NCBI RefSeq assembly: GCF_000829375.1
Contig: NZ_AP014624.1
Span: 3,286,001-3,350,000, forward strand
Source of the DNA: Chryseobacterium sp. StRB126
GTDB taxonomy: Bacteria; Bacteroidota; Bacteroidia; Flavobacteriales; Weeksellaceae
Reading direction: 5' to 3'
Length of the DNA stretch: 64,000 nt
Made by a program: the position numbers and the translations under genes
Shown: positions 1 to 64,000 of the stretch, piece after piece
Layout of the letters: every line of letters starts with the position of its first letter
Numbering within the stretch: the first letter of the stretch is position 1
Notes under the pieces: generated by a model
Told to the model about the DNA's origin: nothing
Seen by the model: the letters and a program-made list of their open reading frames with translations, nothing else
Database searches by the model: none

Positions 1-96
1 TTTCATAATTGAAACACATTAATTTGTTACAGTTTTCCCGCACCTTGCGGACTTTCGGGACAAAGGTGTTTCAGAAATGAAGGCGCTATAACAAAG

Positions 97-130
97 TGGC
101 AGTCAGAGGAATTGTTTGGCTGTGGGTGGC
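97..130 (-). promoter_or_regulatory. Phased TGGC regulatory repeat, site A
   Basis: TGGC occurs at 97, 117 and 127 (AGGA fills the 107 slot), so the tetramers fall on a strict 10-bp register. GTGGCAGTCAG (96-106) and GTGGCGGTCAG (126-136) are near-identical direct repeats 30 bp apart. On the minus strand a possible start (ATG AAA, bases 6-1) lies 91 nt downstream, so the site probably drives the next tra operon, which leaves the window to the left. Four other ICE units carry the same arrangement. The function is inferred. Confidence 0.55.
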
Positions 131-198
131 GGTCAGAAAGAAGAAATGTAGTATATTAGTACATTTGAAAATGTTCAATTTATAAACCTCATTTTTTA

Positions 199-2337
199 AT
201 GTATATATCTAAAGTTAGCCTCGTCAATTACAGAAATTTCGCAAATGCAAATTTCTATTTCAAGAAAGGAATTAATACCATCATAGGTGAGAATGGATCT
301 GGAAAAACAAATGTTTTTAAGGCTATAAGATTGCTTTTAGAAGATGCTTCCTTGCAATATGCTTACAAACTTGCCGAAGGAGATTTTAATAGAACTTTAG
401 ATAAGAATAAATGGAAAGGTCATTGGATTATAATAAGTATTGAGTTTGACGAACTCAATGATGAAGAAGCTATTCAATCTTTATTTATTCACGGAGCGGG
501 AATTGCTGAAGAGGACTATGTAAAAAAGGCCACCTATAACCTTTTCTTTCGTCCCAAAGCTGATATAAGGCAAAAGCTGTCTGAATTAGCCAAAGGAGAT
601 AATGCTGGAATGCAAGCTTTACTCAATGATATCACTATTAATGATAACTACGAAACTTTCTTTACAGGGAAAAGTACTGCTGATTTCAATGATCCGGAAG
701 TATATAAAGAGCTGGTCGGTGACTTTGAAAATGTTATTTTTCCTTCCATGGTAGATGCCTCAAAATTTGGGTCAAAAATCCCACATCAAATGTCAGTTGC
801 TAAAGAAATCTCTTTTACATTCATTCAAGCTTTACGGGATGTTGTTAGCGATTTTCATAATAACAGAACTAATCCATTATTTACACTTTTGAAAAATAAA
901 AGTGGTGAAATTAAAGAAGTGGATTATAAGCCAATTAGTGATTTAGTTAACGATTTGAATGAAAGTATTGAAGCACTTCCCGATGTACAAAATATTAGGG
1001 ATGATATTAAATCTACAATTCAAGATGCTGTAGGACTTACTTATTCTCCGTCATCATTATCTATAAAATCCAGCGTTCCAGACGAAGCAGAAAAATTGCT
1101 TCAATCTTTAAAGCTATTTATTGGCGAGCCTGGAGAAGAATATGAAGGTGGCATTCACGAATTGAGTTTAGGTGGAGCAAATCTAATTTTCTTAACTCTA
1201 AAGCTGTTAGAGTTTAAATATCAAAAGTCCAAAGATACTTTTGCTAATTTTTTAATCATTGAAGAGCCTGAAGCCCATATTCACAATCACATTCAAAAGG
1301 CTTTATTTGATAAGCTGGATTATGGAGATACACAGATTATATATTCAACACATTCAACACAAATATCTGAGGTAAGCAATGTTGAGAACATTAATATTTT
1401 GGCTAAAAAATTGAATTATGCTGAAGTATATCAGCCTTCCACGGGATTAGGATCTGAAAATATAAATCAGATACAACGCTATTTAGATGCTGTGAGAACC
1501 AATTTGCTTTTTGCTAAAGGGGTAATTTTAGTAGAAGGAGATGCTGAAGAAATATTAATCCCAACTATGGTTAAAAAAGTTTTTGGAGTAAGTCTAGATG
1601 AACTTGGTATTAGTCTTATAAATATTAGAAGTACAGGTTTTGAAAACGTAGCTCAACTTTTTCATAATGATCGAATACAAAGAAAGTGTGCCATACTCAC
1701 AGATTTAGATGATGCTATCTGTGACACTACAGAAGTTGTGGGTGATAGTGATGTATTGAAAAAGTATAAAAAGAAAGTGGCCGGTTCTAAACAAAAAGGT
1801 TTGGCTAGAAAGGTAAAATTAGATGCGTTTGAAGTTGGCAATATTTGGGTGAAGGCTTTTTATGCAAAACATACTTTTGAAGTAGATTTTATTACTGAAG
1901 GAAATGAATGGGAAGTTAAAAAAATAATTAAACAAGTTTATGTAGATCAAGATACACGTGATACTGCAAAGACAGATATTGAAGACGCTGACGTTTCTAT
2001 TTATGGCAAACGTGTTCTCACGATGGCAAAACAAGAAGGAAAAGGTTGGTTTGCTATAATGTTAGGAAAACATATTTCGTACAAGACTATACTTCCCAGT
2101 TATATAATGGATGCCATTTTCTTTGCTAAAGAATCATCCCCAAATATCATTGCAGATATAATTGATTATCGAATTAAGAAAAATTTAGAAGATAATAATG
2201 CATTAGACTTTACAAGTTGCAGAGCGGAACTACTAAAATATCGAAAAGGAGAAATTGAATTGAAAGACTTAGCTTTTGACTTTGACCTTGTACTGCCAGA
2301 CGACCAAATTTTAACCCTAATAGATAAACTGAAGTAG
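199..2337 (+). CDS. gajA: Gabija GajA-like OLD-family ATPase/TOPRIM endonuclease
   Basis: This 712-residue protein has an N-terminal ABC-type ATPase half with Walker A GENGSGKT (residues 30-37), a signature SLGGANL near 322 and Walker B LIIEEPEAH near 351. A C-terminal TOPRIM nuclease half shows VEGDAEE near 445 (catalytic glutamate) and TDLDDA near 500 (acidic pair). This is the class 2 OLD architecture. GajA proteins are nucleotide-inhibited, sequence-specific DNA-nicking enzymes that act with GajB against phage. A UvrD-like helicase follows after 2 nt, the typical Gabija order. At 712 residues it is longer than the well-studied GajA (about 580). Gene and strand are certain; the Gabija assignment rests on pairing and domains. 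Confidence 0.85.
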   Translation: MYISKVSLVNYRNFANANFYFKKGINTIIGENGSGKTNVFKAIRLLLEDASLQYAYKLAEGDFNRTLDKNKWKGHWIIISIEFDELNDEEAIQSLFIHGAGIAEEDYVKKATYNLFFRPKADIRQKLSELAKGDNAGMQALLNDITINDNYETFFTGKSTADFNDPEVYKELVGDFENVIFPSMVDASKFGSKIPHQMSVAKEISFTFIQALRDVVSDFHNNRTNPLFTLLKNKSGEIKEVDYKPISDLVNDLNESIEALPDVQNIRDDIKSTIQDAVGLTYSPSSLSIKSSVPDEAEKLLQSLKLFIGEPGEEYEGGIHELSLGGANLIFLTLKLLEFKYQKSKDTFANFLIIEEPEAHIHNHIQKALFDKLDYGDTQIIYSTHSTQISEVSNVENINILAKKLNYAEVYQPSTGLGSENINQIQRYLDAVRTNLLFAKGVILVEGDAEEILIPTMVKKVFGVSLDELGISLINIRSTGFENVAQLFHNDRIQRKCAILTDLDDAICDTTEVVGDSDVLKKYKKKVAGSKQKGLARKVKLDAFEVGNIWVKAFYAKHTFEVDFITEGNEWEVKKIIKQVYVDQDTRDTAKTDIEDADVSIYGKRVLTMAKQEGKGWFAIMLGKHISYKTILPSYIMDAIFFAKESSPNIIADIIDYRIKKNLEDNNALDFTSCRAELLKYRKGEIELKDLAFDFDLVLPDDQILTLIDKLK

Positions 2338-2339
2338 TT

Positions 2340-4145
2340 ATGTTTATTTGGGAAAAAGACAGTATCAATAAAGAACAGGAAGATGCAATTCTTGAAGATA
2401 ATAGCGTACTTCTTATTGCTTGTCCCGGAAGCGGTAAAACGAGAACCCTTACATTCAAAATTGCTTATGAGTTAAGCAGGTTGAAATCAGACAAGGAATT
2501 CGTTATAGCCATAACCTACACTAATAGGGCTTCCGATGAAATTAAGGAACGAGTTGAATTATTAGGCGTTGATACAACACAATTATGGATAGGCACTATC
2601 CATTCTTTTTGTATGGAATGGATTTTAAAACCATACCATCTGTATTCTGAAAGATTGAAGAACGGTTTTAAGGTCATCAATTCCTTTGATTCAGAGAAGA
2701 TTTTAACCGAATTATGTGCCCCCTATAAGAAAGAGAAAATAACATATTATGATTGTGGTATTCTTGCCAAACCGGATGGTTTTTACTTAACCTGTCTTGA
2801 TAGTGGTAAACATAATTCATTAAAGAAGATTCTTGGAGAATATTTTAAAGTTCTTGAAAAAAAGCGACAAATTGATTTTGAGCAAATCTTATTTTATTCT
2901 TATGAAATTCTCAAATCAAAACCAGTTATAGCTAATATTTTGTGCAAATTATTTCCGTTTGTTTTAATTGACGAGTATCAAGATACCAAAGAAATACAGT
3001 ATCATATTATATCCAAAATATTAAGCGTAAGCAAAGGAGCTTCAAAAACACTGATCGTAGGTGATCCAAATCAATCTATTTACGATTCACTGGGAGGGTA
3101 TCCGATGCCGAAAGATGAATTAGAAAAATTATTAGGATTTGAATTGACTCCATTAAGCCTTGACAAAAACTATAGGTCATCCTCTGCTATTATTAGCTAT
3201 TTTGATTATTATAAAACTTTCGATACCCCAATTGTAGCCTTTGGAAATGGAAAAGATTATTCAAGTTCAATCACATTTAACTCTTCCGTTTCAGTAGATA
3301 ATTTAATTGAAGAATTGGCTCAGTTAATATTGTATAATGTTGAGAAAGCAGGGATTAGTCCCAATGAAATATGCATCACTGCACCACAATGGGTACACAT
3401 AGCAAGTATTACAAGAAAACTTATCATTCGACTTCCTGATTTCAGTTTTGACGGACCAGGGATGGCACCGTTTTCTCGGGATATTGATAATTTTTGGTTC
3501 AAGGTTTCAAGAATTGCATTGACAGAACCATCTCCTTTTATGTATGTAAGAAGATTAAGGTGGAGCAATGAAATTTTAAATGAACTTGATTCCACAGGAG
3601 TTGATGTTTCAAATATGACTAGTAAGAAATTTTTAAGAATTTGTAATTCTTTGGAGATTATCGAGAAAGATGGATTAACTTATCTAAGGACTTTTTTTAA
3701 TCAGATCTGTGAAAAACTGAAAATTGCATTACCCAATTTTCCTTTGTTAGATGAACATTTCAATTCATTTTTTGCAAGTTCTGAAAGTAGAATTCAGAGG
3801 CTGATTGATGAAGGAAATCCATATATTGGTGATATTGAAAATTTCAGAAAAGTATTCAGACAGCGAGATGGAATTACAGTATCCACTATCCACGGCACCA
3901 AGGGCGAAGAATACGATACAGTTATAGGTTTTGGCTTGTTAGATGGCTATGTTCCTCATTTTAACGATAATAATGGTCTTGAAAATTCAAAGAAGCTATT
4001 ATATGTCTTAGCTTCAAGAGCGAGAAAAAATTTACATCTTATTTCGGAAAGAAATAGAAATGTACATAAGTTTTATGCTCCGGATGGAAAACCCCCAACT
4101 TCACATTTAACTGATTACAATTTCAAATATTTAGATACCCTGTAA
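2340..4145 (+). CDS. gajB: Gabija GajB-like UvrD/Rep superfamily 1 helicase
   Basis: SF1A helicase of 601 residues. Motif I CPGSGKT is at 28-34, motif II LIDEYQDT near 208, motif III VGDPNQSIYD near 240, motif IV KNYRSS near 277, motif V STIHGTKGEEYD near 514 and motif VI LASRARKNL near 554. It starts 2 nt after the OLD-family gene, so the two are surely co-transcribed. In Gabija the helicase-like GajB joins the GajA complex and is thought to sense or process DNA ends. It is longer than the classical GajB (about 500), which could mean a lineage-specific insertion or a related OLD-helicase pair. It ends just before the convergent tra terminator. Confidence 0.85.
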   Translation: MFIWEKDSINKEQEDAILEDNSVLLIACPGSGKTRTLTFKIAYELSRLKSDKEFVIAITYTNRASDEIKERVELLGVDTTQLWIGTIHSFCMEWILKPYHLYSERLKNGFKVINSFDSEKILTELCAPYKKEKITYYDCGILAKPDGFYLTCLDSGKHNSLKKILGEYFKVLEKKRQIDFEQILFYSYEILKSKPVIANILCKLFPFVLIDEYQDTKEIQYHIISKILSVSKGASKTLIVGDPNQSIYDSLGGYPMPKDELEKLLGFELTPLSLDKNYRSSSAIISYFDYYKTFDTPIVAFGNGKDYSSSITFNSSVSVDNLIEELAQLILYNVEKAGISPNEICITAPQWVHIASITRKLIIRLPDFSFDGPGMAPFSRDIDNFWFKVSRIALTEPSPFMYVRRLRWSNEILNELDSTGVDVSNMTSKKFLRICNSLEIIEKDGLTYLRTFFNQICEKLKIALPNFPLLDEHFNSFFASSESRIQRLIDEGNPYIGDIENFRKVFRQRDGITVSTIHGTKGEEYDTVIGFGLLDGYVPHFNDNNGLENSKKLLYVLASRARKNLHLISERNRNVHKFYAPDGKPPTSHLTDYNFKYLDTL

Positions 4146-4148
4146 CCC

Positions 4149-4179
4149 AAAAAAGGGAGTTTGCTCACACAAACTCCCC
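4149..4179 (-). terminator. Rho-independent terminator of the traA-traB-traD operon
   Basis: The 9-bp stem GGGAGTTTG/CAAACTCCC (4155-4163 and 4170-4178) has a 6-nt loop. On the minus strand it is followed by a run of six T. It overlaps the last codons and stop (4165-4167) of the traD-like gene, so transcription of that operon stops before the oppositely oriented Gabija genes. Confidence 0.75.
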
Positions 4180-4806
4180 AATATCAAAATCACCTAAATC
4201 ACTTTTCCGCAAAGTGGAAGAACTGTCGTTGGTTTCAGATGAAAGTGTGCTATCCAAAAGCTCGGCAATTTTTCGGGAAGCACCCTCAATGGAATTTTCC
4301 AGTAGGCTGAATAATTCAGTTCCCTGTAATTTTTGAACTATAGCTCCCGCTGTTTCCTTTTGAGCTTGTTCCAAATTTTCATTTTGGAACAATGCTCCTA
4401 CAGAGCTTAGTTCGTCATAGGTAACCCCTTGGGCAAAACCGTTATCGCCACCGGATATTCCGTACCTGTTCCATTCTTCTTCCTCTTCTTCTAAATCAGG
4501 CATATTACTGAAAACTTCGTCCAGTTCTTCCTGCGGAATTTGAATACCTACGTTTTCATTTTCGTCGTATTCAATGTCTAAATTATCAGGATTTATCTCT
4601 TGTTCCTCTATTTGGCTTTCATTGGTAGTGTTTGGCACCGAAAGGCTTCTTACAGGCTTGGGTTGCCCCATAATATCGGGTAGGTTCGGGCTAACCTTTT
4701 CCTGCGTAGGCTTTTGCGATGACTTTTTATGAATAACAATCTTATCCTGCAAAAGCAGGACAATGACGATTAGCAGGCAAATCACAATTACTATTTCCAT
4801 AATCAA
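4165..4806 (-). CDS. traD: Conjugal transfer protein TraD (Bacteroidetes type)
   Basis: This 213-residue protein has one N-terminal membrane segment (residues 1-20, IVIVICLLIVIVLLL) followed by a long, acidic, probably disordered or coiled region rich in Glu, Asp and Ser. It matches the small single-pass proteins called TraD that follow ParA and DUF3408 genes in flavobacterial ICEs. Its exact role in DNA transfer is unknown. The gene begins 5 nt after the stop of the DUF3408 gene and ends inside its own terminator. The name comes from context and overall character rather than a catalytic motif. Confidence 0.65.
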   Translation of the reverse strand: MIMEIVIVICLLIVIVLLLQDKIVIHKKSSQKPTQEKVSPNLPDIMGQPKPVRSLSVPNTTNESQIEEQEINPDNLDIEYDENENVGIQIPQEELDEVFSNMPDLEEEEEEWNRYGISGGDNGFAQGVTYDELSSVGALFQNENLEQAQKETAGAIVQKLQGTELFSLLENSIEGASRKIAELLDSTLSSETNDSSSTLRKSDLGDFDIGEFV

Positions 4807-4811
4807 ATGCT

Positions 4812-5249
4812 TTAAAAAATGGGTTTAAACTTTTCGTTGAAATCATCGGTAATTGCTTTTTCAAACATTTCAAAATGATGCTCCAATATATTGTCAAGAT
4901 AAGCATACAGGGGTATCTCATCTTTACCAATGACCTGTACAATTCGGGATAACCTTTCGTGGTATTCTTGCCGGATATAAATGCTTTTATCCCCCCGCTT
5001 AGTCATCGAGTGAGTTTTCAAAAAGTTTTCACCGTAGCTTCCGTCAAGGCTTTTCTTGATACGGTTTCTTTCCCGTTGTACAGGTTTGCTTTGTCGTAAT
5101 TCTTCCTGTTTTACCTTTACCTTTTCTTGCTCTTCGGCAGGTTCGGGTGGAAGCTGTAAGCCTTCCTTTTTAACGCCGTCCACCATCAAGTTCATCATCA
5201 GCTCTTCATTAATGTCCGGTGTGATTTTTCTTTTATTATCTTTTTCCAT
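4812..5249 (-). CDS. traB: Conjugal transfer protein TraB, DUF3408 family
   Basis: The protein has 145 residues. The N-terminal half is charged and low in complexity. The C-terminal half (from about residue 85, KRGDKSIYIRQEYHERL) resembles the ribbon-helix-helix-like DUF3408 domain found beside ParA genes in Bacteroidetes conjugative elements. It may act as the ParB-like DNA-binding partner of TraA in partition or transfer; this is inferred from gene order. Spacing to the flanking genes is only 4-5 nt, so it belongs to the traA-traB-traD operon. Confidence 0.7.
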   Translation of the reverse strand: MEKDNKRKITPDINEELMMNLMVDGVKKEGLQLPPEPAEEQEKVKVKQEELRQSKPVQRERNRIKKSLDGSYGENFLKTHSMTKRGDKSIYIRQEYHERLSRIVQVIGKDEIPLYAYLDNILEHHFEMFEKAITDDFNEKFKPIF

Positions 5250-5253
5250 AGGG

Positions 5254-6021
5254 CTATAATTGAATGATGTTTAAAAATTCGCTAATGAACAGATCTAACT
5301 GGCAGGCTTTCATCAAACGCTCATCGGGTGGCATTACTGTAGAACGAAAAATCGTTTTGCTGTCCACTTCGCTTTCCTTGCGAAATCGGGTGCTGTTCTT
5401 GACTTGGCTCTGCATCAGGCTTATCCCTAATTGCTCAATAAGCTGATTGTACACATCATACAGGGGTGTGCTTTCCCTGCCGTCCACCTGGTTCCAGAAA
5501 AGATTAATGGTTTCTATGGACGTTTCGCCTTTTTTCATAATCACGTCCTGTAAAAGTTGCGTAAAGATGAGCGTACTTTCCATTACTAAACGATCTGCCG
5601 TTATGGGCGTAAAAATGTGATGCATTCCTGCCAATGCTTTTAGGATGCCGGGTGTGTTTACGGTTCCGGGCAGGTCAAAGAATACCACATCAACCGGAAC
5701 GGGAGAAATAGTTACAAATTCGTGAGCGGCATCCAATACGCTGTCCGCTTTGTGCTGTATAATGGGATAGGCTTTTTTGTTGATGGTGGTGAATTGCTTA
5801 TATGCCTGCTTTTTCAAAGCCTCATTTTCCATGACCATTGCCAAATCACGAGTTTTCATTTTCATCAGGCTGTGCTGCGGAAAATCCGCATCAAATACAG
5901 CTACATTGTAGCCCAGCCGATAGTGCATTGTACTGGCGACAAGCGTTGTAAAGGTGCTTTTGCCAACACCACCTTTTTGAGAAGAAAAGGCGATAAACAG
6001 AGGTTTCTTTTTTGTGTCCAT
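5254..6021 (-). CDS. traA: ParA/MinD-type ATPase, conjugal transfer protein TraA
   Basis: This is a 255-residue ParA-like ATPase with the deviant Walker A motif KGGVGKST at residues 16-23 and a switch-like FFDLPGT segment near 118-124. It is the first gene of the tra operon. In Bacteroidetes ICEs the TraA ATPase is encoded next to DUF3408 and mobilisation genes and may position the element or its transfer complex. A long repeat-rich leader of about 390 nt separates the start codon from phased-repeat site B. The family call is certain; the biological role is inferred. Confidence 0.85.
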   Translation of the reverse strand: MDTKKKPLFIAFSSQKGGVGKSTFTTLVASTMHYRLGYNVAVFDADFPQHSLMKMKTRDLAMVMENEALKKQAYKQFTTINKKAYPIIQHKADSVLDAAHEFVTISPVPVDVVFFDLPGTVNTPGILKALAGMHHIFTPITADRLVMESTLIFTQLLQDVIMKKGETSIETINLFWNQVDGRESTPLYDVYNQLIEQLGISLMQSQVKNSTRFRKESEVDSKTIFRSTVMPPDERLMKACQLDLFISEFLNIIQL

Positions 6022-6059
6022 ATTTTTAAAATTTAAAGTTTACATTTTCTTGTTTTCAG

Positions 6060-6330
6060 TCTTGCAAGCTATCAGTCAGGCAATCCTAATTTCGTTCTAT
6101 CTCCCTTGCAGGATAGCTGTCAGGCTTGCTTCCTTATCGTACAGTAGTCCTGCATTCATTCCAGTATCTTGTCAGGCAGGATTGTGATCTTTCTTTCGTT
6201 CCATCTGTCATTCCATCCTTCAGGCGGGCAGGATATTTTGACAGCAGGCTGTCACGCTTTCCAACATTCCTTCAATTTTGCTTTTTTGCATTCCTGCAAT
6301 CCAGCTAGCAGGTTATCCTGCTAGCTGCTC
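6060..6330. repeat. Repeat-rich leader upstream of traA
   Basis: Short repeats fill this stretch. GCAGGAT occurs at 6108, 6176 and 6228; GTCAGGC at 6074, 6119 and 6171. TGACAG/CTGTCA arms surround a 4-nt loop near 6239-6254. A perfect 10-bp hairpin, AGCTAGCAGG-TTAT-CCTGCTAGCT, spans 6303-6326. No convincing gene is present. It could be a structured 5' leader of traA or part of the transfer origin. Confidence 0.5.
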
Positions 6331-6410
6331 ATCTTGAAATACGGGCTGACTGTCTGCTTGCCGACATTCAAGCACAAAGAACCAATCAATTTTATTCGAT
6401 TGTATAGGGA

Positions 6411-6444
6411 TGGCAGTGTTTGGCATTTAGAGGTAGCATTTGGC
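6411..6444 (-). promoter_or_regulatory. Phased TGGC regulatory repeat, site B
   Basis: TGGC occurs at 6411, 6421 and 6441 (AGGT at 6432 is close to the missing slot). The 14-mer TGGCAGTGTTTGGC (6411-6424) is the exact reverse complement of 11617-11630 in front of mobC. TTCTTTG on the minus strand (6380-6374) lies about 30 nt downstream and may be a weak -7 element. The site precedes the traA leader. Confidence 0.55.
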
Positions 6445-6540
6445 ACTGTTACATAGTGCAACACTTTCGTGAACAGGGCTTTACTTTGTATTGTAATTTT
6501 TATTAACGGATTTATGCAAAAATCTTTGACATATCTGGAG

Positions 6541-6678
6541 GTAACAGGAACGGCATCGAGCCGTTTTTCCCTGTTACATTCAATCCGTCCCGCAGGGCGG
6601 ATTTTTGTGTTCACCAGAACACGGCAAGTTGTGTTTTGAGCATCTCGGAATGATTTCCGATGCTCAAAACAACTTGCC
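6541..6678. other. Candidate origin of transfer: stacked inverted repeats upstream of mobA
   Basis: Three hairpins lie in a row. The first is nested: GTAACAGG (6541-6548) with CCTGTTAC (6570-6577), enclosing ACGGC/GCCGT. The second is ATCCG...CGGAT around 6582-6602, followed by T residues. The third is long: GGCAAGTT-GTTTTGAG-CATC-GGAA (6623-6650) pairs with TTCC-GATG-CTCAAAAC-AACTTGCC (6655-6678), 24 paired bases with two 2-nt bulges. Relaxase genes follow directly, the usual place for oriT. Such repeats could also serve as an operator for mobAB. Confidence 0.45.
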
Positions 6679-6744
6679 CTTAGCAGGGGGCAGAAAACAC
6701 CTTCCGAAGTCAGGGTTTTGTATGGATTTTAAAATGGATTAGTG

Positions 6745-7176
6745 ATGAACGATAACAATAAAAAGCAATTGAAAAAGACTGGACGCCGCCCCAAAGAAGA
6801 CCCAGCGACCATTCGGTACACGATTTCCTTTAACGAGCAGGAACACGCCCGTTTTCTTGCCCTGTTTGATAAATCAGGTATGCAAGTAAAGGCGCATTTT
6901 ATAACATCCTGCATCTTTGATAAAATGATAAAGACTATTCAGATTGATAAAGGAACGGTTGATTTTTATATGCGGCTGACCTCTTTTCACAGTCAGTTCC
7001 GTTCCATCGGAGTAAACTACAATCAGGTTGTGAAGCTATTGTACAAGAATTTTTCCGAGAAAAAAGCCGCAGCGTTTCTTTATAAACTGGAAAAGCAGAC
7101 CGCAGAAATGGCGATGTTATGTCAAAAAATCATTCAGCTAACCGAGGAATTTGAAGCCAAACACCTGAAAAAATAG
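6745..7176 (+). CDS. mobA: Mobilisation accessory protein MobA
   Basis: This 143-residue protein has an N-terminal part (GRRPKEDPATIRYTISF) that looks like a ribbon-helix-helix DNA-binding unit and a helical C-terminal half. Such MobA proteins precede the MobB relaxase in Bacteroidetes elements and assist nicking at oriT. I chose ATG at 6745 rather than the in-frame GTG at 6742. The stop is 8 nt before mobB, so the pair is an operon, and the inverted-repeat region lies directly upstream. Note that Bacteroidetes MobA is not the relaxase. Confidence 0.75.
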   Translation: MNDNNKKQLKKTGRRPKEDPATIRYTISFNEQEHARFLALFDKSGMQVKAHFITSCIFDKMIKTIQIDKGTVDFYMRLTSFHSQFRSIGVNYNQVVKLLYKNFSEKKAAAFLYKLEKQTAEMAMLCQKIIQLTEEFEAKHLKK

Positions 7177-7184
7177 CAGTAGAA

Positions 7185-8468
7185 ATGATAGCAAAAATCG
7201 GAAGAAGTGCAAATTTATACGGGGCATTGGCATACAATCAGCTTAAAGTGGAGAATGAAAACGGGCGAATTTTGTTTGCCAATAAGATGATTGAAACCGC
7301 AAGCGGTCATTATTCCGTTGCCCAATTAGCTCAGTCTTTTGCTCCTTACCTGATAGCGAACCGTAATACCGAGAAACATACCTTGCATATTTCGCTCAAT
7401 CCTGACCCGAATGACAAAGTAAGCGACGATAAGTTTAGGGAAATGGCAGAACTATATATGCAGGAAATGGGTTATGGTGAACAGCCTTTTGTAGTGTTCA
7501 AACATACCGATATTGACCGCAGCCATATACACATTGTATCGGTTTGCGTGGACGAGCAGGGCAAAAAGATTTCGGACAAATTCGAGAAAATGCGGTCTAT
7601 GAATGTATGCCGTGAACTGGAAAGAAAACACGGGTTGATACCCGCAACGGATAAGGAGCGCAACCAAATTGATAAGGTTTTCCGTCCGGTCGATTATCGG
7701 GCAGGCGATGTGAAGAGCCAAATCGCTTCGGTCGTTCGCCACCTGCCGAATTACTACCAGTACCAAACTTTGGGCGAATACAATGCCTTGCTTTCCCTGT
7801 TCAATATTACCGCCGAGAAAATCGAGGGCGAATTACAGGGAAAGATGCAGCAGGGTTTATTGTATATTCCGTTAAATGAAAAAGGAGAAAGAGCCGGACA
7901 TCCTTTCAAGGCTTCCTTATTTGGTAAAAACGCAGGGCTTCCGGCTTTGGAATTGCATTTTGCAGAATGCAAAATCGCTTTGAAAGATACCCCAACCAAA
8001 CAGACCCTAAAATCCGCCATTACTATTGCTTTGCAAACCACAAGTGATGAACAGGCTTTTAAAAAGCAGTTAAGGGAACAGGGCATTAACGTTGTGGTAC
8101 GCAGGAATGATGCAGGGCGTATTTATGGGATAACTTTTATAGACCACAATTCCAAAGCGGTTTGGAACGGTTCACGTTTAGCAACAGAACTTTCTGCAAA
8201 TACCTTTAATGATTATTGGAACAATAACATCAAACCCAATATTAAGGAACCTGTCGTTTTACAACCCAAACTATCCACATCAAATGATGTAGATCTTCCT
8301 GCGGAAGAACCACACCATTTGTTCGACTTCTTAACTACGGACAAACACAAAGACGGTTTGATTGAGGCTTTGGGTGGTTTATTGCCCGAAGCCCAAGTCG
8401 AAGATTACGAAGAACAGGACTTCGCCAACAAGATGAAGAAGAAAAGAAAGAACGTGCGTAAGCAATAG
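7185..8468 (+). CDS. mobB: Relaxase MobB (MOBP-like)
   Basis: This 427-residue relaxase nicks oriT and pilots the DNA strand during conjugation. The N-terminal domain has HTLHISLNP (residues 65-73) and the metal-binding three-histidine motif HTDIDRSHIH (His107, His114, His116). Residues about 190-350 are a helical/DNA-binding extension, and the C-terminus is strongly basic (KMKKKRKNVRKQ). It follows mobA by 8 nt. In related elements mobC follows at once; here a three-gene cargo block on the opposite strand separates them by 3.2 kb. The catalytic tyrosine cannot be assigned with confidence from sequence alone. Confidence 0.9.
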   Translation: MIAKIGRSANLYGALAYNQLKVENENGRILFANKMIETASGHYSVAQLAQSFAPYLIANRNTEKHTLHISLNPDPNDKVSDDKFREMAELYMQEMGYGEQPFVVFKHTDIDRSHIHIVSVCVDEQGKKISDKFEKMRSMNVCRELERKHGLIPATDKERNQIDKVFRPVDYRAGDVKSQIASVVRHLPNYYQYQTLGEYNALLSLFNITAEKIEGELQGKMQQGLLYIPLNEKGERAGHPFKASLFGKNAGLPALELHFAECKIALKDTPTKQTLKSAITIALQTTSDEQAFKKQLREQGINVVVRRNDAGRIYGITFIDHNSKAVWNGSRLATELSANTFNDYWNNNIKPNIKEPVVLQPKLSTSNDVDLPAEEPHHLFDFLTTDKHKDGLIEALGGLLPEAQVEDYEEQDFANKMKKKRKNVRKQ

Positions 8469-8728
8469 TATAGGCTTTATACCTAATCTTATTTTAGTAA
8501 AAAATATAGTATTAAAAATTTCGCTAGTGCTATTAGTACAATTCACAAGGAAATAACAATACTAATTGGAATAACCCCGGTGCTTATCCCCGAGAAAGCT
8601 AGAAGAATATTTAGTCCGAAAGGAAGATGAACTGAAAAGTAGTTCCGGTTCAAACTTCATCTATAGAGATATATTTCTATTTTTTCAAGTGAAAAAATAA
8701 TAACCGTACAGGCAGTGTTTTTTGGTCG
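8469..8728. other. Intergenic region between mobB and MFS gene
   Basis: I see no gene, tRNA or clear terminator in these 260 AT-rich bases between convergent genes. AGGCAGTGTTTTTTGGTC near 8710-8727 resembles the ICE 14-mer but lacks the 10-bp register. It may be a decayed copy left beside the cargo insertion. Confidence 0.4.
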
Positions 8729-9955
8729 TTAATGTTGTTCGATTTCAACAATTTTATTCAGTCTATAAACTAAATACATTGTCAGCAACATAGTGAATGA
8801 TGTAGTATAAGCTAAGTATGGATAATTTTCCAAAGGCGAAAAGTTGTCTTTTTGCACAATAATTAGTCCTGCTAATATTGTAGCAAAACCGCCTGCTACT
8901 TGATTTGTAGATGATATTATGCTCATATACGCCCCTCTGTCTTGTGGTTTTGGAATTGCTGATGTCAAGGCTTGTGAAGGTATTCCTCTGCTCATAATGG
9001 CAGTCATCATAATAACATTAGTAAGCACAACAATCCAAGATGCAATTGGTGCTTGATAGTGTGAGCAAATGATGATAGTGCAAATAGCTATCAATGTTGA
9101 TATGACAAACAACTTAAACTTTGGAATTTTGTCTGACAATTTGCCTATTAAAGGCATTAAGACAAAGATTGTAATACCTGTAATCATAAACATAACTGGC
9201 AACAACTCTGTTGAAATTTTTAAGTTGTTTACATAGAAAGGCACACTAAATGTAAGTATCAAAAAACTACCTATGGAAAGTAAAACTGTGTTTAAAAATC
9301 CTACACGATAATTTTTTTGTGAAATGGTATGCCACAAGTGAAAAAAAGGCGATTTATCGTTTTTGATTTTTAAATGCTCTTTAATCGGTTTTAATTTCAA
9401 AAGCATTAAAATTACGATAATGAAAGCCATTACAGCTATCCATAAAAAAGGAATTTGCCAATTAAACTTGTTTGCAAGAAATAAACCTATTGGAATACCA
9501 AAAATTTGACTTGAACTAAATCCCATTTGTACAAATCCTATTACTTTACCACGCTGATTTAGAGCAAATAAATCAGTAATAATTGTTATAGAAATAGAAC
9601 TGATAACACCTCCAAAAAGTCCTGTGAAAATTCTTGCTACAATCATTAACTCATAAGTCGGTGCTATTGCACAAAATAATGTTCCAATGGCAAAACCAAT
9701 GTAGAAAAAAAGCAATAGTTTTTTTCTGTCAAACTTATCAGCAAACCCTGCGGAAAGAAACCCCGAAATTCCTGCACTAAATGCGTATGCGGAAACTGCT
9801 GTTCCAAATTGAGCAACGGTTATTTTTAATGATTTCATCATAAAATCGCCCAATGGCGACATTACGACAAAATCAAGCACTACTGTAAATTGTGTTATTG
9901 CTAATAAGAAAATTACAAACTTTTGATAACTTGTAAAAGTTGTTTTGGTTTGCAT
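8729..9955 (-). CDS. Major facilitator superfamily drug/metabolite efflux transporter
   Basis: This is a 408-residue inner-membrane protein with about 12 hydrophobic segments. It belongs to the DHA1/Bcr-CflA-like MFS group: the loop between segments 2 and 3 carries DKFDRKKLLLF, the conserved MFS loop motif, and the second half has GKLSDKIPK. It probably exports a small toxic compound by proton antiport; the substrate is unknown. It is the last gene of a three-gene unit (Crp regulator, quinone oxidoreductase, MFS) and starts 6 nt after the oxidoreductase stop. The pairing suggests detoxification coupled to export. Confidence 0.85.
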   Translation of the reverse strand: MQTKTTFTSYQKFVIFLLAITQFTVVLDFVVMSPLGDFMMKSLKITVAQFGTAVSAYAFSAGISGFLSAGFADKFDRKKLLLFFYIGFAIGTLFCAIAPTYELMIVARIFTGLFGGVISSISITIITDLFALNQRGKVIGFVQMGFSSSQIFGIPIGLFLANKFNWQIPFLWIAVMAFIIVILMLLKLKPIKEHLKIKNDKSPFFHLWHTISQKNYRVGFLNTVLLSIGSFLILTFSVPFYVNNLKISTELLPVMFMITGITIFVLMPLIGKLSDKIPKFKLFVISTLIAICTIIICSHYQAPIASWIVVLTNVIMMTAIMSRGIPSQALTSAIPKPQDRGAYMSIISSTNQVAGGFATILAGLIIVQKDNFSPLENYPYLAYTTSFTMLLTMYLVYRLNKIVEIEQH

Positions 9956-9961
9956 ATTCAG

Positions 9962-10897
9962 CTAAACTGTAATTACAATTTTCCCTGCGGTATGACGGGT
10001 TTCTACTTGGGTATGGGCTTCTGCCATAGAAGAAAAAGGATATGTTTTAGCGATGTGAGATTTTATTGCTCCCTTATACATTAAATCGGCAAACGCTCTC
10101 ATATCTTCTCCGTTAAATTGCAATCCCCATAGCGATAATTTTATGTTTTTTTCTTGTGCTTTTGATTTTAAATTCTGATCAGACATAGGAATAATTGAAA
10201 TGATTGTTCCACCCGATTTAGTTAAATCAATAGAATGTTCTAATGTTTCGCCTCCGATGGTATCAAAAACAAAATCAACATCTTTAATTACTTCCCAAAA
10301 ATTTTCGGTTTTGTAATCAATGTGTTTATCTACTCCGAGCGACATAATAAAATCGTGATTTTTAGCCGAAGAAGTTGCAATTACTTTCGCTCCCAAAGAT
10401 TTGGCTATTTGCACAGCATAATGCCCAACACCGCCTGCTGCTCCGTGAATAAGAATTTTGTCGCCTTTTTTGATATTCATTCCGTTTACTAATGGTTGGA
10501 ATGCCGTTAAGCCCGCCATTGGCGAAGCGGCAGCTTCTTCAAATGTTATATTCTTTGGTTTGTGAGCTAGCAAGGCTGCATTGACCGCAACAAATTCGGC
10601 ATAACCACGGGCATTTTGTAAAAGTGCGAAAACAGCATCGCCTATCTCAAAGCCGTCAGTATTATCAGATTTTTCAACAACTTCGCCTGATATATCCCAC
10701 CCCATAATTACAGGTCGTTCTTCCCCAAATATTGCGGTGATAAATGCAGGTGTTTTGCGATAAATTGTATCGGCAGGATTTATACCAATCGCTTTTACCT
10801 TAATCAAAACTTCGCCACTTTTTAAAGTTGGTCTTTGTGCTTCGTCAAGAACTAATTTATCAGTTCCTCCAGCTTCGTATAATAAATATGCTTTCAT
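9962..10897 (-). CDS. NADP-dependent quinone oxidoreductase, zinc-independent MDR family
   Basis: This 311-residue enzyme begins at MKAYLLYEAG. An upstream extension to 10945 is open, but it would run through the operator palindrome, so the downstream ATG is preferred. The groES-like N-terminal domain is followed by a Rossmann fold with GAAGGVGHYAVQIAK near residue 145. No zinc-ligand cysteine pattern is seen, which fits NADPH:quinone reductase or enoyl-reductase-like MDR enzymes. It likely reduces quinones or alpha,beta-unsaturated carbonyls. It sits between the Crp regulator and the MFS pump in one operon. Confidence 0.85.
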   Translation of the reverse strand: MKAYLLYEAGGTDKLVLDEAQRPTLKSGEVLIKVKAIGINPADTIYRKTPAFITAIFGEERPVIMGWDISGEVVEKSDNTDGFEIGDAVFALLQNARGYAEFVAVNAALLAHKPKNITFEEAAASPMAGLTAFQPLVNGMNIKKGDKILIHGAAGGVGHYAVQIAKSLGAKVIATSSAKNHDFIMSLGVDKHIDYKTENFWEVIKDVDFVFDTIGGETLEHSIDLTKSGGTIISIIPMSDQNLKSKAQEKNIKLSLWGLQFNGEDMRAFADLMYKGAIKSHIAKTYPFSSMAEAHTQVETRHTAGKIVITV

Positions 10898-10930
10898 AAT
10901 GCAAAGGTGGTTCAATAAAAAATGAAAGCA

Positions 10931-10946
10931 TTTGCCATTTGGCAAA
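10931..10946. promoter_or_regulatory. Operator palindrome, copy 1 (Crp/Fnr-type)
   Basis: TTTGCCATTTGGCAAA is a perfect inverted repeat with 7-bp arms and a 2-nt centre. It lies between the Crp-like regulator stop and the quinone oxidoreductase start. The identical 16-mer recurs at 11558-11573 upstream of the regulator. Two identical copies around one regulator strongly suggest its own binding site. Confidence 0.7.
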
Positions 10947-10954
10947 AAGTGATT

Positions 10955-11524
10955 TTAGCGAATATTTTTTCTAATTCGGCTTAAGGATGATTGTGTAAGT
11001 CCCAAAAAAGAAGCAATGTAAGACAAGGGTATTCGATTTGCCAATGTCGGGAATTTACCAATGAAGTCAAGGTAACGTGTAGTTCCGTCTTGTGAAACCA
11101 ACTCGCTTATTTTTCCTAATTTTTCCGACTTATGTTTAGTGATTATTTTTTGAATAATGTTGTCCCAATCAATAATAGTTTGCGAAATTTCTTTCCAAGC
11201 TTGTTTAGAAAAAACAATCATTTTGCAATCTGTGATTGCTGAAATGTAAACAGAAGGTGTATAAACTTCATCAACTGTAAATCCCGACAAAAGCAAATGA
11301 TTTTCGTCAAAAAAATATTGTGTGACTTCTTCGCCTTTGTTGTTGTAATAAAACACACGAAGAATGCCCGAAGTAATAAAACCAATTTGTTTCACGGTTT
11401 TTCCCGCCTCCCAATAAAATTCATCTTTCCGAAGTTCTGTTTCTGTCGCTTTGCTTTTTATTAAGTCAATTTGTTGCTTGTTCAGATTTCCAAATTGTAA
11501 AACGTAATCTATAAATTCTTCCAT
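10955..11524 (-). CDS. Crp/Fnr-family transcriptional regulator
   Basis: This 189-residue protein has a cyclic-nucleotide-binding-like beta roll (residues about 25-120, with FYWEAGKTVKQIGFITSGILR) and a short C-terminal helix-turn-helix (LSYIASFLGLTQSSLSRIR, residues 167-185). No Fnr-type cysteine cluster is visible, so the signal is unknown. It heads the regulator-oxidoreductase-MFS block. Identical palindromes lie upstream of it and in front of the next gene, which points to autoregulation. A second Crp-like gene of similar build occurs at 18527. Confidence 0.85.
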   Translation of the reverse strand: MEEFIDYVLQFGNLNKQQIDLIKSKATETELRKDEFYWEAGKTVKQIGFITSGILRVFYYNNKGEEVTQYFFDENHLLLSGFTVDEVYTPSVYISAITDCKMIVFSKQAWKEISQTIIDWDNIIQKIITKHKSEKLGKISELVSQDGTTRYLDFIGKFPTLANRIPLSYIASFLGLTQSSLSRIRKNIR

Positions 11525-11557
11525 TTTACAAAGTTAAAAATTGTTGCTTGTGTGGTA

Positions 11558-11573
11558 TTTGCCATTTGGCAAA
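11558..11573. promoter_or_regulatory. Operator palindrome, copy 2 (Crp/Fnr-type)
   Basis: An exact second copy of TTTGCCATTTGGCAAA, 34 nt upstream of the Crp-like regulator start on the minus strand. It is placed to overlap that promoter. Confidence 0.7.
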
Positions 11574-11596
11574 AATAATTTCTCAGTCGTGTGGGA

Positions 11597-11650
11597 GCCA
11601 CATTCATTATGTAACAGCCAAACACTGCCACACAACGCCACTGGCTGCCA
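11597..11650 (+). promoter_or_regulatory. Phased GCCA regulatory repeat, site C (mobC promoter)
   Basis: GCCA occurs at 11597, 11617, 11627, 11637 and 11647: five copies on a strict 10-bp grid with one empty slot. GCCACATTC is repeated exactly at both ends (11597-11605 and 11647-11655). The core GCCAAACACTGCCA (11617-11630) matches site B in reverse complement. The last copy is 61 nt before the mobC start. This is the clearest member of the series. Confidence 0.65.
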
Positions 11651-11711
11651 CATTCTTATAGCCACTTCATAGAGCCTTTAAATTCACGCCCGAACATTAA
11701 AATGCAAAATA

Positions 11712-13706
11712 ATGCAAGGAGAAGACGATTTAAGAGGGCTTGCCAAGATAATGGCTTTTATGCGGGCAGTAAGTATCCTTTTGGTGCTGATGCACCTTTA
11801 TTGGTTCTGCTACGGTTTCTTTTTAGAGCGTGGTTGGACATTGGAAGTAATCAACAAGATATTAGGCAATTTTGACCGCACGGCAGGTTTGTTTTCACAT
11901 ACCCTTTACACCAAAGCGTTCGCTTTGGTATTACTGGCTTTAAGCTGCTTAGGCACAAAGGGCGTAAAGAATGAGAAGATAACCTGGTCTAAAATTTACG
12001 TGGCTTTGGGCGTTGGCTTTGTGCTATTCTTTCTGAACACACGATTGCTGAAATTATCTCCGGCAACAGGCACATTCCTGTATATCCTTACTATCTCATT
12101 AGGTTACATCGCTTTGCTGATGGCGGGCGTATGGATGAGCCGATTGCTCCGTACTAACCTGATGGACGATGTTTTCAATAACGAGAACGAGAGCTTTCAG
12201 CAGGAAACCAAGTTGATGGAAAACGAGTATTCCGTCAACCTGCCCACCAAATTTTACTACAAAGGCAAATGGAACAACGGTTGGATAAACATTGTAAATC
12301 CTTTCAGGGCATCAATCGTGTTGGGTACTCCGGGTTCAGGAAAATCGTATGCCATCGTAAACAATTACATCAAACAGCAGATTGAGAAAGGCTTTAGTAT
12401 GTACATCTACGATTTTAAGTTTGATGACCTTTCCACTATTGCGTACAACCATTTATTAAAGCATCGGGATAAGTATAAAGTACAGCCAAAATTCTATGTG
12501 ATAAATTTCGATGACCCACGCAAGAGCCACCGTTGCAATCCGCTTAATCCTGACTTTATGACTGACATTTCTGATGCTTACGAAGCAGCATATACCATAA
12601 TGCTGAACCTCAATCGAAGCTGGATACAGAAGCAAGGGGATTTTTTCGTGGAAAGTCCAATTATCCTATTGGCGGCAATTATTTGGTATCTGAAAATCTA
12701 TGAGAACGGCAAATATTGTACATTTCCACACGCCATTGAGTTGCTGAACAAAAAGTATTCGGACGTATTTACCATTCTCACATCATACCCCGATTTGGAA
12801 AACTATCTTTCTCCGTTTATGGATGCGTGGCAATCCGGAGCGCAAGACCAATTACAGGGACAGATTGCATCAGCTAAAATTCCTTTGTCAAGAATGATTA
12901 GCCCACAGTTGTATTGGGTAATGACCGGAGATGACTTTACGCTTGACATCAACAATTCCCAAGAGCCTAAAATTTTGTGCGTGGGTAATAATCCCGACCG
13001 TCAAAATATCTACTCCGCAGCATTGGGTTTATACAATTCAAGAATTGTAAAACTCATCAATAAAAAAGGTCAGTTAAAGAGTTCGGTTATCATAGATGAG
13101 TTACCTACTATTTACTTCAGAGGACTTGACAACCTTATCGCAACTGCGAGAAGTAATAAGGTGGCTGTATGCCTTGGTTTTCAGGACTTTAGTCAGCTAA
13201 CAAGGGATTACGGCGACAAAGAAAGCAAGGTAATACAGAATACCGTCGGCAATATATTCAGTGGTCAGGTGGTTGGAGAAACGGCAAAAAGCCTTTCGGA
13301 ACGTTTTGGTAAAGTTTTGCAAAAACGACAGAGCCTGACCATCAACCGCAACGATAAATCTACCTCTATCTCCACACAGTTAGACAGCCTTATTCCGGCT
13401 TCAAAAATTTCAACGCTTACACAGGGTATGTTTGTCGGTTCTGTATCGGATAACTTTGATGAACGTATTGAGCAAAAAATATTTCACGCTGAAATTGTGG
13501 TAGATAATGAAAAGGTAGCAGCAGAAACCAAAGCCTATCAAAAGATACCGGAAATCCTGTCCTTTGTAAATGAATACGGAGAAGATAAAATGAAAGAGGA
13601 AATTGAAGCCAATTACCGCCGGATAAAATCAGACATCCTGAATATTGTTGAAAGCGAAATAGAGCGTATCAAAAATGACCCGAACTTACAGTATTTGGTG
13701 AAATAA
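11712..13706 (+). CDS. mobC: Conjugative coupling protein MobC/TraG (VirD4-like T4CP)
   Basis: This 664-residue coupling ATPase links the relaxosome to the type IV secretion channel. Four N-terminal hydrophobic segments (about 16-36, 64-82, 96-110 and 120-142) anchor it in the inner membrane. Walker A is GTPGSGKS at 205-212, and the Walker B region SSVIIDELPTIYF is near 456. TARSNKVAVCLGFQDFSQL downstream of it is typical of TraG/TraD ATPases. The gene has its own promoter region with site C. Cargo lies on both sides, yet the frame is intact and full length. Confidence 0.9.
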   Translation: MQGEDDLRGLAKIMAFMRAVSILLVLMHLYWFCYGFFLERGWTLEVINKILGNFDRTAGLFSHTLYTKAFALVLLALSCLGTKGVKNEKITWSKIYVALGVGFVLFFLNTRLLKLSPATGTFLYILTISLGYIALLMAGVWMSRLLRTNLMDDVFNNENESFQQETKLMENEYSVNLPTKFYYKGKWNNGWINIVNPFRASIVLGTPGSGKSYAIVNNYIKQQIEKGFSMYIYDFKFDDLSTIAYNHLLKHRDKYKVQPKFYVINFDDPRKSHRCNPLNPDFMTDISDAYEAAYTIMLNLNRSWIQKQGDFFVESPIILLAAIIWYLKIYENGKYCTFPHAIELLNKKYSDVFTILTSYPDLENYLSPFMDAWQSGAQDQLQGQIASAKIPLSRMISPQLYWVMTGDDFTLDINNSQEPKILCVGNNPDRQNIYSAALGLYNSRIVKLINKKGQLKSSVIIDELPTIYFRGLDNLIATARSNKVAVCLGFQDFSQLTRDYGDKESKVIQNTVGNIFSGQVVGETAKSLSERFGKVLQKRQSLTINRNDKSTSISTQLDSLIPASKISTLTQGMFVGSVSDNFDERIEQKIFHAEIVVDNEKVAAETKAYQKIPEILSFVNEYGEDKMKEEIEANYRRIKSDILNIVESEIERIKNDPNLQYLVK

Positions 13707-13772
13707 GAATAGATACAGAATGTAAATAGCGTTTTTTTAAATAAATAGAGTGTTGTGTTCAGTAAGCTTTAT

Positions 13773-14795
13773 TTAATTTATTTTACTATACTTTTTAGGC
13801 TTCATTCCAATATGTTTTTCAAAAAGACGGCTAAAGTGGCTAAGGTTTGAAAAACCAAACTGATAGCCTACTTCCGAAACGGATAGTTTTTCTTCACGAA
13901 GTAAAAATGCCGCTTTCTGCATTCTCAATTTTTGATAATAATTGTAAATGCTATCCCCAAAAATTTGCTTGAAGATTTTTCCCAACTTACTTACACTCAT
14001 GTTGGCTTTTGTCGCTAAAATATCTAATTGTGGAGGCTCATTTATATTGTCCAACATTTCTTCCCGTAATCTATAAACCGCTTTTATATCTTTTGGATGA
14101 ATGGAGTATTTTGGTAATTCATCACGTTGCAGTAAGTTTTCAAAAAACAAATAAATTAATTCCTCTGCTTTTATTTTATAGTAAAAGTTTGCAAGAGGAT
14201 GCGAAGCTGCTATCTCGAAAATATCAGCAGCTACTGATTGTATTTTTGGTGAAATAAATTCTTCATACAAATAGGATTGCTCTTTTTGTATTACTAATTC
14301 CGTCAGCCGGGCATTGTTATCTTTTTCTAACAACTGCCTTAAAAAATTGGCTTCAATGCGTATAATAATATTGCTTGTTTCAAATAAGTTCGGCACTTCA
14401 ATGTCTAATGCCACATCAGCAGTGGATACCTGAACAGAAGGCATAAATTTAAAAGATGATTTTTTTTGCGTATTCTGTTTTCCTGTTATTACATTTCTGA
14501 AACTAAAAATCAACACGCTTTTACTATCGTTATGCTTACTGCGTTTTATGAAAAGACTTTTTTTTAGCTCATAATGCTGAAGCATAATGCTGAGCTGAGG
14601 CAAAGGCGCTATCATTTTCAAATAGCCTGTTCCCAAACTTTCAGGAAAGTTCAAATAACCGTTTTTATCAGTCAAACCACCCGACTTTTTGATGTATTCA
14701 GGTAAGTTGTTTATCTCAATTGCTTTTTCCATTTCAATACAAATACCATATTGGACTATTTTCATATCAAAAGTAACTATTTTATTCGTATGCAA
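13773..14795 (-). CDS. AraC-family transcriptional regulator
   Basis: The protein has up to 340 residues with a C-terminal AraC double helix-turn-helix (residues about 240-338). The second helix pair contains VSEVGYQFGFSNLSHFSRLF, followed by GMKPKKY. The N-terminal part is a poorly conserved sensing region. Internal methionines at 11 and 22 (14765, 14732) are alternative starts, and no ribosome site decides between them. It diverges from the flavin monooxygenase gene with 41 bp between, so it probably controls that gene. Confidence 0.8.
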   Translation of the reverse strand: MHTNKIVTFDMKIVQYGICIEMEKAIEINNLPEYIKKSGGLTDKNGYLNFPESLGTGYLKMIAPLPQLSIMLQHYELKKSLFIKRSKHNDSKSVLIFSFRNVITGKQNTQKKSSFKFMPSVQVSTADVALDIEVPNLFETSNIIIRIEANFLRQLLEKDNNARLTELVIQKEQSYLYEEFISPKIQSVAADIFEIAASHPLANFYYKIKAEELIYLFFENLLQRDELPKYSIHPKDIKAVYRLREEMLDNINEPPQLDILATKANMSVSKLGKIFKQIFGDSIYNYYQKLRMQKAAFLLREEKLSVSEVGYQFGFSNLSHFSRLFEKHIGMKPKKYSKIN

Positions 14796-14836
14796 CTCGT
14801 GAAATTTGCAACGTAAATCATTTAAACAAAATAAAA

Positions 14837-16354
14837 ATGGACAGTATAGAAAAGTTATACGATGTAATCGTAGCAGGTGCAGGACCTACAGGTTTGATGT
14901 TGGCTTGCGAATTAAAACTGATGGGGGTAAATGTTACAATAGTAGAACGCAGAGCTCAAGGTACTACGGGAGAATCCCGTGCTCCTGGCATTAATGCCAG
15001 ATCAATGGAAAATTTTAGAATGAGAGGCATGGCAGAAGAGTTTGAAAAACATGGAAATCCTCTGAAGGCAGTTCTTTTTTCGGGCATGCTAATGATGCCC
15101 AAGGCATTAGATCCTGATTTTCCGGATGCATTAATACTACCCCAACATCAAACAGAACGAATTTTGACAAAGCGGGCAACCGAATTAGGAGTAGATATTC
15201 ATTGGGCTACCGAATTAATTTATTTTACTCAAGATGAAAATCAAGCAAATGTTTTTGTTCAGCAAAATGGAGATATAAAACAGTTAAGCGCCAAATATCT
15301 TGCAGGTTGCGATGGCGGAAACAGTGTAGTTAGAAGATTATGTGGTGAAAGTTTTACAGGAGAAGACCCGATTTCTCATTGGATTGTAGCAGATGTTCAG
15401 TTAGATACTCCGCCTGCAGAAAATGAAAGATTTGGCCGTAACCTTAAAATAGGAACTTATCAGGTTTCAAATGTTGAAGAAGATTGGTTTAGAGTAAGTC
15501 TGATGAAAGTTACACCGCCGATAGACAGAAGCCAACCTGTTACTTTAGAAGAATTGCGGCAGGCTATGATAGAAGGAATTGGTACAGATTTCGGGTTGCG
15601 TTCCGCCCGTTGGATGTCAAGATTTGGCGATGGTTTTAGACAAGTAAAAAAATATCGTTACGGGCGTGTATTCCTCCTTGGCGATGCCGCACATACACAT
15701 TCACCTATTGGTGGTCAGGGTTTAAATCTTGGTGTTCAGGATGCGGTGAATTTAGGCTGGAAATTGGGTATGGTTGCCACAGGCAAAGCTTCTGTTTCTT
15801 TACTCGATAGTTTTGAAGAAGAGCGACATCCGGTAGGTGCCAAAGTACTTCAAATGGCCAAAGCACAAACTGCACTTATCAAACCGGGTGCACAAATAGA
15901 AGCCCTGAGAGAGATTGTAAATACGATGGTGGAAGTACCCGAAGTAACACTTCATTTATCCAGAATATTAAGTGGTTTGGGTGTTCGATATGATTGGGGA
16001 GAAGGATTTCACACAATGCTAGGACAAAGGATACCTAATATAAAATTATTAATAAATGGTGTAGAAAAAGATTTGTTTTCTCTCATGCACAAAGCAAGAC
16101 CATTGTTGCTGAATTTTAATGCAGAAAACAATTTAGAAATTCCCTATGCATATCAGTCAAGCATTGATATTATTAAGGCAGTTCCAATAGTGAAAGGAAA
16201 TAGTTCTGTATGGAACTTACCTGCAATCGGAGAAGTGCCTGCGATCAATAGTGTTTTCATAAGACCAGACGGATTTGTGGCCTGGGTTCAAACGGCAGAA
16301 GAACAGTTTAACAGCGAAAGACTAAATGAAGCTATAAATAAATGGTTGAAGTAA
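14837..16354 (+). CDS. FAD-dependent monooxygenase, aromatic hydroxylase / rifampicin-monooxygenase-like
   Basis: This is a 505-residue group A flavoprotein monooxygenase. FAD-binding GAGPTGLMLACEL is at 13-25, the NAD(P)H/FAD DG motif AGCDGGNSVVRR near 156, and the GD motif LLGDAAHTHSPIGGQGLNLG near 282. A thioredoxin-like C-terminal domain completes the PheA/Rox type. Such enzymes hydroxylate aromatic compounds, and some inactivate rifamycins or tetracyclines. The substrate here is unknown. It is ICE cargo divergent from an AraC regulator and ends before a strong terminator; a resistance or detoxification role is likely but not shown. Confidence 0.8.
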   Translation: MDSIEKLYDVIVAGAGPTGLMLACELKLMGVNVTIVERRAQGTTGESRAPGINARSMENFRMRGMAEEFEKHGNPLKAVLFSGMLMMPKALDPDFPDALILPQHQTERILTKRATELGVDIHWATELIYFTQDENQANVFVQQNGDIKQLSAKYLAGCDGGNSVVRRLCGESFTGEDPISHWIVADVQLDTPPAENERFGRNLKIGTYQVSNVEEDWFRVSLMKVTPPIDRSQPVTLEELRQAMIEGIGTDFGLRSARWMSRFGDGFRQVKKYRYGRVFLLGDAAHTHSPIGGQGLNLGVQDAVNLGWKLGMVATGKASVSLLDSFEEERHPVGAKVLQMAKAQTALIKPGAQIEALREIVNTMVEVPEVTLHLSRILSGLGVRYDWGEGFHTMLGQRIPNIKLLINGVEKDLFSLMHKARPLLLNFNAENNLEIPYAYQSSIDIIKAVPIVKGNSSVWNLPAIGEVPAINSVFIRPDGFVAWVQTAEEQFNSERLNEAINKWLK

Positions 16355-16473
16355 AAGATAAAACATAACAAACACCAGATGGCAGAAAGCCACTTGCCTG
16401 TACCCTGCATTTGTAACATTTCGTTTTTTACCAACAGCGAATTCGTAGACTCCAGCTCTTTAAGTGCTTAATT

Positions 16474-16513
16474 AAAACAGGCGAAGTTTTCCATTAAACT
16501 TCGCCTGTTTTTA
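16474..16513 (+). terminator. Rho-independent terminator after the flavin monooxygenase
   Basis: AAAACAGGCGAAGTTT (16474-16489) pairs with AAACTTCGCCTGTTTT (16496-16511): 16 paired bases around a 6-nt loop, ending in a T run. It can act in both directions. Confidence 0.8.
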
Positions 16514-16546
16514 TGTTTAACTAATTTAGAGGTCATTTCCTGAAAA

Positions 16547-16660
16547 ATGCTCAGTAGAAAACTCAAAGAGCTTGAGTTGAATCAACTCATCACTGTAAAA
16601 TATCAACTTATCCAATACGGCGAAACGCTAAAAATATCTTACCCTCACTATTGGGGTTGA
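16547..16660 (+). pseudogene. Remnant of an HxlR-family regulator
   Basis: An open stretch of 37 codons reads MLSRKLKELELNQLI, then VKYQLIQYGETL, and ends with YWG and a stop. This is the recognition helix, wing and trailing helix of HxlR/DUF24 winged-helix proteins. The N-terminal half is missing: a stop lies just upstream at 16541. Two intact HxlR genes lie nearby (17221, 18075). The remnant shows that this cargo block has been rearranged. Confidence 0.6.
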
Positions 16661-16749
16661 ATCACCGAAAGCAGATAATTGGGTAGCTTTAGTTCTACTG
16701 TGGGTTGCAAAGTAGAATTGTCTAGATTCATACAGTTCAAGTTCTTTAA

Positions 16750-17088
16750 TTAATCTACAACAACTACTTCATCGGACACAAGCGTTACTACGTCATTCAA
16801 ATCAATGAAATTACTTTCATCAGGGTGGACTTTTTGTTTGTAGTTTTCACTTGCAAAGAAGCTGTTAAAGTCGTTCATTGAGGCAAAATAAATATCAGTT
16901 ATGCCGTCATACGCAGGTAGTGGAAAACCTTCAATTATTTTAGGATGAGAAACAACATATTTTTTCACATATTGCTCTGATTCGGGAATAGACATAAACA
17001 AAGGGGCGTGATGATTTTTATGATAATCAATAAAATCTTCCTTTTTCATTCCTCCGGTTTTTCGGATTAAAAACGTAAACTTTAACAT
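16750..17088 (-). CDS. EthD-family protein
   Basis: This protein of about 112 residues starts at MLKFTFLIRKTGGMKKEDF. The upstream methionine at 17139 gives a 17-residue extension that runs into the promoter, so it is not used. The ferredoxin-like dimeric alpha/beta barrel pattern, with YHKNHHAPLF near 25-34 and a C-terminal region of DUF/EthD type, matches EthD. EthD was first found with ethyl tert-butyl ether degradation; members can be small monooxygenases or cyclases. It diverges from an HxlR gene across a 20-bp palindrome and is probably its target. Confidence 0.7.
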   Translation of the reverse strand: MLKFTFLIRKTGGMKKEDFIDYHKNHHAPLFMSIPESEQYVKKYVVSHPKIIEGFPLPAYDGITDIYFASMNDFNSFFASENYKQKVHPDESNFIDLNDVVTLVSDEVVVVD

Positions 17089-17140
17089 ATTTGTAATTTT
17101 AATTTTTACAAAGGTATAGCCCTTCATTTTTTTGGACAAT

Positions 17141-17160
17141 TACGCATAAATTTATGCGTA
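17141..17160. promoter_or_regulatory. Perfect 20-bp palindrome between EthD and HxlR genes
   Basis: TACGCATAAATTTATGCGTA is identical to its reverse complement. It lies in the divergent promoter region, 52 nt from the EthD start and 60 nt from the HxlR start. HxlR proteins bind as dimers to such sites, so this is the likely operator. TAACTTTA near 17195 is a possible -7 element for the regulator. Confidence 0.65.
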
Positions 17161-17220
17161 CTCTATCTGGTTACAGACACATCGAAAACTGTGTAACTTT
17201 ACAGAAGTAAAATAGTTTAT

Positions 17221-17592
17221 ATGTATCAAAAGAAAACACCTGTTCAACTTGACTGCGGTTTACATTTTTTCAAAGAACTTCTAAATGGCAAATGGAAACT
17301 GATGCTTGTTTATTATATTTCCAAAAATCTCAAACGGCCAAGTGAACTGCAGCGTAAAATTCCAAACGCAGACAGAAGAGTTATGGACAAACAACTGCAA
17401 GAATTAGTATTGCACGGATTTATCCATAAAAAGACTTTCAACACCAAAGTTCCTAAAGTTGAATATGAACTTACAGAACTTGGCGAAAAACTTTTACCAT
17501 TGATTTTAACTATTGAACAATGGGGCGAAGAAAACCGATTTGTACTTACCAAAGCATTAGAAAAAGACCCTAAATTTGAAAACGTAGTCTAA
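17221..17592 (+). CDS. HxlR-family winged-helix regulator (1)
   Basis: This 123-residue protein is a single HxlR domain. It has KELLNGKWKLMLVYYI, where canonical members have a cysteine followed by GGKW. RPSELQRKIPNADRRVMDKQL is the recognition helix region, then YELTELGEKLLPLI and a QWGEEN helix. A cysteine (Cys13) lies just before the domain; some HxlR proteins sense aldehydes or quinones through such a residue. It is divergent from the EthD gene across a palindrome. The role as a local repressor is inferred. Confidence 0.85.
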   Translation: MYQKKTPVQLDCGLHFFKELLNGKWKLMLVYYISKNLKRPSELQRKIPNADRRVMDKQLQELVLHGFIHKKTFNTKVPKVEYELTELGEKLLPLILTIEQWGEENRFVLTKALEKDPKFENVV

Positions 17593-17614
17593 TTTTGATG
17601 GAAACTGCTATATT

Positions 17615-17974
17615 TTATGCAAAATTACTTTTCCTATACGTTACATACGATACAACAAGTATTGCCAAAATGAACAAGGGATATATAATATTGAATATAG
17701 GGTCGCCAACAACCGAGTGTGCAATAAATGCAGAAATGAAACTAATTGACAAACCAATATAAGCTATTTCTTTCGCAAAACGGAAAGGCAGCCAAAGTGC
17801 AATGGCGGCAAGACCTTTTGCAATTGCTAATTCAATCCGGAAATAATCAGGAAAACCCAAATGCTGAAACGCTTCTTTTAAAGCAGGATTTGACAAATAC
17901 GCAAATGTTGAAAATGCCATCGCTAACGACATCAACCCAGTCGTAATGTAATAAATAATTTTTGTTGACTTCAT
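17615..17974 (-). CDS. DoxX-like four-helix membrane protein
   Basis: This 119-residue protein has four predicted membrane helices (about 8-26, 44-63, 70-90 and 94-112). The segment HLGFPDYFRIELAIAKGLAAIALW is typical of the small DoxX/DUF4267-like family (quoted in parts: LGFPDYF, LAIAKGLAA). These proteins sit beside redox and thiol-stress regulators in many Bacteroidetes. It diverges from the second HxlR gene, whose repeated operator lies in the shared 100-bp promoter region. The biochemical function is unknown. Confidence 0.75.
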   Translation of the reverse strand: MKSTKIIYYITTGLMSLAMAFSTFAYLSNPALKEAFQHLGFPDYFRIELAIAKGLAAIALWLPFRFAKEIAYIGLSISFISAFIAHSVVGDPIFNIIYPLFILAILVVSYVTYRKSNFA

Positions 17975-18003
17975 TTTTCTCTTTTTAATGCTGTAAAATT
18001 ACT

Positions 18004-18050
18004 TATATTTGCTTACTAATAGTTAGTAGTAAACAAAAGGTTAGTAGTAA
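18004..18050 (+). promoter_or_regulatory. HxlR promoter with repeated operator
   Basis: TATATTTG at 18004-18011 matches the Bacteroidetes -7 consensus TAnnTTTG for the downstream HxlR gene. GTTAGTAGTAA is repeated exactly at 18022-18032 and 18040-18050, and TTACTAAT (18013-18020) is an inverted partial copy. The position just downstream of the promoter suits repression, so the regulator likely controls itself and the divergent DoxX gene. Confidence 0.6.
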
Positions 18051-18074
18051 TATTTAGGTTACTTTCAATAAATT

Positions 18075-18434
18075 ATGAAACAAAAAGTAATGTATTCAGA
18101 AGTACAATGCACTAAGCACATCAGCTCAGTAGAGGACGCATTGTATGTATTGGGTGGTAAATGGAAATTACGAATTATTATAGCTTTGTTTAGCGGACAG
18201 AGCCGTTTCAACGAATTACAACGAACAATTAAAGGTATTTCAGCAAGAGTACTTTCTAATGAATTAAAGCAATTAGAATTGAACGGATTGCTCACAAGAG
18301 TTGTACACACAGAACAAACACCTGTTGTTGTAGAATATATTTATACAGAATATGCAACAACACTTAAAGATGTCGTTACGGCATTAGCTGATTGGGGACA
18401 AAAACACAAAAATAAAATTACAGCTAAGCTATAA
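18075..18434 (+). CDS. HxlR-family winged-helix regulator (2)
   Basis: This is a 119-residue HxlR protein. VLGGKWKLRIIIAL, RFNELQRTIKGISARVLSNEL (helix-turn-helix) and ALADWGQKH are present in the expected order. Cys14 lies upstream of the domain. It differs clearly from the regulator at 17221, so it is a second control circuit rather than a recent duplicate. It diverges from the DoxX-like gene and carries two operator-like repeats in its own promoter. It lies 92 nt before a Crp-like gene. Confidence 0.85.
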   Translation: MKQKVMYSEVQCTKHISSVEDALYVLGGKWKLRIIIALFSGQSRFNELQRTIKGISARVLSNELKQLELNGLLTRVVHTEQTPVVVEYIYTEYATTLKDVVTALADWGQKHKNKITAKL

Positions 18435-18526
18435 TGTTTAATTACGCAAAAACAAAACGTACGTTGTCAGCATCAGTTTTTCCTGAGAGAAACGAGCCTC
18501 AGCTCCCATAAATAAAAATATAAACA

Positions 18527-19048
18527 ATGACTAGCAATTGGGATAAATTCGACCATCTTTTTAAACGACAGGAAGTTCCTGCCAAAACAATCCTTTTACA
18601 GGAAGGAGAAATTTCGAGAACAATGTTCTTTATCGAGAAAGGCTGTTTGCGGACCTGGGTTAATAATGACGGAAGAGAAATTACTACTCAATTTTTCTTT
18701 GAAGGCGACAAGGTTTCTTCTATTGAAAGTTTTAGAACAAATCAACTGAGTTTATACAGCATTGAAAGTTTAGAACCTTGTATTTTACAGACGATTTCGC
18801 AACAAGACTTTCAAAACGCATTAGAAAATTTGCCAGAAATCAAAGAAGAGATGCAGGAACATTTATTCAGACGACTTTTGCAATCTCAAAAAATTTTCTA
18901 TTCCTATCTTAAAAATACGCCTCAACAACGCTACCAAGAGCTTATCGAAGAATATCCCCATATTATCCAGCGTATTCCGCAACATTATATCGCATCCTAT
19001 TTAGGCATCACCTCTGTTTCATTAAGCCGAATACGAAACAGGCGATAG
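18527..19048 (+). CDS. Crp/Fnr-family transcriptional regulator
   Basis: This 173-residue protein combines a cNMP-binding-like domain (LLQEGEISRTMFFIEKGCLR, residues 25-44) with a C-terminal HTH (HYIASYLGITSVSLSRIRN). It shares its short C-terminal design with the regulator at 10955, but their binding sites cannot be compared, since no TTTGCCA palindrome is seen here. It precedes the flavodoxin-like reductase, DUF4405 and ferredoxin reductase genes and probably controls them. The signal ligand is not evident. Confidence 0.8.
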   Translation: MTSNWDKFDHLFKRQEVPAKTILLQEGEISRTMFFIEKGCLRTWVNNDGREITTQFFFEGDKVSSIESFRTNQLSLYSIESLEPCILQTISQQDFQNALENLPEIKEEMQEHLFRRLLQSQKIFYSYLKNTPQQRYQELIEEYPHIIQRIPQHYIASYLGITSVSLSRIRNRR

Positions 19049-19196
19049 GTCCATTTTCCTTCAAATTTATTTGTGACGTTGAAATACCGTACAAATAAAA
19101 TCCATTGGCTATCTCTTTGCCATTTCTTTACAATTGTTATCGTCCGGGCATTTGCTACTTCTCAACTTTACAGAATAAAATAAAGTAAAGTAAAAA

Positions 19197-19787
19197 ATGA
19201 GAGTAGCAATAGTATTTAATCATCCTTACGAGGGAAGTTATAACAATGCCATATTAGATGCCGTAACAAAAGGGCTAAAAAATGCAGATCACGAAGTTGA
19301 CCTGATGCATCTTGACAATGACGGATTTAATCCTGTAATGTCAAAGGCCGATTTAAAAGCCTTCGTAGAACACAAACCCATTGACCCGCAGGTAATAGAT
19401 TACAGCGAACGTCTAAAAAAAGCAGACCATCTGATTTTTATCTTTCCTATTTGGTGGGATTTAATGCCTGCAATGACAAAAGGATTTATTGACCGGGTTT
19501 TAAGTCCCGGAATTGTATATGACCATCATCCAAGAGGTTTTGGATTAGTCCCACTTTTGAAAAACCTAAAAAGCGTGACTATCATCACTACAATGAACAA
19601 ACCCAAAATAATGTATTCCCTGCTTATTGGAAATTTAATCAGGAAAGCAATGCTAAAAAGTGTTTTTAAAACTATGGGGTACAAAAATCTTAATTGGATA
19701 AGCTTTGCTTCAGTAAAATCAGTAAGTCAGGAAAAGAGAACCAATTGGCTGATTAACCTTGAAAACAGATTTTCAAAATTCAACTAA
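19197..19787 (+). CDS. NAD(P)H:quinone oxidoreductase, flavodoxin-like fold
   Basis: This 196-residue protein of the KefF/MdaB/NQO group has NHPYEGSYNNAILDA at 8-22 and the FMN/FAD-contacting IFIFPIWWDLMPAMTKGFID near 81-100, both typical of two-electron quinone reductases. It transfers hydride from NAD(P)H to quinones, avoiding semiquinone radicals. It is the first gene of a probable operon with DUF4405 and a ferredoxin-type reductase (spacings 15 and 19 nt). This fits a quinone or electrophile stress module. Confidence 0.8.
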   Translation: MRVAIVFNHPYEGSYNNAILDAVTKGLKNADHEVDLMHLDNDGFNPVMSKADLKAFVEHKPIDPQVIDYSERLKKADHLIFIFPIWWDLMPAMTKGFIDRVLSPGIVYDHHPRGFGLVPLLKNLKSVTIITTMNKPKIMYSLLIGNLIRKAMLKSVFKTMGYKNLNWISFASVKSVSQEKRTNWLINLENRFSKFN

Positions 19788-19802
19788 ACAAACCTTTGTA
19801 TT

Positions 19803-20279
19803 ATGAAACTGAACAGAAATTATATTACCCCTTTTATTTCCCTGGTTTTTCTTGTTGTGGGACTTTCAGGCTTACTGATGTTTTTCCATCTGTTTGACAG
19901 CTATACCGAAGTCGTACACGAGTTCCTAGGTGTGTTTTTTGTTGTTTGTGCCATTTTCCATATTATACTCAATTGGAAAGCCCTTAAAATTCATTTCAAG
20001 AAGGGTGTCTTCATTCCTACCGCATTAGCTGTTATAGTCGTATCTATACTATTCATCGTTCAGCAACATTTCAATCCGAAAGTGGATACCCTACTTTTGG
20101 ATAGAATAATAAAAGCACCTATTAATGATGCTTTTAAGGCGTTGGGGGTTGATTATTCCGAAGCCGTAAAAAGATTAGATACAAAAGGAATATCAGTTGA
20201 AGGAGCTACAACAATAGAAGCTATTTGGATCAACAATAATGCTGACCCTGAAGAAGTGATTGATTTGATTGTTGAATAA
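19803..20279 (+). CDS. DUF4405 membrane protein
   Basis: This 158-residue protein has three hydrophobic segments (about 9-29, 39-57 and 71-88). Membrane histidines in VVHEFLGVFFV and IFHIILNW (about residues 39 and 53) could ligate haem, as in small cytochrome-b-like DUF4405 proteins. The soluble C-terminal 70 residues are unlike the membrane part. The gene lies between a quinone reductase and a flavin/iron-sulfur reductase, so a part in electron transfer at the membrane is plausible but unproven. Confidence 0.65.
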   Translation: MKLNRNYITPFISLVFLVVGLSGLLMFFHLFDSYTEVVHEFLGVFFVVCAIFHIILNWKALKIHFKKGVFIPTALAVIVVSILFIVQQHFNPKVDTLLLDRIIKAPINDAFKALGVDYSEAVKRLDTKGISVEGATTIEAIWINNNADPEEVIDLIVE

Positions 20280-20298
20280 TTACTTGTAATAAAAAATT

Positions 20299-21393
20299 AT
20301 GAACGATAAAATCTTATTATTTATTCAGGATATTGTGCAGGAAACTGCCGATACCATAACGATGCATTTTGTCCACCCAGAACAGCAATTGAGCTATCTA
20401 TCAGGGCAATTTTTAACTCTTATTTCTGAAATTGAGGGAAAGGAAGAAAGACGTTCATACTCGCTCTGTTCTTCGCCATATATAGATAAAAACTTGTCTG
20501 TAACGGTAAAAAGAGTAAAAGGAGGGAAAATGTCAAATCATCTCTGCAATAATGTCAAGGCTGGAGATACGATAACTGCATTGCCACCTATGGGTAATTT
20601 TAAATTTAAACCCGAAAATCACCAACGTCATATTGTGCTTGTTGGAGGCGGAAGTGGAATTACTCCTTTGTTTTCTATTATCAAGTCGGTTCTTATAAAA
20701 GAGCCTGGATCAATGGTATCTTTGATATATGTAAATTCAAACACAGAAAATACTATCTTTTATCATCAGCTTGAACAATGGTCTTCCGAGTTTTCATCAC
20801 GTTTTCGTATCGTCTATTATTGGAGCGATGTTATAAAGAATGAACAGCTGAAATCAGGTTTTTTATCAAGACTTTTTAGAAGGGTAAATGAAAATTCTCA
20901 TAGAATAAATGCTATGCGACTGAAAACAATTCTTACTGATTTACAACTTAAAAATGACACAAACACCGAGTTTTATATTTGTGGCCCGCAGGAGCTGATG
21001 GAAATGGCAACAGGAACTATACAAAAAATAGGTTTTTCTAAAGAAGTTGTTCATAAAGAAAGTTTTTATACTGCCACAAAAACAACGTATAAACCAGCTG
21101 AAGCGCCACAAGAATATCAAATAAAAATACTTTTAAAAGGTAAAGAACACGAAGTAAATATACCTGCGGGTAAGTCTATTTTATTTGCAGGACTTGAATC
21201 AGGACTTGATATGCCTTATTCCTGTCAAAGTGGAAATTGCATAAGCTGTGCTGGCAGATGCCTGTCAGGAAAAGTAGAAATGCTAGTAACCGAAGGACTT
21301 ACGGAAGAGCAAATTAAAGACGGATATGTGCTTACCTGTGTAGGATATCCCAAATCTGATGATGTGGTAATCGAATTTAATAGGATAATTTAA
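20299..21393 (+). CDS. Ferredoxin-NADP reductase-like oxidoreductase with C-terminal 2Fe-2S domain
   Basis: The protein has 364 residues in three domains: a flavin-binding barrel with RRSYSLCSS near 52-60, an NAD(P) domain with GGGSGITPLFSII near 116 and YICGPQELMEMA near 230, and a plant-type 2Fe-2S domain with YSCQSGNCISCAGRC near 312-326 plus a distal TC near 352. The layout matches the Hcr/PaaE/vanillate-reductase class, which passes electrons from NAD(P)H to a partner. The partner is not obvious; the DUF4405 membrane protein next door is a candidate. It is the last clear enzyme of this redox operon. Confidence 0.85.
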   Translation: MNDKILLFIQDIVQETADTITMHFVHPEQQLSYLSGQFLTLISEIEGKEERRSYSLCSSPYIDKNLSVTVKRVKGGKMSNHLCNNVKAGDTITALPPMGNFKFKPENHQRHIVLVGGGSGITPLFSIIKSVLIKEPGSMVSLIYVNSNTENTIFYHQLEQWSSEFSSRFRIVYYWSDVIKNEQLKSGFLSRLFRRVNENSHRINAMRLKTILTDLQLKNDTNTEFYICGPQELMEMATGTIQKIGFSKEVVHKESFYTATKTTYKPAEAPQEYQIKILLKGKEHEVNIPAGKSILFAGLESGLDMPYSCQSGNCISCAGRCLSGKVEMLVTEGLTEEQIKDGYVLTCVGYPKSDDVVIEFNRII

Positions 21394-21395
21394 AA

Positions 21396-21806
21396 ATGAA
21401 ATATTTTGTAATAGAAAATGAAGAGCAAGAAATAGGTGAATTTCTTTATGATATTGCAGATTTCTTCTGGAATAATGGAAACGAAGTTTATATCAGCAAC
21501 AATTATAATGATGAAATTGACTATCATGATTTTGTGAAAAAATGTGATTGTATAGTTTTGTTGGTTAATAACGATTGTTCGGCAGAATCGCTTTTTGAAA
21601 ATGAACAAGAAAAGTTTCGAAAAGATTTTGACATAAAGAAAAGCAATACTAAAAAATTAATGCTGGTTTTCTCAATGAATGGTGTTTATTCTAATGCTAT
21701 TCCATTTCCTCATAAAATTTTTCATTTTAATAAGTTAAATAAAAATGAATTGAAACGCTTTTTTAATTGGTCTAGGAAATTAAATCTGTTTGACAAACAA
21801 AGTTAG
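21396..21806 (+). CDS. Hypothetical acidic protein
   Basis: This 136-residue protein starts 2 nt after the reductase stop and so is probably co-transcribed. The N-terminal part alternates strands and helices and includes CDCIVLLVNNDCSAESLF near 50-67. That pattern of a hydrophobic strand followed by small acidic residues is reminiscent of TIR or Rossmann-like folds, but no diagnostic motif is complete. Codon use is strongly AT-rich. I do not recognise the family. Confidence 0.55.
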   Translation: MKYFVIENEEQEIGEFLYDIADFFWNNGNEVYISNNYNDEIDYHDFVKKCDCIVLLVNNDCSAESLFENEQEKFRKDFDIKKSNTKKLMLVFSMNGVYSNAIPFPHKIFHFNKLNKNELKRFFNWSRKLNLFDKQS

Positions 21807-21913
21807 TCCAAGCAAAATTTTAATCAAGTATAATTAAGCTTTTGCAAGATAGCAAGCATTAGTATTAACACAAATTTCTTAACTACAATGGATTAGGATT
21901 TAAAAGTAACTGA

Positions 21914-22732
21914 ATGGATAAATTTTACAATGAGACGCTATATAGGCTGGAAGCAGAAATCAAGGAATTAGAGATTGAAACTGCTTGTCCAATACAACGG
22001 ATTGAAAAGGTTATACCCATCATCATACTATGCCTTTCCGAAGTAAAAGAATATGTTTTAAAAAACGGATTTAAAAATATTGATAAGGAAATCCATTTTT
22101 TCAAAAACCAGAAACCAATTATTGTTTCAAAACTCATTTACTATAATGCCATTTATAAAATTGAAACAAAGAAACCTAATGATGCAAAGGCTATCAAGAA
22201 ATACCTCAAGGAAGAATTAGGAAAACTCAAAAAGTATTTTGACAACAATCTCGAATTTTATAAATACTATCGGACAAACAATTCATTTATTGACGAAAAG
22301 CTGTTTGTTCGAGGGGAACACGATATAAAATTGAGTTTGGATACTATTTATTTTGAAACGGACCATAGATTTTCTACCTCACACGATTATAAAGTGGCAA
22401 AGGTTATTGCCAATGACCTAATACAACTCTATCTCGAAGATCAGTTAAATAATAATAGTAAGAAAAAAAATAATAACAGTTCCACTCTTAATTGGACAGG
22501 TAACAAAACAGCATTAACAGAATTAATTTACGCACTATATTCACAAGGTGTATTTGGTAATGCAGACATAAAAGTCATCGCAAAAACATTTGAAAGCACA
22601 TTCAATATTAATTTAGGAGACTTCTATCATACGTTTATGGAACTTAAATCTCGGAAAATAAACCGAACTAAATTCCTTGACAGCTTGCGTGATGCCCTGA
22701 TTAAGAAAATGGACGAGCAGGACGAGAAATAA
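21914..22732 (+). CDS. rteC: RteC-family regulator (copy 1)
   Basis: This 272-residue protein is related to the RteC protein at 29497-30342. Shared features are the EIxFFKNxKP segment, KLIYYNAIYKIET, the central FYKYYR, and the C-terminal helix with ALTELIYALYSQG. In CTnDOT, RteC activates the excision operon. This copy faces the broken methylase gene at the edge of the redox cargo block. It may have arrived with the cargo or be left from another element. Confidence 0.8.
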   Translation: MDKFYNETLYRLEAEIKELEIETACPIQRIEKVIPIIILCLSEVKEYVLKNGFKNIDKEIHFFKNQKPIIVSKLIYYNAIYKIETKKPNDAKAIKKYLKEELGKLKKYFDNNLEFYKYYRTNNSFIDEKLFVRGEHDIKLSLDTIYFETDHRFSTSHDYKVAKVIANDLIQLYLEDQLNNNSKKKNNNSSTLNWTGNKTALTELIYALYSQGVFGNADIKVIAKTFESTFNINLGDFYHTFMELKSRKINRTKFLDSLRDALIKKMDEQDEK

Positions 22733-22739
22733 CAGAACT

Positions 22740-23467
22740 TGTTTAATACACCACGAGGTAAGTGAATACCTTTTGTCCGTACAATATTCTCCGAATTGTT
22801 TGGCGTTTCTTTCTGCTTTTCTACCTGCTCCGCAGGTTCTTCTTTAGTTACCGACGGAAGTATCGCCGAACGGTATATTACTGGCGATTGCATCATAGCT
22901 GTTTTGTTCCTTTTCGGGTATTTCCTCAAAACCGCTTATACGGATATTGCTATCGGGATAAAGTTGTTTTAAAATCTTGCCTGTGAGCAAGTCTTTTTCA
23001 TAAGTGGTAACACTTTGTTGGTTTTCCGAAAAGGATTGTATGAATGAGCCAATACCTGCGGAGGGTTCAAGGAATTTATCAATGTTCAGACCGCTTTCAC
23101 GCAAGGTTGCGGAAATTGCATCTATGACCTGTGGAGGTGTATAAAAAGCCGTAAGTACGGAGCTTTTTATATTGTCCACATACCTGCAGTATTGCTTTTC
23201 GTCTTCGGAATTTTCTTTGAGTAGCTGGTGTAGTTCCTGCGTAATCGGGAAAAGGTCGTGTTCCGTTTTTCTCCAATTATTGATGTCTATTTCGTTTTCT
23301 ATGGGGTTTAGTAAGAATTTAAGACCGCCAAATCCGCTGTATTGCATCATTAGCAGTCTTTCATCTACGGTGGCTTTTCGGTTCTCCTTTTCTAGTTTAA
23401 AAGCAATTCGCAGGGCATCAATGTTCTGTTGGAGATGTTGTTTTTTACTGAAGCCCATTCTCCTCAA
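22740..23467 (-). pseudogene. Truncated N-6 DNA methylase/helicase-type gene
   Basis: The open frame (23467 to 22844, 207 residues) holds the start of a large ICE-borne N-6 adenine methylase: YSGFGGLKFLL, the SAM-binding FLEPSAGIGSF near 138, and the catalytic-type SNIPFGD near 197. It stops at once after this motif. Intact relatives run on for well over a thousand residues. In the next minus frame, coding-like sequence (EEPAEQVEKQKETP... IHLPRGVLNKF) continues to about 22740, which suggests an internal deletion plus a frameshift. The gene abuts the convergent rteC copy. Confidence 0.7.
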
Positions 23468-23882
23468 TCCATATTGTGATGGTTCCGGTTATTTCCGTAT
23501 AGAGCAGATCAAGCTCATAATCGTATGCGAAATCATCAGTTAATTCATAGCTGGAAAAAATAGGCTCACAAACAGAGAACATTTTCAAGGCAAATGGTCG
23601 CAGTTCCTCGTCTGCCATTATGGTATCAAATTCATTGCATATCACCTGAAAAATGGTATCGAATTTGGAGAAGTGTAGGTTTTCAAAAAGAATGTAGTTT
23701 GCATATTGCTCACATTGTTCAATGTTGTTTCCTGCCTGAAAAGCACTTTCATTGGCATTGGCAACCCACGAAGAACGTTGCTCAATAAATTTTTGGTCAT
23801 TTGCTTTTTCGGGGAAGCTGGTATTTAATAATTCTTGCAGTCGTAATCTGAAATACGATAGGTCTTTTTGTTGTGTATTCAT
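23445..23882 (-). CDS. DUF1896 family protein
   Basis: This 145-residue protein begins MNTQQKDLSYFRLRLQELL. The helical pattern and the final TGTITIWIEENGLQ match DUF1896, a small family encoded just before the N-6 methylase in Bacteroidetes conjugative elements. Its last codons overlap the methylase start by 23 nt, so translation was coupled. The function is unknown. Phased-repeat site D lies 70 nt upstream and is the likely promoter control. Confidence 0.75.
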   Translation of the reverse strand: MNTQQKDLSYFRLRLQELLNTSFPEKANDQKFIEQRSSWVANANESAFQAGNNIEQCEQYANYILFENLHFSKFDTIFQVICNEFDTIMADEELRPFALKMFSVCEPIFSSYELTDDFAYDYELDLLYTEITGTITIWIEENGLQ

Positions 23883-23951
23883 ACTATAATTTTGTTTAGA
23901 ATTTTACTTGAAGCCTAAAATTATAGCAGTAGATAAGCCCCTTTACAGAAG

Positions 23952-23985
23952 TGGCAGGGTTTGGCTTTGAGAGGCTGGATTTGAC
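23952..23985 (-). promoter_or_regulatory. Phased TGGC regulatory repeat, site D
   Basis: TGGC is at 23952 and 23962, AGGC at 23972 and TGAC at 23982: four tetramers on a 10-bp grid. TGGCAGGGTTTGGC (23952-23965) differs from the 14-mers of sites B and C by one base. It lies 69 nt before the DUF1896 start, a distance close to those of sites C and E. Confidence 0.6.
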
Positions 23986-23998
23986 GTAATGGGCAATA

Positions 23999-24023
23999 AA
24001 AAAACCTCTGAAAGTTCAGAGGT
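23999..24023 (-). terminator. Terminator of the topB-ORF6N operon
   Basis: AACCTCTGA and TCAGAGGTT (24003-24011 and 24015-24023) form a 9-bp stem. On the minus strand it is followed by a T run (23998-24004). It lies 6 nt after the ORF6N gene stop and separates that unit from the DUF1896/methylase unit. Confidence 0.7.
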
Positions 24024-24028
24024 TCGTG

Positions 24029-24910
24029 CTATGGGTTGTTTAAGATTTGAAGCATCCTACCGACTTCAATATCCATTCTCGAAAAGGCAAACCATTTTTT
24101 GCCCAGGTCTTTCAGTGATGCTCCGATATGGTAGAGTTCCGTATCGTCAATAATTAAAAAGCGGTCGTGAGCATCGGAAAAAATCTCAATTTCAATTGGA
24201 GGGTATTGGCTGTTGTACCGTTGTACATCCAGCCTTAGCTGGTTGCCGATATTTTTGGTATAGATAGTGGCAGTTACGGCATCGCCACGTTTACCCAATA
24301 AGGTCAGTACCGTATCATCTACATAATTATCCAAAAGGATAATGGAACTTTCGGCACTTCGGATAATATCGGAAACAAAGGTATAGGCATCAAAAATCTG
24401 CCCGTTATAGAAAATACCTTTTTCGCTGTGGAGCTTGTCGCTTTCCAAAGCCTTAAAAATCTCTTCAAATTTTTGGTCAGCTTCTAATTGCTTTAGCTCA
24501 ATTTTACCCAAACGATGAAACAAAGAAGCATTGCTGATAAGCATTCTACGCATTTCTACAAAGGCTTCCATAATTTCAACACTGACTTTAACAGCAACAT
24601 CTGAACGGAGTATAGCAGAAGCCATTGCAACCCCTTGTTCGGTAAAAACATAGGGCAAATAACGTCTTCCGCCGTAACTCAAACTTGAGGTTCCAATTTG
24701 GAACCTCAAGTTTTCAACTTCCTCTTCGGTCAGTTGAAAGCAAAAAGAAACGGGAAATCTTTCAATATTTCTTTTTACGGCTTTGTTGAGGTTCTTTGTT
24801 TCCACCTGATATAAGGAAGCGAGATTGCTATCCAGCATCACTTGCTTGCCGCGTATGGTATAAATCAGGTTCTTGATTTCCATCGGGCTAATGGTAGGCT
24901 TATTTTCCAT
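24029..24910 (-). CDS. ORF6N-domain DNA-binding protein
   Basis: This protein has 293 residues. The N-terminal ORF6N domain (about 10-100) includes YTIRGKQVMLDSNLASLY, NIERFPVSFCFQL and YVFTEQGVAMASAIL. The C-terminal half has HDRFLIIDDTELYHIG near 250, which resembles a PLD-like HxK-type segment with the lysine replaced. ORF6N proteins are common on phages and ICEs; their role is not established. The gene overlaps the topB stop by one base, so it is coupled to topoisomerase III. Confidence 0.8.
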   Translation of the reverse strand: MENKPTISPMEIKNLIYTIRGKQVMLDSNLASLYQVETKNLNKAVKRNIERFPVSFCFQLTEEEVENLRFQIGTSSLSYGGRRYLPYVFTEQGVAMASAILRSDVAVKVSVEIMEAFVEMRRMLISNASLFHRLGKIELKQLEADQKFEEIFKALESDKLHSEKGIFYNGQIFDAYTFVSDIIRSAESSIILLDNYVDDTVLTLLGKRGDAVTATIYTKNIGNQLRLDVQRYNSQYPPIEIEIFSDAHDRFLIIDDTELYHIGASLKDLGKKWFAFSRMDIEVGRMLQILNNP

Positions 24911-26994
24911 TACTTTTTGTAGCTTTTATTTTTATCAAACTCAAATGAGGTTGTACAATCCTCTTTCAATACGATATAGGCATCGAATTTCTTACCTGCC
25001 TTGCTTTTCATTCCTTTGATGAGTGAAGTTTTCTTTTTATTGATAAGGCTTTCAATATCGGCTATGCCGATTTGTACGCCACACACATTGCGGAACTGTA
25101 CCCAACTACAAACCTCATCGGGACACTTCACGATTTTATCACGGATAATGAGTTGCTGGCTTTTGCATTTCGGGCAAGCCAATTTAGGCAGGTTGTTTTG
25201 GGCAATGGAAGTTTGCAACAATTCATTGGTAATAGATGAAGCATAATGTTCCATTTCCTTTTGAAATGCCCCTGCATCGGCTTCGTTGTTTTCGATTTTC
25301 TGCAAAGCCAATTCCCATTCGGCGGTCATTGCCACATCCGAAATTTTGCGGTCTTTGACCAATTCGTACACCTGCAATCCTTTTTCGGTAGGGATTAAGG
25401 ATTTCTTTTCCCGTTGGATATAATTGCGGGTAAACAGGGTTTCGATTATTGCGGCTCTTGTAGCCGGAGTGCCAATACCGATATTTTGTAAAACCTTGCG
25501 CTCGTCTTCATTTTCGATTTCCTTCCCAGCAGTTTCCATAGCCGACAAAAGCCCTGCTTCAGTATAAAGCACAGGCGGTTTGGTTTTCTTTTCCAAAACG
25601 GAGGCTTCTTTTATTTTGAGTTCATCGCCCTTTTTCAGTTCAGGCAAATCTTGTATAGGTTCGGTATCATCGTCCGAAAAACTTCCTTTAATGGAACGCC
25701 AACCAGCTTCCGTAACCTTACTACCTTTTACGGTAAAATCATAATGCAATACTTGTAAACCGACATCAGTTATCTCTTTGATACAGGCTTGTGAAAGGGC
25801 TTCGAGCAATCGAAAGGCAATCATATCGTAAATGGCATTTTCCTTTGCGTTCAGTGCTGACGGGATTTTGTCTGTAACCAATAATCCGTGGTGATCGGTA
25901 ACCCGTAAATCGTTCACGATACGTTTACAGAAACGTCCCCATTTCATTTTTGACACGCCTTGTTTACAGGTTTCTCTGTCCTGCAAAGCCCTCACGAGTT
26001 TGGGAATTTCTGCCCACATATCTTCAGGAATGTATTTGCTTCCAGTACGTGGATAAGTGATAAACTTCTTTTCGTAAAGACTTTGAGCAATATTGAGGGT
26101 TTCTTCGGCAGAAAGGTTCAGCTTTTTGTTGGCTTCCTTTTGCAAGCCAGTCAGATCGAACAATAAAGGCGGTTGTTCTGTAACGCTTTTGGTTTCTACC
26201 GATATAACTGTTGCAGTTTCGCTTCGCTGAATGGCTTTCAGCGTATCATTGGCGAGTTTTTGGTCTTCCCATTTAGATTTGGAAAGACTTTTAAAGTCTA
26301 TTAGATCCTTATTGTGTAATAGCTGTATTTGCCAATAATTTTTCACTGTGAAAACTTTGTTCACCATATACCGCTTGCATATCAGAGCCAGTGTAGGTGT
26401 CTGCACTCTTCCAAGCGAATAGATACCATTGTCTGCGGCTATGGAAAGTGCTTGTGTAGCATTAATGCCTACGAGCCAATCGGCACGGCTTCTGCCTTGT
26501 GCCGCTTGATACAAGCCGTCAAACTCTTTTCCGTCTTTCAGGTTATCAAAACCTTGTTTTATTGCCTTTTCGGTAAGTGAACTTATCCAAAGGCGTTCAA
26601 AAGGTTTGTTGCATTTGAGGTATTCGTAGATATAGCGAAATATCAGTTCGCCCTCACGTCCTGCATCGGTAGCCACAATAATTCTGTGACTACGATTAAA
26701 AAGCTGTTCGATAACTTTCAGTTGCTTTAATGCTCCTGTATCAGTGGTATAGCCTTTTTCTTTTTTAACCTTGCGAACGGTCAATAAAAATGGGTTGGGT
26801 AATATGGGCAGAGATGCTTTATTAAATCCTGAGATCCCATAATCTTCGGGCATTCCCAATCCTATAAGATGTCCGAATGCCCACGTAACAAAATAGCCGT
26901 TACCTGTAAGGTAGCCGTCTTTTTTATCAGATGCACCCACAAGTCCAGCTATTTCTTTTGCTACGCTTGGTTTTTCTGCAATAATTGTTTTCAT
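24910..26994 (-). CDS. topB: DNA topoisomerase III
   Basis: This 694-residue type IA topoisomerase has an N-terminal TOPRIM domain (IIAEKPSVAKEIA, then DAGREGELIFRYIY near 101). The active-site motif FITYPRTGSKY is near 311-321 with catalytic Tyr314. A C-terminal zinc finger (CPKCKSQQ and KCPDEVC near 620-645) completes it. ICE-borne copies relax or decatenate DNA during excision and transfer. It lies between the DUF4099/DUF3945 gene (6 nt) and the ORF6N gene (1-nt overlap). Confidence 0.92.
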   Translation of the reverse strand: MKTIIAEKPSVAKEIAGLVGASDKKDGYLTGNGYFVTWAFGHLIGLGMPEDYGISGFNKASLPILPNPFLLTVRKVKKEKGYTTDTGALKQLKVIEQLFNRSHRIIVATDAGREGELIFRYIYEYLKCNKPFERLWISSLTEKAIKQGFDNLKDGKEFDGLYQAAQGRSRADWLVGINATQALSIAADNGIYSLGRVQTPTLALICKRYMVNKVFTVKNYWQIQLLHNKDLIDFKSLSKSKWEDQKLANDTLKAIQRSETATVISVETKSVTEQPPLLFDLTGLQKEANKKLNLSAEETLNIAQSLYEKKFITYPRTGSKYIPEDMWAEIPKLVRALQDRETCKQGVSKMKWGRFCKRIVNDLRVTDHHGLLVTDKIPSALNAKENAIYDMIAFRLLEALSQACIKEITDVGLQVLHYDFTVKGSKVTEAGWRSIKGSFSDDDTEPIQDLPELKKGDELKIKEASVLEKKTKPPVLYTEAGLLSAMETAGKEIENEDERKVLQNIGIGTPATRAAIIETLFTRNYIQREKKSLIPTEKGLQVYELVKDRKISDVAMTAEWELALQKIENNEADAGAFQKEMEHYASSITNELLQTSIAQNNLPKLACPKCKSQQLIIRDKIVKCPDEVCSWVQFRNVCGVQIGIADIESLINKKKTSLIKGMKSKAGKKFDAYIVLKEDCTTSFEFDKNKSYKK

Positions 26995-27000
26995 AATTGA

Positions 27001-28473
27001 TTACCTTTTTACGCCTTTGGACTTTGCAGGAGCTTTGGGCTTTTCCTGTTGTTCCTGCTGCTGTTTGTTTTTCGGGTTTTGTTGCCCCGACTTCAAAGGC
27101 TCGTTGATGTTTTTGGTTGCTTCGTTGGTTTTACCCTCTGAATTAACGGCAGTTTGCGTTTTATGGACTTCGGTAGGTTTTGCTTGTGCTTTAACCTGGC
27201 TTGGAAATTGGAAGTTTATTTTTCCAGTTTCTGCATTGAAAGTGATATAACCTTGATACGGTTGCCCTTTTTTATCTTTCAATCCGTCAATGTAAACGGT
27301 TTGGCCAGCTTTGAAATCCTTATGTTGCTCATCAGTCAATTCTTTACCTCTGAATGTTTTTGGAGCTTCCTGCGACTGACTTTGCTGGTTGGTTCGTTGA
27401 TTGTTCTGTCCATTGCTTTGCGTTTGTCTATTGGAATTATTACGGTCAAAAAGAAACTCCACATAGCGTTTGTCTGCATTGAACTGTACCGTTGCTGAAA
27501 ATTCTGTTCCTTTCGTGGAAATCATACCCTCTAACTTTAGCGGCTTCCCCTCCATTAAAGTTTGTTTCTGTACATCATTCGGTTTTATGCCCTTAATTTC
27601 ATCGGGAATTTTTATGAAATCCGTTCGTAATGCAATTACATCGTTTGTCAGCCTATCTATACTGATAATGGATGGCATTAGGTCGCCTGTTTTGGAATTG
27701 GTCAGATTAACCACACGCCCCATATTGCCCGTTTCGAGCAGGTTTTTCTTGTCCTCCTCAGTAAACTTATGTCCGAAAAATTCAAAATGCAGGTTGGGTT
27801 CTTTTTTTATGCCGTGTATTCCCACCACAACTTTCCCGTCTTCTGCTTGCTGTAAAGACAAACGGGCATCTGTTCGGAGGATAGTACCACCGAGGTTAAC
27901 ACCAATCGGTACGAGTTCATTGGTTTTATAACCTTTCAATAAAGGTTCAAGTAGGTTTCTTTTTTCAAGGTATTCTTTGCTTAATCCAAGATTGGTCATA
28001 GTGTCCCAATCAATCTGTTCTGGTTTGTAGCGGTATTCGCTGGCTTCCGATGTTGTTGTTTGTGTTGTTGCCATATCATTTTTATTTTCTTGTTTTTTAT
28101 CCTGTGATGGTTGTGCTTTTACTTCGTGTTCTTCCATCACTTTTTCACCTTCTGGAGTTGGCTTATCCACTTGTTTTTGCATTTCCTGTGCTTTTTCAAC
28201 AGCAACAGGTGCAGGCACTTTGAAGAAAGTGAAGTTTGTAGGGTTCTTTAACTGGCTGAAAAAATTGGAGAAGAAGTTGGAAAAGAAATCACCACTTTTA
28301 TCTATACGCATAAATTGATTTTGGTTTCTCTTTGTGGGATCAACGGTTTCTATTTTTCCGTTTTCGTCAATACTTTTTACGGCTTGGATTTTCATTTTCT
28401 CTTTATCCAGCACCAGTAATATGTCCGAAAGCTGTTCGGGCATATCCTGTTTTTTTGTGGTTTCTTCGCTCAT
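27001..28473 (-). CDS. DUF4099/DUF3945-domain ICE protein
   Basis: This 490-residue protein has a charged, Gln/Lys-rich, low-complexity N-terminus and C-terminus around a folded middle. Residues about 145-225 (YKPEQIDWDTMTNLGLSKEYL) match DUF4099. Two following repeats (FRGKELTDEQHKDFKAGQTV and an earlier copy near FFGHKFTEEDKKNL) match DUF3945. Such proteins are encoded beside topB in Bacteroidetes conjugative elements and often fused to it; the function is unknown. It heads the topB operon behind phased-repeat site E. Confidence 0.8.
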   Translation of the reverse strand: MSEETTKKQDMPEQLSDILLVLDKEKMKIQAVKSIDENGKIETVDPTKRNQNQFMRIDKSGDFFSNFFSNFFSQLKNPTNFTFFKVPAPVAVEKAQEMQKQVDKPTPEGEKVMEEHEVKAQPSQDKKQENKNDMATTQTTTSEASEYRYKPEQIDWDTMTNLGLSKEYLEKRNLLEPLLKGYKTNELVPIGVNLGGTILRTDARLSLQQAEDGKVVVGIHGIKKEPNLHFEFFGHKFTEEDKKNLLETGNMGRVVNLTNSKTGDLMPSIISIDRLTNDVIALRTDFIKIPDEIKGIKPNDVQKQTLMEGKPLKLEGMISTKGTEFSATVQFNADKRYVEFLFDRNNSNRQTQSNGQNNQRTNQQSQSQEAPKTFRGKELTDEQHKDFKAGQTVYIDGLKDKKGQPYQGYITFNAETGKINFQFPSQVKAQAKPTEVHKTQTAVNSEGKTNEATKNINEPLKSGQQNPKNKQQQEQQEKPKAPAKSKGVKR

Positions 28474-28526
28474 AATCTGAAAAATTTTAAAATTCGATGT
28501 CGAAAGTAAAGGAAGTGTTCACTGCA

Positions 28527-28570
28527 TTGCACTAATTGGCATTCAAAGGCAGTGTTTGTCACTTACTGGC
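28527..28570 (-). promoter_or_regulatory. Phased TGGC regulatory repeat, site E
   Basis: TTGC 28527, TGGC 28537, AGGC 28547, TGTC 28557 and TGGC 28567 form five tetramers on a 10-bp grid. AGGCAGTGTTTGTC (28547-28560) is a two-mismatch version of the common 14-mer. On the minus strand TACTTTCG (28508-28501) is a near-consensus -7 element about 29 nt downstream. The site precedes the DUF4099-topB operon start at 28473 and overlaps the end of the HTH gene. Confidence 0.6.
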
Positions 28571-28867
28571 GTTCAGTTTAGTTGTAGGAGGATTAAAACT
28601 TTCCCGGATAAACTGATGTACATCGGACAACTTATAATACAGTTTTCCGCTTATTGTGTAATAAGGAAGTTTCCCAATGGAGCGATACCGTTGCAGGGAA
28701 CGATTGCTAATTTTCAGCATTTGAAGTAAATCTTGATTATCGAGCAGCTCTTCACCGTCTATACTATTGCGTTTCTTTTGCAACTCGTCTATATTGTCAC
28801 CCAACATATCGAGGCGACCCATCAGCCGATCCATCCAAGCCAAAAATTCCATTCTGTCAATATTCAT
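28559..28867 (-). CDS. Helix-turn-helix (excisionase/MerR-like) protein
   Basis: This 102-residue protein has a C-terminal winged HTH (DLLQMLKISNRSLQRYRSIG, then LPYYTISGKLYYKLSDVHQFI), the helix_turn_helix_17 type of small ICE excisionase-like proteins. The N-terminal 45 residues are helical. It follows a similar HTH gene by 20 nt. In CTnDOT-like elements such genes promote excision or regulate transfer; the role here is inferred. Confidence 0.75.
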   Translation of the reverse strand: MNIDRMEFLAWMDRLMGRLDMLGDNIDELQKKRNSIDGEELLDNQDLLQMLKISNRSLQRYRSIGKLPYYTISGKLYYKLSDVHQFIRESFNPPTTKLNASK

Positions 28868-28887
28868 AGGACAATATTTTTAAGGGT

Positions 28888-29247
28888 TCATACCTGTTTT
28901 TTATCTGCCTTTAGTTTTCTGCCTTTTTCGATATAACTTTTACCTTTTACCATAAGCTCTTGTACATACTCGTCACTACTCTGTATGGCATTGGCATTAA
29001 GCAAATCCTTAATTGCTCCAATGGTGTAGAAATACTGACCATACATTTTTGAATAAGCTATCTCACCTTTAGTTCGCATTCGCCATAAGGTTTTCTCGCT
29101 GATGTGCAGGTATTGGCATATCTCGTGGTTATTGAGCCACAGGTCATCATAACTTTTGTCTTCCTGTCTTTTTAAATAGTCTGCAATGGCGTTGATACGG
29201 CTGTTGAGCTGTTGCCATGCTTCTTCTTCAATAGTTATTATTTTCAT
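28888..29247 (-). CDS. Helix-turn-helix (excisionase-like) protein
   Basis: This 119-residue protein begins at MKIITIEEEAWQQLN. A longer frame from 29307 starts inside the inverted-repeat control region, so it is not used. The HTH is WLNNHEICQYLHISEKTLWR with wing KGEIAYSKMYGQYFY, the same class as the downstream neighbour. A basic tail (KGRKLKADKKQV) closes it. The pair are probably the element's Xis/Exc-like or regulatory DNA binders. Confidence 0.75.
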   Translation of the reverse strand: MKIITIEEEAWQQLNSRINAIADYLKRQEDKSYDDLWLNNHEICQYLHISEKTLWRMRTKGEIAYSKMYGQYFYTIGAIKDLLNANAIQSSDEYVQELMVKGKSYIEKGRKLKADKKQV

Positions 29248-29496
29248 TGCACAGTATTTAAAGTTCACTATGCAAAATTGTGAAAAGTGGTAATGTTTGT
29301 CTGCCAATCTTAACCCATTGGTTTGGCGGTTTTTTGAAAATTTTCACAATCGCAGAAAACACTTTTCTAATAAGAGTTTTAAAGCATTTGAGATATTTTG
29401 CAATAACGTTTTGATACTGTTTGCCAATTGGCAGATATGGGCAAAGAAAAAGCAGCACATTTTGTGTACTGCTTGTAAACTGCTTTGTTGATGTAG
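29248..29496. promoter_or_regulatory. Control region of the HTH gene pair
   Basis: TTGTGAAAA (29278-29286) and TTTTCACAA (29341-29349) form a 9-bp inverted repeat 54 bp apart. TGCCAATTGGCA (29422-29433) is a perfect 12-bp palindrome. TGGT (29288) and TGTC (29298) may be a decayed phased repeat. No gene is seen in these 249 bases, so they likely hold the promoter and operators of the HTH unit. Confidence 0.45.
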
Positions 29497-30342
29497 TTAA
29501 AGATCTTTATCCATGTATTCTTCCAATGAAGTTTTAAGTTGGTCTAAAAATGCCGTTCGGGAGCCACTTCGGGTTTTCATTCGGTGGAAAGAGTGATGTA
29601 TATCGTTTAAAGGAGTTCGGAATAACACCTGAAAAATCAAAGCTAATTTCCGAATGCCTACTTTTCCGTATGCAATGGAGTTTGAGGCATATAGGGCGTA
29701 TATCAGTTCGATAAGCGCATTTTGAGAGTTTGTCCACGAAATATCCTTGTTAGCATCTAAATTCTGCAAAATCGTATCAGGATTTTCTTCGGGATTGATT
29801 TTAGTAAGCACATAGGTATAAAGTAACTCATTCGCCACAATGTGGGCTATCTTGTTATCAAAATATGTTGAAAAGCTAAGATCAATTTCAAATACGGCGC
29901 TCTTTAAACCATCATGATAGTTGATTTGCCCGAGCCTGAAATAACTGTGGTCTCGGTCTGTTCTGCCAGCACGATAATACCTGTAAAAATCTTCATTGCA
30001 AATACTCTCTTTATATTCTGATTTGAGACTTTTTAATAGATTTTCATAATAGCTTTGATGTATTTTACCATTGCTCACGGGGCAGGTTGTTTCGATGCGG
30101 AAGACTTTGTTATAGTAAATAAGCTTCCCTAAGATGTTTGGTTTAATGTTCTTGAAAAAATCAATCTCCTGCTGCTCATTAGTAAATCCAGCCCGTAAGA
30201 TTTGGGATTTTATTTCATATAGCATTTCCTTTAGAAACAAGGTCATTTGATAAGCTTCTTCAGGTATTTGCATCATTTGAGAAGAAAGTTTATCTTCCTG
30301 ATGCTGAATTTGCGTTAATATTTTATTCAACACGATTTCCAT
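29497..30342 (-). CDS. rteC: RteC-family regulator (copy 2)
   Basis: This is a 281-residue RteC homologue. Matching segments with copy 1 are QEIDFFKNIKPNILGKLIYYN, FYRYYRAG and ALIELIYALYASN. In CTnDOT, RteC binds an inverted repeat and turns on the excision genes. Here the gene lies directly upstream of two small excisionase-like genes, in the same orientation and at the right edge of the element. That suits the ancestral regulator better than copy 1 at 21914. Confidence 0.8.
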   Translation of the reverse strand: MEIVLNKILTQIQHQEDKLSSQMMQIPEEAYQMTLFLKEMLYEIKSQILRAGFTNEQQEIDFFKNIKPNILGKLIYYNKVFRIETTCPVSNGKIHQSYYENLLKSLKSEYKESICNEDFYRYYRAGRTDRDHSYFRLGQINYHDGLKSAVFEIDLSFSTYFDNKIAHIVANELLYTYVLTKINPEENPDTILQNLDANKDISWTNSQNALIELIYALYASNSIAYGKVGIRKLALIFQVLFRTPLNDIHHSFHRMKTRSGSRTAFLDQLKTSLEEYMDKDL

Positions 30343-30665
30343 AGCATAATCTTTTAGAGGTTCTTACTATTTGTTCAGAGTTGCAACTATTATTAAATAT
30401 GTCAAAATTTGGAAATAATAATGAAACCAATATCACAGATTACCCCCTATGGGGGAATTTTTATTTGTAGATAGGGGTACAAAAAAGGGTAAAGTAATAA
30501 TATACCTTACCCAACTATTTAGTAGATTTGCATTAATGATTTACAAGGTAATCAAATGAAAGCGAGTGCAGTAAGCACCATTACTAAATCGTTACCGATA
30601 GAGTTTCCACTCTTGTAAACTACTCTTTATTAGCCGCTTTGGGCTTTACTAATTTTTTTCCGTAA
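30343..30665. other. ICE right-end non-coding region
   Basis: No gene is visible. Several small hairpins occur: CCCCCTATGGGGG near 30443-30455 followed by T-rich sequence, GGGTAA/TTACCC near 30485-30510, and GTGC/GCAC and GAGT/ACTC near 30567-30618. This region between rteC and the chromosomal gene remnant should contain the attachment site, but the repeat cannot be identified without the left end. Confidence 0.45.
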
Positions 30666-30761
30666 AAAAAGGTTCTGTTGGCACAATCTGAATTTGGCTT
30701 TCGTAAAGAACCTCGTCCAGAAGATCTCAGATTTCTGACTCAGGAAACCCTGGAAAAATAG
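30666..30761 (+). pseudogene. 3' end of a chromosomal gene left at the ICE boundary
   Basis: From 30666 an in-frame stretch without a start reads KKVLLAQSEFGFRKEPRPED and ends ETLEK plus stop at 30761; a stop lies just upstream (30663). The composition is that of a normal protein C-terminus and a hairpin terminator follows at once. This suggests integration near the 3' end of a gene whose main part lies beyond the other ICE end. I do not recognise the protein. Confidence 0.45.
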
Positions 30762-30763
30762 TG

Positions 30764-30802
30764 AAAAACGGCTCAAGATTTAGTATCCTGAGCCGTTTTT
30801 TA
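30764..30802. terminator. Bidirectional terminator between ICE edge and SHOCT genes
   Basis: AAAACGGCTCA (30765-30775) and TGAGCCGTTTT (30789-30799) form an 11-bp stem with A and T runs on both sides. It can end the truncated gene on the plus strand and the hisS-SHOCT unit on the minus strand. Confidence 0.75.
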
Positions 30803-30843
30803 TTTAAATATAGAATCTAACCGTTACGGTTAACCTATAGAAT

Positions 30844-31335
30844 TTATAATTTATCCAGAAGTTTCTGCTTTTGTTCCGTAAATTCTTCATTTGTAAGAAT
30901 TCCACTCTCCTTCAGTTTTCCAAGCCTCTCTAAAAGTTCAAAAATAGAATCTTTAGAAACCTCTATAATTTCCTCTCCTTTAAGAAAGGTGTTAACTGTT
31001 TTACAAAACTGATCTGCAAAATAAGGATCACTCTTTTCAAACATATATTTCTGTTCTTCGGTAGCCAATTCAATAATTTTCTGAGAATCCACATATTGTA
31101 TCAGCGTAATTTTTTCATGCGGAATCACTTCTATAAAGTCTAAACTAAGACCTTTAAAAATAATACGGCGATCTGTTGAAAAAAGAAGACCAGCCGTTCT
31201 ATCAAGCAGCCCATCTATAATATGAATCATTTTTTCATCTTCCATCAGGATATCCGAAAGCTGTTCTATATCTTCTGATGCCCATCACAATAGATCCGGA
31301 TTAATATATTTGATTTGATACTTTATATTTTGCAT
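30844..31335 (-). pseudogene. PH/SHOCT-domain protein with in-frame TGA
   Basis: An ORF from ATG 31335 is interrupted at codon 17 by TGA (31287-31285). The frame then continues WASEDIEQLSDIL into a 133-codon stretch from ATG 31245. The latter holds a bacterial PH-like strand set (LLFSTDRRIIFKG) and a C-terminal SHOCT helix pair (LERLGKLKESGILTNEEF). Translation may restart at 31245, giving a shortened but possibly functional protein; otherwise the gene is dead, or the stop is a sequencing error. It is the third of three tandem paralogues after hisS. Confidence 0.6.
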
Positions 31336-31354
31336 AATGAAATAATCGGGAATA

Positions 31355-32038
31355 TTATATTTTACTAAATAGTTTAGCTTTTTCTTGTAAAAATTCCTCC
31401 TCTGTCAGAATATTGCTCTGCGTCAATTTTCCAAGTCTTTCTACTAGGTCCAGAATTGCGGTGACTTCAGTAGTATTTATTTTTCTAGAATTATTGATAA
31501 GCTGACGTACAGCTTCACAAAAGGGTAATCCATATTGAGGATGATCCAATGTAATTTCAATTACTTTTGAGGAAATAGTGACTGTTATTATATTAGTTAA
31601 AGGCGAAAAATCAATTGAACTCATATCTTCAAGAGCAACAACTTCTTTAAATATGATGTCATCAGTTCCGGCATCAATGAAAATCAATCTTTTATCTGTA
31701 GAAACAAAAGTTCCATACCCTCGTTGACGGTGTTTTCCAAAAACAATATGAATAAGTTTATCTTCCTGAACGGTTTCAAAAATATCCCATAAAGCAGACC
31801 CTGAATAATCAGAAAGACTAGGATTGATTTTGAGTACATCAGTTTTAAACTGACGAACATCCCTCTCTTTCTTTAATAATCTTTTGGCTTGATGTACACT
31901 GAACTGACTGCTGTTTAAAGAGAATCTACGGTATACCTTATCCAGTTTAGATTTACAATCACTGCAAATTTCAACATTATTTAAAAGTATTCCGGAGTTC
32001 AGGGAAACTATACTTTCGCAAATGGCGCAACTACTCAT
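31355..32038 (-). CDS. Zinc-ribbon, PH-like and SHOCT domain protein
   Basis: This 227-residue protein has an N-terminal CAIC...CSDC pair (residues 4-7 and 26-29) forming a zinc ribbon. Residues about 85-165 resemble a bacterial PH domain (GYGTFVSTDKRLIFIDAG). The end is a SHOCT domain (LVERLGKLTQSNILTEEEF). The SHOCT motif is a short oligomerisation element. No enzyme motif is present. It is the middle gene of a paralogous trio and follows its neighbour by 18 nt. Confidence 0.7.
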   Translation of the reverse strand: MSSCAICESIVSLNSGILLNNVEICSDCKSKLDKVYRRFSLNSSQFSVHQAKRLLKKERDVRQFKTDVLKINPSLSDYSGSALWDIFETVQEDKLIHIVFGKHRQRGYGTFVSTDKRLIFIDAGTDDIIFKEVVALEDMSSIDFSPLTNIITVTISSKVIEITLDHPQYGLPFCEAVRQLINNSRKINTTEVTAILDLVERLGKLTQSNILTEEEFLQEKAKLFSKI

Positions 32039-32056
32039 TTTTTTTAAATTAGTCTT

Positions 32057-32785
32057 TTAAAGTTGTTCCAGTATTTTTTTCTTTTGTTCAGTAAATTCGG
32101 TGCCAGTAATCACCCCATTCTGTCTGAAGCTACCAAGTCTTTCCAAAATATCAAAAAGCGATGGCTCATTATTATTGTGGAAAGACCGGGCTTCGGTAAG
32201 TTTTTTATCTTTTACAAGTTCTATTTGTTTTTCTATTTCAGCGAAACACTTTTCAGCTTCATTGAGAACATCTGAAAAATTAAAAATATTTTCGGAAGTA
32301 GTGACTTTTATATGACTCATTTCAGCTACTAGATCTACCGAAATTATTTCATTATAATCAATTATTTCAGGAAGTTTGATCTCTAAATCTGCTCCCATAA
32401 ACATAAGTCTTCGATCTGTTACAACTAAAACACCAAAATTATTACTATAGACTGCATTTGAAGCATGTACAATATTTTCATTATCCCAAAGGACATTAAA
32501 CAATTTCTTAATTGCTGAATTTTGAGATAAAAGAACATTATACTTTTCTACAAGTTGGTTGCTAAACTTTTCAAACCTTATTCCTTTGGCCAACAGTTCC
32601 TGAACTTGAAAAGAACTATAGTTTTGAAATGATCCGGTATGAAAAACATCTATAATTTTAAGAATATCCCTTGTTTTTGCGCCGCAGCCATTGCATAGAT
32701 AAGTGTTATCTGCCAACTCTTCTGTTGCAGAAAAAAAGCCGGATACATTTTTTAGTGAGACTAAACAACCTATACAATTTTCCAT
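32057..32785 (-). CDS. Zinc-ribbon, PH-like and SHOCT domain protein
   Basis: This 242-residue paralogue of the gene at 31355 has CIGC (4-7) and CNGC (32-35) as the zinc ribbon, LVVTDRRLMFMGADLEIK in the PH-like domain near 125, and ILERLGSFRQNGVITGTEF as the SHOCT tail. The start lies 25 nt behind hisS on the same strand, so it is likely transcribed with the tRNA synthetase gene. Function unknown; PH-like domains of this type often occur in stress-related surface or scaffold proteins. Confidence 0.7.
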   Translation of the reverse strand: MENCIGCLVSLKNVSGFFSATEELADNTYLCNGCGAKTRDILKIIDVFHTGSFQNYSSFQVQELLAKGIRFEKFSNQLVEKYNVLLSQNSAIKKLFNVLWDNENIVHASNAVYSNNFGVLVVTDRRLMFMGADLEIKLPEIIDYNEIISVDLVAEMSHIKVTTSENIFNFSDVLNEAEKCFAEIEKQIELVKDKKLTEARSFHNNNEPSLFDILERLGSFRQNGVITGTEFTEQKKKILEQL

Positions 32786-32810
32786 AATGGGGTTTAGCTT
32801 TACTGTTCTC

Positions 32811-34178
32811 TTATCCTAAGAACTCATCCAAAGAAACAGTTTTCTGTTCTCCGGCTTCAAGATCTTTGAAGGTAACCGTACCATTTTTGATTTCCTCTTC
32901 GCCTAAGAAAACAAGGTGCTTAATTCCTTTTTTCTCTGCGTAAGTAAATTGTTTGTTGATTTTTGCATTTTCAGGATACAATTCTGCTGAAATACCTTTT
33001 GATCTCAGTTTCATGATTAATTTCAGAGCTTCTATAGTTTCTTCACCTCCGAAATTAGCAAACAGATATTCTATTTTAGAAGAAGCTTCTTCAGGGAAAA
33101 GATTCAATTCTTCCATGACCAGATAAATTCTGTCTAGTCCGAATGAAATACCAATTCCCGGGATATTTTTCACCCCAAACACTTCTGTAAGGTTGTCATA
33201 TCTACCACCGCCTCCAATAGAGCCCATAGCCACCTCATCTGCTTTCACTTCGAAAATGGCTCCGGTATAATAATCAAGACCTCTTGCCAAAGTAATGTTG
33301 AATACTAGATTCTGCATATCAACACCAAGGTTCATAGATTGTGTAAGAACGAATTCCAACTCTTCTACTCCTTGTAGCCCGATCTCATTACCTGCAAATT
33401 TTTCTTTTAGTTGAAGAAGGTTTTCCAGAGCATCGTCAGACTGGCTGAATAAGAAGTCTAGTTTATCAATAGATTCCTGAGAGATTTCTCTTTCTAATAA
33501 TTCTTTAACAACTCCTTCTTTTCCAATTTTATCCAACTTATCTAAAGCTACTGTAAAATCAATCAGTTTATCTGTAATTCCTGCATATTCAGCTAATCCG
33601 GAAAGGATCTTTCTGTTGTTCATATGAATGGTAACAGGTACTTTCAAATCAGCAAATGATTTTAGATATAATTGAACCAGATCCACTTCCTGCAATAAGC
33701 TTTCGCTTCCTACGACGTCTGCATCACACTGATAAAATTCTCTGTATCTTCCTTTCTGAGGTCTGTCTGCTCTCCATACCGGCTGAATCTGGAAACGTTT
33801 GAATGGAAATGTTAATTTCCCATGATTCATCGCTACAAATCTTGCAAAAGGTACGGTAAGGTCATAACGAAGCGCTTTATCAGTTAAAACTTCTGAACTG
33901 AAAGGTTTCTCCAATGCTCTTTGAAAATCATGAAGCATTTGATGTTTTTTATCATCCTTTGCCTCATTAATGCTTGAATTAAGGATTTTAAAAATCAAGC
34001 GATCTCCTTCTTCTCCGTACTTTCCTGTTAAAGTAGAAAGATTTTCAAAGCTTGGTGTTTCCAATGGCTGAAATCCAAATAACTCAAAGTTATTCTGTAG
34101 AATATTAATGATATATTTTCTTCTGGAAACTTCCTGTGCTGTAAAATCTCTCGTTCCTTTTGCTAAACTTGGCTTCAT
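32811..34178 (-). CDS. hisS: Histidyl-tRNA synthetase
   Basis: This 455-residue class II aminoacyl-tRNA synthetase charges tRNA-His. Motif 2 is in [14 protein letters not shown] near 143, the histidine-specific [14 protein letters not shown] is near 299 and [13 protein letters not shown] near 321, and motif 3 [14 protein letters not shown] near 342. The C-terminal anticodon domain ends at LDEFLG. The Bacteroidetes -7 element lies 26-33 nt upstream. It is an essential chromosomal gene and marks the sequence here as chromosome rather than ICE. Confidence 0.95.
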
Positions 34179-34203
34179 TTATTGTATGTCATTTTGATAA
34201 GTA

Positions 34204-34211
34204 CAAAAGTA
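34204..34211 (-). promoter_or_regulatory. hisS -7 promoter element
   Basis: On the minus strand TACTTTTG matches the Bacteroidetes TAnnTTTG element, 26 nt before the hisS start. No good TTTG -33 box is seen at the ideal 19-nt spacing. Confidence 0.5.
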
Positions 34212-34235
34212 CGGAATTGCAAGGAATTTTACACA

Positions 34236-34272
34236 GTATAAAAAAGCTGAAGAAGCAATCTTCCTCAGCTTT
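34236..34272 (-). terminator. Terminator after the HRDC gene
   Basis: AAAGCTGA (34243-34250) and TCAGCTTT (34265-34272) pair around an imperfect inner stem (AGAAG with CTTCC). On the minus strand a T run follows. It separates the HRDC gene from hisS. Confidence 0.65.
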
Positions 34273-34303
34273 CAGAGTTGATAGGATCATTTATTCCGAA
34301 AAA

Positions 34304-34759
34304 TCAGACACTTTCAAGGATTTCCAGTATTTCTTCACCATAATTTTCAATCTTATGTTTTCCGAATCCTTTGATCTCCAGCAGTTCTTCTTTTCTGGCA
34401 GGTTTATACTTGGCTACAGACATCAGCTCTTTGTTGCTTGCTATGAAGTAAGTAGGCAGATTTTGTTCTATCGCTTTCTCCGATCTCCAAAGTTTCAGGG
34501 CATCTAGAATCTTTTCTTCATCGGGATTCAGGAAGTCACTATCCGCAGAGTATTTAACAACCTTTGGTTCTTTCACTGTATTTTTGACTAATTTAAGTTC
34601 CTCAAAATACAGGATCACAGACCAATAACATTCGTCATTTACAAAAGCAGTCTCCACTTTTATAATCTCATTTCCTTCCAGAAAATCATCAAGCATTTTC
34701 TGATCTTTGTAGAGAAATTCTTCAGGAAGCCTGATCTTAAAAACTTTTACTTTCATCAT
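34304..34759 (-). CDS. HRDC domain-containing protein
   Basis: This 151-residue protein has a C-terminal HRDC domain (residues about 78-150: EEKILDALKLWRSEKA, LPTYFIASNKELMSVA, LLEIKGFGKHKIENYG), the helical nucleic-acid-binding unit of RecQ helicases and RNase D. The N-terminal half is a short alpha/beta region with no known domain. Stand-alone HRDC proteins of this size are common in flavobacteria. The start is 14 nt after ssb, so it is probably co-transcribed with that gene. Confidence 0.8.
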   Translation of the reverse strand: MMKVKVFKIRLPEEFLYKDQKMLDDFLEGNEIIKVETAFVNDECYWSVILYFEELKLVKNTVKEPKVVKYSADSDFLNPDEEKILDALKLWRSEKAIEQNLPTYFIASNKELMSVAKYKPARKEELLEIKGFGKHKIENYGEEILEILESV

Positions 34760-34773
34760 TTGGGTTTTTAGAA

Positions 34774-35106
34774 TTATTTACCTCCCAACAATAGGATCTC
34801 GTCTACTCTAATTTCCGTAATGTAACGCTTTACACCATCCTTATCATCATAAGATCTGTACGTAAGCTTACCTTCAATGGCAATTTCTTTTCCTTTAGGA
34901 ACATACTTTTCCATAATTTCTGCAACTTTCCCGAAAGCAATCAGATTATGCCATTGCGTTTCTTCCACTTTCTCACCTTTAGCATTGGTGTAATGATCGC
35001 TTGTAGCTAAAGATACACTTGCTTTTACATTTCCGTTTTCGAAGTTTACCATTTCAACTTCTTTACCTGTGTAACCAATTAATGTTACTTTGTTTCTTAG
35101 TGACAT
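34774..35106 (-). CDS. ssb: Single-stranded DNA-binding protein, tail-less
   Basis: This 110-residue protein is one OB fold: KVTLIGYTGKEVEMV, SLATSDHY, TQWHNLIAFGKVAEIMEKYV and RYITEIRVDEILLLG. It protects single-stranded DNA. It lacks the acidic C-terminal tail (usually ending DxPF) that recruits partner proteins, so it is probably the second, shorter SSB of the genome rather than the main replication SSB. It is followed by an HRDC gene, which suggests a repair-linked pair. Confidence 0.85.
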   Translation of the reverse strand: MSLRNKVTLIGYTGKEVEMVNFENGNVKASVSLATSDHYTNAKGEKVEETQWHNLIAFGKVAEIMEKYVPKGKEIAIEGKLTYRSYDDKDGVKRYITEIRVDEILLLGGK

Positions 35107-35517
35107 AACTTTTAGATTTTAATGATTAATATTTCAGATAAGAGACGTTCACTTCTTTCTCAAATCTCTGTTGCAAAGTTTGCGATATCCCCATAAGTCA
35201 GTCGGTTATAAACTATTTAAATTCGTTTGTAGTCGTTTGTGGTCGTATCAATAAAATTAAAATTGTTAAGCAGTAATTATTTTTTAGAGTAAAAAATACT
35301 GACCTATTTTGAAAAATAAAAAGTGACGAAATAAAATAAGGCAAGAATGATAAATTTTAATTTTGCTTATAAAATATTGATAATCGATCCTTTTTTTAGC
35401 TATGAATTCTTTTTATTCATGAATTCGTGGCTTTTTATTGAGATTTAAATTAATTTTGTATGCTGTTTATGAGTAAGGAAGAACGGTGACGATTTTTGAA
35501 TATAAAGAAATGAGTAT
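35107..35517. other. Divergent promoter region between ssb and AraC gene
   Basis: These 411 AT-rich bases hold no gene that I can support. TAATTTTG at 35451-35458 is a -7 element for the AraC gene. AAACTTTG on the minus strand near 35173-35180 is a weaker candidate for ssb. GAATTC is repeated around 35404 and 35421 with an intervening TTCATGAA palindrome. Confidence 0.5.
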
Positions 35518-36393
35518 ATGAAGAAGCTGGAGATTAAAAAGAATATTCAGAAAGAAGAAGATAAAAATCTTTCATTTCGGGTTTTTGATTTATCCAATGA
35601 TTATTTGAAAGATTATGGGAAGCCTCACAAAAAGGATCATTTTTTTATTATTGTTATTGAAGACGGGACATTACATCTTCATATTGAGGATAAAATTCAT
35701 TTCTTGAAGCCCGGAAAAATATCAGTAGTATTTCCTGAACAGGTTCATTTTATTTCTGATATAAGCGATGATCTGAAAGGAAAAATCATTTTGTTTGAAG
35801 AAATACTTTTCTGTTCGGATATTTTGAAGAATGAACTTAGTACTTATAATGTCAATCTTTCCACACAGCTTCATTGTACCGTTTTATCTCCTGAAGACTT
35901 TCAACAGAGCTTATACTTGATTTCCATCATTCAAGGAATTTATGAGCAGCCAAGTCTTATCAAAAAAGAACAGGCAAGATTTCAGATCAAAATTTTTCTG
36001 TTAGGTTTAATTGAATCTGTTCACGGACTGCATCCCATCTTGCATAAAGAAACAGCAGACAAACCCATTTATGTTCGTTTTAAAAAATTACTGAATGAGC
36101 ATTATAAACAATACAGAACGGTTCAATATTATGCTGATGAACTGGCTATTACGACGAAGAAATTAAATTCAATCACAAAAAAACATTGTGGAGAAACAGC
36201 TATTCAGGCCATTCACACCCGGATTTTAATGGAGATTAAACGACAATTGATGTTTTCAGATCTTTCTCATAAGGAAATTGCTTTTGACCTTGGTTTCAAC
36301 TCTCCTTCTGCACTTAACAAATTCGTAAAATCAAAACTGAAGGAAACTCCTACTGCTCTTCAACAGGAATTGGCGCAAATGTATAACACATAA
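35518..36393 (+). CDS. AraC-family transcriptional regulator
   Basis: The protein has 291 residues. The N-terminal cupin-like sensor (about 30-110, KKDHFFIIVIEDGTLHLHIED, KPGKISVVFPEQVHFI) is followed by the AraC DNA-binding domain (about 190-288, YYADELAITTKKLNSITKK, then HKEIAFDLGFNSPSALNKFV). It is followed on the same strand by an iron alcohol dehydrogenase with its own -7 element, so it probably regulates that gene. The signal is unknown. Confidence 0.85.
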   Translation: MKKLEIKKNIQKEEDKNLSFRVFDLSNDYLKDYGKPHKKDHFFIIVIEDGTLHLHIEDKIHFLKPGKISVVFPEQVHFISDISDDLKGKIILFEEILFCSDILKNELSTYNVNLSTQLHCTVLSPEDFQQSLYLISIIQGIYEQPSLIKKEQARFQIKIFLLGLIESVHGLHPILHKETADKPIYVRFKKLLNEHYKQYRTVQYYADELAITTKKLNSITKKHCGETAIQAIHTRILMEIKRQLMFSDLSHKEIAFDLGFNSPSALNKFVKSKLKETPTALQQELAQMYNT

Positions 36394-36428
36394 TCCTGTT
36401 TGTATAACATCTTCCGCTTGGGCTTCTC

Positions 36429-36436
36429 TAATTTTG
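36429..36436 (+). promoter_or_regulatory. -7 promoter element of the alcohol dehydrogenase gene
   Basis: TAATTTTG fits TAnnTTTG and lies 27 nt before ATG 36463. This supports the downstream start rather than the ORF start at 36400. Confidence 0.55.
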
Positions 36437-36462
36437 TCTCATTAAAAAATCAAACAAAAAAA

Positions 36463-37629
36463 ATGAGCAAATTATTTATTGCAGGAGAGGTATTCCATGG
36501 TGCCGGAAGTCTTTCAGAATTAGCCAATATTAAAGGTAAAAAAGCTGTAATTGTAACGGGAGGAAGTTCTATGAGAAAGAGTGGAACTCTTGATAAAGCA
36601 GTTGCTTACCTTACAGAAGCTGGAATCGAAACTCAAATTTTCGAAGGTGTAGAAGAAGATCCATCATCAGCAACATGTTTAAAAGGGGCTGAAATGATGA
36701 AAACATTTGAGCCGGATTGGGTTATCGGATTAGGTGGCTGTTCTGCCATTGATGCAGCCAAAATCATGTGGGTATTTTATGAATATCCTGATGCCGATTT
36801 TGATGCTATGATTAAACCTTTCACAGTTCCGGTTTTAAGATATAAAGCGAAGTTTATAGCCATTCCTTCTACAAGTGGTACAGGAACTGAAACAACAGGT
36901 CTTGCTGTAATTACAGACAGAGAAAAAGGAGTAAAATACCCAATCGTTTCTTATGAATTAACACCTGATATTGCGATTGTAGATGGAGAAATATGTGCTT
37001 CAATGCCTGCGCACGTGACATCCAATACGGGTCTTGATGCATTAACACACTGTGTTGAGGCTTTCGTTTCCAATATTGATAATAATATTGCAGATGCGCT
37101 TTCAAAAGGTGGTCTTGAGATTGTTTTCAATAACTTGAAAGAAGCGGTAGAAAACCCAAACAATATTACTGCGCGTCAGAACATGCACGATGCTTCTTTT
37201 ATGGCAGGTTTAGCATTCAATAATGCTTGGCTAGGAATTGTCCACTCGCTATCTCATCAGGTTGGAGCATTGTATGGGATTCCTCATGGTGCTTCCAATG
37301 CTATTTTCCTTCCGAACGTTATCCGTTATAATGCTCAGGCTACAGAACGTTACCCTGATTTAGCCAGAGTAATTGGTAAAGAAACAGCTGAAGATCTTGC
37401 TCAGGCTATTGAAACGTTACGTTCAGAAGTTAATAATCAATCAGCAATCAAAGAATTCGGAATTTCAAGAGAGGATTGGGATCAAAACATTGATTATATT
37501 ACAGCCAACGCACTGGCAGATCCTTGTACCGGCTTTAATCCTAGAGTTCCTTCTTTAGATGAACTAAAGGCTATTTATAATGCTTGTTATGAAGGTCTTG
37601 TTTATAGTGAGGAATTGGTTTTAGGATAA
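36463..37629 (+). CDS. Iron-containing alcohol dehydrogenase
   Basis: The start MSKLFIAGEVFHGAG is chosen because a -7 element lies in the upstream extension. The 388-residue group III dehydrogenase has the dinucleotide-binding GLGGCSAIDAAK near 92, PSTSGTGTETT near 136, and metal-site segments GLDALTHCVEAF near 190 and HSLSHQVGALYGIPHG near 260. It reduces aldehydes or oxidises short alcohols, NAD(P)-dependent, in the cytoplasm. The neighbouring AraC gene suggests induction by an alcohol or aldehyde. Confidence 0.88.
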   Translation: MSKLFIAGEVFHGAGSLSELANIKGKKAVIVTGGSSMRKSGTLDKAVAYLTEAGIETQIFEGVEEDPSSATCLKGAEMMKTFEPDWVIGLGGCSAIDAAKIMWVFYEYPDADFDAMIKPFTVPVLRYKAKFIAIPSTSGTGTETTGLAVITDREKGVKYPIVSYELTPDIAIVDGEICASMPAHVTSNTGLDALTHCVEAFVSNIDNNIADALSKGGLEIVFNNLKEAVENPNNITARQNMHDASFMAGLAFNNAWLGIVHSLSHQVGALYGIPHGASNAIFLPNVIRYNAQATERYPDLARVIGKETAEDLAQAIETLRSEVNNQSAIKEFGISREDWDQNIDYITANALADPCTGFNPRVPSLDELKAIYNACYEGLVYSEELVLG

Positions 37630-37647
37630 TATTTAAATTTTAGCGTT

Positions 37648-37685
37648 AAAAAGCAGGAACCTATTTTGAGTTCCTGCTTTTGCTA
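37648..37685. terminator. Bidirectional terminator between alcohol dehydrogenase and methyltransferase
   Basis: AAAGCAGGAAC (37650-37660) pairs with GTTCCTGCTTT (37670-37680): an 11-bp stem and 9-nt loop flanked by A and T runs, between convergent genes. Confidence 0.8.
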
Positions 37686-37706
37686 TTTAACCAAAAGATC
37701 CTAAGG

Positions 37707-38732
37707 TTATATTTTTTCACATTCAATAATACTTTTAGCTTCTGTACCAATATCAATAAAACGGGTAAAATGCAAGCCTGCTTCCTCTATGAGTGTTTTA
37801 AATTCACTTAGCGTTCTTTCCCTTCCTGTGAGGCATGACAGCATTACAATATCTAAAACTTTAGCAACATGAGGTTTATTTCTGGAATCATCCGGAATTA
37901 CAGCATCTATAATGAGTAATTTTCCTCCTTTAGGCATTGCATCATAACAGACTTTCAGTATCTGTATACACTCTTTATCACTCCAATCATGCATAATCCA
38001 TTTCATAGTATACAGGTCTGCACCCTCTGGAGCTTTATCAAAAAAGCTGCCTATACTCACGGAACATCTGTCTTTTAAATTTTCCGGGATCAGAGAAGCT
38101 GTTACCTGTATAACATTAGCTTCATCAAAAATAATTCCTGAACTGTGAGGATATGCATTGAGAATAGCATATATCATGACTCCATTTCCACCTCCTATAT
38201 CCACAATTGTTTGATAAGAGCTAAAATCATAAGTATTCATAATTCCTTCCAATTCCATTCCGGACATCCCGGTCATTCCCTTCCCAAAATTGATTCCAGC
38301 CTCGGGATTTCTTTTATAGTATTCCCAAACACCTACTCCATGAACGTGTTCAAAAGGAATTTTCCCGGTCTTTGCATTATATGTTAATTCCATGTAAGTA
38401 GGAAAATGCTCGCCAAGAATTGTTAGAACAAAATTCTTAGCTGTACCCGGTACATCGGTTTGTAAAGCGGCTCCAAAGTCATTCAATGCAAATTTTTTGT
38501 CTTCCAGTTCTTCAAAAATTCCTACACTACTTAATGCTCTCATAATTCTGTAGAGACTTTTTTCGTCAGATTTTGTCTTTCCTGCCAAGGAATAAATTGT
38601 CTGCTCTCCTTCTGCCAGGTGATCTGCAATATTTAATTCAGCTGCTGTTTTTACGCAACCGGCAATCCAAACGCCTCCTAACACTTCAAACATCTTTAAA
38701 GTAAACTCTGGTTTAATGCTTTGTTTTTTCAT
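37707..38732 (-). CDS. SAM-dependent O-methyltransferase, acetylserotonin/caffeate OMT family
   Basis: This 341-residue enzyme has a winged-helix dimerisation domain (residues about 15-90, VLGGVWIAGCVKTAAELNIA) and a Rossmann SAM domain with VDIGGGNGVMIYAIL near 175. MKWIMHDWSDKECIQIL near 238 carries the usual catalytic His. Such enzymes methylate hydroxyls of aromatic or polyketide products. It is single and convergent with the alcohol dehydrogenase. It lies 6 kb from the polyketide-like operon, so a link to it is possible only as a guess. Confidence 0.85.
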   Translation of the reverse strand: MKKQSIKPEFTLKMFEVLGGVWIAGCVKTAAELNIADHLAEGEQTIYSLAGKTKSDEKSLYRIMRALSSVGIFEELEDKKFALNDFGAALQTDVPGTAKNFVLTILGEHFPTYMELTYNAKTGKIPFEHVHGVGVWEYYKRNPEAGINFGKGMTGMSGMELEGIMNTYDFSSYQTIVDIGGGNGVMIYAILNAYPHSSGIIFDEANVIQVTASLIPENLKDRCSVSIGSFFDKAPEGADLYTMKWIMHDWSDKECIQILKVCYDAMPKGGKLLIIDAVIPDDSRNKPHVAKVLDIVMLSCLTGRERTLSEFKTLIEEAGLHFTRFIDIGTEAKSIIECEKI

Positions 38733-38932
38733 GGTAATAGTTTTTTTAAAAATTAATCTTCAATATAAAATTATGATTAAGTTATTCATAAAATTACATT
38801 AAAAATAAATGCTCTCAATAAATAAATCAAAATAAAATGAATTACATAGCAAAAGATATCTATCTAATTTTTTCATTTTTAAAAAGGCTTTCTCCTCTTT
38901 CAATACTATCCATTTACAAACGGATAATTCTG

Positions 38933-38940
38933 TATCTTTG
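38933..38940 (+). promoter_or_regulatory. -7 promoter element of the HPP gene
   Basis: TATCTTTG matches TAnnTTTG. It falls inside the long upstream frame beginning at 38837, so the translated gene must start downstream of it. Confidence 0.5.
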
Positions 38941-39007
38941 TTCTATCTTGGATAAAACCAATGCATTTTGCAGAAAATCAATGATAAAAAGTAAAGAAGA
39001 CAAGTAC

Positions 39008-39610
39008 ATGAAGAAGACCATAAAAAGAACGTTCAGAGTCTCAAAATATGTAATCTATAAAGAAACCTTGGTTGATTACAAGGAGCATTTCTGGTCGTTC
39101 TTAGGTGCTTTTTTCGGAATTGGTTTAATTGCTTTTATCCAGTCTCATTCTTTAGCGGAGACTGAGAATATATTCCTGATCGGTTCTTTTGGCGCCTCCA
39201 GTGTTTTGATTTATGGGGCTATCCAAAGTCCACTGGCTCAGCCAAGAAATCTGGTAGGCGGGCACGTTCTTTCTGCATTGGTTGGCGTTACAGTCTTTAA
39301 GATTGTTCCGGATATCATATGGCTTTCGGCTCCTTTGGCTGTGGCTTTTTCCATAGTTCTGATGCAGTATACCAAAACTCTGCATCCACCGGGTGGAGCA
39401 ACAGCTCTTATTGCGGTAAGCTCTACCGGGAAAATTCCGGAATTAGGATATTGGTATGTTATCTCTCCGGTTCTTTCGGGGTGTATTATCCTGTTGCTTG
39501 TGGCTTTGTTTTTCAACAATATAACGCCCAATAGAAGTTATCCTTCACACAGCAGGTTTATAAGATTGTTAAGAAAAAAACATGCTCATGGACACAAAGT
39601 GAAAAAATAA
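39008..39610 (+). CDS. HPP-family integral membrane protein
   Basis: This protein has about 200 residues from MKKTIKRTFRVSK; ATG 38981 is an alternative start. Four hydrophobic helices surround the family signature TLHPPGGATALIA near residue 121, with SFGASSVLIYGA near 62. HPP proteins have been linked to nitrite transport in chloroplasts and cyanobacteria; bacterial roles are unclear. It is followed by small genes on the same strand. Confidence 0.8.
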   Translation: MKKTIKRTFRVSKYVIYKETLVDYKEHFWSFLGAFFGIGLIAFIQSHSLAETENIFLIGSFGASSVLIYGAIQSPLAQPRNLVGGHVLSALVGVTVFKIVPDIIWLSAPLAVAFSIVLMQYTKTLHPPGGATALIAVSSTGKIPELGYWYVISPVLSGCIILLLVALFFNNITPNRSYPSHSRFIRLLRKKHAHGHKVKK

Positions 39611-39615
39611 AAATT

Positions 39616-39960
39616 ATGAATTGTCTGGAATGTGGCGAAAAAATTATCGGAAGGTCTGATAAAAAATTCTGCAATGATGCCTGCCGAAACGCTTACAACA
39701 ATAAGCAGAACAAAGATTCTACAAATCTGATGCGGAATATCAATAACAAACTCCGCAAAAATTACAGGATCCTGACGGAAGTAAATATTGATGGGAAAAC
39801 AAAGGTTTCCAAATCCAAATTAGAAAATCTGGGCTTTGACTTTGATTATTTCACCAATATAAAGGTTTATAAAAACGGTTCTGAGTACAAGTTTATTTAT
39901 GATTACGGCTATAAACTTTTAGAAGAGGACTTTGTTTTGATTGTTAAAAATCAAGTATAG
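39616..39960 (+). CDS. Small zinc-ribbon protein, DUF-type
   Basis: This 114-residue protein begins MNCLECGEKI and continues with CNDACRNAYNN. Four cysteines (3, 6, 19 and 23) form a treble-clef-like zinc ribbon. The remainder has beta strands (VYKNGSEYKFIYDYGYK) with no known enzyme motif. Homologues are common in Chryseobacterium-type genomes as unnamed proteins. It starts 6 nt after the HPP gene and may be in its operon. Confidence 0.65.
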   Translation: MNCLECGEKIIGRSDKKFCNDACRNAYNNKQNKDSTNLMRNINNKLRKNYRILTEVNIDGKTKVSKSKLENLGFDFDYFTNIKVYKNGSEYKFIYDYGYKLLEEDFVLIVKNQV

Positions 39961-39990
39961 TTATACCCCACCACTACAAAATAGATCAGT

Positions 39991-40902
39991 ATGAAAGAAG
40001 TTGTTTTGATTACCGGCGCAAATGGCCTGATTGCAAAGGAACTTGCAAAAAAAATAGGGAGTGAATTCGAGGTAAGATTTCTTACCCGGAAAAAGAGACA
40101 AGCAAATGAATATGAATGGGATCTTAAAAAAGGAACCATTGATGAATCGGCTTTGGAAAATGTTTCTCACATCATTCACCTGGCGGGCGCTAATATTTCA
40201 GAAAAGCGCTGGACAGCAGAAAGAAAAAAAGAGCTGATTGCCAGCAGAGTAGATTCGGCCACATTATTACGAAATACTTTAAGAAAAAAAGAGGTTAAGC
40301 TAAAATCTTTTATCTCTGCATCCGGTATTAATTTTTATGGAACCCTGACTACAGAAAAAATATATTCCGAAAACGATCCACCAGGACATGACTTTCTCAG
40401 TGAAGTTGTGGTCTTATGGGAAAGAGCTGCTGATCATTTTAAAGAACAAAACCTTGCAGACAGAATCGTCAAAATACGTACTGCCGTTGTTCTTTCTGAA
40501 AAAGAAGGAGCATTAAAGAAAATGCTTCCCCCGATACAATATGGCTTTGGTTCTGCTTTGGGTAGCGGTAAACAATATATGCCGTGGATTCATATTGAAG
40601 ATATTTGTTCTATTTATGAGTTCGCTTTAAAAAACACCAATTTTCATGGTGCTTATAATGCTGTTTCCCCTCAGCATGCTACCAATTCAGATTTAACTAA
40701 AAAGATTGCTGAGGTCCTGAAAAAACCACTTTTTATGCCCAATGTTCCTGCTTTTATTTTAAAAATAGTATTTGGTGAACTCGCAAACGCTATATTGGAA
40801 GGATCCAGAGCTTCTTCACAGAAAATTCAGAATGCCGGTTTTCAATTTAAATTTCCGGATTTGCATCAGTCCTTGAATAATTTGCTGCAAAAAGATAGTT
40901 AA
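39991..40902 (+). CDS. TIGR01777-family SDR epimerase
   Basis: This 303-residue extended short-chain dehydrogenase has the NAD(P)-binding motif LITGANGLIAKEL at 6-18. HLAGANISEKRWT near 64 is the TIGR01777 signature, and MPWIHIEDICSIYEFAL near 193 is also conserved. The C-terminal region contains LEGSRASSQKIQNAGFQF, where the family normally has a short DUF1731 tail. It is related to YfcH and SDR39U1; the natural substrate is unknown. The Crp-like gene follows after 6 nt. Confidence 0.85.
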   Translation: MKEVVLITGANGLIAKELAKKIGSEFEVRFLTRKKRQANEYEWDLKKGTIDESALENVSHIIHLAGANISEKRWTAERKKELIASRVDSATLLRNTLRKKEVKLKSFISASGINFYGTLTTEKIYSENDPPGHDFLSEVVVLWERAADHFKEQNLADRIVKIRTAVVLSEKEGALKKMLPPIQYGFGSALGSGKQYMPWIHIEDICSIYEFALKNTNFHGAYNAVSPQHATNSDLTKKIAEVLKKPLFMPNVPAFILKIVFGELANAILEGSRASSQKIQNAGFQFKFPDLHQSLNNLLQKDS

Positions 40903-40908
40903 TTCTGT

Positions 40909-41499
40909 ATGGAAAAGAATTTAATTCTAAAAAATATATCCCGTCATATTTCTCTCAGCAAAGATGAAACTTCTTATTTTTTGTCTCTATTGAAAGAAAA
41001 AAAAGTTCAGAAAAAAGAATTGATTATAAAGCATCAGCAGCCCTGTAAGGATATCAATTTTGTAGTATCAGGTATTCTACGGGCATATTATATGGATGCC
41101 TCAGGAAAAGAATCAACCATCATGTTTGCTGTTTCAGACTGGTGGATTACAGATATGTATTGCTTTATTAATGAAAAACCTGCTATGCTCAATATTGAAG
41201 CTCTTGAAGAAAGTTCAATTTTGCAACTTTCTAAAGACAATTTAGATAAGCTTTACGGCAAAGTTCCGAAGTTTGAAAGGTTTTTCAGGATTATGATGCA
41301 AAATGCCTATATCAGGGAACAACTCCGGACCATTGAAAATTTATCACTTCCTGCAGAGGAACGGTACTATAATTTTCTTAAAAAGTATCCTCTGGCTGCA
41401 GAACGTGTTACCCAGAAGCAGATTGCCTCATATCTCGGTATTACTCCCGAATTTTTAAGCATTATTAAAACAAATAAGCAAAAAAGTAACTGCTCTTAA
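40909..41499 (+). CDS. Crp/Fnr-family transcriptional regulator
   Basis: This 196-residue protein has a cNMP-binding-like domain (residues about 25-120, including DINFVVSGILRAYYMD) and a C-terminal HTH (TQKQIASYLGITPEFLSIIK near 165). It is a chromosomal gene in tight linkage (6 nt) with the TIGR01777 epimerase, which it may co-regulate. It shows no cysteine cluster of Fnr type. This is the third Crp-like gene of the window; the other two lie in ICE cargo. Confidence 0.85.
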   Translation: MEKNLILKNISRHISLSKDETSYFLSLLKEKKVQKKELIIKHQQPCKDINFVVSGILRAYYMDASGKESTIMFAVSDWWITDMYCFINEKPAMLNIEALEESSILQLSKDNLDKLYGKVPKFERFFRIMMQNAYIREQLRTIENLSLPAEERYYNFLKKYPLAAERVTQKQIASYLGITPEFLSIIKTNKQKSNCS

Positions 41500-41551
41500 A
41501 CTACATTATTTTTTTTCTCTGATAAGTTCTGTTATTTTACTCAAAAAAATT

Positions 41552-41911
41552 ATGCTCATACTTATTGCAGGCCCTTACCGTAGTGGAACCAATGACAATC
41601 CTGAATTGATTCAGCAAAACCTTAACAACCTTGAGGCTGCAGCCCTGCCTATTTTTAGAAAAGGACATGTTCCTATTATTGGAGAATGGGTAGCGCTCCC
41701 ATTGATGAAACTGGCGGGTTCTAACCAAATTGGAGATGAGGCCTGGCAAGAGATACAATACCCGGCCGCTCACCGTATTCTTGAAAAATGTGATGCTATC
41801 CTCCGAATTGAAGGCACTTCCAAAGGAGCCGATGAGGATGTAAGAATTGCCAGAGAAAAAGGCCTTACCATTTATTATAATATAGAAGATATTCCCTATG
41901 CAAAATCCTGA
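41552..41911 (+). CDS. DUF4406/nucleoside-deoxyribosyltransferase-like protein
   Basis: This 119-residue protein begins [19 protein letters not shown], like the N-terminus of DUF4406 and nucleoside 2-deoxyribosyltransferase-type folds. [21 protein letters not shown] near 83-103 is the second conserved block. An N-glycosidase or phosphoribosyl-related activity is possible, but no reaction is known. The last 14 bases overlap the Nudix gene in another frame, so the two are translationally coupled, which suggests nucleotide metabolism. Confidence 0.7.
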
Positions 41912-42479
41912 TATTACTATTTTAAAAACAGATATTTTATCTGACAACTGGTACACTTTAAATAAAGTTACTTTTACAGTCCGCAAAAAAGACGGAACTA
42001 CGGAAACCCAAAGCAGAGAAGCTTATGACCGTGGAAACGGAGCAGTTATTTTACTGTATAACAAAGCTTCCAGCACAGTTATTCTGACAAGACAGTTCAG
42101 ATTACCCACTTATATTAACGGAAATGCTTCAGGAATGCTTATTGAAGCCTGTGCCGGACTTTTAGATAATGATAATCCTGAAGATTGTATCAAAAGAGAA
42201 ACAGAAGAGGAAACAGGATACAAAATTTCCAAAGTGGAAAAGGTATTTGAAGCCTATATGTCTCCAGGTTCTGTAACGGAAATCCTTCACTTTTTCATTG
42301 CCGAATATTCTAGTGAGATGAAAATGACTGATGGCGGCGGTCTGGAAGAAGAAGGTGAACATATTGAAGTACTGGAATTGCCTTTTGATGAAGCGCTTAA
42401 AATGATTGATACAGGAGAAATGAAGGATGCCAAAACCATTATGCTGTTGCAGCATTTGAGGATTAAGGGGATTTTGTAA
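41898..42479 (+). CDS. nudK: Nudix hydrolase, GDP-mannose pyrophosphatase NudK-like
   Basis: This 193-residue Nudix protein has its box in the region [23 protein letters not shown] (residues about 87-109; core [10 protein letters not shown]). The flanking [12 protein letters not shown] and [14 protein letters not shown] are typical of the ADP-sugar/GDP-mannose branch. It hydrolyses nucleotide-sugar pyrophosphate bonds. It overlaps the upstream DUF4406 gene by 14 nt. The family is certain; NudK against other NDP-sugar hydrolases is likely but less sure. Confidence 0.85.
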
Positions 42480-42561
42480 TGCTTTTCCATATCATGTGAG
42501 AACGCATCATTTTATAGGATTCCGGACAGAAATTTCATTTTATAATAACTATATTTAAATT

Positions 42562-42951
42562 ATGAATAACTTATCAATTCTTGAGCACATAAAGCTAGCC
42601 ATCAATCCTATATTTCAGGACTGGGTACTTTTCAAAAATGATACTTATATTATTTTTGATGATATTGCTACTGTAGAAAATGTACAGGAAGAAGCCATCA
42701 AACTCATGAAAGAATTTGGACCTGTATTTGCAGGAGGCTCTGCCGGAGATTTCAATGTTATTCATTTGAATGCTACTGAAGGCTGGCTTGTTTCCGGACA
42801 CGGATATGGAATGTATACTTATGTGCATCCTTTAGAACTGGACAATGAATCACCTAATGATCTGGAAATAGGCCTACTTGGGAGATCTAAACGGAATCTT
42901 GATGGCGAAAATCCGGAGATTCGACATATCAATAGCAGCAATAATTCTTAG
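42562..42951 (+). CDS. Hypothetical protein
   Basis: This 129-residue acidic protein shows a mixed alpha/beta pattern with TYIIFDDIATVENVQEEAI near 29-47 and GGSAGDFNVIHLN near 58-70, then YGMYTYVHPLEL. There is no signal peptide or membrane segment. It lies 82 nt after the Nudix gene and 44 nt before the DUF2750-like gene, both on the same strand. I do not recognise the family; it may be an immunity-like or stress protein, but nothing shows this. Confidence 0.6.
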   Translation: MNNLSILEHIKLAINPIFQDWVLFKNDTYIIFDDIATVENVQEEAIKLMKEFGPVFAGGSAGDFNVIHLNATEGWLVSGHGYGMYTYVHPLELDNESPNDLEIGLLGRSKRNLDGENPEIRHINSSNNS

Positions 42952-42995
42952 TTCAAATCGTTAACCCAAACAGTCTTAATTTATAATTTCAATTC

Positions 42996-43454
42996 ATGCT
43001 TCAGGACCCAATTACCCTTAAGAACCGCTATAAAGATTTCATCAGAAAAGTAAGCGAGACAGAAATCGTTTATGGCTTAAAAGATGACAAAGGATATGCT
43101 ACTTCCTACTCCAACGATTTGGAATATGAAGATGGTGAACCTGTACAAATCATCTGCTTCTGGTCTGATGCATCAAGGGCAAAATCGTGTGTAGACAGAG
43201 AATGGAACCGTTATGAAGCCTCTCCTATTCCACTTAATGAATTTCTGGAAAACTGGTGCCTGGGCATGAATAGTGATGGGCTGATTGTAGGTGTTGATTT
43301 TGACCGCAATCTGTTTGGATATGAAGCTGAACCTTTAGAATTAGTCCTTGAAATCATTACAGAGCTTCAAAAAAATGGAAAATCGTTATCTTTAAGAAAA
43401 TTCAACGATCTTGAAGATATGGAAAACCAAATCAAAGAAGTATTAAAGGACTAA
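42996..43454 (+). CDS. DUF2750 family protein
   Basis: This 152-residue protein contains YKDFIRKVSETEIVYGLKDD, IICFWSDASRAKSCVDREW and PLNEFLENWCLGMNSDGLIV, all typical of DUF2750. Members are small cytosolic proteins of unknown function, often found near SUKH/Imm-like genes. It is followed by the DUF2306 membrane protein after 8 nt, so they may share a transcript. No enzyme motif is visible. Confidence 0.75.
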   Translation: MLQDPITLKNRYKDFIRKVSETEIVYGLKDDKGYATSYSNDLEYEDGEPVQIICFWSDASRAKSCVDREWNRYEASPIPLNEFLENWCLGMNSDGLIVGVDFDRNLFGYEAEPLELVLEIITELQKNGKSLSLRKFNDLEDMENQIKEVLKD

Positions 43455-43462
43455 AAAAGGCC

Positions 43463-44176
43463 ATGACAAGATCATTAGGAATCAGGATTGCTAAGGTAAT
43501 CGCTGTGTTTTCTGTTTTTATTTTCAGTATTCTGATGCTGAAAACAATTTCTCAATATACCTCTTTTGATAAAACAGTAGGTTTTCTTGCCTTTAAACAA
43601 CAGGTGGTTAATAATCCCTATTGGATGGCATTCTTTTATATCCATATCTTTTCAATAACACTTTGTCTTCTGGCTGGTTTAACGCAATTTTCACCACAAT
43701 TCTTAAGGGAAAACAGAGGTTTTCATAAAATAATCGGCCGGATTTACGTTTACAATATTCTTATGATCAACGTCCCTGCATGTTTCGTATTGGGATTGTT
43801 TTCGAATGGCGGATTGATAGGGATTACAGGATTTCTGATTCAGGATATCCTTTGGGCTTATTTTACAGTAGTTGCTGTACTTTCTATTAAAAAGGGAAAT
43901 ATTATCAGACATAAAAACTTTATGATTTTAAGCTATGCCGTGACAACAACGGCTATTACTTTTAGAATCATTAAGAATCTGTTTTATGATGAAAAATTTT
44001 ATGACTATGAGTTGTTCTACGGCATCAATGTATGGCTCGCTCTCATTATCAATCTTACGATCTCTTATTTTATTTTTAGTAAGAACCTGTCTGTACTATC
44101 TTTCAAACCTAACATTAGCAATGAAAATAGCAAAAGCAATAAAAAGGATGAGGAGAAACAAAACAATGAATATTAA
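43463..44176 (+). CDS. DUF2306 membrane protein
   Basis: This 237-residue protein has six or seven hydrophobic segments, for example VIAVFSVFIFSILML (13-27), FFYIHIFSITLCLLAGLTQF (57-76) and WLALIINLTISYFIF near 190. The histidines in YIHIF and GFHKIIGRIYVYN fit the DUF2306/DUF2231-like small integral membrane family. The C-terminal 20 residues are Lys/Asn-rich and low in complexity, and a possible antisense gene overlaps them. Role unknown. Confidence 0.75.
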   Translation: MTRSLGIRIAKVIAVFSVFIFSILMLKTISQYTSFDKTVGFLAFKQQVVNNPYWMAFFYIHIFSITLCLLAGLTQFSPQFLRENRGFHKIIGRIYVYNILMINVPACFVLGLFSNGGLIGITGFLIQDILWAYFTVVAVLSIKKGNIIRHKNFMILSYAVTTTAITFRIIKNLFYDEKFYDYELFYGINVWLALIINLTISYFIFSKNLSVLSFKPNISNENSKSNKKDEEKQNNEY

Positions 44177-44305
44177 AACATTAAACAATCCTTCATATTT
44201 ACTTTTTTGGGTCCATCTTTTAAAAAAACGCATTAACAGGTAAGATATACCCGCAAAAACAGCTAAGATAAAAATGAAATAAAGTAATTCCCAGTTCATA
44301 TTCAT
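44096..44305 (-). CDS. Possible small two-helix membrane protein
   Basis: This 69-residue frame has two strong hydrophobic helices (LLYFIFILAVFAGISYLLM and VLIFIVLFLLILFIAFAIF) separated by the basic loop RFFKRWTQKSKYEG, a plausible hairpin membrane protein. It overlaps the end of the DUF2306 gene by 81 bp on the other strand. The overlapped part of that gene is low-complexity, which makes either reading possible. I keep it as a tentative call. Confidence 0.35.
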   Translation of the reverse strand: MNMNWELLYFIFILAVFAGISYLLMRFFKRWTQKSKYEGLFNVLIFIVLFLLILFIAFAIFIANVRFER

Positions 44306-44577
44306 ATCATTATTTTATGTAAAACTACTATTTTAAAATTAAGAAACAATAAGGAATCTTAAATAGGCAAAACCTAAGATCCGGAAAAATAATCTGTTGG
44401 TTTCTATAACCCGGATCAGAATTGCATCAAGATAAGCAATGGGTAATTATGAATTTCAAATAAGTATTAACATATCATCTGAAGCAAAGCATTTACAATG
44501 TATTTTACTTTCATAAAGAAAATTCTTCTTACTGATAAACAAATATTAATATTTCACAACGATGTTATTTATTTTTT
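44306..44577. other. Intergenic region before the biosynthetic operon promoter
   Basis: AT-rich sequence with no gene, hairpin or repeat that I can support. It separates the hypothetical-gene cluster from the promoter at 44578-44608. Confidence 0.5.
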
Positions 44578-44608
44578 TTTGTCAATTGTTTTTAGTTTAG
44601 TATATTTG
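44578..44608 (+). promoter_or_regulatory. Consensus Bacteroidetes promoter of the polyketide-like operon
   Basis: TTTG (44578-44581), a 19-nt spacer and TATATTTG (44601-44608) match the TTTG-N19-TAnnTTTG consensus exactly. Transcription should begin near 44613-44616, leaving a leader of about 370 nt before the ACP start at 44983. Confidence 0.7.
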
Positions 44609-44982
44609 TACAACTAAAACCCACAAGATGAAATATGAAAAAAAACAATTCCCTCCATCTAATTCCCAAATAGATAGAGTTTATTAGCTTTAACCTTATT
44701 ATTAATTCAAAAAAGTTTTCAGTCTGAAATTATTCGTTAATTTTTTGATCAAAATTTATATGATAAAAGAGTGATGGATATAGTGTTTCTCTGAGACAAT
44801 ATACTTAAAAAATCATTTACGCTAAATTACTCACTATATTGTGATATAATTAATATCTGAAAAATCAAAAAGTAAATACAGCTTATAGTTTCTCAATAAA
44901 ATCATTGGTATAACATTTATACTGATCATTAGTTCTTATACAATAACACAAGAAACCATTATAATAATTAAAAATACAAATT
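44609..44982 (+). other. Long AT-rich 5' leader of the biosynthetic operon
   Basis: About 370 nt separate promoter and ACP gene, unusually long here. A 14-codon reading frame (44628-44672, MKYEKNNSLHLIPK) opens about 15 nt after the expected start of transcription and could be a leader peptide. I see no stable hairpin or known riboswitch, so control through this leader is only a possibility. Confidence 0.35.
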
Positions 44983-45231
44983 ATGGAAAGTCAAGAAAAA
45001 TTATTCAAAAAAGTTTACGAAATCCTTGCTGATATCACTGAATGTGATCCAAAAGAAATTCAGCCAAATACAAATCTTTTACATGATATGGGAATGACTT
45101 CCCTAATGGGACTTGAAGTCTTGGTAGAACTGGAAAGAAATTTTCAGGTTAGCCTTGATGAAGAGCTTTTGGCAAATATGACTACACCTAAAGATATTGT
45201 TACAGTATTAGAAGAAGAGTTGGCAAACTAA
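44983..45231 (+). CDS. Acyl carrier protein
   Basis: This 82-residue acidic four-helix carrier protein has its phosphopantetheine site in HDMGMTSLMGLEVL (Ser40 or so). The usual GxDSL reads GMTSL here, a variant typical of specialised ACPs rather than the fatty acid synthase AcpP. It is the first gene of the operon and should carry the growing chain for the ketosynthase pair at 48648-50919. A 96-nt gap follows before the flavoprotein gene. Confidence 0.88.
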   Translation: MESQEKLFKKVYEILADITECDPKEIQPNTNLLHDMGMTSLMGLEVLVELERNFQVSLDEELLANMTTPKDIVTVLEEELAN

Positions 45232-45327
45232 CTTCCTTACTTTTTTACCAATAGTATATTAAAATATGCAAAGGTAGGGATCGAACTATTTTATATTAAA
45301 ATCAACCTATTTAAACCAACACAAAGT

Positions 45328-46815
45328 ATGATTGACAATCTCAATGTCGATGATATGGTGATTGGAGCAGGCCTCTGTGGCTTAATGTATGGTCTTACCG
45401 CCACTACAGAGGGACGCTCTGTCGTCATTAGCGAAGCACATCATAAAGTAGGTGGGTATGCTACCAATTTTTACAGAAACAAAAGAAAATTTGTGTTTGA
45501 CTGCAGCCAGCACAAAGTGAGTGGTCTTAGAGAAAATGTAGGAAATCTATGGAATGCCCTCAGGAGATTGGAACTCCATACATTACTGGAAGAATTTCAT
45601 CTGCATGAAGAAATCGGAACGGTAGTTTATAGAGGCAATTTTATCACAATTCCTTCAGAACCAGATGAGATTAAGGAAACTCTTATGATGTATTTTCCGG
45701 ATGAAATATTGGGAATAGAACAACTATTCCAAGATATAGAATCACATGGATACCAGCATTATATGTTTTTCAGAAGACTGATGAATGAGTATACGATCAA
45801 CAGAGATATCTTGAAAGAAAGCAGAGGGTTGTCAAAAATAACAGCGCGGGAATATTTTGAAACCATTTTTAAAGGGAGTGATATTATTGAAGTACTCAGC
45901 CCTATTGCCATCTATTCCGGCTCTATTTCTAATGAAGTGAACGCATTCTATTTTCTTCATTGCCTGTATGCAATGTTTTATGGAGGACAAGCCTATGTAA
46001 AAGGAACAGGACAACAGCTCTCCAATATATTACTTAAAGAGTTTGTCAATCGTGGAGGCATTATATTAAAAAAGAATCCTGTCTATGAAATGGAAGATTG
46101 TAATGAATATATGCTGGTTAAAACACGGAAAAACATAATCAGGACACAAAATGTGATTGCAACCTGCCCTCCGGAAGATGTTTTGAAAATGTTGAAGAAA
46201 GAAGAATATACAAACAGCTTCCAAAATGTTATCGATAATTTCGAGGTGGGATGGGGACATTTTTGTGTGTATATTGTAATTTCGGTTGCTCCGGAAGAGG
46301 TTGATATATTTTCTCCTGAGTACCTTTTGGTATCAGATTCAGGAGATAACTTTACAAAAGAAGACTTTGAGAATGACAGGTATTATGATCTTTTCACTTT
46401 AAGTCTAAGTAATTATCACAGATTTGATCCAGCTGGTGGATATGTAATCCAGCTAGTCATGCTGGATCATGGCGACAGATGGTTTCATCTTTCAGAAGAT
46501 GAATATGCAGCCAGAAAACAAAAAATTCAGGATAAGTTTATAAAAAGGGCCCTTAAAATATTTCCAAAACTGGAAGGAAAATTAATTTATACAGAATCAT
46601 CAACCCCTAAAACAAATTATAAATTTACTCTTGCCACTAAAGGTTCTGCCTTTGCTTATAAAATGCTCCCAAAAACCAATTTAAGTCTGCTCAGTAATTT
46701 TCCCAATGACAAAATTAAGTTAGTCAGCACATGGGCAGGAGGTCCTGGCTATGAAACTGCAATGTGCTTCGGTTTTACTCAAGGTAAATTATTAAGTAAA
46801 AACACAAAAATATGA
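45328..46815 (+). CDS. FAD-dependent desaturase/isomerase, CrtI/retinol-saturase superfamily
   Basis: The protein has 495 residues. The N-terminal dinucleotide fold is DMVIGAGLCGLMYGL (9-23) with acidic SEAHHKVGGYATNFY at 36-50, as in phytoene desaturases, carotenoid isomerases and retinol saturases. The C-terminal GGPGYETAMCFGFTQG is the second FAD-binding part. It could desaturate, saturate or isomerise a polyene chain. The stop overlaps the next start by 4 nt (ATGA), so it is coupled to the diiron oxygenase. The substrate is not shown. Confidence 0.8.
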   Translation: MIDNLNVDDMVIGAGLCGLMYGLTATTEGRSVVISEAHHKVGGYATNFYRNKRKFVFDCSQHKVSGLRENVGNLWNALRRLELHTLLEEFHLHEEIGTVVYRGNFITIPSEPDEIKETLMMYFPDEILGIEQLFQDIESHGYQHYMFFRRLMNEYTINRDILKESRGLSKITAREYFETIFKGSDIIEVLSPIAIYSGSISNEVNAFYFLHCLYAMFYGGQAYVKGTGQQLSNILLKEFVNRGGIILKKNPVYEMEDCNEYMLVKTRKNIIRTQNVIATCPPEDVLKMLKKEEYTNSFQNVIDNFEVGWGHFCVYIVISVAPEEVDIFSPEYLLVSDSGDNFTKEDFENDRYYDLFTLSLSNYHRFDPAGGYVIQLVMLDHGDRWFHLSEDEYAARKQKIQDKFIKRALKIFPKLEGKLIYTESSTPKTNYKFTLATKGSAFAYKMLPKTNLSLLSNFPNDKIKLVSTWAGGPGYETAMCFGFTQGKLLSKNTKI

Positions 46816-47828
46816 ATCCGCTAAAGAAAAAAACACTCAGTCCAAAGTTTTCAGATCTGCTGGATAAACTTAATAAAGCATCTGAAAAAAAGCAAATGAG
46901 TCTGCTTCTGGACCATCCCTGGGATGAACCTACCGACAATGTATGGCTCAAGAAAAGAGAGAATATTTCCATCTATGGAACTCCGTATTACGATCTGGCA
47001 TCAGAAGAAGAAAGAAGACTTCTATCAGTATATGAAACCGGAGCTTGGTGGTATACCTTTATCGTATTTGAAAATCTGGTTTCTGAATATTATATGAAAA
47101 TCGTAAACCATGGTTCTCTGAAAAAGTTTCCGGAGGTAGTAAAATATATACATCATTTCTGCAAAGAAGAGATTGTACACGCCATGGTATTCCGAAAGGC
47201 CATGAATTACTTCAACATAGCCCCTTTTCCCGTTCCTTTAAATTTACGGGAAATCTACAGTCACAATGCATCCATGGCCGAATTCCCCTTAAAGGCAATT
47301 TATCTCACAATTCTAATAGAATGGCTTGCAGAAAATAATGCAATGGAAGACTGTAACAGTAAGGAAATTTCTAAACTTTCCCGGGCTGTAGCTGTAGAAC
47401 ACCATAAGGAGGAAGCAAGACATATAGAATGGGGAAAAAATATGATCCGGGAATTTATAGATGTTGTTCCTGAATTTTTACGTGAAGCTCAAGAGATTAC
47501 AGCTCCATTACTGAGAAGTATGTTGGATATGTCCATATCCAGCATAATGGTTTACGCCAGGGTTGGGTTCAAAGACAAGGCATTTAAAAACTATAAAGAA
47601 CTTATCCCTGCTGTCCTGAATTCTGAAAACAGAAAAAAAATTAATTCAAGAATAATGGCTCCTATGATGAGGTATTTTATAGAAATCGGAATCTGTAATC
47701 CTGAAAATATGGAAGTATGGAAAAAGAATGGTTTCGAAAAAGACGTTGAAGATGCTATCGCCTATTTTAAAAAGAAATCGACTACTGAAGGGGATATAGA
47801 CAATGTAATGGATAAAAATTATGATTAG
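46812..47828 (+). CDS. AurF-like diiron oxygenase
   Basis: This 338-residue helical protein has the ligand pattern of the AurF family: Glu87 (FEN), ExxH at Glu120/His123 (KEEIVHAM), Glu170 (LIEWLAEN) and HxxxExxH at His197/Glu201/His204 (EHHKEEARH). AurF and relatives N-oxygenate aminoarenes or amines; others hydroxylate carrier-bound substrates. Glu87 and Glu170 assignments are by spacing. It is coupled to the CrtI-like gene by a 4-nt overlap. It is the clearest sign that the product is oxidatively tailored, possibly at nitrogen, although no aminotransferase is in the operon. Confidence 0.8.
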   Translation: MNPLKKKTLSPKFSDLLDKLNKASEKKQMSLLLDHPWDEPTDNVWLKKRENISIYGTPYYDLASEEERRLLSVYETGAWWYTFIVFENLVSEYYMKIVNHGSLKKFPEVVKYIHHFCKEEIVHAMVFRKAMNYFNIAPFPVPLNLREIYSHNASMAEFPLKAIYLTILIEWLAENNAMEDCNSKEISKLSRAVAVEHHKEEARHIEWGKNMIREFIDVVPEFLREAQEITAPLLRSMLDMSISSIMVYARVGFKDKAFKNYKELIPAVLNSENRKKINSRIMAPMMRYFIEIGICNPENMEVWKKNGFEKDVEDAIAYFKKKSTTEGDIDNVMDKNYD

Positions 47829-47878
47829 ATATCATCAAAACTATTCACCCATTTATTTATTAACATCAAATTTTTGAT

Positions 47879-48634
47879 ATGCAGATTAATTTAGATAACA
47901 AACATTTCCTGGTAACTGGTGGCGGACGGGGAATAGGGAAAGCTATTGTCCAGCAGTTGCTTTCTTCAGGAGCATCCGTATCATTTACCTATAATCGTGG
48001 CCAGGAAACCGCAGAAAAATACCTACAGGAACTCTCAGCAGAATTTCCGGCTAAGATTGCATTATATCAGGCAGATATTCAAAATGAAGATCAGTCAAAG
48101 GCTTTAATAGAAACTATTGAAAAATCTTCATTAGGGCCATTGTTCGGACTTATTAATAATGCAGGGATTACTGCAGATGCGCCATTTTTCAGCATGACCC
48201 ATGATATGTGGAAAGAAGTGATTAATACTAATTTAAATGGAACTTACTTTCTTTCCAAAGCAGTCATAAAATCATTTATCCGAAAGAAAAATTCAAAAAT
48301 AATCAATATTTCATCCGTATCCGGAATACGTAGTGCTATAGGGCAGGCCAATTATGGAGCCTCCAAAGCAGCAATTATTTCGCTTACTAAAACACTCGCA
48401 TTAGAATTTGCCAAGTTTAATATGCAGGTGAATGCAGTTGCTCCCGGATTTATAGATACAGAAATGGTTTCTCAGATGAATGAACAGGACAAGAAAAAAA
48501 TAGATCAGATAATTCCCATGAAAAGAATGGGAATGCCTCAGGAAATTGCTGATATGGTAATTTTTCTCTGTTCTGAAAAAAGCAATTATATCACTGGCCA
48601 GACATTCGTCATTGATGGTGGACTGACCTTATAA
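47879..48634 (+). CDS. 3-oxoacyl-ACP reductase (KR), FabG-like
   Basis: This 251-residue short-chain dehydrogenase has the NADPH motif [11 protein letters not shown] at 14-24, NNAG near 90, catalytic Ser near 140 (ISSVSG) and YGASK near 153-157. It reduces the beta-keto group of an ACP-bound chain. The location between the oxygenase and the ketosynthase genes (13 nt before KS) marks it as a dedicated pathway enzyme rather than the housekeeping FabG. Confidence 0.9.
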
Positions 48635-48647
48635 AACCAATAAAAAG

Positions 48648-49892
48648 ATGAAAAGAGTTGTTATTACAGGAATGGGAATTGTAAGCCCGCTGGCTTGTAA
48701 AAAAGATACTTTTTGGGAAAAAATCCTCAAAGGAGATACCGGAGTCAGCGATCTTACCAAGCTGAATCCCTCAAATTATAAAGGGATAACAAGAGCCGCA
48801 GAAGTGCATCTTGAAAAAGAGTATAAAAATATGGAACTCATTGAGCATTTCCGTCCCTACGGAAAAGCTGTCACCTATGCTGCTGCGGCCATAGATATGG
48901 GATTAAAAGATGCAGGACTGGAACATAAGTTTACGCAAAAAAACAACTATGGAGTTATCCTGGGAACAACGAATGGGAACCAGGATATTGTAGAGCGTAT
49001 TGTAGATGAATGGGATCTTGGTATGGAACATGAAGAGCTCCCTTCACAAGCATCCGAAACCTTACACAAATTCAGGCCTGTGGAACTCAGTGCCAGCATT
49101 GCAAAGTACTATAATCTGGGTGGAACCAACATGGTAATACCTACAGCCTGCGCTGCCGGAAATTATGCTATAGGAACAGCATATTCTATGATTCAGGAAG
49201 GCCGCTCCCCTCTTATTATTGCCGGAGGTGCAGATCCTTTTACAAGATCATGTTATACCGTATTTTACAGGTTAGGTGCCATGTCTAAAAATGATTGTAA
49301 ACCTTTCGATCAGGATAGAACGGGAATGATTGTCGGAGAAGGTGCTGCCATTTTGATTATTGAAGAATTAGAACATGCTCTGGCCAGAGGAGCCAGGATT
49401 TATGGAGAAATTAAAGGATATGGACTGGCTTGTGATGCTTATGATCCTACAGCACCAGATCCTGAGGGTTCAGGAGCTACATTATCCATGACCAATGCCC
49501 TTGTTTCAGGCAATATTGACAAAAAAAACATAACCTATATCAGCGCTCACGGAACGGGTACGAAAGCAAATGATGCCCATGAAGTAAAAGCAATGAATAA
49601 TGTTTTTGGAGATGAGATAAACACTTTATATGTAAACGGAATAAAATCAATGCTGGGACATTGCATGGGAGCAGCAAGTGCTCTTGAGGCCGTAAGCGCA
49701 GTTTTATCACTATACAATCAGCACATTCCCAAAAACATAAATACGAAAAAAATTGATGAGTCTTTTAATATCAGCTTCCAGATACAGCCATCTGCGGAAA
49801 TAGAGCATCATGTAGAACATGTTCTAAGTAATTCTTTTGCCTTTGGCGGTAATATCTGCAGCGTAATATTCAGTAAATATGATGCAAACTAA
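48648..49892 (+). CDS. Beta-ketoacyl-ACP synthase, KS-alpha (FabF-like)
   Basis: This 414-residue condensing enzyme has a full catalytic triad: Cys168 in PTACAAGN, His301 in AHGTGTKANDAHE and His338 in LGHCMGAAS. It elongates ACP-bound acyl chains with malonyl units. The 3' end overlaps the next gene, a degenerate ketosynthase, by 14 nt. That arrangement is the hallmark of KS-alpha/KS-beta pairs in type II polyketide synthases. No acyltransferase is present, so malonyl-ACP would come from the cell's FabD. Confidence 0.92.
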   Translation: MKRVVITGMGIVSPLACKKDTFWEKILKGDTGVSDLTKLNPSNYKGITRAAEVHLEKEYKNMELIEHFRPYGKAVTYAAAAIDMGLKDAGLEHKFTQKNNYGVILGTTNGNQDIVERIVDEWDLGMEHEELPSQASETLHKFRPVELSASIAKYYNLGGTNMVIPTACAAGNYAIGTAYSMIQEGRSPLIIAGGADPFTRSCYTVFYRLGAMSKNDCKPFDQDRTGMIVGEGAAILIIEELEHALARGARIYGEIKGYGLACDAYDPTAPDPEGSGATLSMTNALVSGNIDKKNITYISAHGTGTKANDAHEVKAMNNVFGDEINTLYVNGIKSMLGHCMGAASALEAVSAVLSLYNQHIPKNINTKKIDESFNISFQIQPSAEIEHHVEHVLSNSFAFGGNICSVIFSKYDAN

Positions 49893-50919
49893 TTCAAAAA
49901 CCAATATTGTAATTTCTGCCATAGGCTTTAACAGTTCTCGTGGAACAGAAATAAATGAATTCCTTAACAATTCAGGGAATCTGACTCCTTCGTCCTTTAT
50001 TATTGAAGATCATGATCCTCAAAAATTTTTAAAACCTAAAGGTCAGCGCTTTCTAAACAAAGCCACATTGATTTACTGTAACACAGCATTTCAGTCTATC
50101 CACAACAGAGATTTAAGCCAATATATACAAGATACCCCAGAAAGGATCGGACTCTATGATGGAACAGAGCTATCTAATCTCGAAGACTGTTTTGTCTTTG
50201 ATTTGACAGCTAAAAATCAAGGTCCGGACAGGGTAAGCCCTATGAAAGCACCAAGTACAATAGCCAATGCAGCGGCAAGCCAAATGGCCATACAAACAGG
50301 AATTAAAGGTCCCAACTTCAGTGTATGTGCTGGAATGGCCGGAAGTCTCCAGGCATTAGATATTGCTTATCTCCATTTGAAACAGGGAATTATAGATTAT
50401 GGAGTAATCGCTTCTACAGAAGTACGGAATACCTATCAGAAAGCAATTCAAAAAAAACAACGAAACCAATCTCCGGAGTTGGGAATATCCATGATTCTGG
50501 AACGGCAGGAATCTTTAGAAAAAGATAACAGAAAACCTTTAGCCGGAATTAGAATGCTACATTCTGAAACCTATACCAACGATGCTGTTCCTTTTGAAAC
50601 CTATTTGTATGAAACCATATCCCCTCTTCTGGGGGTATATGATGTTGACACTATCATTGTCTCCGGAGGAGTCTCTGCCCTAAATGAGAATATATTTGAA
50701 TGCTTATTTAAAGAAAATGATTTTTCCATAAAAGTACTGTACCCGGAAAATGAATTAGGAGACTTGGATAATGCAGGAGGGATGTTGGGTATTGCCTATT
50801 CTATTTCAATATTCAATGGGCAAAATGCACATAAAACAGACAAAAAAAACATCCTTGTCTTATCAGTAGATCCATCAGGAAGTGTAATCTATACCATCAT
50901 AGAGAAAAATAATATATAG
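49879..50919 (+). CDS. Degenerate ketosynthase, chain-length-factor-like KS-beta
   Basis: The protein has 346 residues (ATG 49879, or 49882 one codon on). The thiolase fold is kept (TIANAAASQMAIQTGIKGP, FSVCAGMAGSLQALDIAY), and Cys150 aligns with the KS active cysteine. However, the two catalytic histidines are lost: the first region reads IIVSGGVSALNEN and the second GDLDNAGGMLGIAY. It is also about 70 residues shorter than KS-alpha. It should be a non-catalytic partner that shapes the chain-length cavity. The retained Cys is unusual, since most CLFs have Gln there. Confidence 0.75.
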   Translation: MMQTNSKTNIVISAIGFNSSRGTEINEFLNNSGNLTPSSFIIEDHDPQKFLKPKGQRFLNKATLIYCNTAFQSIHNRDLSQYIQDTPERIGLYDGTELSNLEDCFVFDLTAKNQGPDRVSPMKAPSTIANAAASQMAIQTGIKGPNFSVCAGMAGSLQALDIAYLHLKQGIIDYGVIASTEVRNTYQKAIQKKQRNQSPELGISMILERQESLEKDNRKPLAGIRMLHSETYTNDAVPFETYLYETISPLLGVYDVDTIIVSGGVSALNENIFECLFKENDFSIKVLYPENELGDLDNAGGMLGIAYSISIFNGQNAHKTDKKNILVLSVDPSGSVIYTIIEKNNI

Positions 50920-50920
50920 T

Positions 50921-51403
50921 ATGCAAACCATTTTAGAATCCTATCAAATCATTCAAATCTTGAAGTACCGGTATCCTTTTTTACTTATAGATAAAGTGAC
51001 AGAGTATACCAAAGGGGAAAAACTGAAAGCTATTAAGGCTGTTTCTATGGGAGAACCCTATTTTTCCGGGCATTTCCCAGACTTTCCGATCATGCCAGGG
51101 GTTCTCATTACCGAAGCGCTTGCCCAGGCATCCTCATTGATCACTGTTTTAGATGATTTGGACTGGAAAGCAGGTAATGGTATTCCTTCATCTGAACATT
51201 CATCAACAGGTGTATTGGGAAATGTTCAGATCAGTTTCTTAAAATCCGTATTCCCGGGAAATTTATTAGAATTGGAAGCCAGCATAGATTGGAAAAAAGG
51301 ATCAGCCAGTTCTGTGAATGTTAAAGCATCTGTAGAAGGTTCAGTATGTGCAAAAGGTAAGATAACGGTGATGTCTGTAGATAAAAATAAAATATTTTCT
51401 TAG
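50921..51403 (+). CDS. 3-hydroxyacyl-ACP dehydratase, FabZ-like
   Basis: This 160-residue hot-dog protein has YPFLLIDKVTEYTKGEKLKA near 19-38 and the active-site helix GHFPDFPIMPGVLITEALAQ near 57-76. The catalytic His is in SGHFP and the acidic partner in ITEALAQ. It removes water to make a trans-2 double bond on the ACP-bound chain. With KS, KR and no enoyl reductase in the operon, repeated cycles would leave conjugated double bonds, i.e. a polyene. Confidence 0.88.
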   Translation: MQTILESYQIIQILKYRYPFLLIDKVTEYTKGEKLKAIKAVSMGEPYFSGHFPDFPIMPGVLITEALAQASSLITVLDDLDWKAGNGIPSSEHSSTGVLGNVQISFLKSVFPGNLLELEASIDWKKGSASSVNVKASVEGSVCAKGKITVMSVDKNKIFS

Positions 51404-51405
51404 CA

Positions 51406-52134
51406 ATGAATAAACCTATCTTATTCTGTATCCCTTATGCAGGAGGATCATCCATGTCATTCTCAAATATAACAAGTCTGATTAATATTGAAGAACTGGA
51501 AATTAAATGTCTGGAACTTCCGGGAAGAGGGATACGACATCAAGAACCTCTCCTCTCTTCTCTGGATGAGGCAGCAGATGATCTTTATGCAAATGTAAAA
51601 AATAGTTTGGAATTTCCCCAGAGGCCTGTTATCATCTGGGGACACAGTATGGGTGCTATTCTGGCATTATTGATTTCTGCCAAACTATATCAGCATCAAT
51701 TCAATATCGTTGGATTATTGGTTTCCGGAATGAAAGCACCTACCCATCAGTCCTCTAATCACAGCCTGTCAGAAAAAGCTAAGAATAAATTATTATCCAG
51801 CCTTTTGCCGATAAAGCATGAACAGAATAAAGAGGCTCCTCTTTTTCAAAAGATTTACAAAAAAAGAATGGAAATCATGGAAAAAGATGTAGAAATATTA
51901 GAAAAATATCAGGCAAACAATTGGCTACATATCTCTGTAATCAATCCCATAGCAGTCATCATGGGCGAAGATGATGATCTATACCCTGATCACTCTTATT
52001 ATGGAAACTGGAAACTTCATACCTCAGGAAACACTGAATTGTTCACTATAAAAGGCAATCATTTTTTCCCGATGCAGCACCCGGAGGAAACCGCCAGGCT
52101 ACTGACTCAAATACTCACACAGATGTTAAATTAA
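51406..52134 (+). CDS. Type II thioesterase
   Basis: This 242-residue alpha/beta hydrolase of the RifR/GrsT family has an oxyanion-hole region FCIPYAGGSSMSF (7-19), nucleophile Ser81 in IIWGHSMGAIL, an Asp near 192 (GEDDDLYPD) and His near 222 (KGNHFFPMQHPEE). Such enzymes clear misprimed carriers or release the product. It begins 2 nt after the dehydratase stop, firmly in the operon. No type I release domain exists here, so it may be the chain-releasing enzyme. Confidence 0.88.
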   Translation: MNKPILFCIPYAGGSSMSFSNITSLINIEELEIKCLELPGRGIRHQEPLLSSLDEAADDLYANVKNSLEFPQRPVIIWGHSMGAILALLISAKLYQHQFNIVGLLVSGMKAPTHQSSNHSLSEKAKNKLLSSLLPIKHEQNKEAPLFQKIYKKRMEIMEKDVEILEKYQANNWLHISVINPIAVIMGEDDDLYPDHSYYGNWKLHTSGNTELFTIKGNHFFPMQHPEETARLLTQILTQMLN

Positions 52135-52164
52135 AATAATCGTTAACCCATAAAAAAACAAAAA

Positions 52165-53385
52165 ATGAAAGTAAAGAAATTATTATTCTTGCCAGCAATT
52201 GCCTTACTGAGTATAGCTTACTCATGTTCGGATGACAATATCACGCTTGAGCCCATTTCGGAAGCCAATGCTAAGATATCAGCTTTATCTGTATCCAGAA
52301 ATGGGTCATCCCTGGCTGCTTATTTTGGTGATAATATAGACTTCAACAATCTGCCCAATTATGCCAATCAAAGTATCCCAATGTACATATTTCGAAATAA
52401 TACTCCGTTTATTAATCGTATTACGGATGAAGGAGCTACATTAGGAAGGGTTTTATTTTATGATAAAAATCTTTCCACTAATAATACAGTCTCCTGTTCC
52501 AGCTGTCATAAACAGGAACTGGCCTTTGGAGACAATAATATTGCCAGCCAGGGAGTGAATGGAACAACAGGAAGACATTCCATGAGATTAATTAATGTAA
52601 GGTTTGCAGAAGAAGCAAGATTGTTCTGGGATAAAAGAGCCCCTTCTTTGGATGTCCAGACTACAGTGCCTATCAGAGATCATGTAGAGATGGGTTACAG
52701 CGGTCGGAATGGAGCTCCGTCATTTAATGACCTTATTACAAAACTTCAGGGGTTGGATTATTATAGAGAACTGTTCACAAGAGCATATGGCAGTCCGGAA
52801 ATCACTGAAGAAAAAATGCAGAAGGCATTAGCTCAGTTTGTGAGCAGTATTATCTCTTTTGATTCAAAGTATGATGAAGGAAGAACTATGATTGCATCAG
52901 ATTTTCTTGATTTTCCGAACTTCACTGCTGAGGAAAATTTAGGAAAAAAATTGTATATGGAATTTCCCGTTGCTGTTCGCGGAACCCGTGCAGGAGGTGG
53001 ATTAGGCTGTGCAAGCTGTCACTTTGCTCCAGAATTTGGAATGACAGCTTTGAGTGGTAACAATGGAGTTATTGACAAAATAGGCAGTACTGATATTGAT
53101 CTTACAATCACCAATTCACCTTCAATCCGTGATCTAGTGAATTTAAACGGGCAACCTCATGCTCCTATGATGCATTCTGCAGTATTTTCTACATTAGAAC
53201 AGGTCATAGACCATTACAACAATATTCCACAAGACCCCAGAAACAATCAACTGGATAATAATCTTCGTTTAAGAGGATTAAATGCTACACCTGAGGAAAA
53301 AAAGGCTGTGATTGCCTTTATGAAAACCCTCACTGGAAAAAATGTTTACAAAGACAAAAAATGGTCAAACCCTTTTATTAATTAA
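52165..53385 (+). CDS. Dihaem cytochrome c peroxidase, MauG/CcpA family
   Basis: This 406-residue exported protein has a signal segment with a lipobox-like end at Cys21 (SIAYSC). Haem sites are CSSCH (111-115) and CASCH (282-286). GRHSMRLINV, MGYSGRNG and MHSAVFSTLEQVIDHYN are family landmarks. CcpA enzymes reduce hydrogen peroxide in the periplasm; MauG-like ones oxidise protein or small-molecule substrates. It lies 30 nt after the thioesterase with no terminator between, so it is likely the last gene of the biosynthetic operon, an odd companion for a polyketide set. Confidence 0.85.
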   Translation: MKVKKLLFLPAIALLSIAYSCSDDNITLEPISEANAKISALSVSRNGSSLAAYFGDNIDFNNLPNYANQSIPMYIFRNNTPFINRITDEGATLGRVLFYDKNLSTNNTVSCSSCHKQELAFGDNNIASQGVNGTTGRHSMRLINVRFAEEARLFWDKRAPSLDVQTTVPIRDHVEMGYSGRNGAPSFNDLITKLQGLDYYRELFTRAYGSPEITEEKMQKALAQFVSSIISFDSKYDEGRTMIASDFLDFPNFTAEENLGKKLYMEFPVAVRGTRAGGGLGCASCHFAPEFGMTALSGNNGVIDKIGSTDIDLTITNSPSIRDLVNLNGQPHAPMMHSAVFSTLEQVIDHYNNIPQDPRNNQLDNNLRLRGLNATPEEKKAVIAFMKTLTGKNVYKDKKWSNPFIN

Positions 53386-53406
53386 TAGAAATACAAAAAG
53401 AATAAG

Positions 53407-53440
53407 AAAAGAGACTGTCTTTTGAGACCGTCTCTTTTAA
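53407..53440 (+). terminator. Terminator of the biosynthetic operon
   Basis: AAAAGAGAC (53407-53415) pairs with GTCTCTTTT (53430-53438): a 9-bp stem with A and T flanks. It ends the operon and may also serve the convergent WG-repeat gene. Confidence 0.7.
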
Positions 53441-53486
53441 AACAACAAGGAAAACAGAATCACAAAGTTTTTTTGAGAAAATACCA

Positions 53487-55949
53487 TTAGATATCCATAT
53501 CATTCTCCTCGCCAAACGCCTTCCAGTACTGATATTTTTCCGGGTCAGCAAAGCCCTGGTCTTCTTTATAAAAATATAAAAGTCTCCTCAAGGCTGTAGT
53601 ATAATAGCCGTGTTGCAGGGATTTCTCGTAGTGTTTGATTGCTTTTTTAGGGCTTATCTTTACCCCTAGTCCTTCATCATACATAATTCCGTAATAAATA
53701 TCGGAATAACTGCCCTGCGTATCTTTTTTCAAATAACGCTGAAGATTGTCATAATCATTTTTCTGATAATAGATTTCTGCAAATTTTTCATCATTATAAT
53801 AGAATTTCTTTTCTGCCTGTTTATAGTAGTCTAATGCAAGGTCATAATCCTGTAATACATATTCACCATAGAAGTAAAGAAGTCCAAGGTTTTGCATGGC
53901 CAAACCATCTCCTAATTCTGCAGATTTCCTGAAACATTTTAAAGCCTTTTTAATATCCTGAGGATATCCTACTCCGCTCTGATAATGATAACCCAGGTTA
54001 TTCCATGCAACAGCATGATTCTTAGAAGCAGCTTTTTCATACAGGGCAAGTCCTTTCTCCAGATCATTATATTCAGGATACTCATCATGAACATAAATAT
54101 ACCCAAGTTCCACCATCATATCAGTATTTCCACGCCTCACTCCTATTTCGTACAGCCTTACAGCTTCTTCAATTTTTCCTTCTTCAATGTATTCTTCAGC
54201 CCTCGACATAAGGGTTGCATCATCAAAATACTCCTCGTAGCCTGAACCTTTTTTCTCAGTCCATGCCTTATAAAAATCAAGAAAATACTCTTGATCTTTC
54301 CCACGAAGATTATGTCTTTTTTCATACAAAGCTCCCAGCTGGTTATCAGAAACCTGATGTAAAGCCCTTTGGGTGTCAAGAATAAACATTTCATTCCCTT
54401 TATACAGGCAAAGCATCTGTTCATTATAGTCTATTCCTTCACCAATATAGTCATAAACACGACTTTGAGTCTCTGTTTGCTGGTCAAAATAGAACATCCC
54501 GTCTGAAGTGGTCACACGGAAGATTTCTTCCCGGCAGGATTCTATTTTTTTATATTCTTTAGATGAAGGGAGCAACCAACGATCTTCAGCAGCATTATAC
54601 AAGCCCCAGCCGTTTTCATCAGACAACAGGAATACATTCTTCATAAACTGGGTAAACCAATCCCTGTGAATATTTTCAATGCTATGTTCTGTTAACCTGA
54701 ATTCACCGGATTTTATATCATAAATATGCCATTTCTTAGCTTTCTTGTAGGCAAAAGAAGTGTAATAATCATTCAGAATCATCACGGTGTCTACTTCAGT
54801 ATCCAAAAGACTTCCATCAGCTTTTATAATGCTGGTTTTTTTCTGAAATTTATTCGGTTTAACCCAATAGTATCCTTCCCCAATCTCACCCAATACATCT
54901 TCAGGGTGTTCACCTAGATAAACACCATCAAATGTGTAAAAGGCTTTTTTGGAGGTTCCTTCCAGCGAACGATACAGCAATCCTGAATAATTAAATTCAA
55001 AAGGCTCATCAAAACCTTCTTCAATAATAGGTTTATTAAATGCATCAATAAGGCGATACTTACCCTCTTTTTTAGCATTAAAAAGGTAGACATGCCTTAA
55101 CATTTCCAGTTCTTCATATTCACAAGGAATAACAATTTCCCCGGTTTCAATGGTAATCAACCCACATTTTTCACCGATTTCTATAATCCCATAATTCTTA
55201 TTGTCTATAAAAAGAGAATCATAAGCTTCTCCATAGACACATTCAATAAGGACCTTTCCATCATTTCTCAGGTATCCGTACTTTCCATTTTTTTGTGCTA
55301 CCGCAATTCCTTCTTCACTAAAGGCGAATATTTCCTCATAAATCGGTGGCGTTATGATATTTCCTTTTTTATCCTTCAGTCCCCAAAGACCATTGTCTTC
55401 AAAAGACTCCGAAATATCTTTATATAAATCTTCATTCCAGTAGCCAAGACCATAATCAATCCAGTCTGTTTCCAGCATTTCTAAAAAAGATTCATATCCG
55501 CTTCTGGCTAAGATCTCTTTTTCAAGCCAGCCCAGATTCTGTTTGGCCATAGCTTTATCATACAGCTTACTTTTTTCCTTGATTTCCAGCACCCAGTTTT
55601 TGGCCTGATCGGAATGTTTTTCTTCATTCATATTGAAAACATCCCATCCATTGATGACAAAGGTGTCATAAGGAAGATTATCCAACATCTCAAACATTTT
55701 GTTGACAGGCTCATAATACGCTTTTTTGTAAAGCAACTGATTATGTTCACCCAACAACTGGTAGAATGATTTCAGCCTTGCTACTCCATTGATCTTATCA
55801 AAGTACAGCAGCTTTCCTTTTGATCTTTGATCACAGGAGAATAAAGGAAGAAGCAATTCCGGGATCTCGTAATTCCACTCTCCCAGATAGTGAGAGTACT
55901 GGTCCCCTGTTTTTGAATCTACATTATATACGTAAAGACGATGTGCCAT
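53487..55949 (-). CDS. WG-repeat and Sel1-repeat protein
   Basis: This large cytosolic protein has 820 residues and no signal peptide. Residues about 185-560 carry WG/KWG beta-repeats (GLWGLKDKKGNIITPPIYEE, KNGKYGYLRNDGKVLIECVY, EKCGLITIETGEIVIPCEYE, NGWGLYNAAEDRWLL). Residues about 585-800 carry Sel1-type TPR repeats (AVAWNNLGYHYQSGVGYPQD, LAMQNLGLLYFYGEYV). Both parts mediate protein contacts; no catalytic motif is seen. It lies 18 nt after a TPR-rich gene on the same strand, so the two form a unit. Function unknown. Confidence 0.75.
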   Translation of the reverse strand: MAHRLYVYNVDSKTGDQYSHYLGEWNYEIPELLLPLFSCDQRSKGKLLYFDKINGVARLKSFYQLLGEHNQLLYKKAYYEPVNKMFEMLDNLPYDTFVINGWDVFNMNEEKHSDQAKNWVLEIKEKSKLYDKAMAKQNLGWLEKEILARSGYESFLEMLETDWIDYGLGYWNEDLYKDISESFEDNGLWGLKDKKGNIITPPIYEEIFAFSEEGIAVAQKNGKYGYLRNDGKVLIECVYGEAYDSLFIDNKNYGIIEIGEKCGLITIETGEIVIPCEYEELEMLRHVYLFNAKKEGKYRLIDAFNKPIIEEGFDEPFEFNYSGLLYRSLEGTSKKAFYTFDGVYLGEHPEDVLGEIGEGYYWVKPNKFQKKTSIIKADGSLLDTEVDTVMILNDYYTSFAYKKAKKWHIYDIKSGEFRLTEHSIENIHRDWFTQFMKNVFLLSDENGWGLYNAAEDRWLLPSSKEYKKIESCREEIFRVTTSDGMFYFDQQTETQSRVYDYIGEGIDYNEQMLCLYKGNEMFILDTQRALHQVSDNQLGALYEKRHNLRGKDQEYFLDFYKAWTEKKGSGYEEYFDDATLMSRAEEYIEEGKIEEAVRLYEIGVRRGNTDMMVELGYIYVHDEYPEYNDLEKGLALYEKAASKNHAVAWNNLGYHYQSGVGYPQDIKKALKCFRKSAELGDGLAMQNLGLLYFYGEYVLQDYDLALDYYKQAEKKFYYNDEKFAEIYYQKNDYDNLQRYLKKDTQGSYSDIYYGIMYDEGLGVKISPKKAIKHYEKSLQHGYYTTALRRLLYFYKEDQGFADPEKYQYWKAFGEENDMDI

Positions 55950-55967
55950 TTTTTTGTTCTTAAATGA

Positions 55968-58298
55968 TTAAAATCCGAATTTAGAAAACAATCCAGGTTT
56001 TTTCCATGAAGCTTTATATTCATCTGCAATAGGATCATAATCTGCTACTGAACGTACCTGATCCAATATTACATGGGCTTCTTTTACGTTTCCAGCCTGA
56101 TATAATACAACAGCTTTCGCCAGTTCAACGCTTTCCACAAGATCATCGTAACCCCATTCTTCTGTATTGTAAATGGAATTGAATCTTTCCGCAAGGGAGA
56201 AAGTCTGCTCTTTATGATTCAGTTTTTCATAGACACGAACTCCATAGCTTAACCAAAGTACATATTCTTCAGGATCCATTGCATCTTCACATTCAGCATC
56301 ATATTGATTGAAAACCAATGCTGCTTCCTTGTAATTTCCCTGAAGGAAATCGCTTTTCACGATCATATAAATGGTTTTTGCTTTATCAAAAGCATCTAAA
56401 AGGAATTCTTTTTTATTTTGAAGATATCTCTTAGCTGCCAACGCTACTTGTCCATAACTTTCCTCTTCATTATAAATCTGCATCAGGGCATACTGAGGAT
56501 TAGCTTCTCCCGGAAAGCGCTCTGCTACTTGTTCATAATATGATTTTCTGGTATGTAAATCCTGACCATCCAAATGTTCAAATAGAATTCCCTCCAATAT
56601 ATTCTTACCAGCTTCCAGATCTCTGTAATGGTAATCATCAAGTTCCGGATTCTCTATGGTGTACTGATAAGCATAGGTAAGCACCTCTTTTGCTTCTCTT
56701 TGAGCATCATCCCATCCCATAACTTCATGAAGCCGAACCTGTTTAGCTCTGTAGCACAATGTTTTAGAACAATACTCCTCGGATTCTCCATAAATATTGA
56801 AGTAATTATTCAATGCTTCTTCTGCCTCTTCATGATTTCCTCCATCCAGCAAAGCATCAATCCGTACCAGATGAAGCTCCATAAATTCTGAATATTTAAG
56901 CCCTTCAGAAGCAATTGTTGCAGCAGCATGATGATCACCCAATAACGAATATTTAATGGCTAAGTTATTACAGCACATTGCTCTCGTATGCAGATCATTG
57001 TGATAGTCGCTCTCAAACTTTCCTTCCTTATAATATCTTCGGAAAGCTTCATAAGCTTGTTTATACATGATACGATTGACTTCTGTCAATTGTATTTTAT
57101 CATTCTCATCCTCTATTAATTCTATAAACTCGTTCATGCAGACTCCTTCATTATAGATATCGGCAGGATAATCCGGAAATCTCGGAATTTCAGAGGATAC
57201 TGTTCCATTCAAAAGGTATTCGGATTCTACTTTCCGTCTCCAGGAAGTGGCATTGGGTGATAATACTACTGCTTTTTCCAATAAAGGAATAGCTTCATTA
57301 TATCGCTCGTTTTCATATAGGAATGTACCTGCAAAATGATACCCTGAGAACAGTTCCGGGTGAGAATTGATGACTTCAAGGGCATGATGGTAGTAAAAAT
57401 CCGTAGAAACATTCAGAAATTCAGGATAGTTTCGTTCAATAATCAGCTGATAATAGAATACATCAGGATTATTATATCCGTTTCTTATCAGTTCTGCAAA
57501 GCGTTGATGCCATTCTGCCAGTTTTTCATGAACGTGCAGTGCTGAATTTTCACCTTTAATCGCCTTCATCATCATCTTCAGCGAAAGGTCCGGTGCATTA
57601 TTTTCAAACGCAATATCGGCAAGATTGAAAAAATCATATTCATTCCGGCTTACAAAAGTGGAATGCTCTTTGTCAATAAGGGCAGTAAGCTCCTCTCCTG
57701 AAACTATTTTTGTGTGGTCCAATAAATAGATCTTTTTGATCCAATACAGCGAGATGTTTTTGTCCCTGATCTCACGGTTGTCAGCATCTGCTTTTTTAGA
57801 ATAATACATTGCGGCTTCAAGACTGTTCAAAAGCGCTTTATTTTCTTCCAGAGATTCATATATTTTCACAAGGAAATCATAGCCGTGTCCGGCATAATCC
57901 GGATCTTCCAGCATTTGTTCCGCATAACCTATAAACTCTGCTTTATTTTCCTGGGTGAAATGTTTTTTACTTCTGGCGATCTGCATCAGGGCATATTCAT
58001 TTCCTAAGGGATAATCCAGGATGTTATATAATGCTTTCTGATTGTTAGGGTTGATCTGAAGGATTCTGCGTAAGTAAGGAATAACATAGTCCCGGATGGC
58101 ATCATAAACCGCTTCATGCCCTTCATAGTAAACAATGTCATGATAAGCTACTGCCATTAAAAATAAGACTTCCTCATCTTCGGGATGAGATAATAAATAT
58201 TGTTCTCCTTCTATGATACACTGGTCCAGATCTCCTCTGTAAAACAGTTGTTCTAAATTGTCGTACATTATTAATATTTTGTTCAATAATTCAATCAT
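55968..58298 (-). CDS. Large TPR-repeat protein
   Basis: This 776-residue protein is almost wholly alpha-helical with tetratricopeptide-like repeats (LEQLFYRGDLDQCIIEGEQY; YHFAGTFLYENERYNEAIPL; MCCNNLAIKYSLLGDHHAAA). AGAAAGGAAG just upstream is a purine-rich ribosome site that favours the first ATG at 58298 over the one at 58268. There is no signal peptide. It pairs with the WG/Sel1 gene behind it. It is probably a scaffold; nothing shows what it binds. Confidence 0.75.
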   Translation of the reverse strand: MIELLNKILIMYDNLEQLFYRGDLDQCIIEGEQYLLSHPEDEEVLFLMAVAYHDIVYYEGHEAVYDAIRDYVIPYLRRILQINPNNQKALYNILDYPLGNEYALMQIARSKKHFTQENKAEFIGYAEQMLEDPDYAGHGYDFLVKIYESLEENKALLNSLEAAMYYSKKADADNREIRDKNISLYWIKKIYLLDHTKIVSGEELTALIDKEHSTFVSRNEYDFFNLADIAFENNAPDLSLKMMMKAIKGENSALHVHEKLAEWHQRFAELIRNGYNNPDVFYYQLIIERNYPEFLNVSTDFYYHHALEVINSHPELFSGYHFAGTFLYENERYNEAIPLLEKAVVLSPNATSWRRKVESEYLLNGTVSSEIPRFPDYPADIYNEGVCMNEFIELIEDENDKIQLTEVNRIMYKQAYEAFRRYYKEGKFESDYHNDLHTRAMCCNNLAIKYSLLGDHHAAATIASEGLKYSEFMELHLVRIDALLDGGNHEEAEEALNNYFNIYGESEEYCSKTLCYRAKQVRLHEVMGWDDAQREAKEVLTYAYQYTIENPELDDYHYRDLEAGKNILEGILFEHLDGQDLHTRKSYYEQVAERFPGEANPQYALMQIYNEEESYGQVALAAKRYLQNKKEFLLDAFDKAKTIYMIVKSDFLQGNYKEAALVFNQYDAECEDAMDPEEYVLWLSYGVRVYEKLNHKEQTFSLAERFNSIYNTEEWGYDDLVESVELAKAVVLYQAGNVKEAHVILDQVRSVADYDPIADEYKASWKKPGLFSKFGF

Positions 58299-58493
58299 TA
58301 TACTTCCTTTCTACCTTGGCAGAATCAGAATTCATGATATTAGGCTGCAAAATATAAAAAACACGAGGAATAACAAATGACAAGCCTTATAAATCCCGGA
58401 AACCAGTGAGTAAATAATTCTGATTTATAACAAAAATTGATGCTTTAAGTTTTAATTTTAACCCGAAATTCAAAAAATATAAATTTTTCAACA

Positions 58494-59252
58494 ATGAAAA
58501 AATTATTCACAGGGCTTTCTTTGGCTTTATCCGTGATAATGGCCGCTCAAAAAGCTCCTGCTAAAAAAAATTCTTTGGTTCTTTATTCTTACCAAACCTT
58601 TGGATGTGATGTTAAGGGATATTTTGATTCTTCAAAATATAAAAAAGAAGAAATAGATGGCACTTACAAACTTTTATATCCTTTAACATGGTCTCCTTTC
58701 ACATCTCTTATCATTTTTAATCCTGTAAAATATGATAAGGTTCGCAGCAACAATACTCAGCTTTTACAACAGACAGAAAAAGAGTATCTGGAACGAAAGA
58801 AAGAACTTGAGGAACTCAAACTCATAGACCTTCCGATATGGAAAAAACAGCATGAAGAAGCTCTTACCCTTCTGGAAAACGAATATCAGCTCAATAAGGC
58901 ACTTCTTATGGGTTATGCTGATCCGCAATCCCTTAAAAACAGCAAATTTTATACGACCTGCAAAGAATATGCAGATGCCATGACCACCAAGGACGAGGAG
59001 AAAATGTATTCTGTATGGAAAGGGCTATTTGAACCTAAAAAAGGAGAAGAACCTTATTCCGGAACAAAAGATGCTTTTAACGCCAAATGGAATGACCCGA
59101 GAAAGGAAGATTATGCTATTATTGACCTTATGAACGCTTTTAATAATTGCGCAAACCATAGTTTCAGACCTAAAGCTGATGAGGATAATACTTTATTTAA
59201 AACTTTTGAAAAGGTTTTTGTCAAAGTAAAAAGAGATTGTGAAGAACCTTAA
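58494..59252 (+). CDS. Secreted four-cysteine protein (paralogue 1)
   Basis: This 252-residue protein has a signal peptide (MKKLFTGLSLALSVIMAAQ). The mature part has SLVLYSYQTFGCDVKGYFD, a central charged coiled coil (ERKKELEELKLIDLP) and four cysteines: FGCD, TTCKEY, NNCANHS and RDCEEP. All four are shared with the gene at 59407, which is therefore a tandem duplicate. No enzyme motif is seen. I do not recognise the family. Confidence 0.7.
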   Translation: MKKLFTGLSLALSVIMAAQKAPAKKNSLVLYSYQTFGCDVKGYFDSSKYKKEEIDGTYKLLYPLTWSPFTSLIIFNPVKYDKVRSNNTQLLQQTEKEYLERKKELEELKLIDLPIWKKQHEEALTLLENEYQLNKALLMGYADPQSLKNSKFYTTCKEYADAMTTKDEEKMYSVWKGLFEPKKGEEPYSGTKDAFNAKWNDPRKEDYAIIDLMNAFNNCANHSFRPKADEDNTLFKTFEKVFVKVKRDCEEP

Positions 59253-59360
59253 AATTTCAGAAAAACGGCCTGTTTAAAGCAAAAAATTAAAATTCTCATC
59301 AAATAAGAAAAATAACTATATAAAATTGATTAAATTCTTTAGTTTTCGGATTTAAAGCCT

Positions 59361-59368
59361 TAATTTTG
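59361..59368 (+). promoter_or_regulatory. -7 promoter element of the second four-cysteine gene
   Basis: TAATTTTG fits TAnnTTTG, 38 nt before the start at 59407. It shows that the two paralogues can be transcribed separately. Confidence 0.5.
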
Positions 59369-59406
59369 CGCTGAAATTTTAGAAAATCCGGATTCTTTCT
59401 ACAACT

Positions 59407-60177
59407 ATGCGCATGGAAAAAATGATGGTCGGGCTCTCCCTGACTTTATCTGCTATTGTTTTGGGGCAAAAGTCGCCTGCAAAAACCAACAATCTGATAC
59501 CGTACAGCTATCAGACATTCAATTGTGACAACAAGGGATATTTTGATGCTTCCAAATATGAAAAAGAGGAAATAGACGGGGTTAACAAACTTTTATACAA
59601 GTTCAATGGGGTTCATTTTGATACGAATCCTATTTTTAAGCTTTCCAGCCTTGAAGAAATCCGTAAAAATAAGGAACAGCATCTGGAAAACCTGGAAAAA
59701 CAATATCAGGAGAAAAAAGAAGAGCTTTACAGCCTTAAAGTAATTAATCAGCCAGTTTGGAATAAGCTGTATGAAAAAGCTATACAAACTTTTGAGAACG
59801 AATATGAACTGAATAAGGAAGAAATCCTTGCATTTTCAGATCCTACCACGCTTAAAAACAGTAGATTTTACGAAACCTGCAGAGAACCCATTGATGCTAT
59901 ATCTTCTCCCGACAGAGAAAAAATGTTTGCTTCATGGAAAGCCTACACTGAGCTTAAAAGCAAAAACAACGCAGATCCGCAAGGAGTTATGAATCGTTTC
60001 AACGCTAAACTTAGCGATCCACAAAGTGAAGATTATGCCCTTATTGATATGATTGGTTTAAGTTTTCATAACTGTGCCAACAGCAGTTTCAGACAGAAAC
60101 GGGATGAGGAAGGAAATCTTTACAGGGACTTCGATAAAATTTTCACAAAACTGAAGAAAAATTGTGACGAACCTTAA
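59407..60177 (+). CDS. Secreted four-cysteine protein (paralogue 2)
   Basis: This 256-residue protein is clearly homologous to the upstream neighbour: signal peptide ending near VLGQ, LIPYSYQTFNCDNKGYFD, a coiled coil (EKQYQEKKEELYSLKVIN), and cysteines in FNCD, ETCRE, HNCANSS and KNCDEP. Spacing of the cysteines is conserved, so two disulfides are likely in the periplasm. It has its own promoter and terminator. Function unknown. Confidence 0.7.
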   Translation: MRMEKMMVGLSLTLSAIVLGQKSPAKTNNLIPYSYQTFNCDNKGYFDASKYEKEEIDGVNKLLYKFNGVHFDTNPIFKLSSLEEIRKNKEQHLENLEKQYQEKKEELYSLKVINQPVWNKLYEKAIQTFENEYELNKEEILAFSDPTTLKNSRFYETCREPIDAISSPDREKMFASWKAYTELKSKNNADPQGVMNRFNAKLSDPQSEDYALIDMIGLSFHNCANSSFRQKRDEEGNLYRDFDKIFTKLKKNCDEP

Positions 60178-60206
60178 TAGGGATTGAAAATTAAAAATTA
60201 TAATAG

Positions 60207-60233
60207 CAGTACCATTTTGGGTACTGTTTTTTT
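60207..60233 (+). terminator. Terminator after paralogue 2
   Basis: CAGTACC (60207-60213) and GGTACTG (60219-60225) pair, followed by eight T. Confidence 0.75.
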
Positions 60234-60371
60234 ATTGGCAGTTATCTGTATTTAGTTTTTAAGGACATTTGGATACAGAATGGTTAAGGGAAGGTTAATG
60301 ATGCCTACTTTCCTTGGAGGGATTATAAATAGATTTATTTTCGTTGCATTAACCTGTAAAATTTATCTTCT

Positions 60372-61268
60372 ATGAATTGTAAATACCTTTTTTTAACCAT
60401 AGGCATTACTGCAGCTTTATCAGCGCAAAAACAACCTACAATTATTCCTTTCTCACTGGAAAACAATTCTGTTTATCTGCACTGCAAGGTAAATGCGGTG
60501 GATAACGTAAAATTCCTGTTTGATACCGGTGCAGACGGATCTGTCATCAATATCAATTCAAAGAAAAAAGTTGATTTAAAAATTGACGGAAAATCGGAGA
60601 ATAAAGGTTCAAACGGGGTAAACACCGTTGATTACAGCAGTCATAATACAATTCAATTCGGAGATATTCAGAAAACAGATATTTTATTTACCCTCATTCC
60701 TTATGGAGAGGTTAATTTCGATGGTGTTTTTGGAACAGATTTAATGAAAGGAAATATCCTTGAAATTGATTACCATAAAAATGTGATCCGTTTTTATGAT
60801 GAAAACGACAGGTCCATTGATTTTTCAGGATATGAAAAAATGAAACTCCATCTCATCGATAACTACCCTGCTGTGGAAAGCGCAATAACAGTGAATGGCA
60901 AGGAATATTCCGGATATTTTGGTCTTGACAGCGGTGCAGATGATGCGCTTACCATTGCTTCACCTTATGTCAGAAAGAATTCTTTAGCCAATACCATGAA
61001 AACGATAGGAAAAGCTACGGCACAGGGTTCTGATGGTTCTGTTTATGAAATGCCGGTGGTTCTTTGCCCTTCCATTACCTTCGCTCATAAATTCCTTTAC
61101 AATGTCCCGATTACGCTTTCCAACTCTACAGAAGGCATTGATGCTTCAGAAAAGATGGCAGGCTTTTTTGGAAATGGTTTTTTGAAAAGATTCAATACCA
61201 TTATTGATTTTAAAAACCAGTCTATTTATTTTAAGCTGAATAAAAATCTATATTCTGAGTTTAATTGA
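60372..61268 (+). CDS. Secreted retropepsin-like aspartyl protease
   Basis: This 298-residue protein has an N-terminal signal peptide (MNCKYLFLTIGITAALSAQ). Two aspartic-protease half-sites are present: FLFDTGADGSVINI near 49-62 and GLDSGADDALTI near 186-197. Both halves occur in one chain, as in the clan AA periplasmic family (PF13650-type). It would act in the periplasm, and DTG/DSG supply the catalytic aspartates. The substrate is unknown. Confidence 0.8.
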   Translation: MNCKYLFLTIGITAALSAQKQPTIIPFSLENNSVYLHCKVNAVDNVKFLFDTGADGSVININSKKKVDLKIDGKSENKGSNGVNTVDYSSHNTIQFGDIQKTDILFTLIPYGEVNFDGVFGTDLMKGNILEIDYHKNVIRFYDENDRSIDFSGYEKMKLHLIDNYPAVESAITVNGKEYSGYFGLDSGADDALTIASPYVRKNSLANTMKTIGKATAQGSDGSVYEMPVVLCPSITFAHKFLYNVPITLSNSTEGIDASEKMAGFFGNGFLKRFNTIIDFKNQSIYFKLNKNLYSEFN

Positions 61269-61305
61269 CATAATTATCTCTTTAAAACTAAAAGATTATA
61301 ATGAC

Positions 61306-61332
61306 AGTACTCGGTTGGGGTGCTGTTTTTTA
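61306..61332 (+). terminator. Terminator after the aspartyl protease gene
   Basis: CAGTAC and GGTGCTG pair with one G-T pair around CTCGGTTG, followed by six T. The surrounding TTATAAT-x-ACAGTAC resembles the terminator at 60207. Confidence 0.7.
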
Positions 61333-61431
61333 TGGATAGAAAGTATTTTATCCACCTCATCAATTTATAATTAAAAAATACATTTCTTTTGAAAATAAAT
61401 AAAAAATTATTAGTTTGGTCTTAAAAATCTA

Positions 61432-62445
61432 ATGCTTAATTATTTTAATCAAATTTGCGAATTTCGTCAAAATAATCCTATTATACATGGAAAAACAATC
61501 AAAACTGATAATCCACTTTTAGATAATGTAAAAGAAGCTCTTGACAATTTTAAAATTGAATTAGAAAAAAAATACAATATTTTCAATAATGTAAACTTAA
61601 CAATAAAAGTATCTAAAGGCGCCACTAATTTTCCTCATGTAACTCATGTATGCATCTTGCCTCCTAATCAAAAAGTATCAGATGGAATATATGTTGCTAT
61701 TTGCTTCGATAAATCTGGGAAAGGAGCTGTAGTAGGTTGCGCAGAATCCAAAACTAACCCTAAAGGATTAAACATTCAAATAAGGAAATCTACAAAAACA
61801 TCTCCCAATATTGATGTTGATGGGGGCGGTGATACAACTAAATATAATAATGTTTTTGAAAATCCTAAGGAGTTTTATTACAAACTAGAAGACCAATCAG
61901 ATCTCGAAAATCATATTAAGAAATCTCTAGGTTTATGTTTTTATAATCTAGGCTTTATAAAAGAATCCGAATATTTACAAACAGCTGATTATTTAAATTC
62001 ATCAATTAAAGAGACTGAGATAAGTTATTTTAATATCGATGATATTAAAGACGATAGAAAGAAAATTGCTATTCAAATTTATGCTAGAAGGGGGCAAAAA
62101 AAATTCAGGGAAGAACTTATCAATGTCTATAATAAAAAATGTGCAATAACACAATGTCAGATTGTAGAAATGCTAGAGGCTGCACATATATATTCCTTCA
62201 AAGGTTCTGATACGAATAAAATTCCTAATGGCATTCTATTACGTTCTGATATCCATACGTTATTTGATCTAGGATTAATCAGTATAAATCCAGAAAATCA
62301 TATGGTCCAAATCAGTAATAAGATTTCTCATGATGAGTATTACACTAAATTACATCAAACTAAAATTAGTTTACCTACAAGAGCTGAGGACTACCCAAGT
62401 TCAGATTCTTTAAGATATCACTTTGAAAATGTTTTTGATAAATAA
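61432..62445 (+). CDS. Putative MrcB_N-HNH modification-dependent endonuclease
   Basis: This 337-residue protein has two parts. The N-terminal (about 1-170) pattern, including VAICFDKSGKGAVVGCAES and NIQIRKSTKTSPNIDVD, resembles MrcB_N/DUF3578, a domain thought to read modified bases. The C-terminal HNH (about 235-310) has KCAITQCQ, EAAHIYSFKGSDTNKIPNGI and RSDIHTLFDLGLI: the histidines and central Asn of the HNH_2 type. Codon use is very AT-rich relative to neighbours, a sign of transfer. A single-gene type IV restriction enzyme is the best guess; the N-terminal domain call is tentative. Confidence 0.65.
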   Translation: MLNYFNQICEFRQNNPIIHGKTIKTDNPLLDNVKEALDNFKIELEKKYNIFNNVNLTIKVSKGATNFPHVTHVCILPPNQKVSDGIYVAICFDKSGKGAVVGCAESKTNPKGLNIQIRKSTKTSPNIDVDGGGDTTKYNNVFENPKEFYYKLEDQSDLENHIKKSLGLCFYNLGFIKESEYLQTADYLNSSIKETEISYFNIDDIKDDRKKIAIQIYARRGQKKFREELINVYNKKCAITQCQIVEMLEAAHIYSFKGSDTNKIPNGILLRSDIHTLFDLGLISINPENHMVQISNKISHDEYYTKLHQTKISLPTRAEDYPSSDSLRYHFENVFDK

Positions 62446-62545
62446 TGTCTGAACATTTTCTTACATCTACTTATGGTTTCAAATACTAAAGAAAACTTAA
62501 ATAAATTAATAATGAATAACTTACAATTATTCCAATTAAATTCCT

Positions 62546-62553
62546 TAATTTTG
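62546..62553 (+). promoter_or_regulatory. -7 promoter element of the DnaJ-KTSC gene
   Basis: TAATTTTG fits TAnnTTTG, 25 nt before the start at 62579. Confidence 0.5.
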
Positions 62554-62578
62554 CACCCCGAAAATAAGAATTCAAAAT

Positions 62579-63025
62579 ATGAAACGAATAGGTGAACACA
62601 GAACCCTTCTTGGAGTTGATAAAACTGTAACTTTAAAAGAGTTAAAAACCATTTACAGAAATGTGATGAAAGATACACATCCTGATAAATTTATCAATGA
62701 CGAGGAAGGAAAAATAGCAGCGGAAGAAAGAAGCAAGTCTGTGATTGAAGCCTATCATTTCCTGGTAAGCATTAATCCTGAAACTCAGGAAAAATATAAA
62801 GAAGAATACACAGAAACCATCACTCAATCTAACATTCAGGATTTTTATCTTGAAAAATCGATTTTAACAGTTCAGCATTTGAATGGAAAAACCTATGAAT
62901 ATATGGGCGTTCCAAGAAATACTTATATTAAAATGGTTAACGCTGATTCTCCAAGCCGTTTCGCAAGAAGACACGTCTATGGAAACTTTGTCTACAGAAA
63001 AGCTGGAGAGGTTATGGCAGACTAA
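62579..63025 (+). CDS. DnaJ-like and KTSC-domain fusion protein
   Basis: The protein has 148 residues. The N-terminal J-domain-like part has TLKELKTIYRNVMKDTHPDKF (14-34) with the HPD tripeptide, which stimulates DnaK-type ATPases. The C-terminal KTSC domain (about 90-148: ILTVQHLNGKTYEYMGVPRN and FARRHVYGNFVYRK) is a small beta fold often met near DNA-linked proteins. J and KTSC fusions of this size are known in flavobacteria. It is single and ends before a strong terminator. Confidence 0.8.
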   Translation: MKRIGEHRTLLGVDKTVTLKELKTIYRNVMKDTHPDKFINDEEGKIAAEERSKSVIEAYHFLVSINPETQEKYKEEYTETITQSNIQDFYLEKSILTVQHLNGKTYEYMGVPRNTYIKMVNADSPSRFARRHVYGNFVYRKAGEVMAD

Positions 63026-63046
63026 TTTTTTCCAGATACAATATAT

Positions 63047-63079
63047 AAAGGCTTTCAGTTGATACTGAAAGCCTTTTTT
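63047..63079 (+). terminator. Terminator after the DnaJ-KTSC gene
   Basis: AAAGGCTTTCAG (63047-63058) and CTGAAAGCCTTT (63065-63076) form a 12-bp stem, followed by T residues. It probably works for both convergent genes. Confidence 0.8.
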
Positions 63080-63104
63080 ATTGCAGAAATCTAATGGATT
63101 TTTA

Positions 63105-64000
63105 TCACTTTTGAAATACTTTATGATGGGTTCCATCTTCATATTCAAAAATAATTATCTGATTTTTAGTATCAGGAGATATTTTCTTCCCTGCCATATC
63201 ATATGCATTCTTGATTTTTTTGTTTTTACCGTTATTCAGATTTTCATTGGTTGATAATGTTGCCATTGAAGTAGTAGCAACCATATCACCTAAAAAATAG
63301 GATGGTCCCCAAAAGAGATGGGTTAAACTTTCAGCAGAGGTACTGATATTGAATTTTAGCAACTTGATTTCATTTTGTGAACTTATGGTGCCTACAAGTT
63401 CATTGGTTACTCCCAGGAAACATAAATTGCGGATCCCCTCATCTACCTCCGTAAAAGTATTTGAAAGCACACTAGAACTCATTAGGCTACCTGTGGATAA
63501 TTGATAAGATTCTATAGTAAACACTATATTTCCTGAAACTGTATTCTGTTTTGTAACGTATAATTTCTGGTTTACAGGGACAATACTATCATAATTTCCC
63601 GAAGGCAAATTGAATGACGTTTCACTGCCTGTTACAATGTTATATTTAACAATTTTACTATTTACCAAAAGAACAAGTTCATTGGTTTCCTGGCAGAAAG
63701 CAAAATCCGAAAAACCATTAAGGGAAGGTGTTGTATAATTATATTCAGAAACAAGATTTCCTGTTAGTTTATCAAATTCACATATAGAAATAATATTTGA
63801 AGAACTTTCTTTAATGGCGAACAACCTTCCATTGGCCATTGCAATATCTACATACACTCCTCCGTTATTCGCCGGCCAAGGAAGTTGTAATGTAGAAAAT
63901 GTGTCATTCAGTACATTATACTTACCTAATATATTCAGTCCTGAATTAAGGGTGAAAATCATGTTTGAAGAAGAATCGAAGGATGCACTGCCAATATTTG
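63105..64000 (-). CDS. Secreted beta-propeller-like protein with T9SS-type tail (5' partial)
   Basis: The frame stays open to the window edge, so the N-terminus is missing (at least 298 residues visible). Repeated short beta blades such as NGRLFAIKESSSNIISICEF and VPVNQKLYVTKQN suggest a propeller. The end (IKNAYDMAGKKI, then FEYEDGTHHKVFQK) resembles the type A C-terminal signal of the type IX secretion system, used for surface proteins in this phylum. Similar neighbouring copies may lie beyond the window. No enzyme motif is seen. Confidence 0.65.
   Translation of the reverse strand, partial: NIGSASFDSSSNMIFTLNSGLNILGKYNVLNDTFSTLQLPWPANNGGVYVDIAMANGRLFAIKESSSNIISICEFDKLTGNLVSEYNYTTPSLNGFSDFAFCQETNELVLLVNSKIVKYNIVTGSETSFNLPSGNYDSIVPVNQKLYVTKQNTVSGNIVFTIESYQLSTGSLMSSSVLSNTFTEVDEGIRNLCFLGVTNELVGTISSQNEIKLLKFNISTSAESLTHLFWGPSYFLGDMVATTSMATLSTNENLNNGKNKKIKNAYDMAGKKISPDTKNQIIIFEYEDGTHHKVFQK

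Follow-up and report, generated by a model that had tools for sequence, protein, structure and literature searches.

The window, i.e., the whole 64,000-nucleotide stretch of DNA analyzed, comes from a Chryseobacterium-genus genome and includes an operon of nine genes, all on the + strand, with a promoter 5′ and a hairpin terminator 3′. Neighboring genes overlap by at most 14 bases or lie at most 96 bases apart, and all nine have Pfam matches above the curated cut-off. A sequence-only reading of the segment had claimed this layout of one promoter, nine same-strand genes with overlaps or short gaps, and one terminator. The open reading frames, Pfam matches, motifs and fold agree with it.

The promoter, TTTG-N19-TATATTTG, extends from bp 44578 to 44608 (+ strand), and its sequence is of the Bacteroidota type. 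The pattern occurs 4 times in the window against 3.64 expected, a count that by itself is not unusual. Five of the six clusters of the same type as the operon, here called short clusters, have it at the corresponding position of their leader; the leader of the sixth (L048) is unrelated to the other five. A sigma-70-type scan of the region was uninformative, with 58 sites against 43 expected, and on that scan a sigma-70 reading of the promoter was rejected. A leader peptide noticed by eye soon 3′ of the promoter was also dropped, as it is not conserved in the leader alignment. The terminator hairpin (bp 53407–53438, + strand) has a fold of −15.3 kcal/mol and a z of −2.87. A simple terminator scan gave 7 sites against 7.6 expected, the hairpin not among them, and an Rfam search of bp 44100–53600, at E up to 1, found no known RNA element.

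Genes of the operon

The chain-building genes are as follows. The ACP (bp 44983–45231) matches PF00550 at 54.9 bits, with Ser40 assigned by pattern. The KR (bp 47879–48634; Y159/K163) is of the FabG type, scoring 241.6 bits with the NCBIfam FabG subfamily NF009466 (cut-off 222); its best Pfam model is the generic SDR family PF13561, described as an enoyl-ACP reductase, and FabG models fit the protein. KS-alpha (bp 48648–49892; PF00109, PF02801) has C168, H301 and H338 by pattern. The degenerate, chain-length-factor-like KS-beta (bp 49879–50919; PF00109, 29.4 bits) has, by eye, Met at the position of the KS-alpha Cys and has lost both catalytic His residues. The DH (bp 50921–51403; H51/E65) is FabZ-like, at 123.6 bits with the FabZ equivalog NF000582 (cut-off 113), and the TE (bp 51406–52134; PF00975, 91.6 bits) is a type II thioesterase with S81 and H219 by pattern. 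The operon has the content of a highly reducing (HR) type II PKS: a Cys-His-His KS-alpha with a partner KS that is without catalytic residues, plus KR, DH and ACP, and no enoyl reductase by Pfam or NCBIfam.

The oxidative genes begin with a CrtI-like FAD flavoprotein (bp 45328–46815), which matches PF13450 and PF01593 above cut-off and is a remote relative of phytoene dehydrogenase and gamma-carotene desaturase. Its scores with the NCBIfam carotenoid equivalogs are far below cut-off (84.8 of 549.7 for CrtD and 58.7 of 586.9 for the isomerase), and by sequence it appears to be only distant kin of the CrtI/CrtD carotenoid desaturase-isomerases. Its structure model is of low confidence (mean pLDDT 70.8). 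The AurF-like diiron oxygenase (bp 46812–47828; PF11583, 86.1 bits) has candidate diiron ligands E87, E120, H123, E170, H197, E201 and H204, all invariant in 26 aligned proteins. CmlI and AurF are among the top fold matches of its model, with ribonucleotide reductase R2 proteins roughly on a par with CmlI. A Foldseek search with the model gave no match under E 0.001, and phmmer of the protein against the PDB gave no real match. The reactions proposed below for the AurF- and CrtI-like proteins are predictions from fold and motif only. The last gene (bp 52165–53385; PF03150, 151.3 bits) encodes a MauG/MbnH-like dihaem protein with two CxxCH motifs and an N-terminus that by eye is lipoprotein-like. 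The Pfam and NCBIfam matches thus uphold the earlier description of a reducing type II PKS-like set with oxidative tailoring genes.

A longer cluster and the origin of the operon

That interpretation is partly supported. What it missed, outside the window, is a paralogous cluster in the same genome in which such genes alternate with a PqsABCDE-type quinolone set. This second, longer cluster, at C1:2229.8–2247.2 kb, has the operon's genes in the same order. The ACP, CrtI, AurF, KR, KS-alpha, KS-beta and DH copies are 67–84% identical, and the MauG and TE copies are 64% and 44% identical, respectively. The added genes encode PqsA-, B-, C-, D- and E-like proteins, a FAD monooxygenase and an extra anthranilate synthase (TrpE/TrpG). 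They lie in three blocks: before the ACP, between AurF and KR, and between TE and MauG. No homologue of PqsA–E is found among the nine operon genes by ORFs or Pfam.

The PqsA-like protein matches solved anthranilate-CoA ligase at 1.1e-154; 4wv3 (anthranilate-CoA ligase) comes first, followed by benzoate-CoA ligases, with 5oe3 (anthranilate--CoA ligase) eighth. Among solved structures, the PqsB, PqsC and PqsE homologues match those enzymes before other relatives: PqsC at 8.2e-98 (first FabH, 6.2e-45), PqsB at 1.1e-27 (next match, 5.3e-16) and PqsE at 5.9e-73. C127 and H266 are invariant in the seven PqsC-like rows. The motif patterns for PqsC-like proteins missed some distant rows, and no PqsD Asn motif was matched; the PqsD-like protein is assigned at the FabH-family level only.

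Twenty clusters were read, 14 long and 6 short. The long ones are found in Bacteroidota, a Polyangiaceae MAG and a Photobacterium plasmid, as follows: the window's own genome, C. lathyri, C. jejuense, C. pennae, C. panacisoli, C. phosphatilyticum, F. hercynium, Arcicella, Hymenobacter, Bizionia, the Polyangiaceae MAG, Photobacterium sp. GJ3, and the genomes G159 and G176. All six short clusters are in Chryseobacterium. ACP, CrtI, AurF, KR, KS-alpha, KS-beta and DH are present in all 20 clusters, and the nine-gene set is complete in all six short loci, in line with the conservation across genomes that the sequence-only reading had called for. The Polyangiaceae cluster is without PqsB and PqsC. 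MauG may be an add-on, since the C. phosphatilyticum long cluster has none and neither, at comparable similarity, has F. hercynium.

In a tree of 17 rows, from which L059 and L051 were omitted, the short clusters form one clade (100/100) inside the long ones (100/99), and two long clusters from the near group fall outside. (L041, L076 and L077 duplicate L051, L053 and L052, respectively, and the trees do not include them.) A simpler model with all 19 rows, including the distant Polyangiaceae row, gives the short clade only 67% support, and the outgroup branches in these trees are long. Since the best tree nests the short clusters, as a single clade, among the long ones, one loss of the quinolone-making genes from a long type is the most likely origin of the window operon. 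It is scarcely credible that the short cluster, which has no quinolone genes, is a functionless, decaying remnant. Its frames are intact, its promoter and gene order are conserved across species, and dN/dS is 0.03–0.09 for all nine genes against the C. rhizosphaerae orthologues, ratios that are partly saturated at a dS of 0.6–1.7.

The distribution is sporadic. An AurF of this kind is found in 12 of 173 Chryseobacterium-genus genomes, and in a phylum sample, with at most five candidates scored per genome, 1 of 395 genomes matched, the window's own. Both cluster types are present in the window genome and in C. phosphatilyticum, and the window genome also encodes giant NRPS-like frames. These observations would suit a short operon whose chain is passed in trans to an acceptor encoded elsewhere, be it the long-cluster PqsBC, in genomes that have both types, or some other ligase, NRPS or transferase. 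We consider this rather unlikely. The operon has its own TE, and in four genomes, C. rhizosphaerae among them, the short cluster stands alone, with, among the best-scoring matches, no PqsC relative above 33% identity and no PqsA relative above 29%.

CrtI and AurF are kept in all six short clusters and are under strong purifying selection where measured (dN/dS 0.04 for both against C. rhizosphaerae). The most likely substrate of both enzymes is therefore the ACP-bound chain, not a quinolone nitrogen, and a quinolone-dedicated N-oxygenase role for AurF was rejected on its retention in short clusters that have no quinolone genes. A more general proposal is that the AurF-like enzyme N-oxygenates an amine from outside the operon, the product being a nitrogen compound, as the PF11583 family, the candidate ligands and the CmlI and AurF fold matches would allow. 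This is very improbable given that no amine-forming gene is present among the nine, that AurF persists in short clusters without anthranilate genes, and that structure alignments give only 12–13% identity to CmlI and AurF. Chryseobacterium offers a natural experiment, in which one lineage most likely dropped the quinolone genes and kept the chain module, separating the two halves and pointing CrtI and AurF at the acyl chain.

The KS pair and the proposed product

The KS-alpha tree was built with 11 KS-alphas, the misread frames L007, L012 and L022 being left out. KS-alpha forms its own clade (99/99) apart from FabF (98/96), a separation that had been set beforehand as a test and that rules out a housekeeping FabF. 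The sole HR reference in the tree, 6kxd_A, joins KS-alpha at only 67/32. The joins among the anammox KS, 6kxd_A and KS-alpha have 61–67% bootstrap, with long branches flagged. KS-alpha matches 6kxd_A at 5.9e-70 and KS-beta matches 6kxd_B at 8.2e-5; 6kxd is the ishigamide KS/CLF, Iga11–Iga12. Among solved structures, a single pair, 9s5h, is closest to both KS proteins; the letters of its KS-alpha match anammox proteins, so that the pair is anammox-like. No relevant paper on PDB code 9S5H was found in open-licence PMC.

This kinship raises the question of whether the product is not a secreted metabolite but an unusual fatty acid for membrane or storage, resembling the ladderane or polyunsaturated lipids proposed for anammox bacteria. 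ACP, FabZ, KS, degenerate KS and CrtI-like genes do occur together among the Kuenenia candidate genes as well (PMC4790861). Set against this are the sporadic spread within the genus, the absence of a radical SAM gene from the nine, the quinolone genes of the parent clusters, and a TE that suggests chain release. A membrane- or storage-lipid role is thus unlikely.

We think it probable, instead, that the operon works on its own as a reducing, type II PKS-like acyl module equipped with two oxidoreductases for chain tailoring, and that it descends from a larger PKS-alkylquinolone hybrid by a single loss of the quinolone-forming genes. KS-alpha and KS-beta would extend the ACP-bound chain with malonyl units loaded in trans, and KR and DH would reduce and then dehydrate each unit. 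As the operon has no enoyl reductase, its enzyme families predict that the chain stays a conjugated polyene, a prediction weakened in that an enoyl reductase could act in trans and in that the best Pfam model of the KR carries an enoyl-ACP reductase description. While still on the ACP, the chain would then be isomerized or further dehydrogenated by the CrtI-like flavoprotein and oxygenated by the AurF-like diiron enzyme. In the long clusters, homology suggests that PqsA/D/E-like enzymes turn anthranilate into 2-aminobenzoylacetate, which a PqsBC-like enzyme would join to the chain to give a 2-substituted 4-quinolone. With the acceptor machinery gone from the short cluster, the TE would free the chain as an acid. 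The weakest step is the last, in which the dihaem lipoprotein may oxidize the released acid outside the cytoplasm. The polyene carboxylate of the sequence-only reading is itself an inference, and our best guess for the product is an oxidized polyene acid.

A bolder proposal, speculative and of low probability, is that ACP, FabZ-type DH, KS-alpha, degenerate KS-beta and CrtI form one old polyene-folding module shared with the ladderane candidates. The AurF-like enzyme would replace the radical-SAM chemistry, carrying out an O2-dependent ring closure of the ACP-bound polyene, and the cyclic acyl group would be attached to a quinolone in the long clusters and released by the window operon. If so, culturable aerobes would open up a chemistry that has until now been linked with anammox bacteria.

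Comparison with known systems

No paper describing either the short or the long cluster type was found in open-licence PMC, and the searches made brought up no match to a characterized cluster. A quinoline, G1499-2, was reported from Cytophaga johnsonii in 1978; "Cytophaga" and "Flavobacteri" do not occur in an alkylquinolone review (PMC7731028). The aryl-polyene, flexirubin and dialkylresorcinol types were set aside, as the nine genes include no aromatic ammonia lyase, DarA/DarB or acyltransferase by Pfam or NCBIfam, just as the sequence-only reading had said. At a separate locus (L043), the window genome does encode an aromatic amino acid lyase. A cispentacin/coronafacic type was likewise rejected, the AmcB, AmcE and AmcF equivalogs scoring 21.6 of 80, 60.4 of 140 and 230.8 of 325 bits, with no AmcH ligase.

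The AurF-like protein has the fold and the candidate diiron ligand pattern of the arylamine N-oxygenases AurF and CmlI; in contrast to those enzymes, to which it is so distant in structure alignments, nothing in the window operon points to an amine substrate. HR type II PKSs (ishigamide, cinnamoyl lipids) have KS/CLF, KR, DH and ACP in common with the operon. The cinnamoyl clusters use a dedicated cis-trans isomerase, whereas the operon has a CrtI-like flavoprotein and a diiron enzyme. The anammox ladderane candidates kuste3603–3608 bring together ACP, FabZ, KS, degenerate KS and CrtI-like genes as the operon does, but have a radical SAM enzyme; Pfam finds none beside the KS pair among the nine genes, where the diiron AurF-like enzyme is present instead. 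The operon offers, in aerobes, relatives of the KS/degenerate-KS/CrtI combination that has been put forward for ladderane lipids, whose biosynthesis is a long-standing problem.

The closest system is that of the long PKS-alkylquinolone clusters, which share the ACP, CrtI, AurF, KR, KS-alpha, KS-beta, DH order and differ in the PqsA–E-like genes, FAD monooxygenase and TrpE/TrpG that the operon does not have. All five proteins of Pseudomonas PqsABCDE have homologues in the long clusters, PqsD as a FabH-family protein only. The acyl donor of Pseudomonas PqsBC is octanoyl-CoA (PMC4807248); in the long clusters, the chain would come from a type II PKS dedicated to that task. The long clusters, found in Bacteroidota, Myxococcota and Pseudomonadota, would link PQS-type chemistry with this PKS, which has an ACP of its own, and with oxidative tailoring. 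The aurachin pathway of Stigmatella reportedly also draws on both anthranilate activation and parts of a type II PKS to make a quinolone; anthranilate is the primer of that PKS, whereas the PKS of the long clusters would make the other half, the side chain.

The window operon and its surroundings

The window operon consists of nine tightly spaced genes on the + strand (44578–53438); neighbouring genes overlap by up to 14 bases or are separated by up to 96. The genome is a single contig of 5.5 Mb and, judged by its AurF protein, its closest named relatives belong to Chryseobacterium. The gene order is ACP, CrtI-like flavoprotein, AurF-like diiron protein, KR, KS-alpha, KS-beta, FabZ-like DH, type II TE, and MauG/MbnH-like dihaem protein. 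All nine proteins score above the curated Pfam cut-off. The best Pfam model for KR is the generic PF13561, described in Pfam as enoyl-ACP reductase; KR also passes the NCBIfam FabG subfamily cut-off (241.6 vs. 222). Active-site motifs are found in the operon enzymes except for KS-beta, in which Met replaces the catalytic Cys and both His are absent. Relative to the C. rhizosphaerae orthologues, dN/dS is 0.03–0.09 for all nine genes, which indicates purifying selection on the operon. The nine-gene operon described in the sequence-only reading is confirmed.

Clusters of this nine-gene type are called short; long clusters have the same core plus Pqs-like quinolone genes. The window promoter (44578–44608) has the Bacteroidota form. 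Its pattern recurs in five of the six short-cluster leaders and, by count alone, is nothing unusual. The leader from promoter to ACP is 374 bases (44609–44982), compared with 310–365 in four other short loci, and no known RNA element was found in it. A terminator hairpin 3′ of the operon is supported.

By eye, upstream neighbours are common to five of the six short loci. The short cluster of C. sp. PMSZPI (L048), unlike the other five, directly follows a tRNA-Asp gene (7637–7711), and separate mobilisation is possible. Upstream of the window operon, with several unrelated genes between, is an O-methyltransferase gene (PF00891; 37707–38732, − strand); look-alikes, judged by eye and also separated by unrelated genes, precede three further short clusters (L046, L047, and L049). 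Window segment 4165–28473 resembles an integrated conjugative element, with ParA-like, relaxase-like, TraG-like, and topoisomerase-like proteins recognized by eye in the ORF list.

A long cluster in the same genome

A KS-beta query found a second copy at another place in the genome, 68% identical and within a long cluster. The order there is PqsA-like ligase, PqsB-like, PqsC-like, ACP, CrtI, AurF, PqsD-like KAS III, PqsE-like metallo-hydrolase, FAD monooxygenase, KR, KS-alpha, KS-beta, DH, TE, TrpE, TrpG, DUF3995, and MauG. That is, the window operon is this gene list minus three blocks and, DUF3995 aside, the absent genes are the ones that quinolone synthesis would be expected to need. The chain-building core proposed in the sequence-only reading stands; that the operon corresponds to one half of a hybrid was not visible to that reading.

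The added genes were named by profile searches of solved structures. The PqsA-like protein best matches anthranilate-CoA ligase 4wv3 (1.1e-154), with 5oe3, an anthranilate--CoA ligase, eighth (1.6e-92). The best match of the PqsC-like protein is PqsC (8.2e-98; first FabH at 6.2e-45), that of the PqsB-like protein is PqsB (1.1e-27; next match 5.3e-16), and that of the PqsE-like protein is PqsE (5.9e-73). C127 and H266, kept in the PqsC-like rows, are by homology the counterparts of the Cys-129/His-269 pair described for PqsC (PMC4807248). The cluster's TrpE is an extra copy, as the genome has another, 39% identical, and a weaker one (29%).

Near the long cluster is a tandem run of eight alike genes (L044 7550–16139, − strand), and near that of genome G005 a run of seven (L045 1938–9570, + strand). 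These genes encode 181–342 aa; three L044 proteins tested belong to terpene synthase family 2. Elsewhere in the genome (C1:600519–642320), a giant, NRPS-like open frame exceeds 14,000 codons and is matched many times by an AMP-binding query; similar giant frames occur in G025, G059, and G061.

Distribution and descent

One AurF alignment scan of named genomes gave 14 loci. With the window, its paralogue, and one cluster each from genomes G025, G159, and G176 and a Photobacterium sp. GJ3 plasmid, 20 distinct clusters were analysed, 6 short and 14 long. ACP, CrtI, AurF, KR, KS-alpha, KS-beta, and DH are present in all 20; presence was called from BLAST matches (E 1e-5, 60% of the reference length) in 19, and the twentieth was examined separately. 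PqsA-, PqsD-, and PqsE-like genes occur in every long cluster, PqsB- and PqsC-like genes in 13 of 14, and TrpE in 8 of the 14 over the sequence examined. The exception for PqsB and PqsC is a Polyangiaceae MAG cluster (L059 5893–17995), which has PqsA-, PqsD-, and PqsE-like genes, flavin reductase, ACP, CrtI, and AurF. No PqsB or PqsC was found in it, so its final condensation must differ. A small protein is encoded between AurF and PqsD in Arcicella (L055 10998–11351), Bizionia (L058 10973–11314), and Photobacterium (L078 13939–14265). The Arcicella protein is SCP2-like by Pfam, and the other two were judged similar by eye; the small protein could carry a lipid substrate.

All six short clusters are from Chryseobacterium. 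At least one AurF relative of the window kind is carried by 12 of 173 genomes of the genus, in 14 places altogether; in an even phylum sample of 395 genomes, only the window's own genome yielded one. Among eight genomes examined, those of the window and C. phosphatilyticum have two copies, one per type.

The main tree used seven concatenated proteins (17 rows, 2082 columns, LG+C20), rooted on the Arcicella, Hymenobacter, and Bizionia long clusters. The six short clusters form one clade (100/100), which groups with most of the long clusters from Chryseobacterium (100/99); the C. phosphatilyticum and F. hercynium long clusters branch next. An initial tree, built under a simpler model from 19 rows, among them the very distant Polyangiaceae one, gave the same nesting but supported the short clade at only 67%; in a KS-alpha-only tree the three short rows used group at 96/96. 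The nesting is most simply explained by a single loss of the quinolone genes from a long-type cluster.

Proposed chemistry

Gene content, motifs, conservation, paralogy, and phylogeny of the clusters are established. From what is known of these families, iterative extension, reduction, and dehydration would yield a polyenoyl-ACP. Comparison of the clusters suggests that CrtI and AurF work on this chain and that long clusters would pass it to the PqsBC-like enzyme.

Four genomes carry a short cluster only. In these genomes, identity is 33% for the best PqsC relative and 26–29% for the top-scoring PqsA relatives; thus, the short operon must function there without PQS-type partners. CrtI and AurF are kept in all six short clusters, show dN/dS of 0.04 (one pair of species measured), and are encoded after ACP. 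Comparative genomics of this kind argues that the most likely substrate of both enzymes, in short and long clusters alike, is the chain carried by ACP, and that the role of AurF is most likely not limited to forming a quinolone N-oxide. TE, the most divergent gene between the two own-genome copies (44% identity), might release a polyene-type acid, we would guess, and its divergence would be in line with an altered release step. MauG occurs in all six short clusters and the own-genome long cluster, and the single copy in C. phosphatilyticum is at its short cluster. The guess here is that the dihaem lipoprotein might oxidise externally; its role is the least certain among the operon genes.

To summarize, the window operon points to reducing type II PKS-like chemistry, to which its long-type parents add PQS-type quinolone chemistry. 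No description of this pairing was found in the literature searched. For actinobacterial cinnamoyl pathways, 6-π ring closure and desaturation of a polyene after its isomerisation have been proposed (PMC6510318); by analogy, the chain of these clusters could possibly undergo similar ring closure and desaturation.
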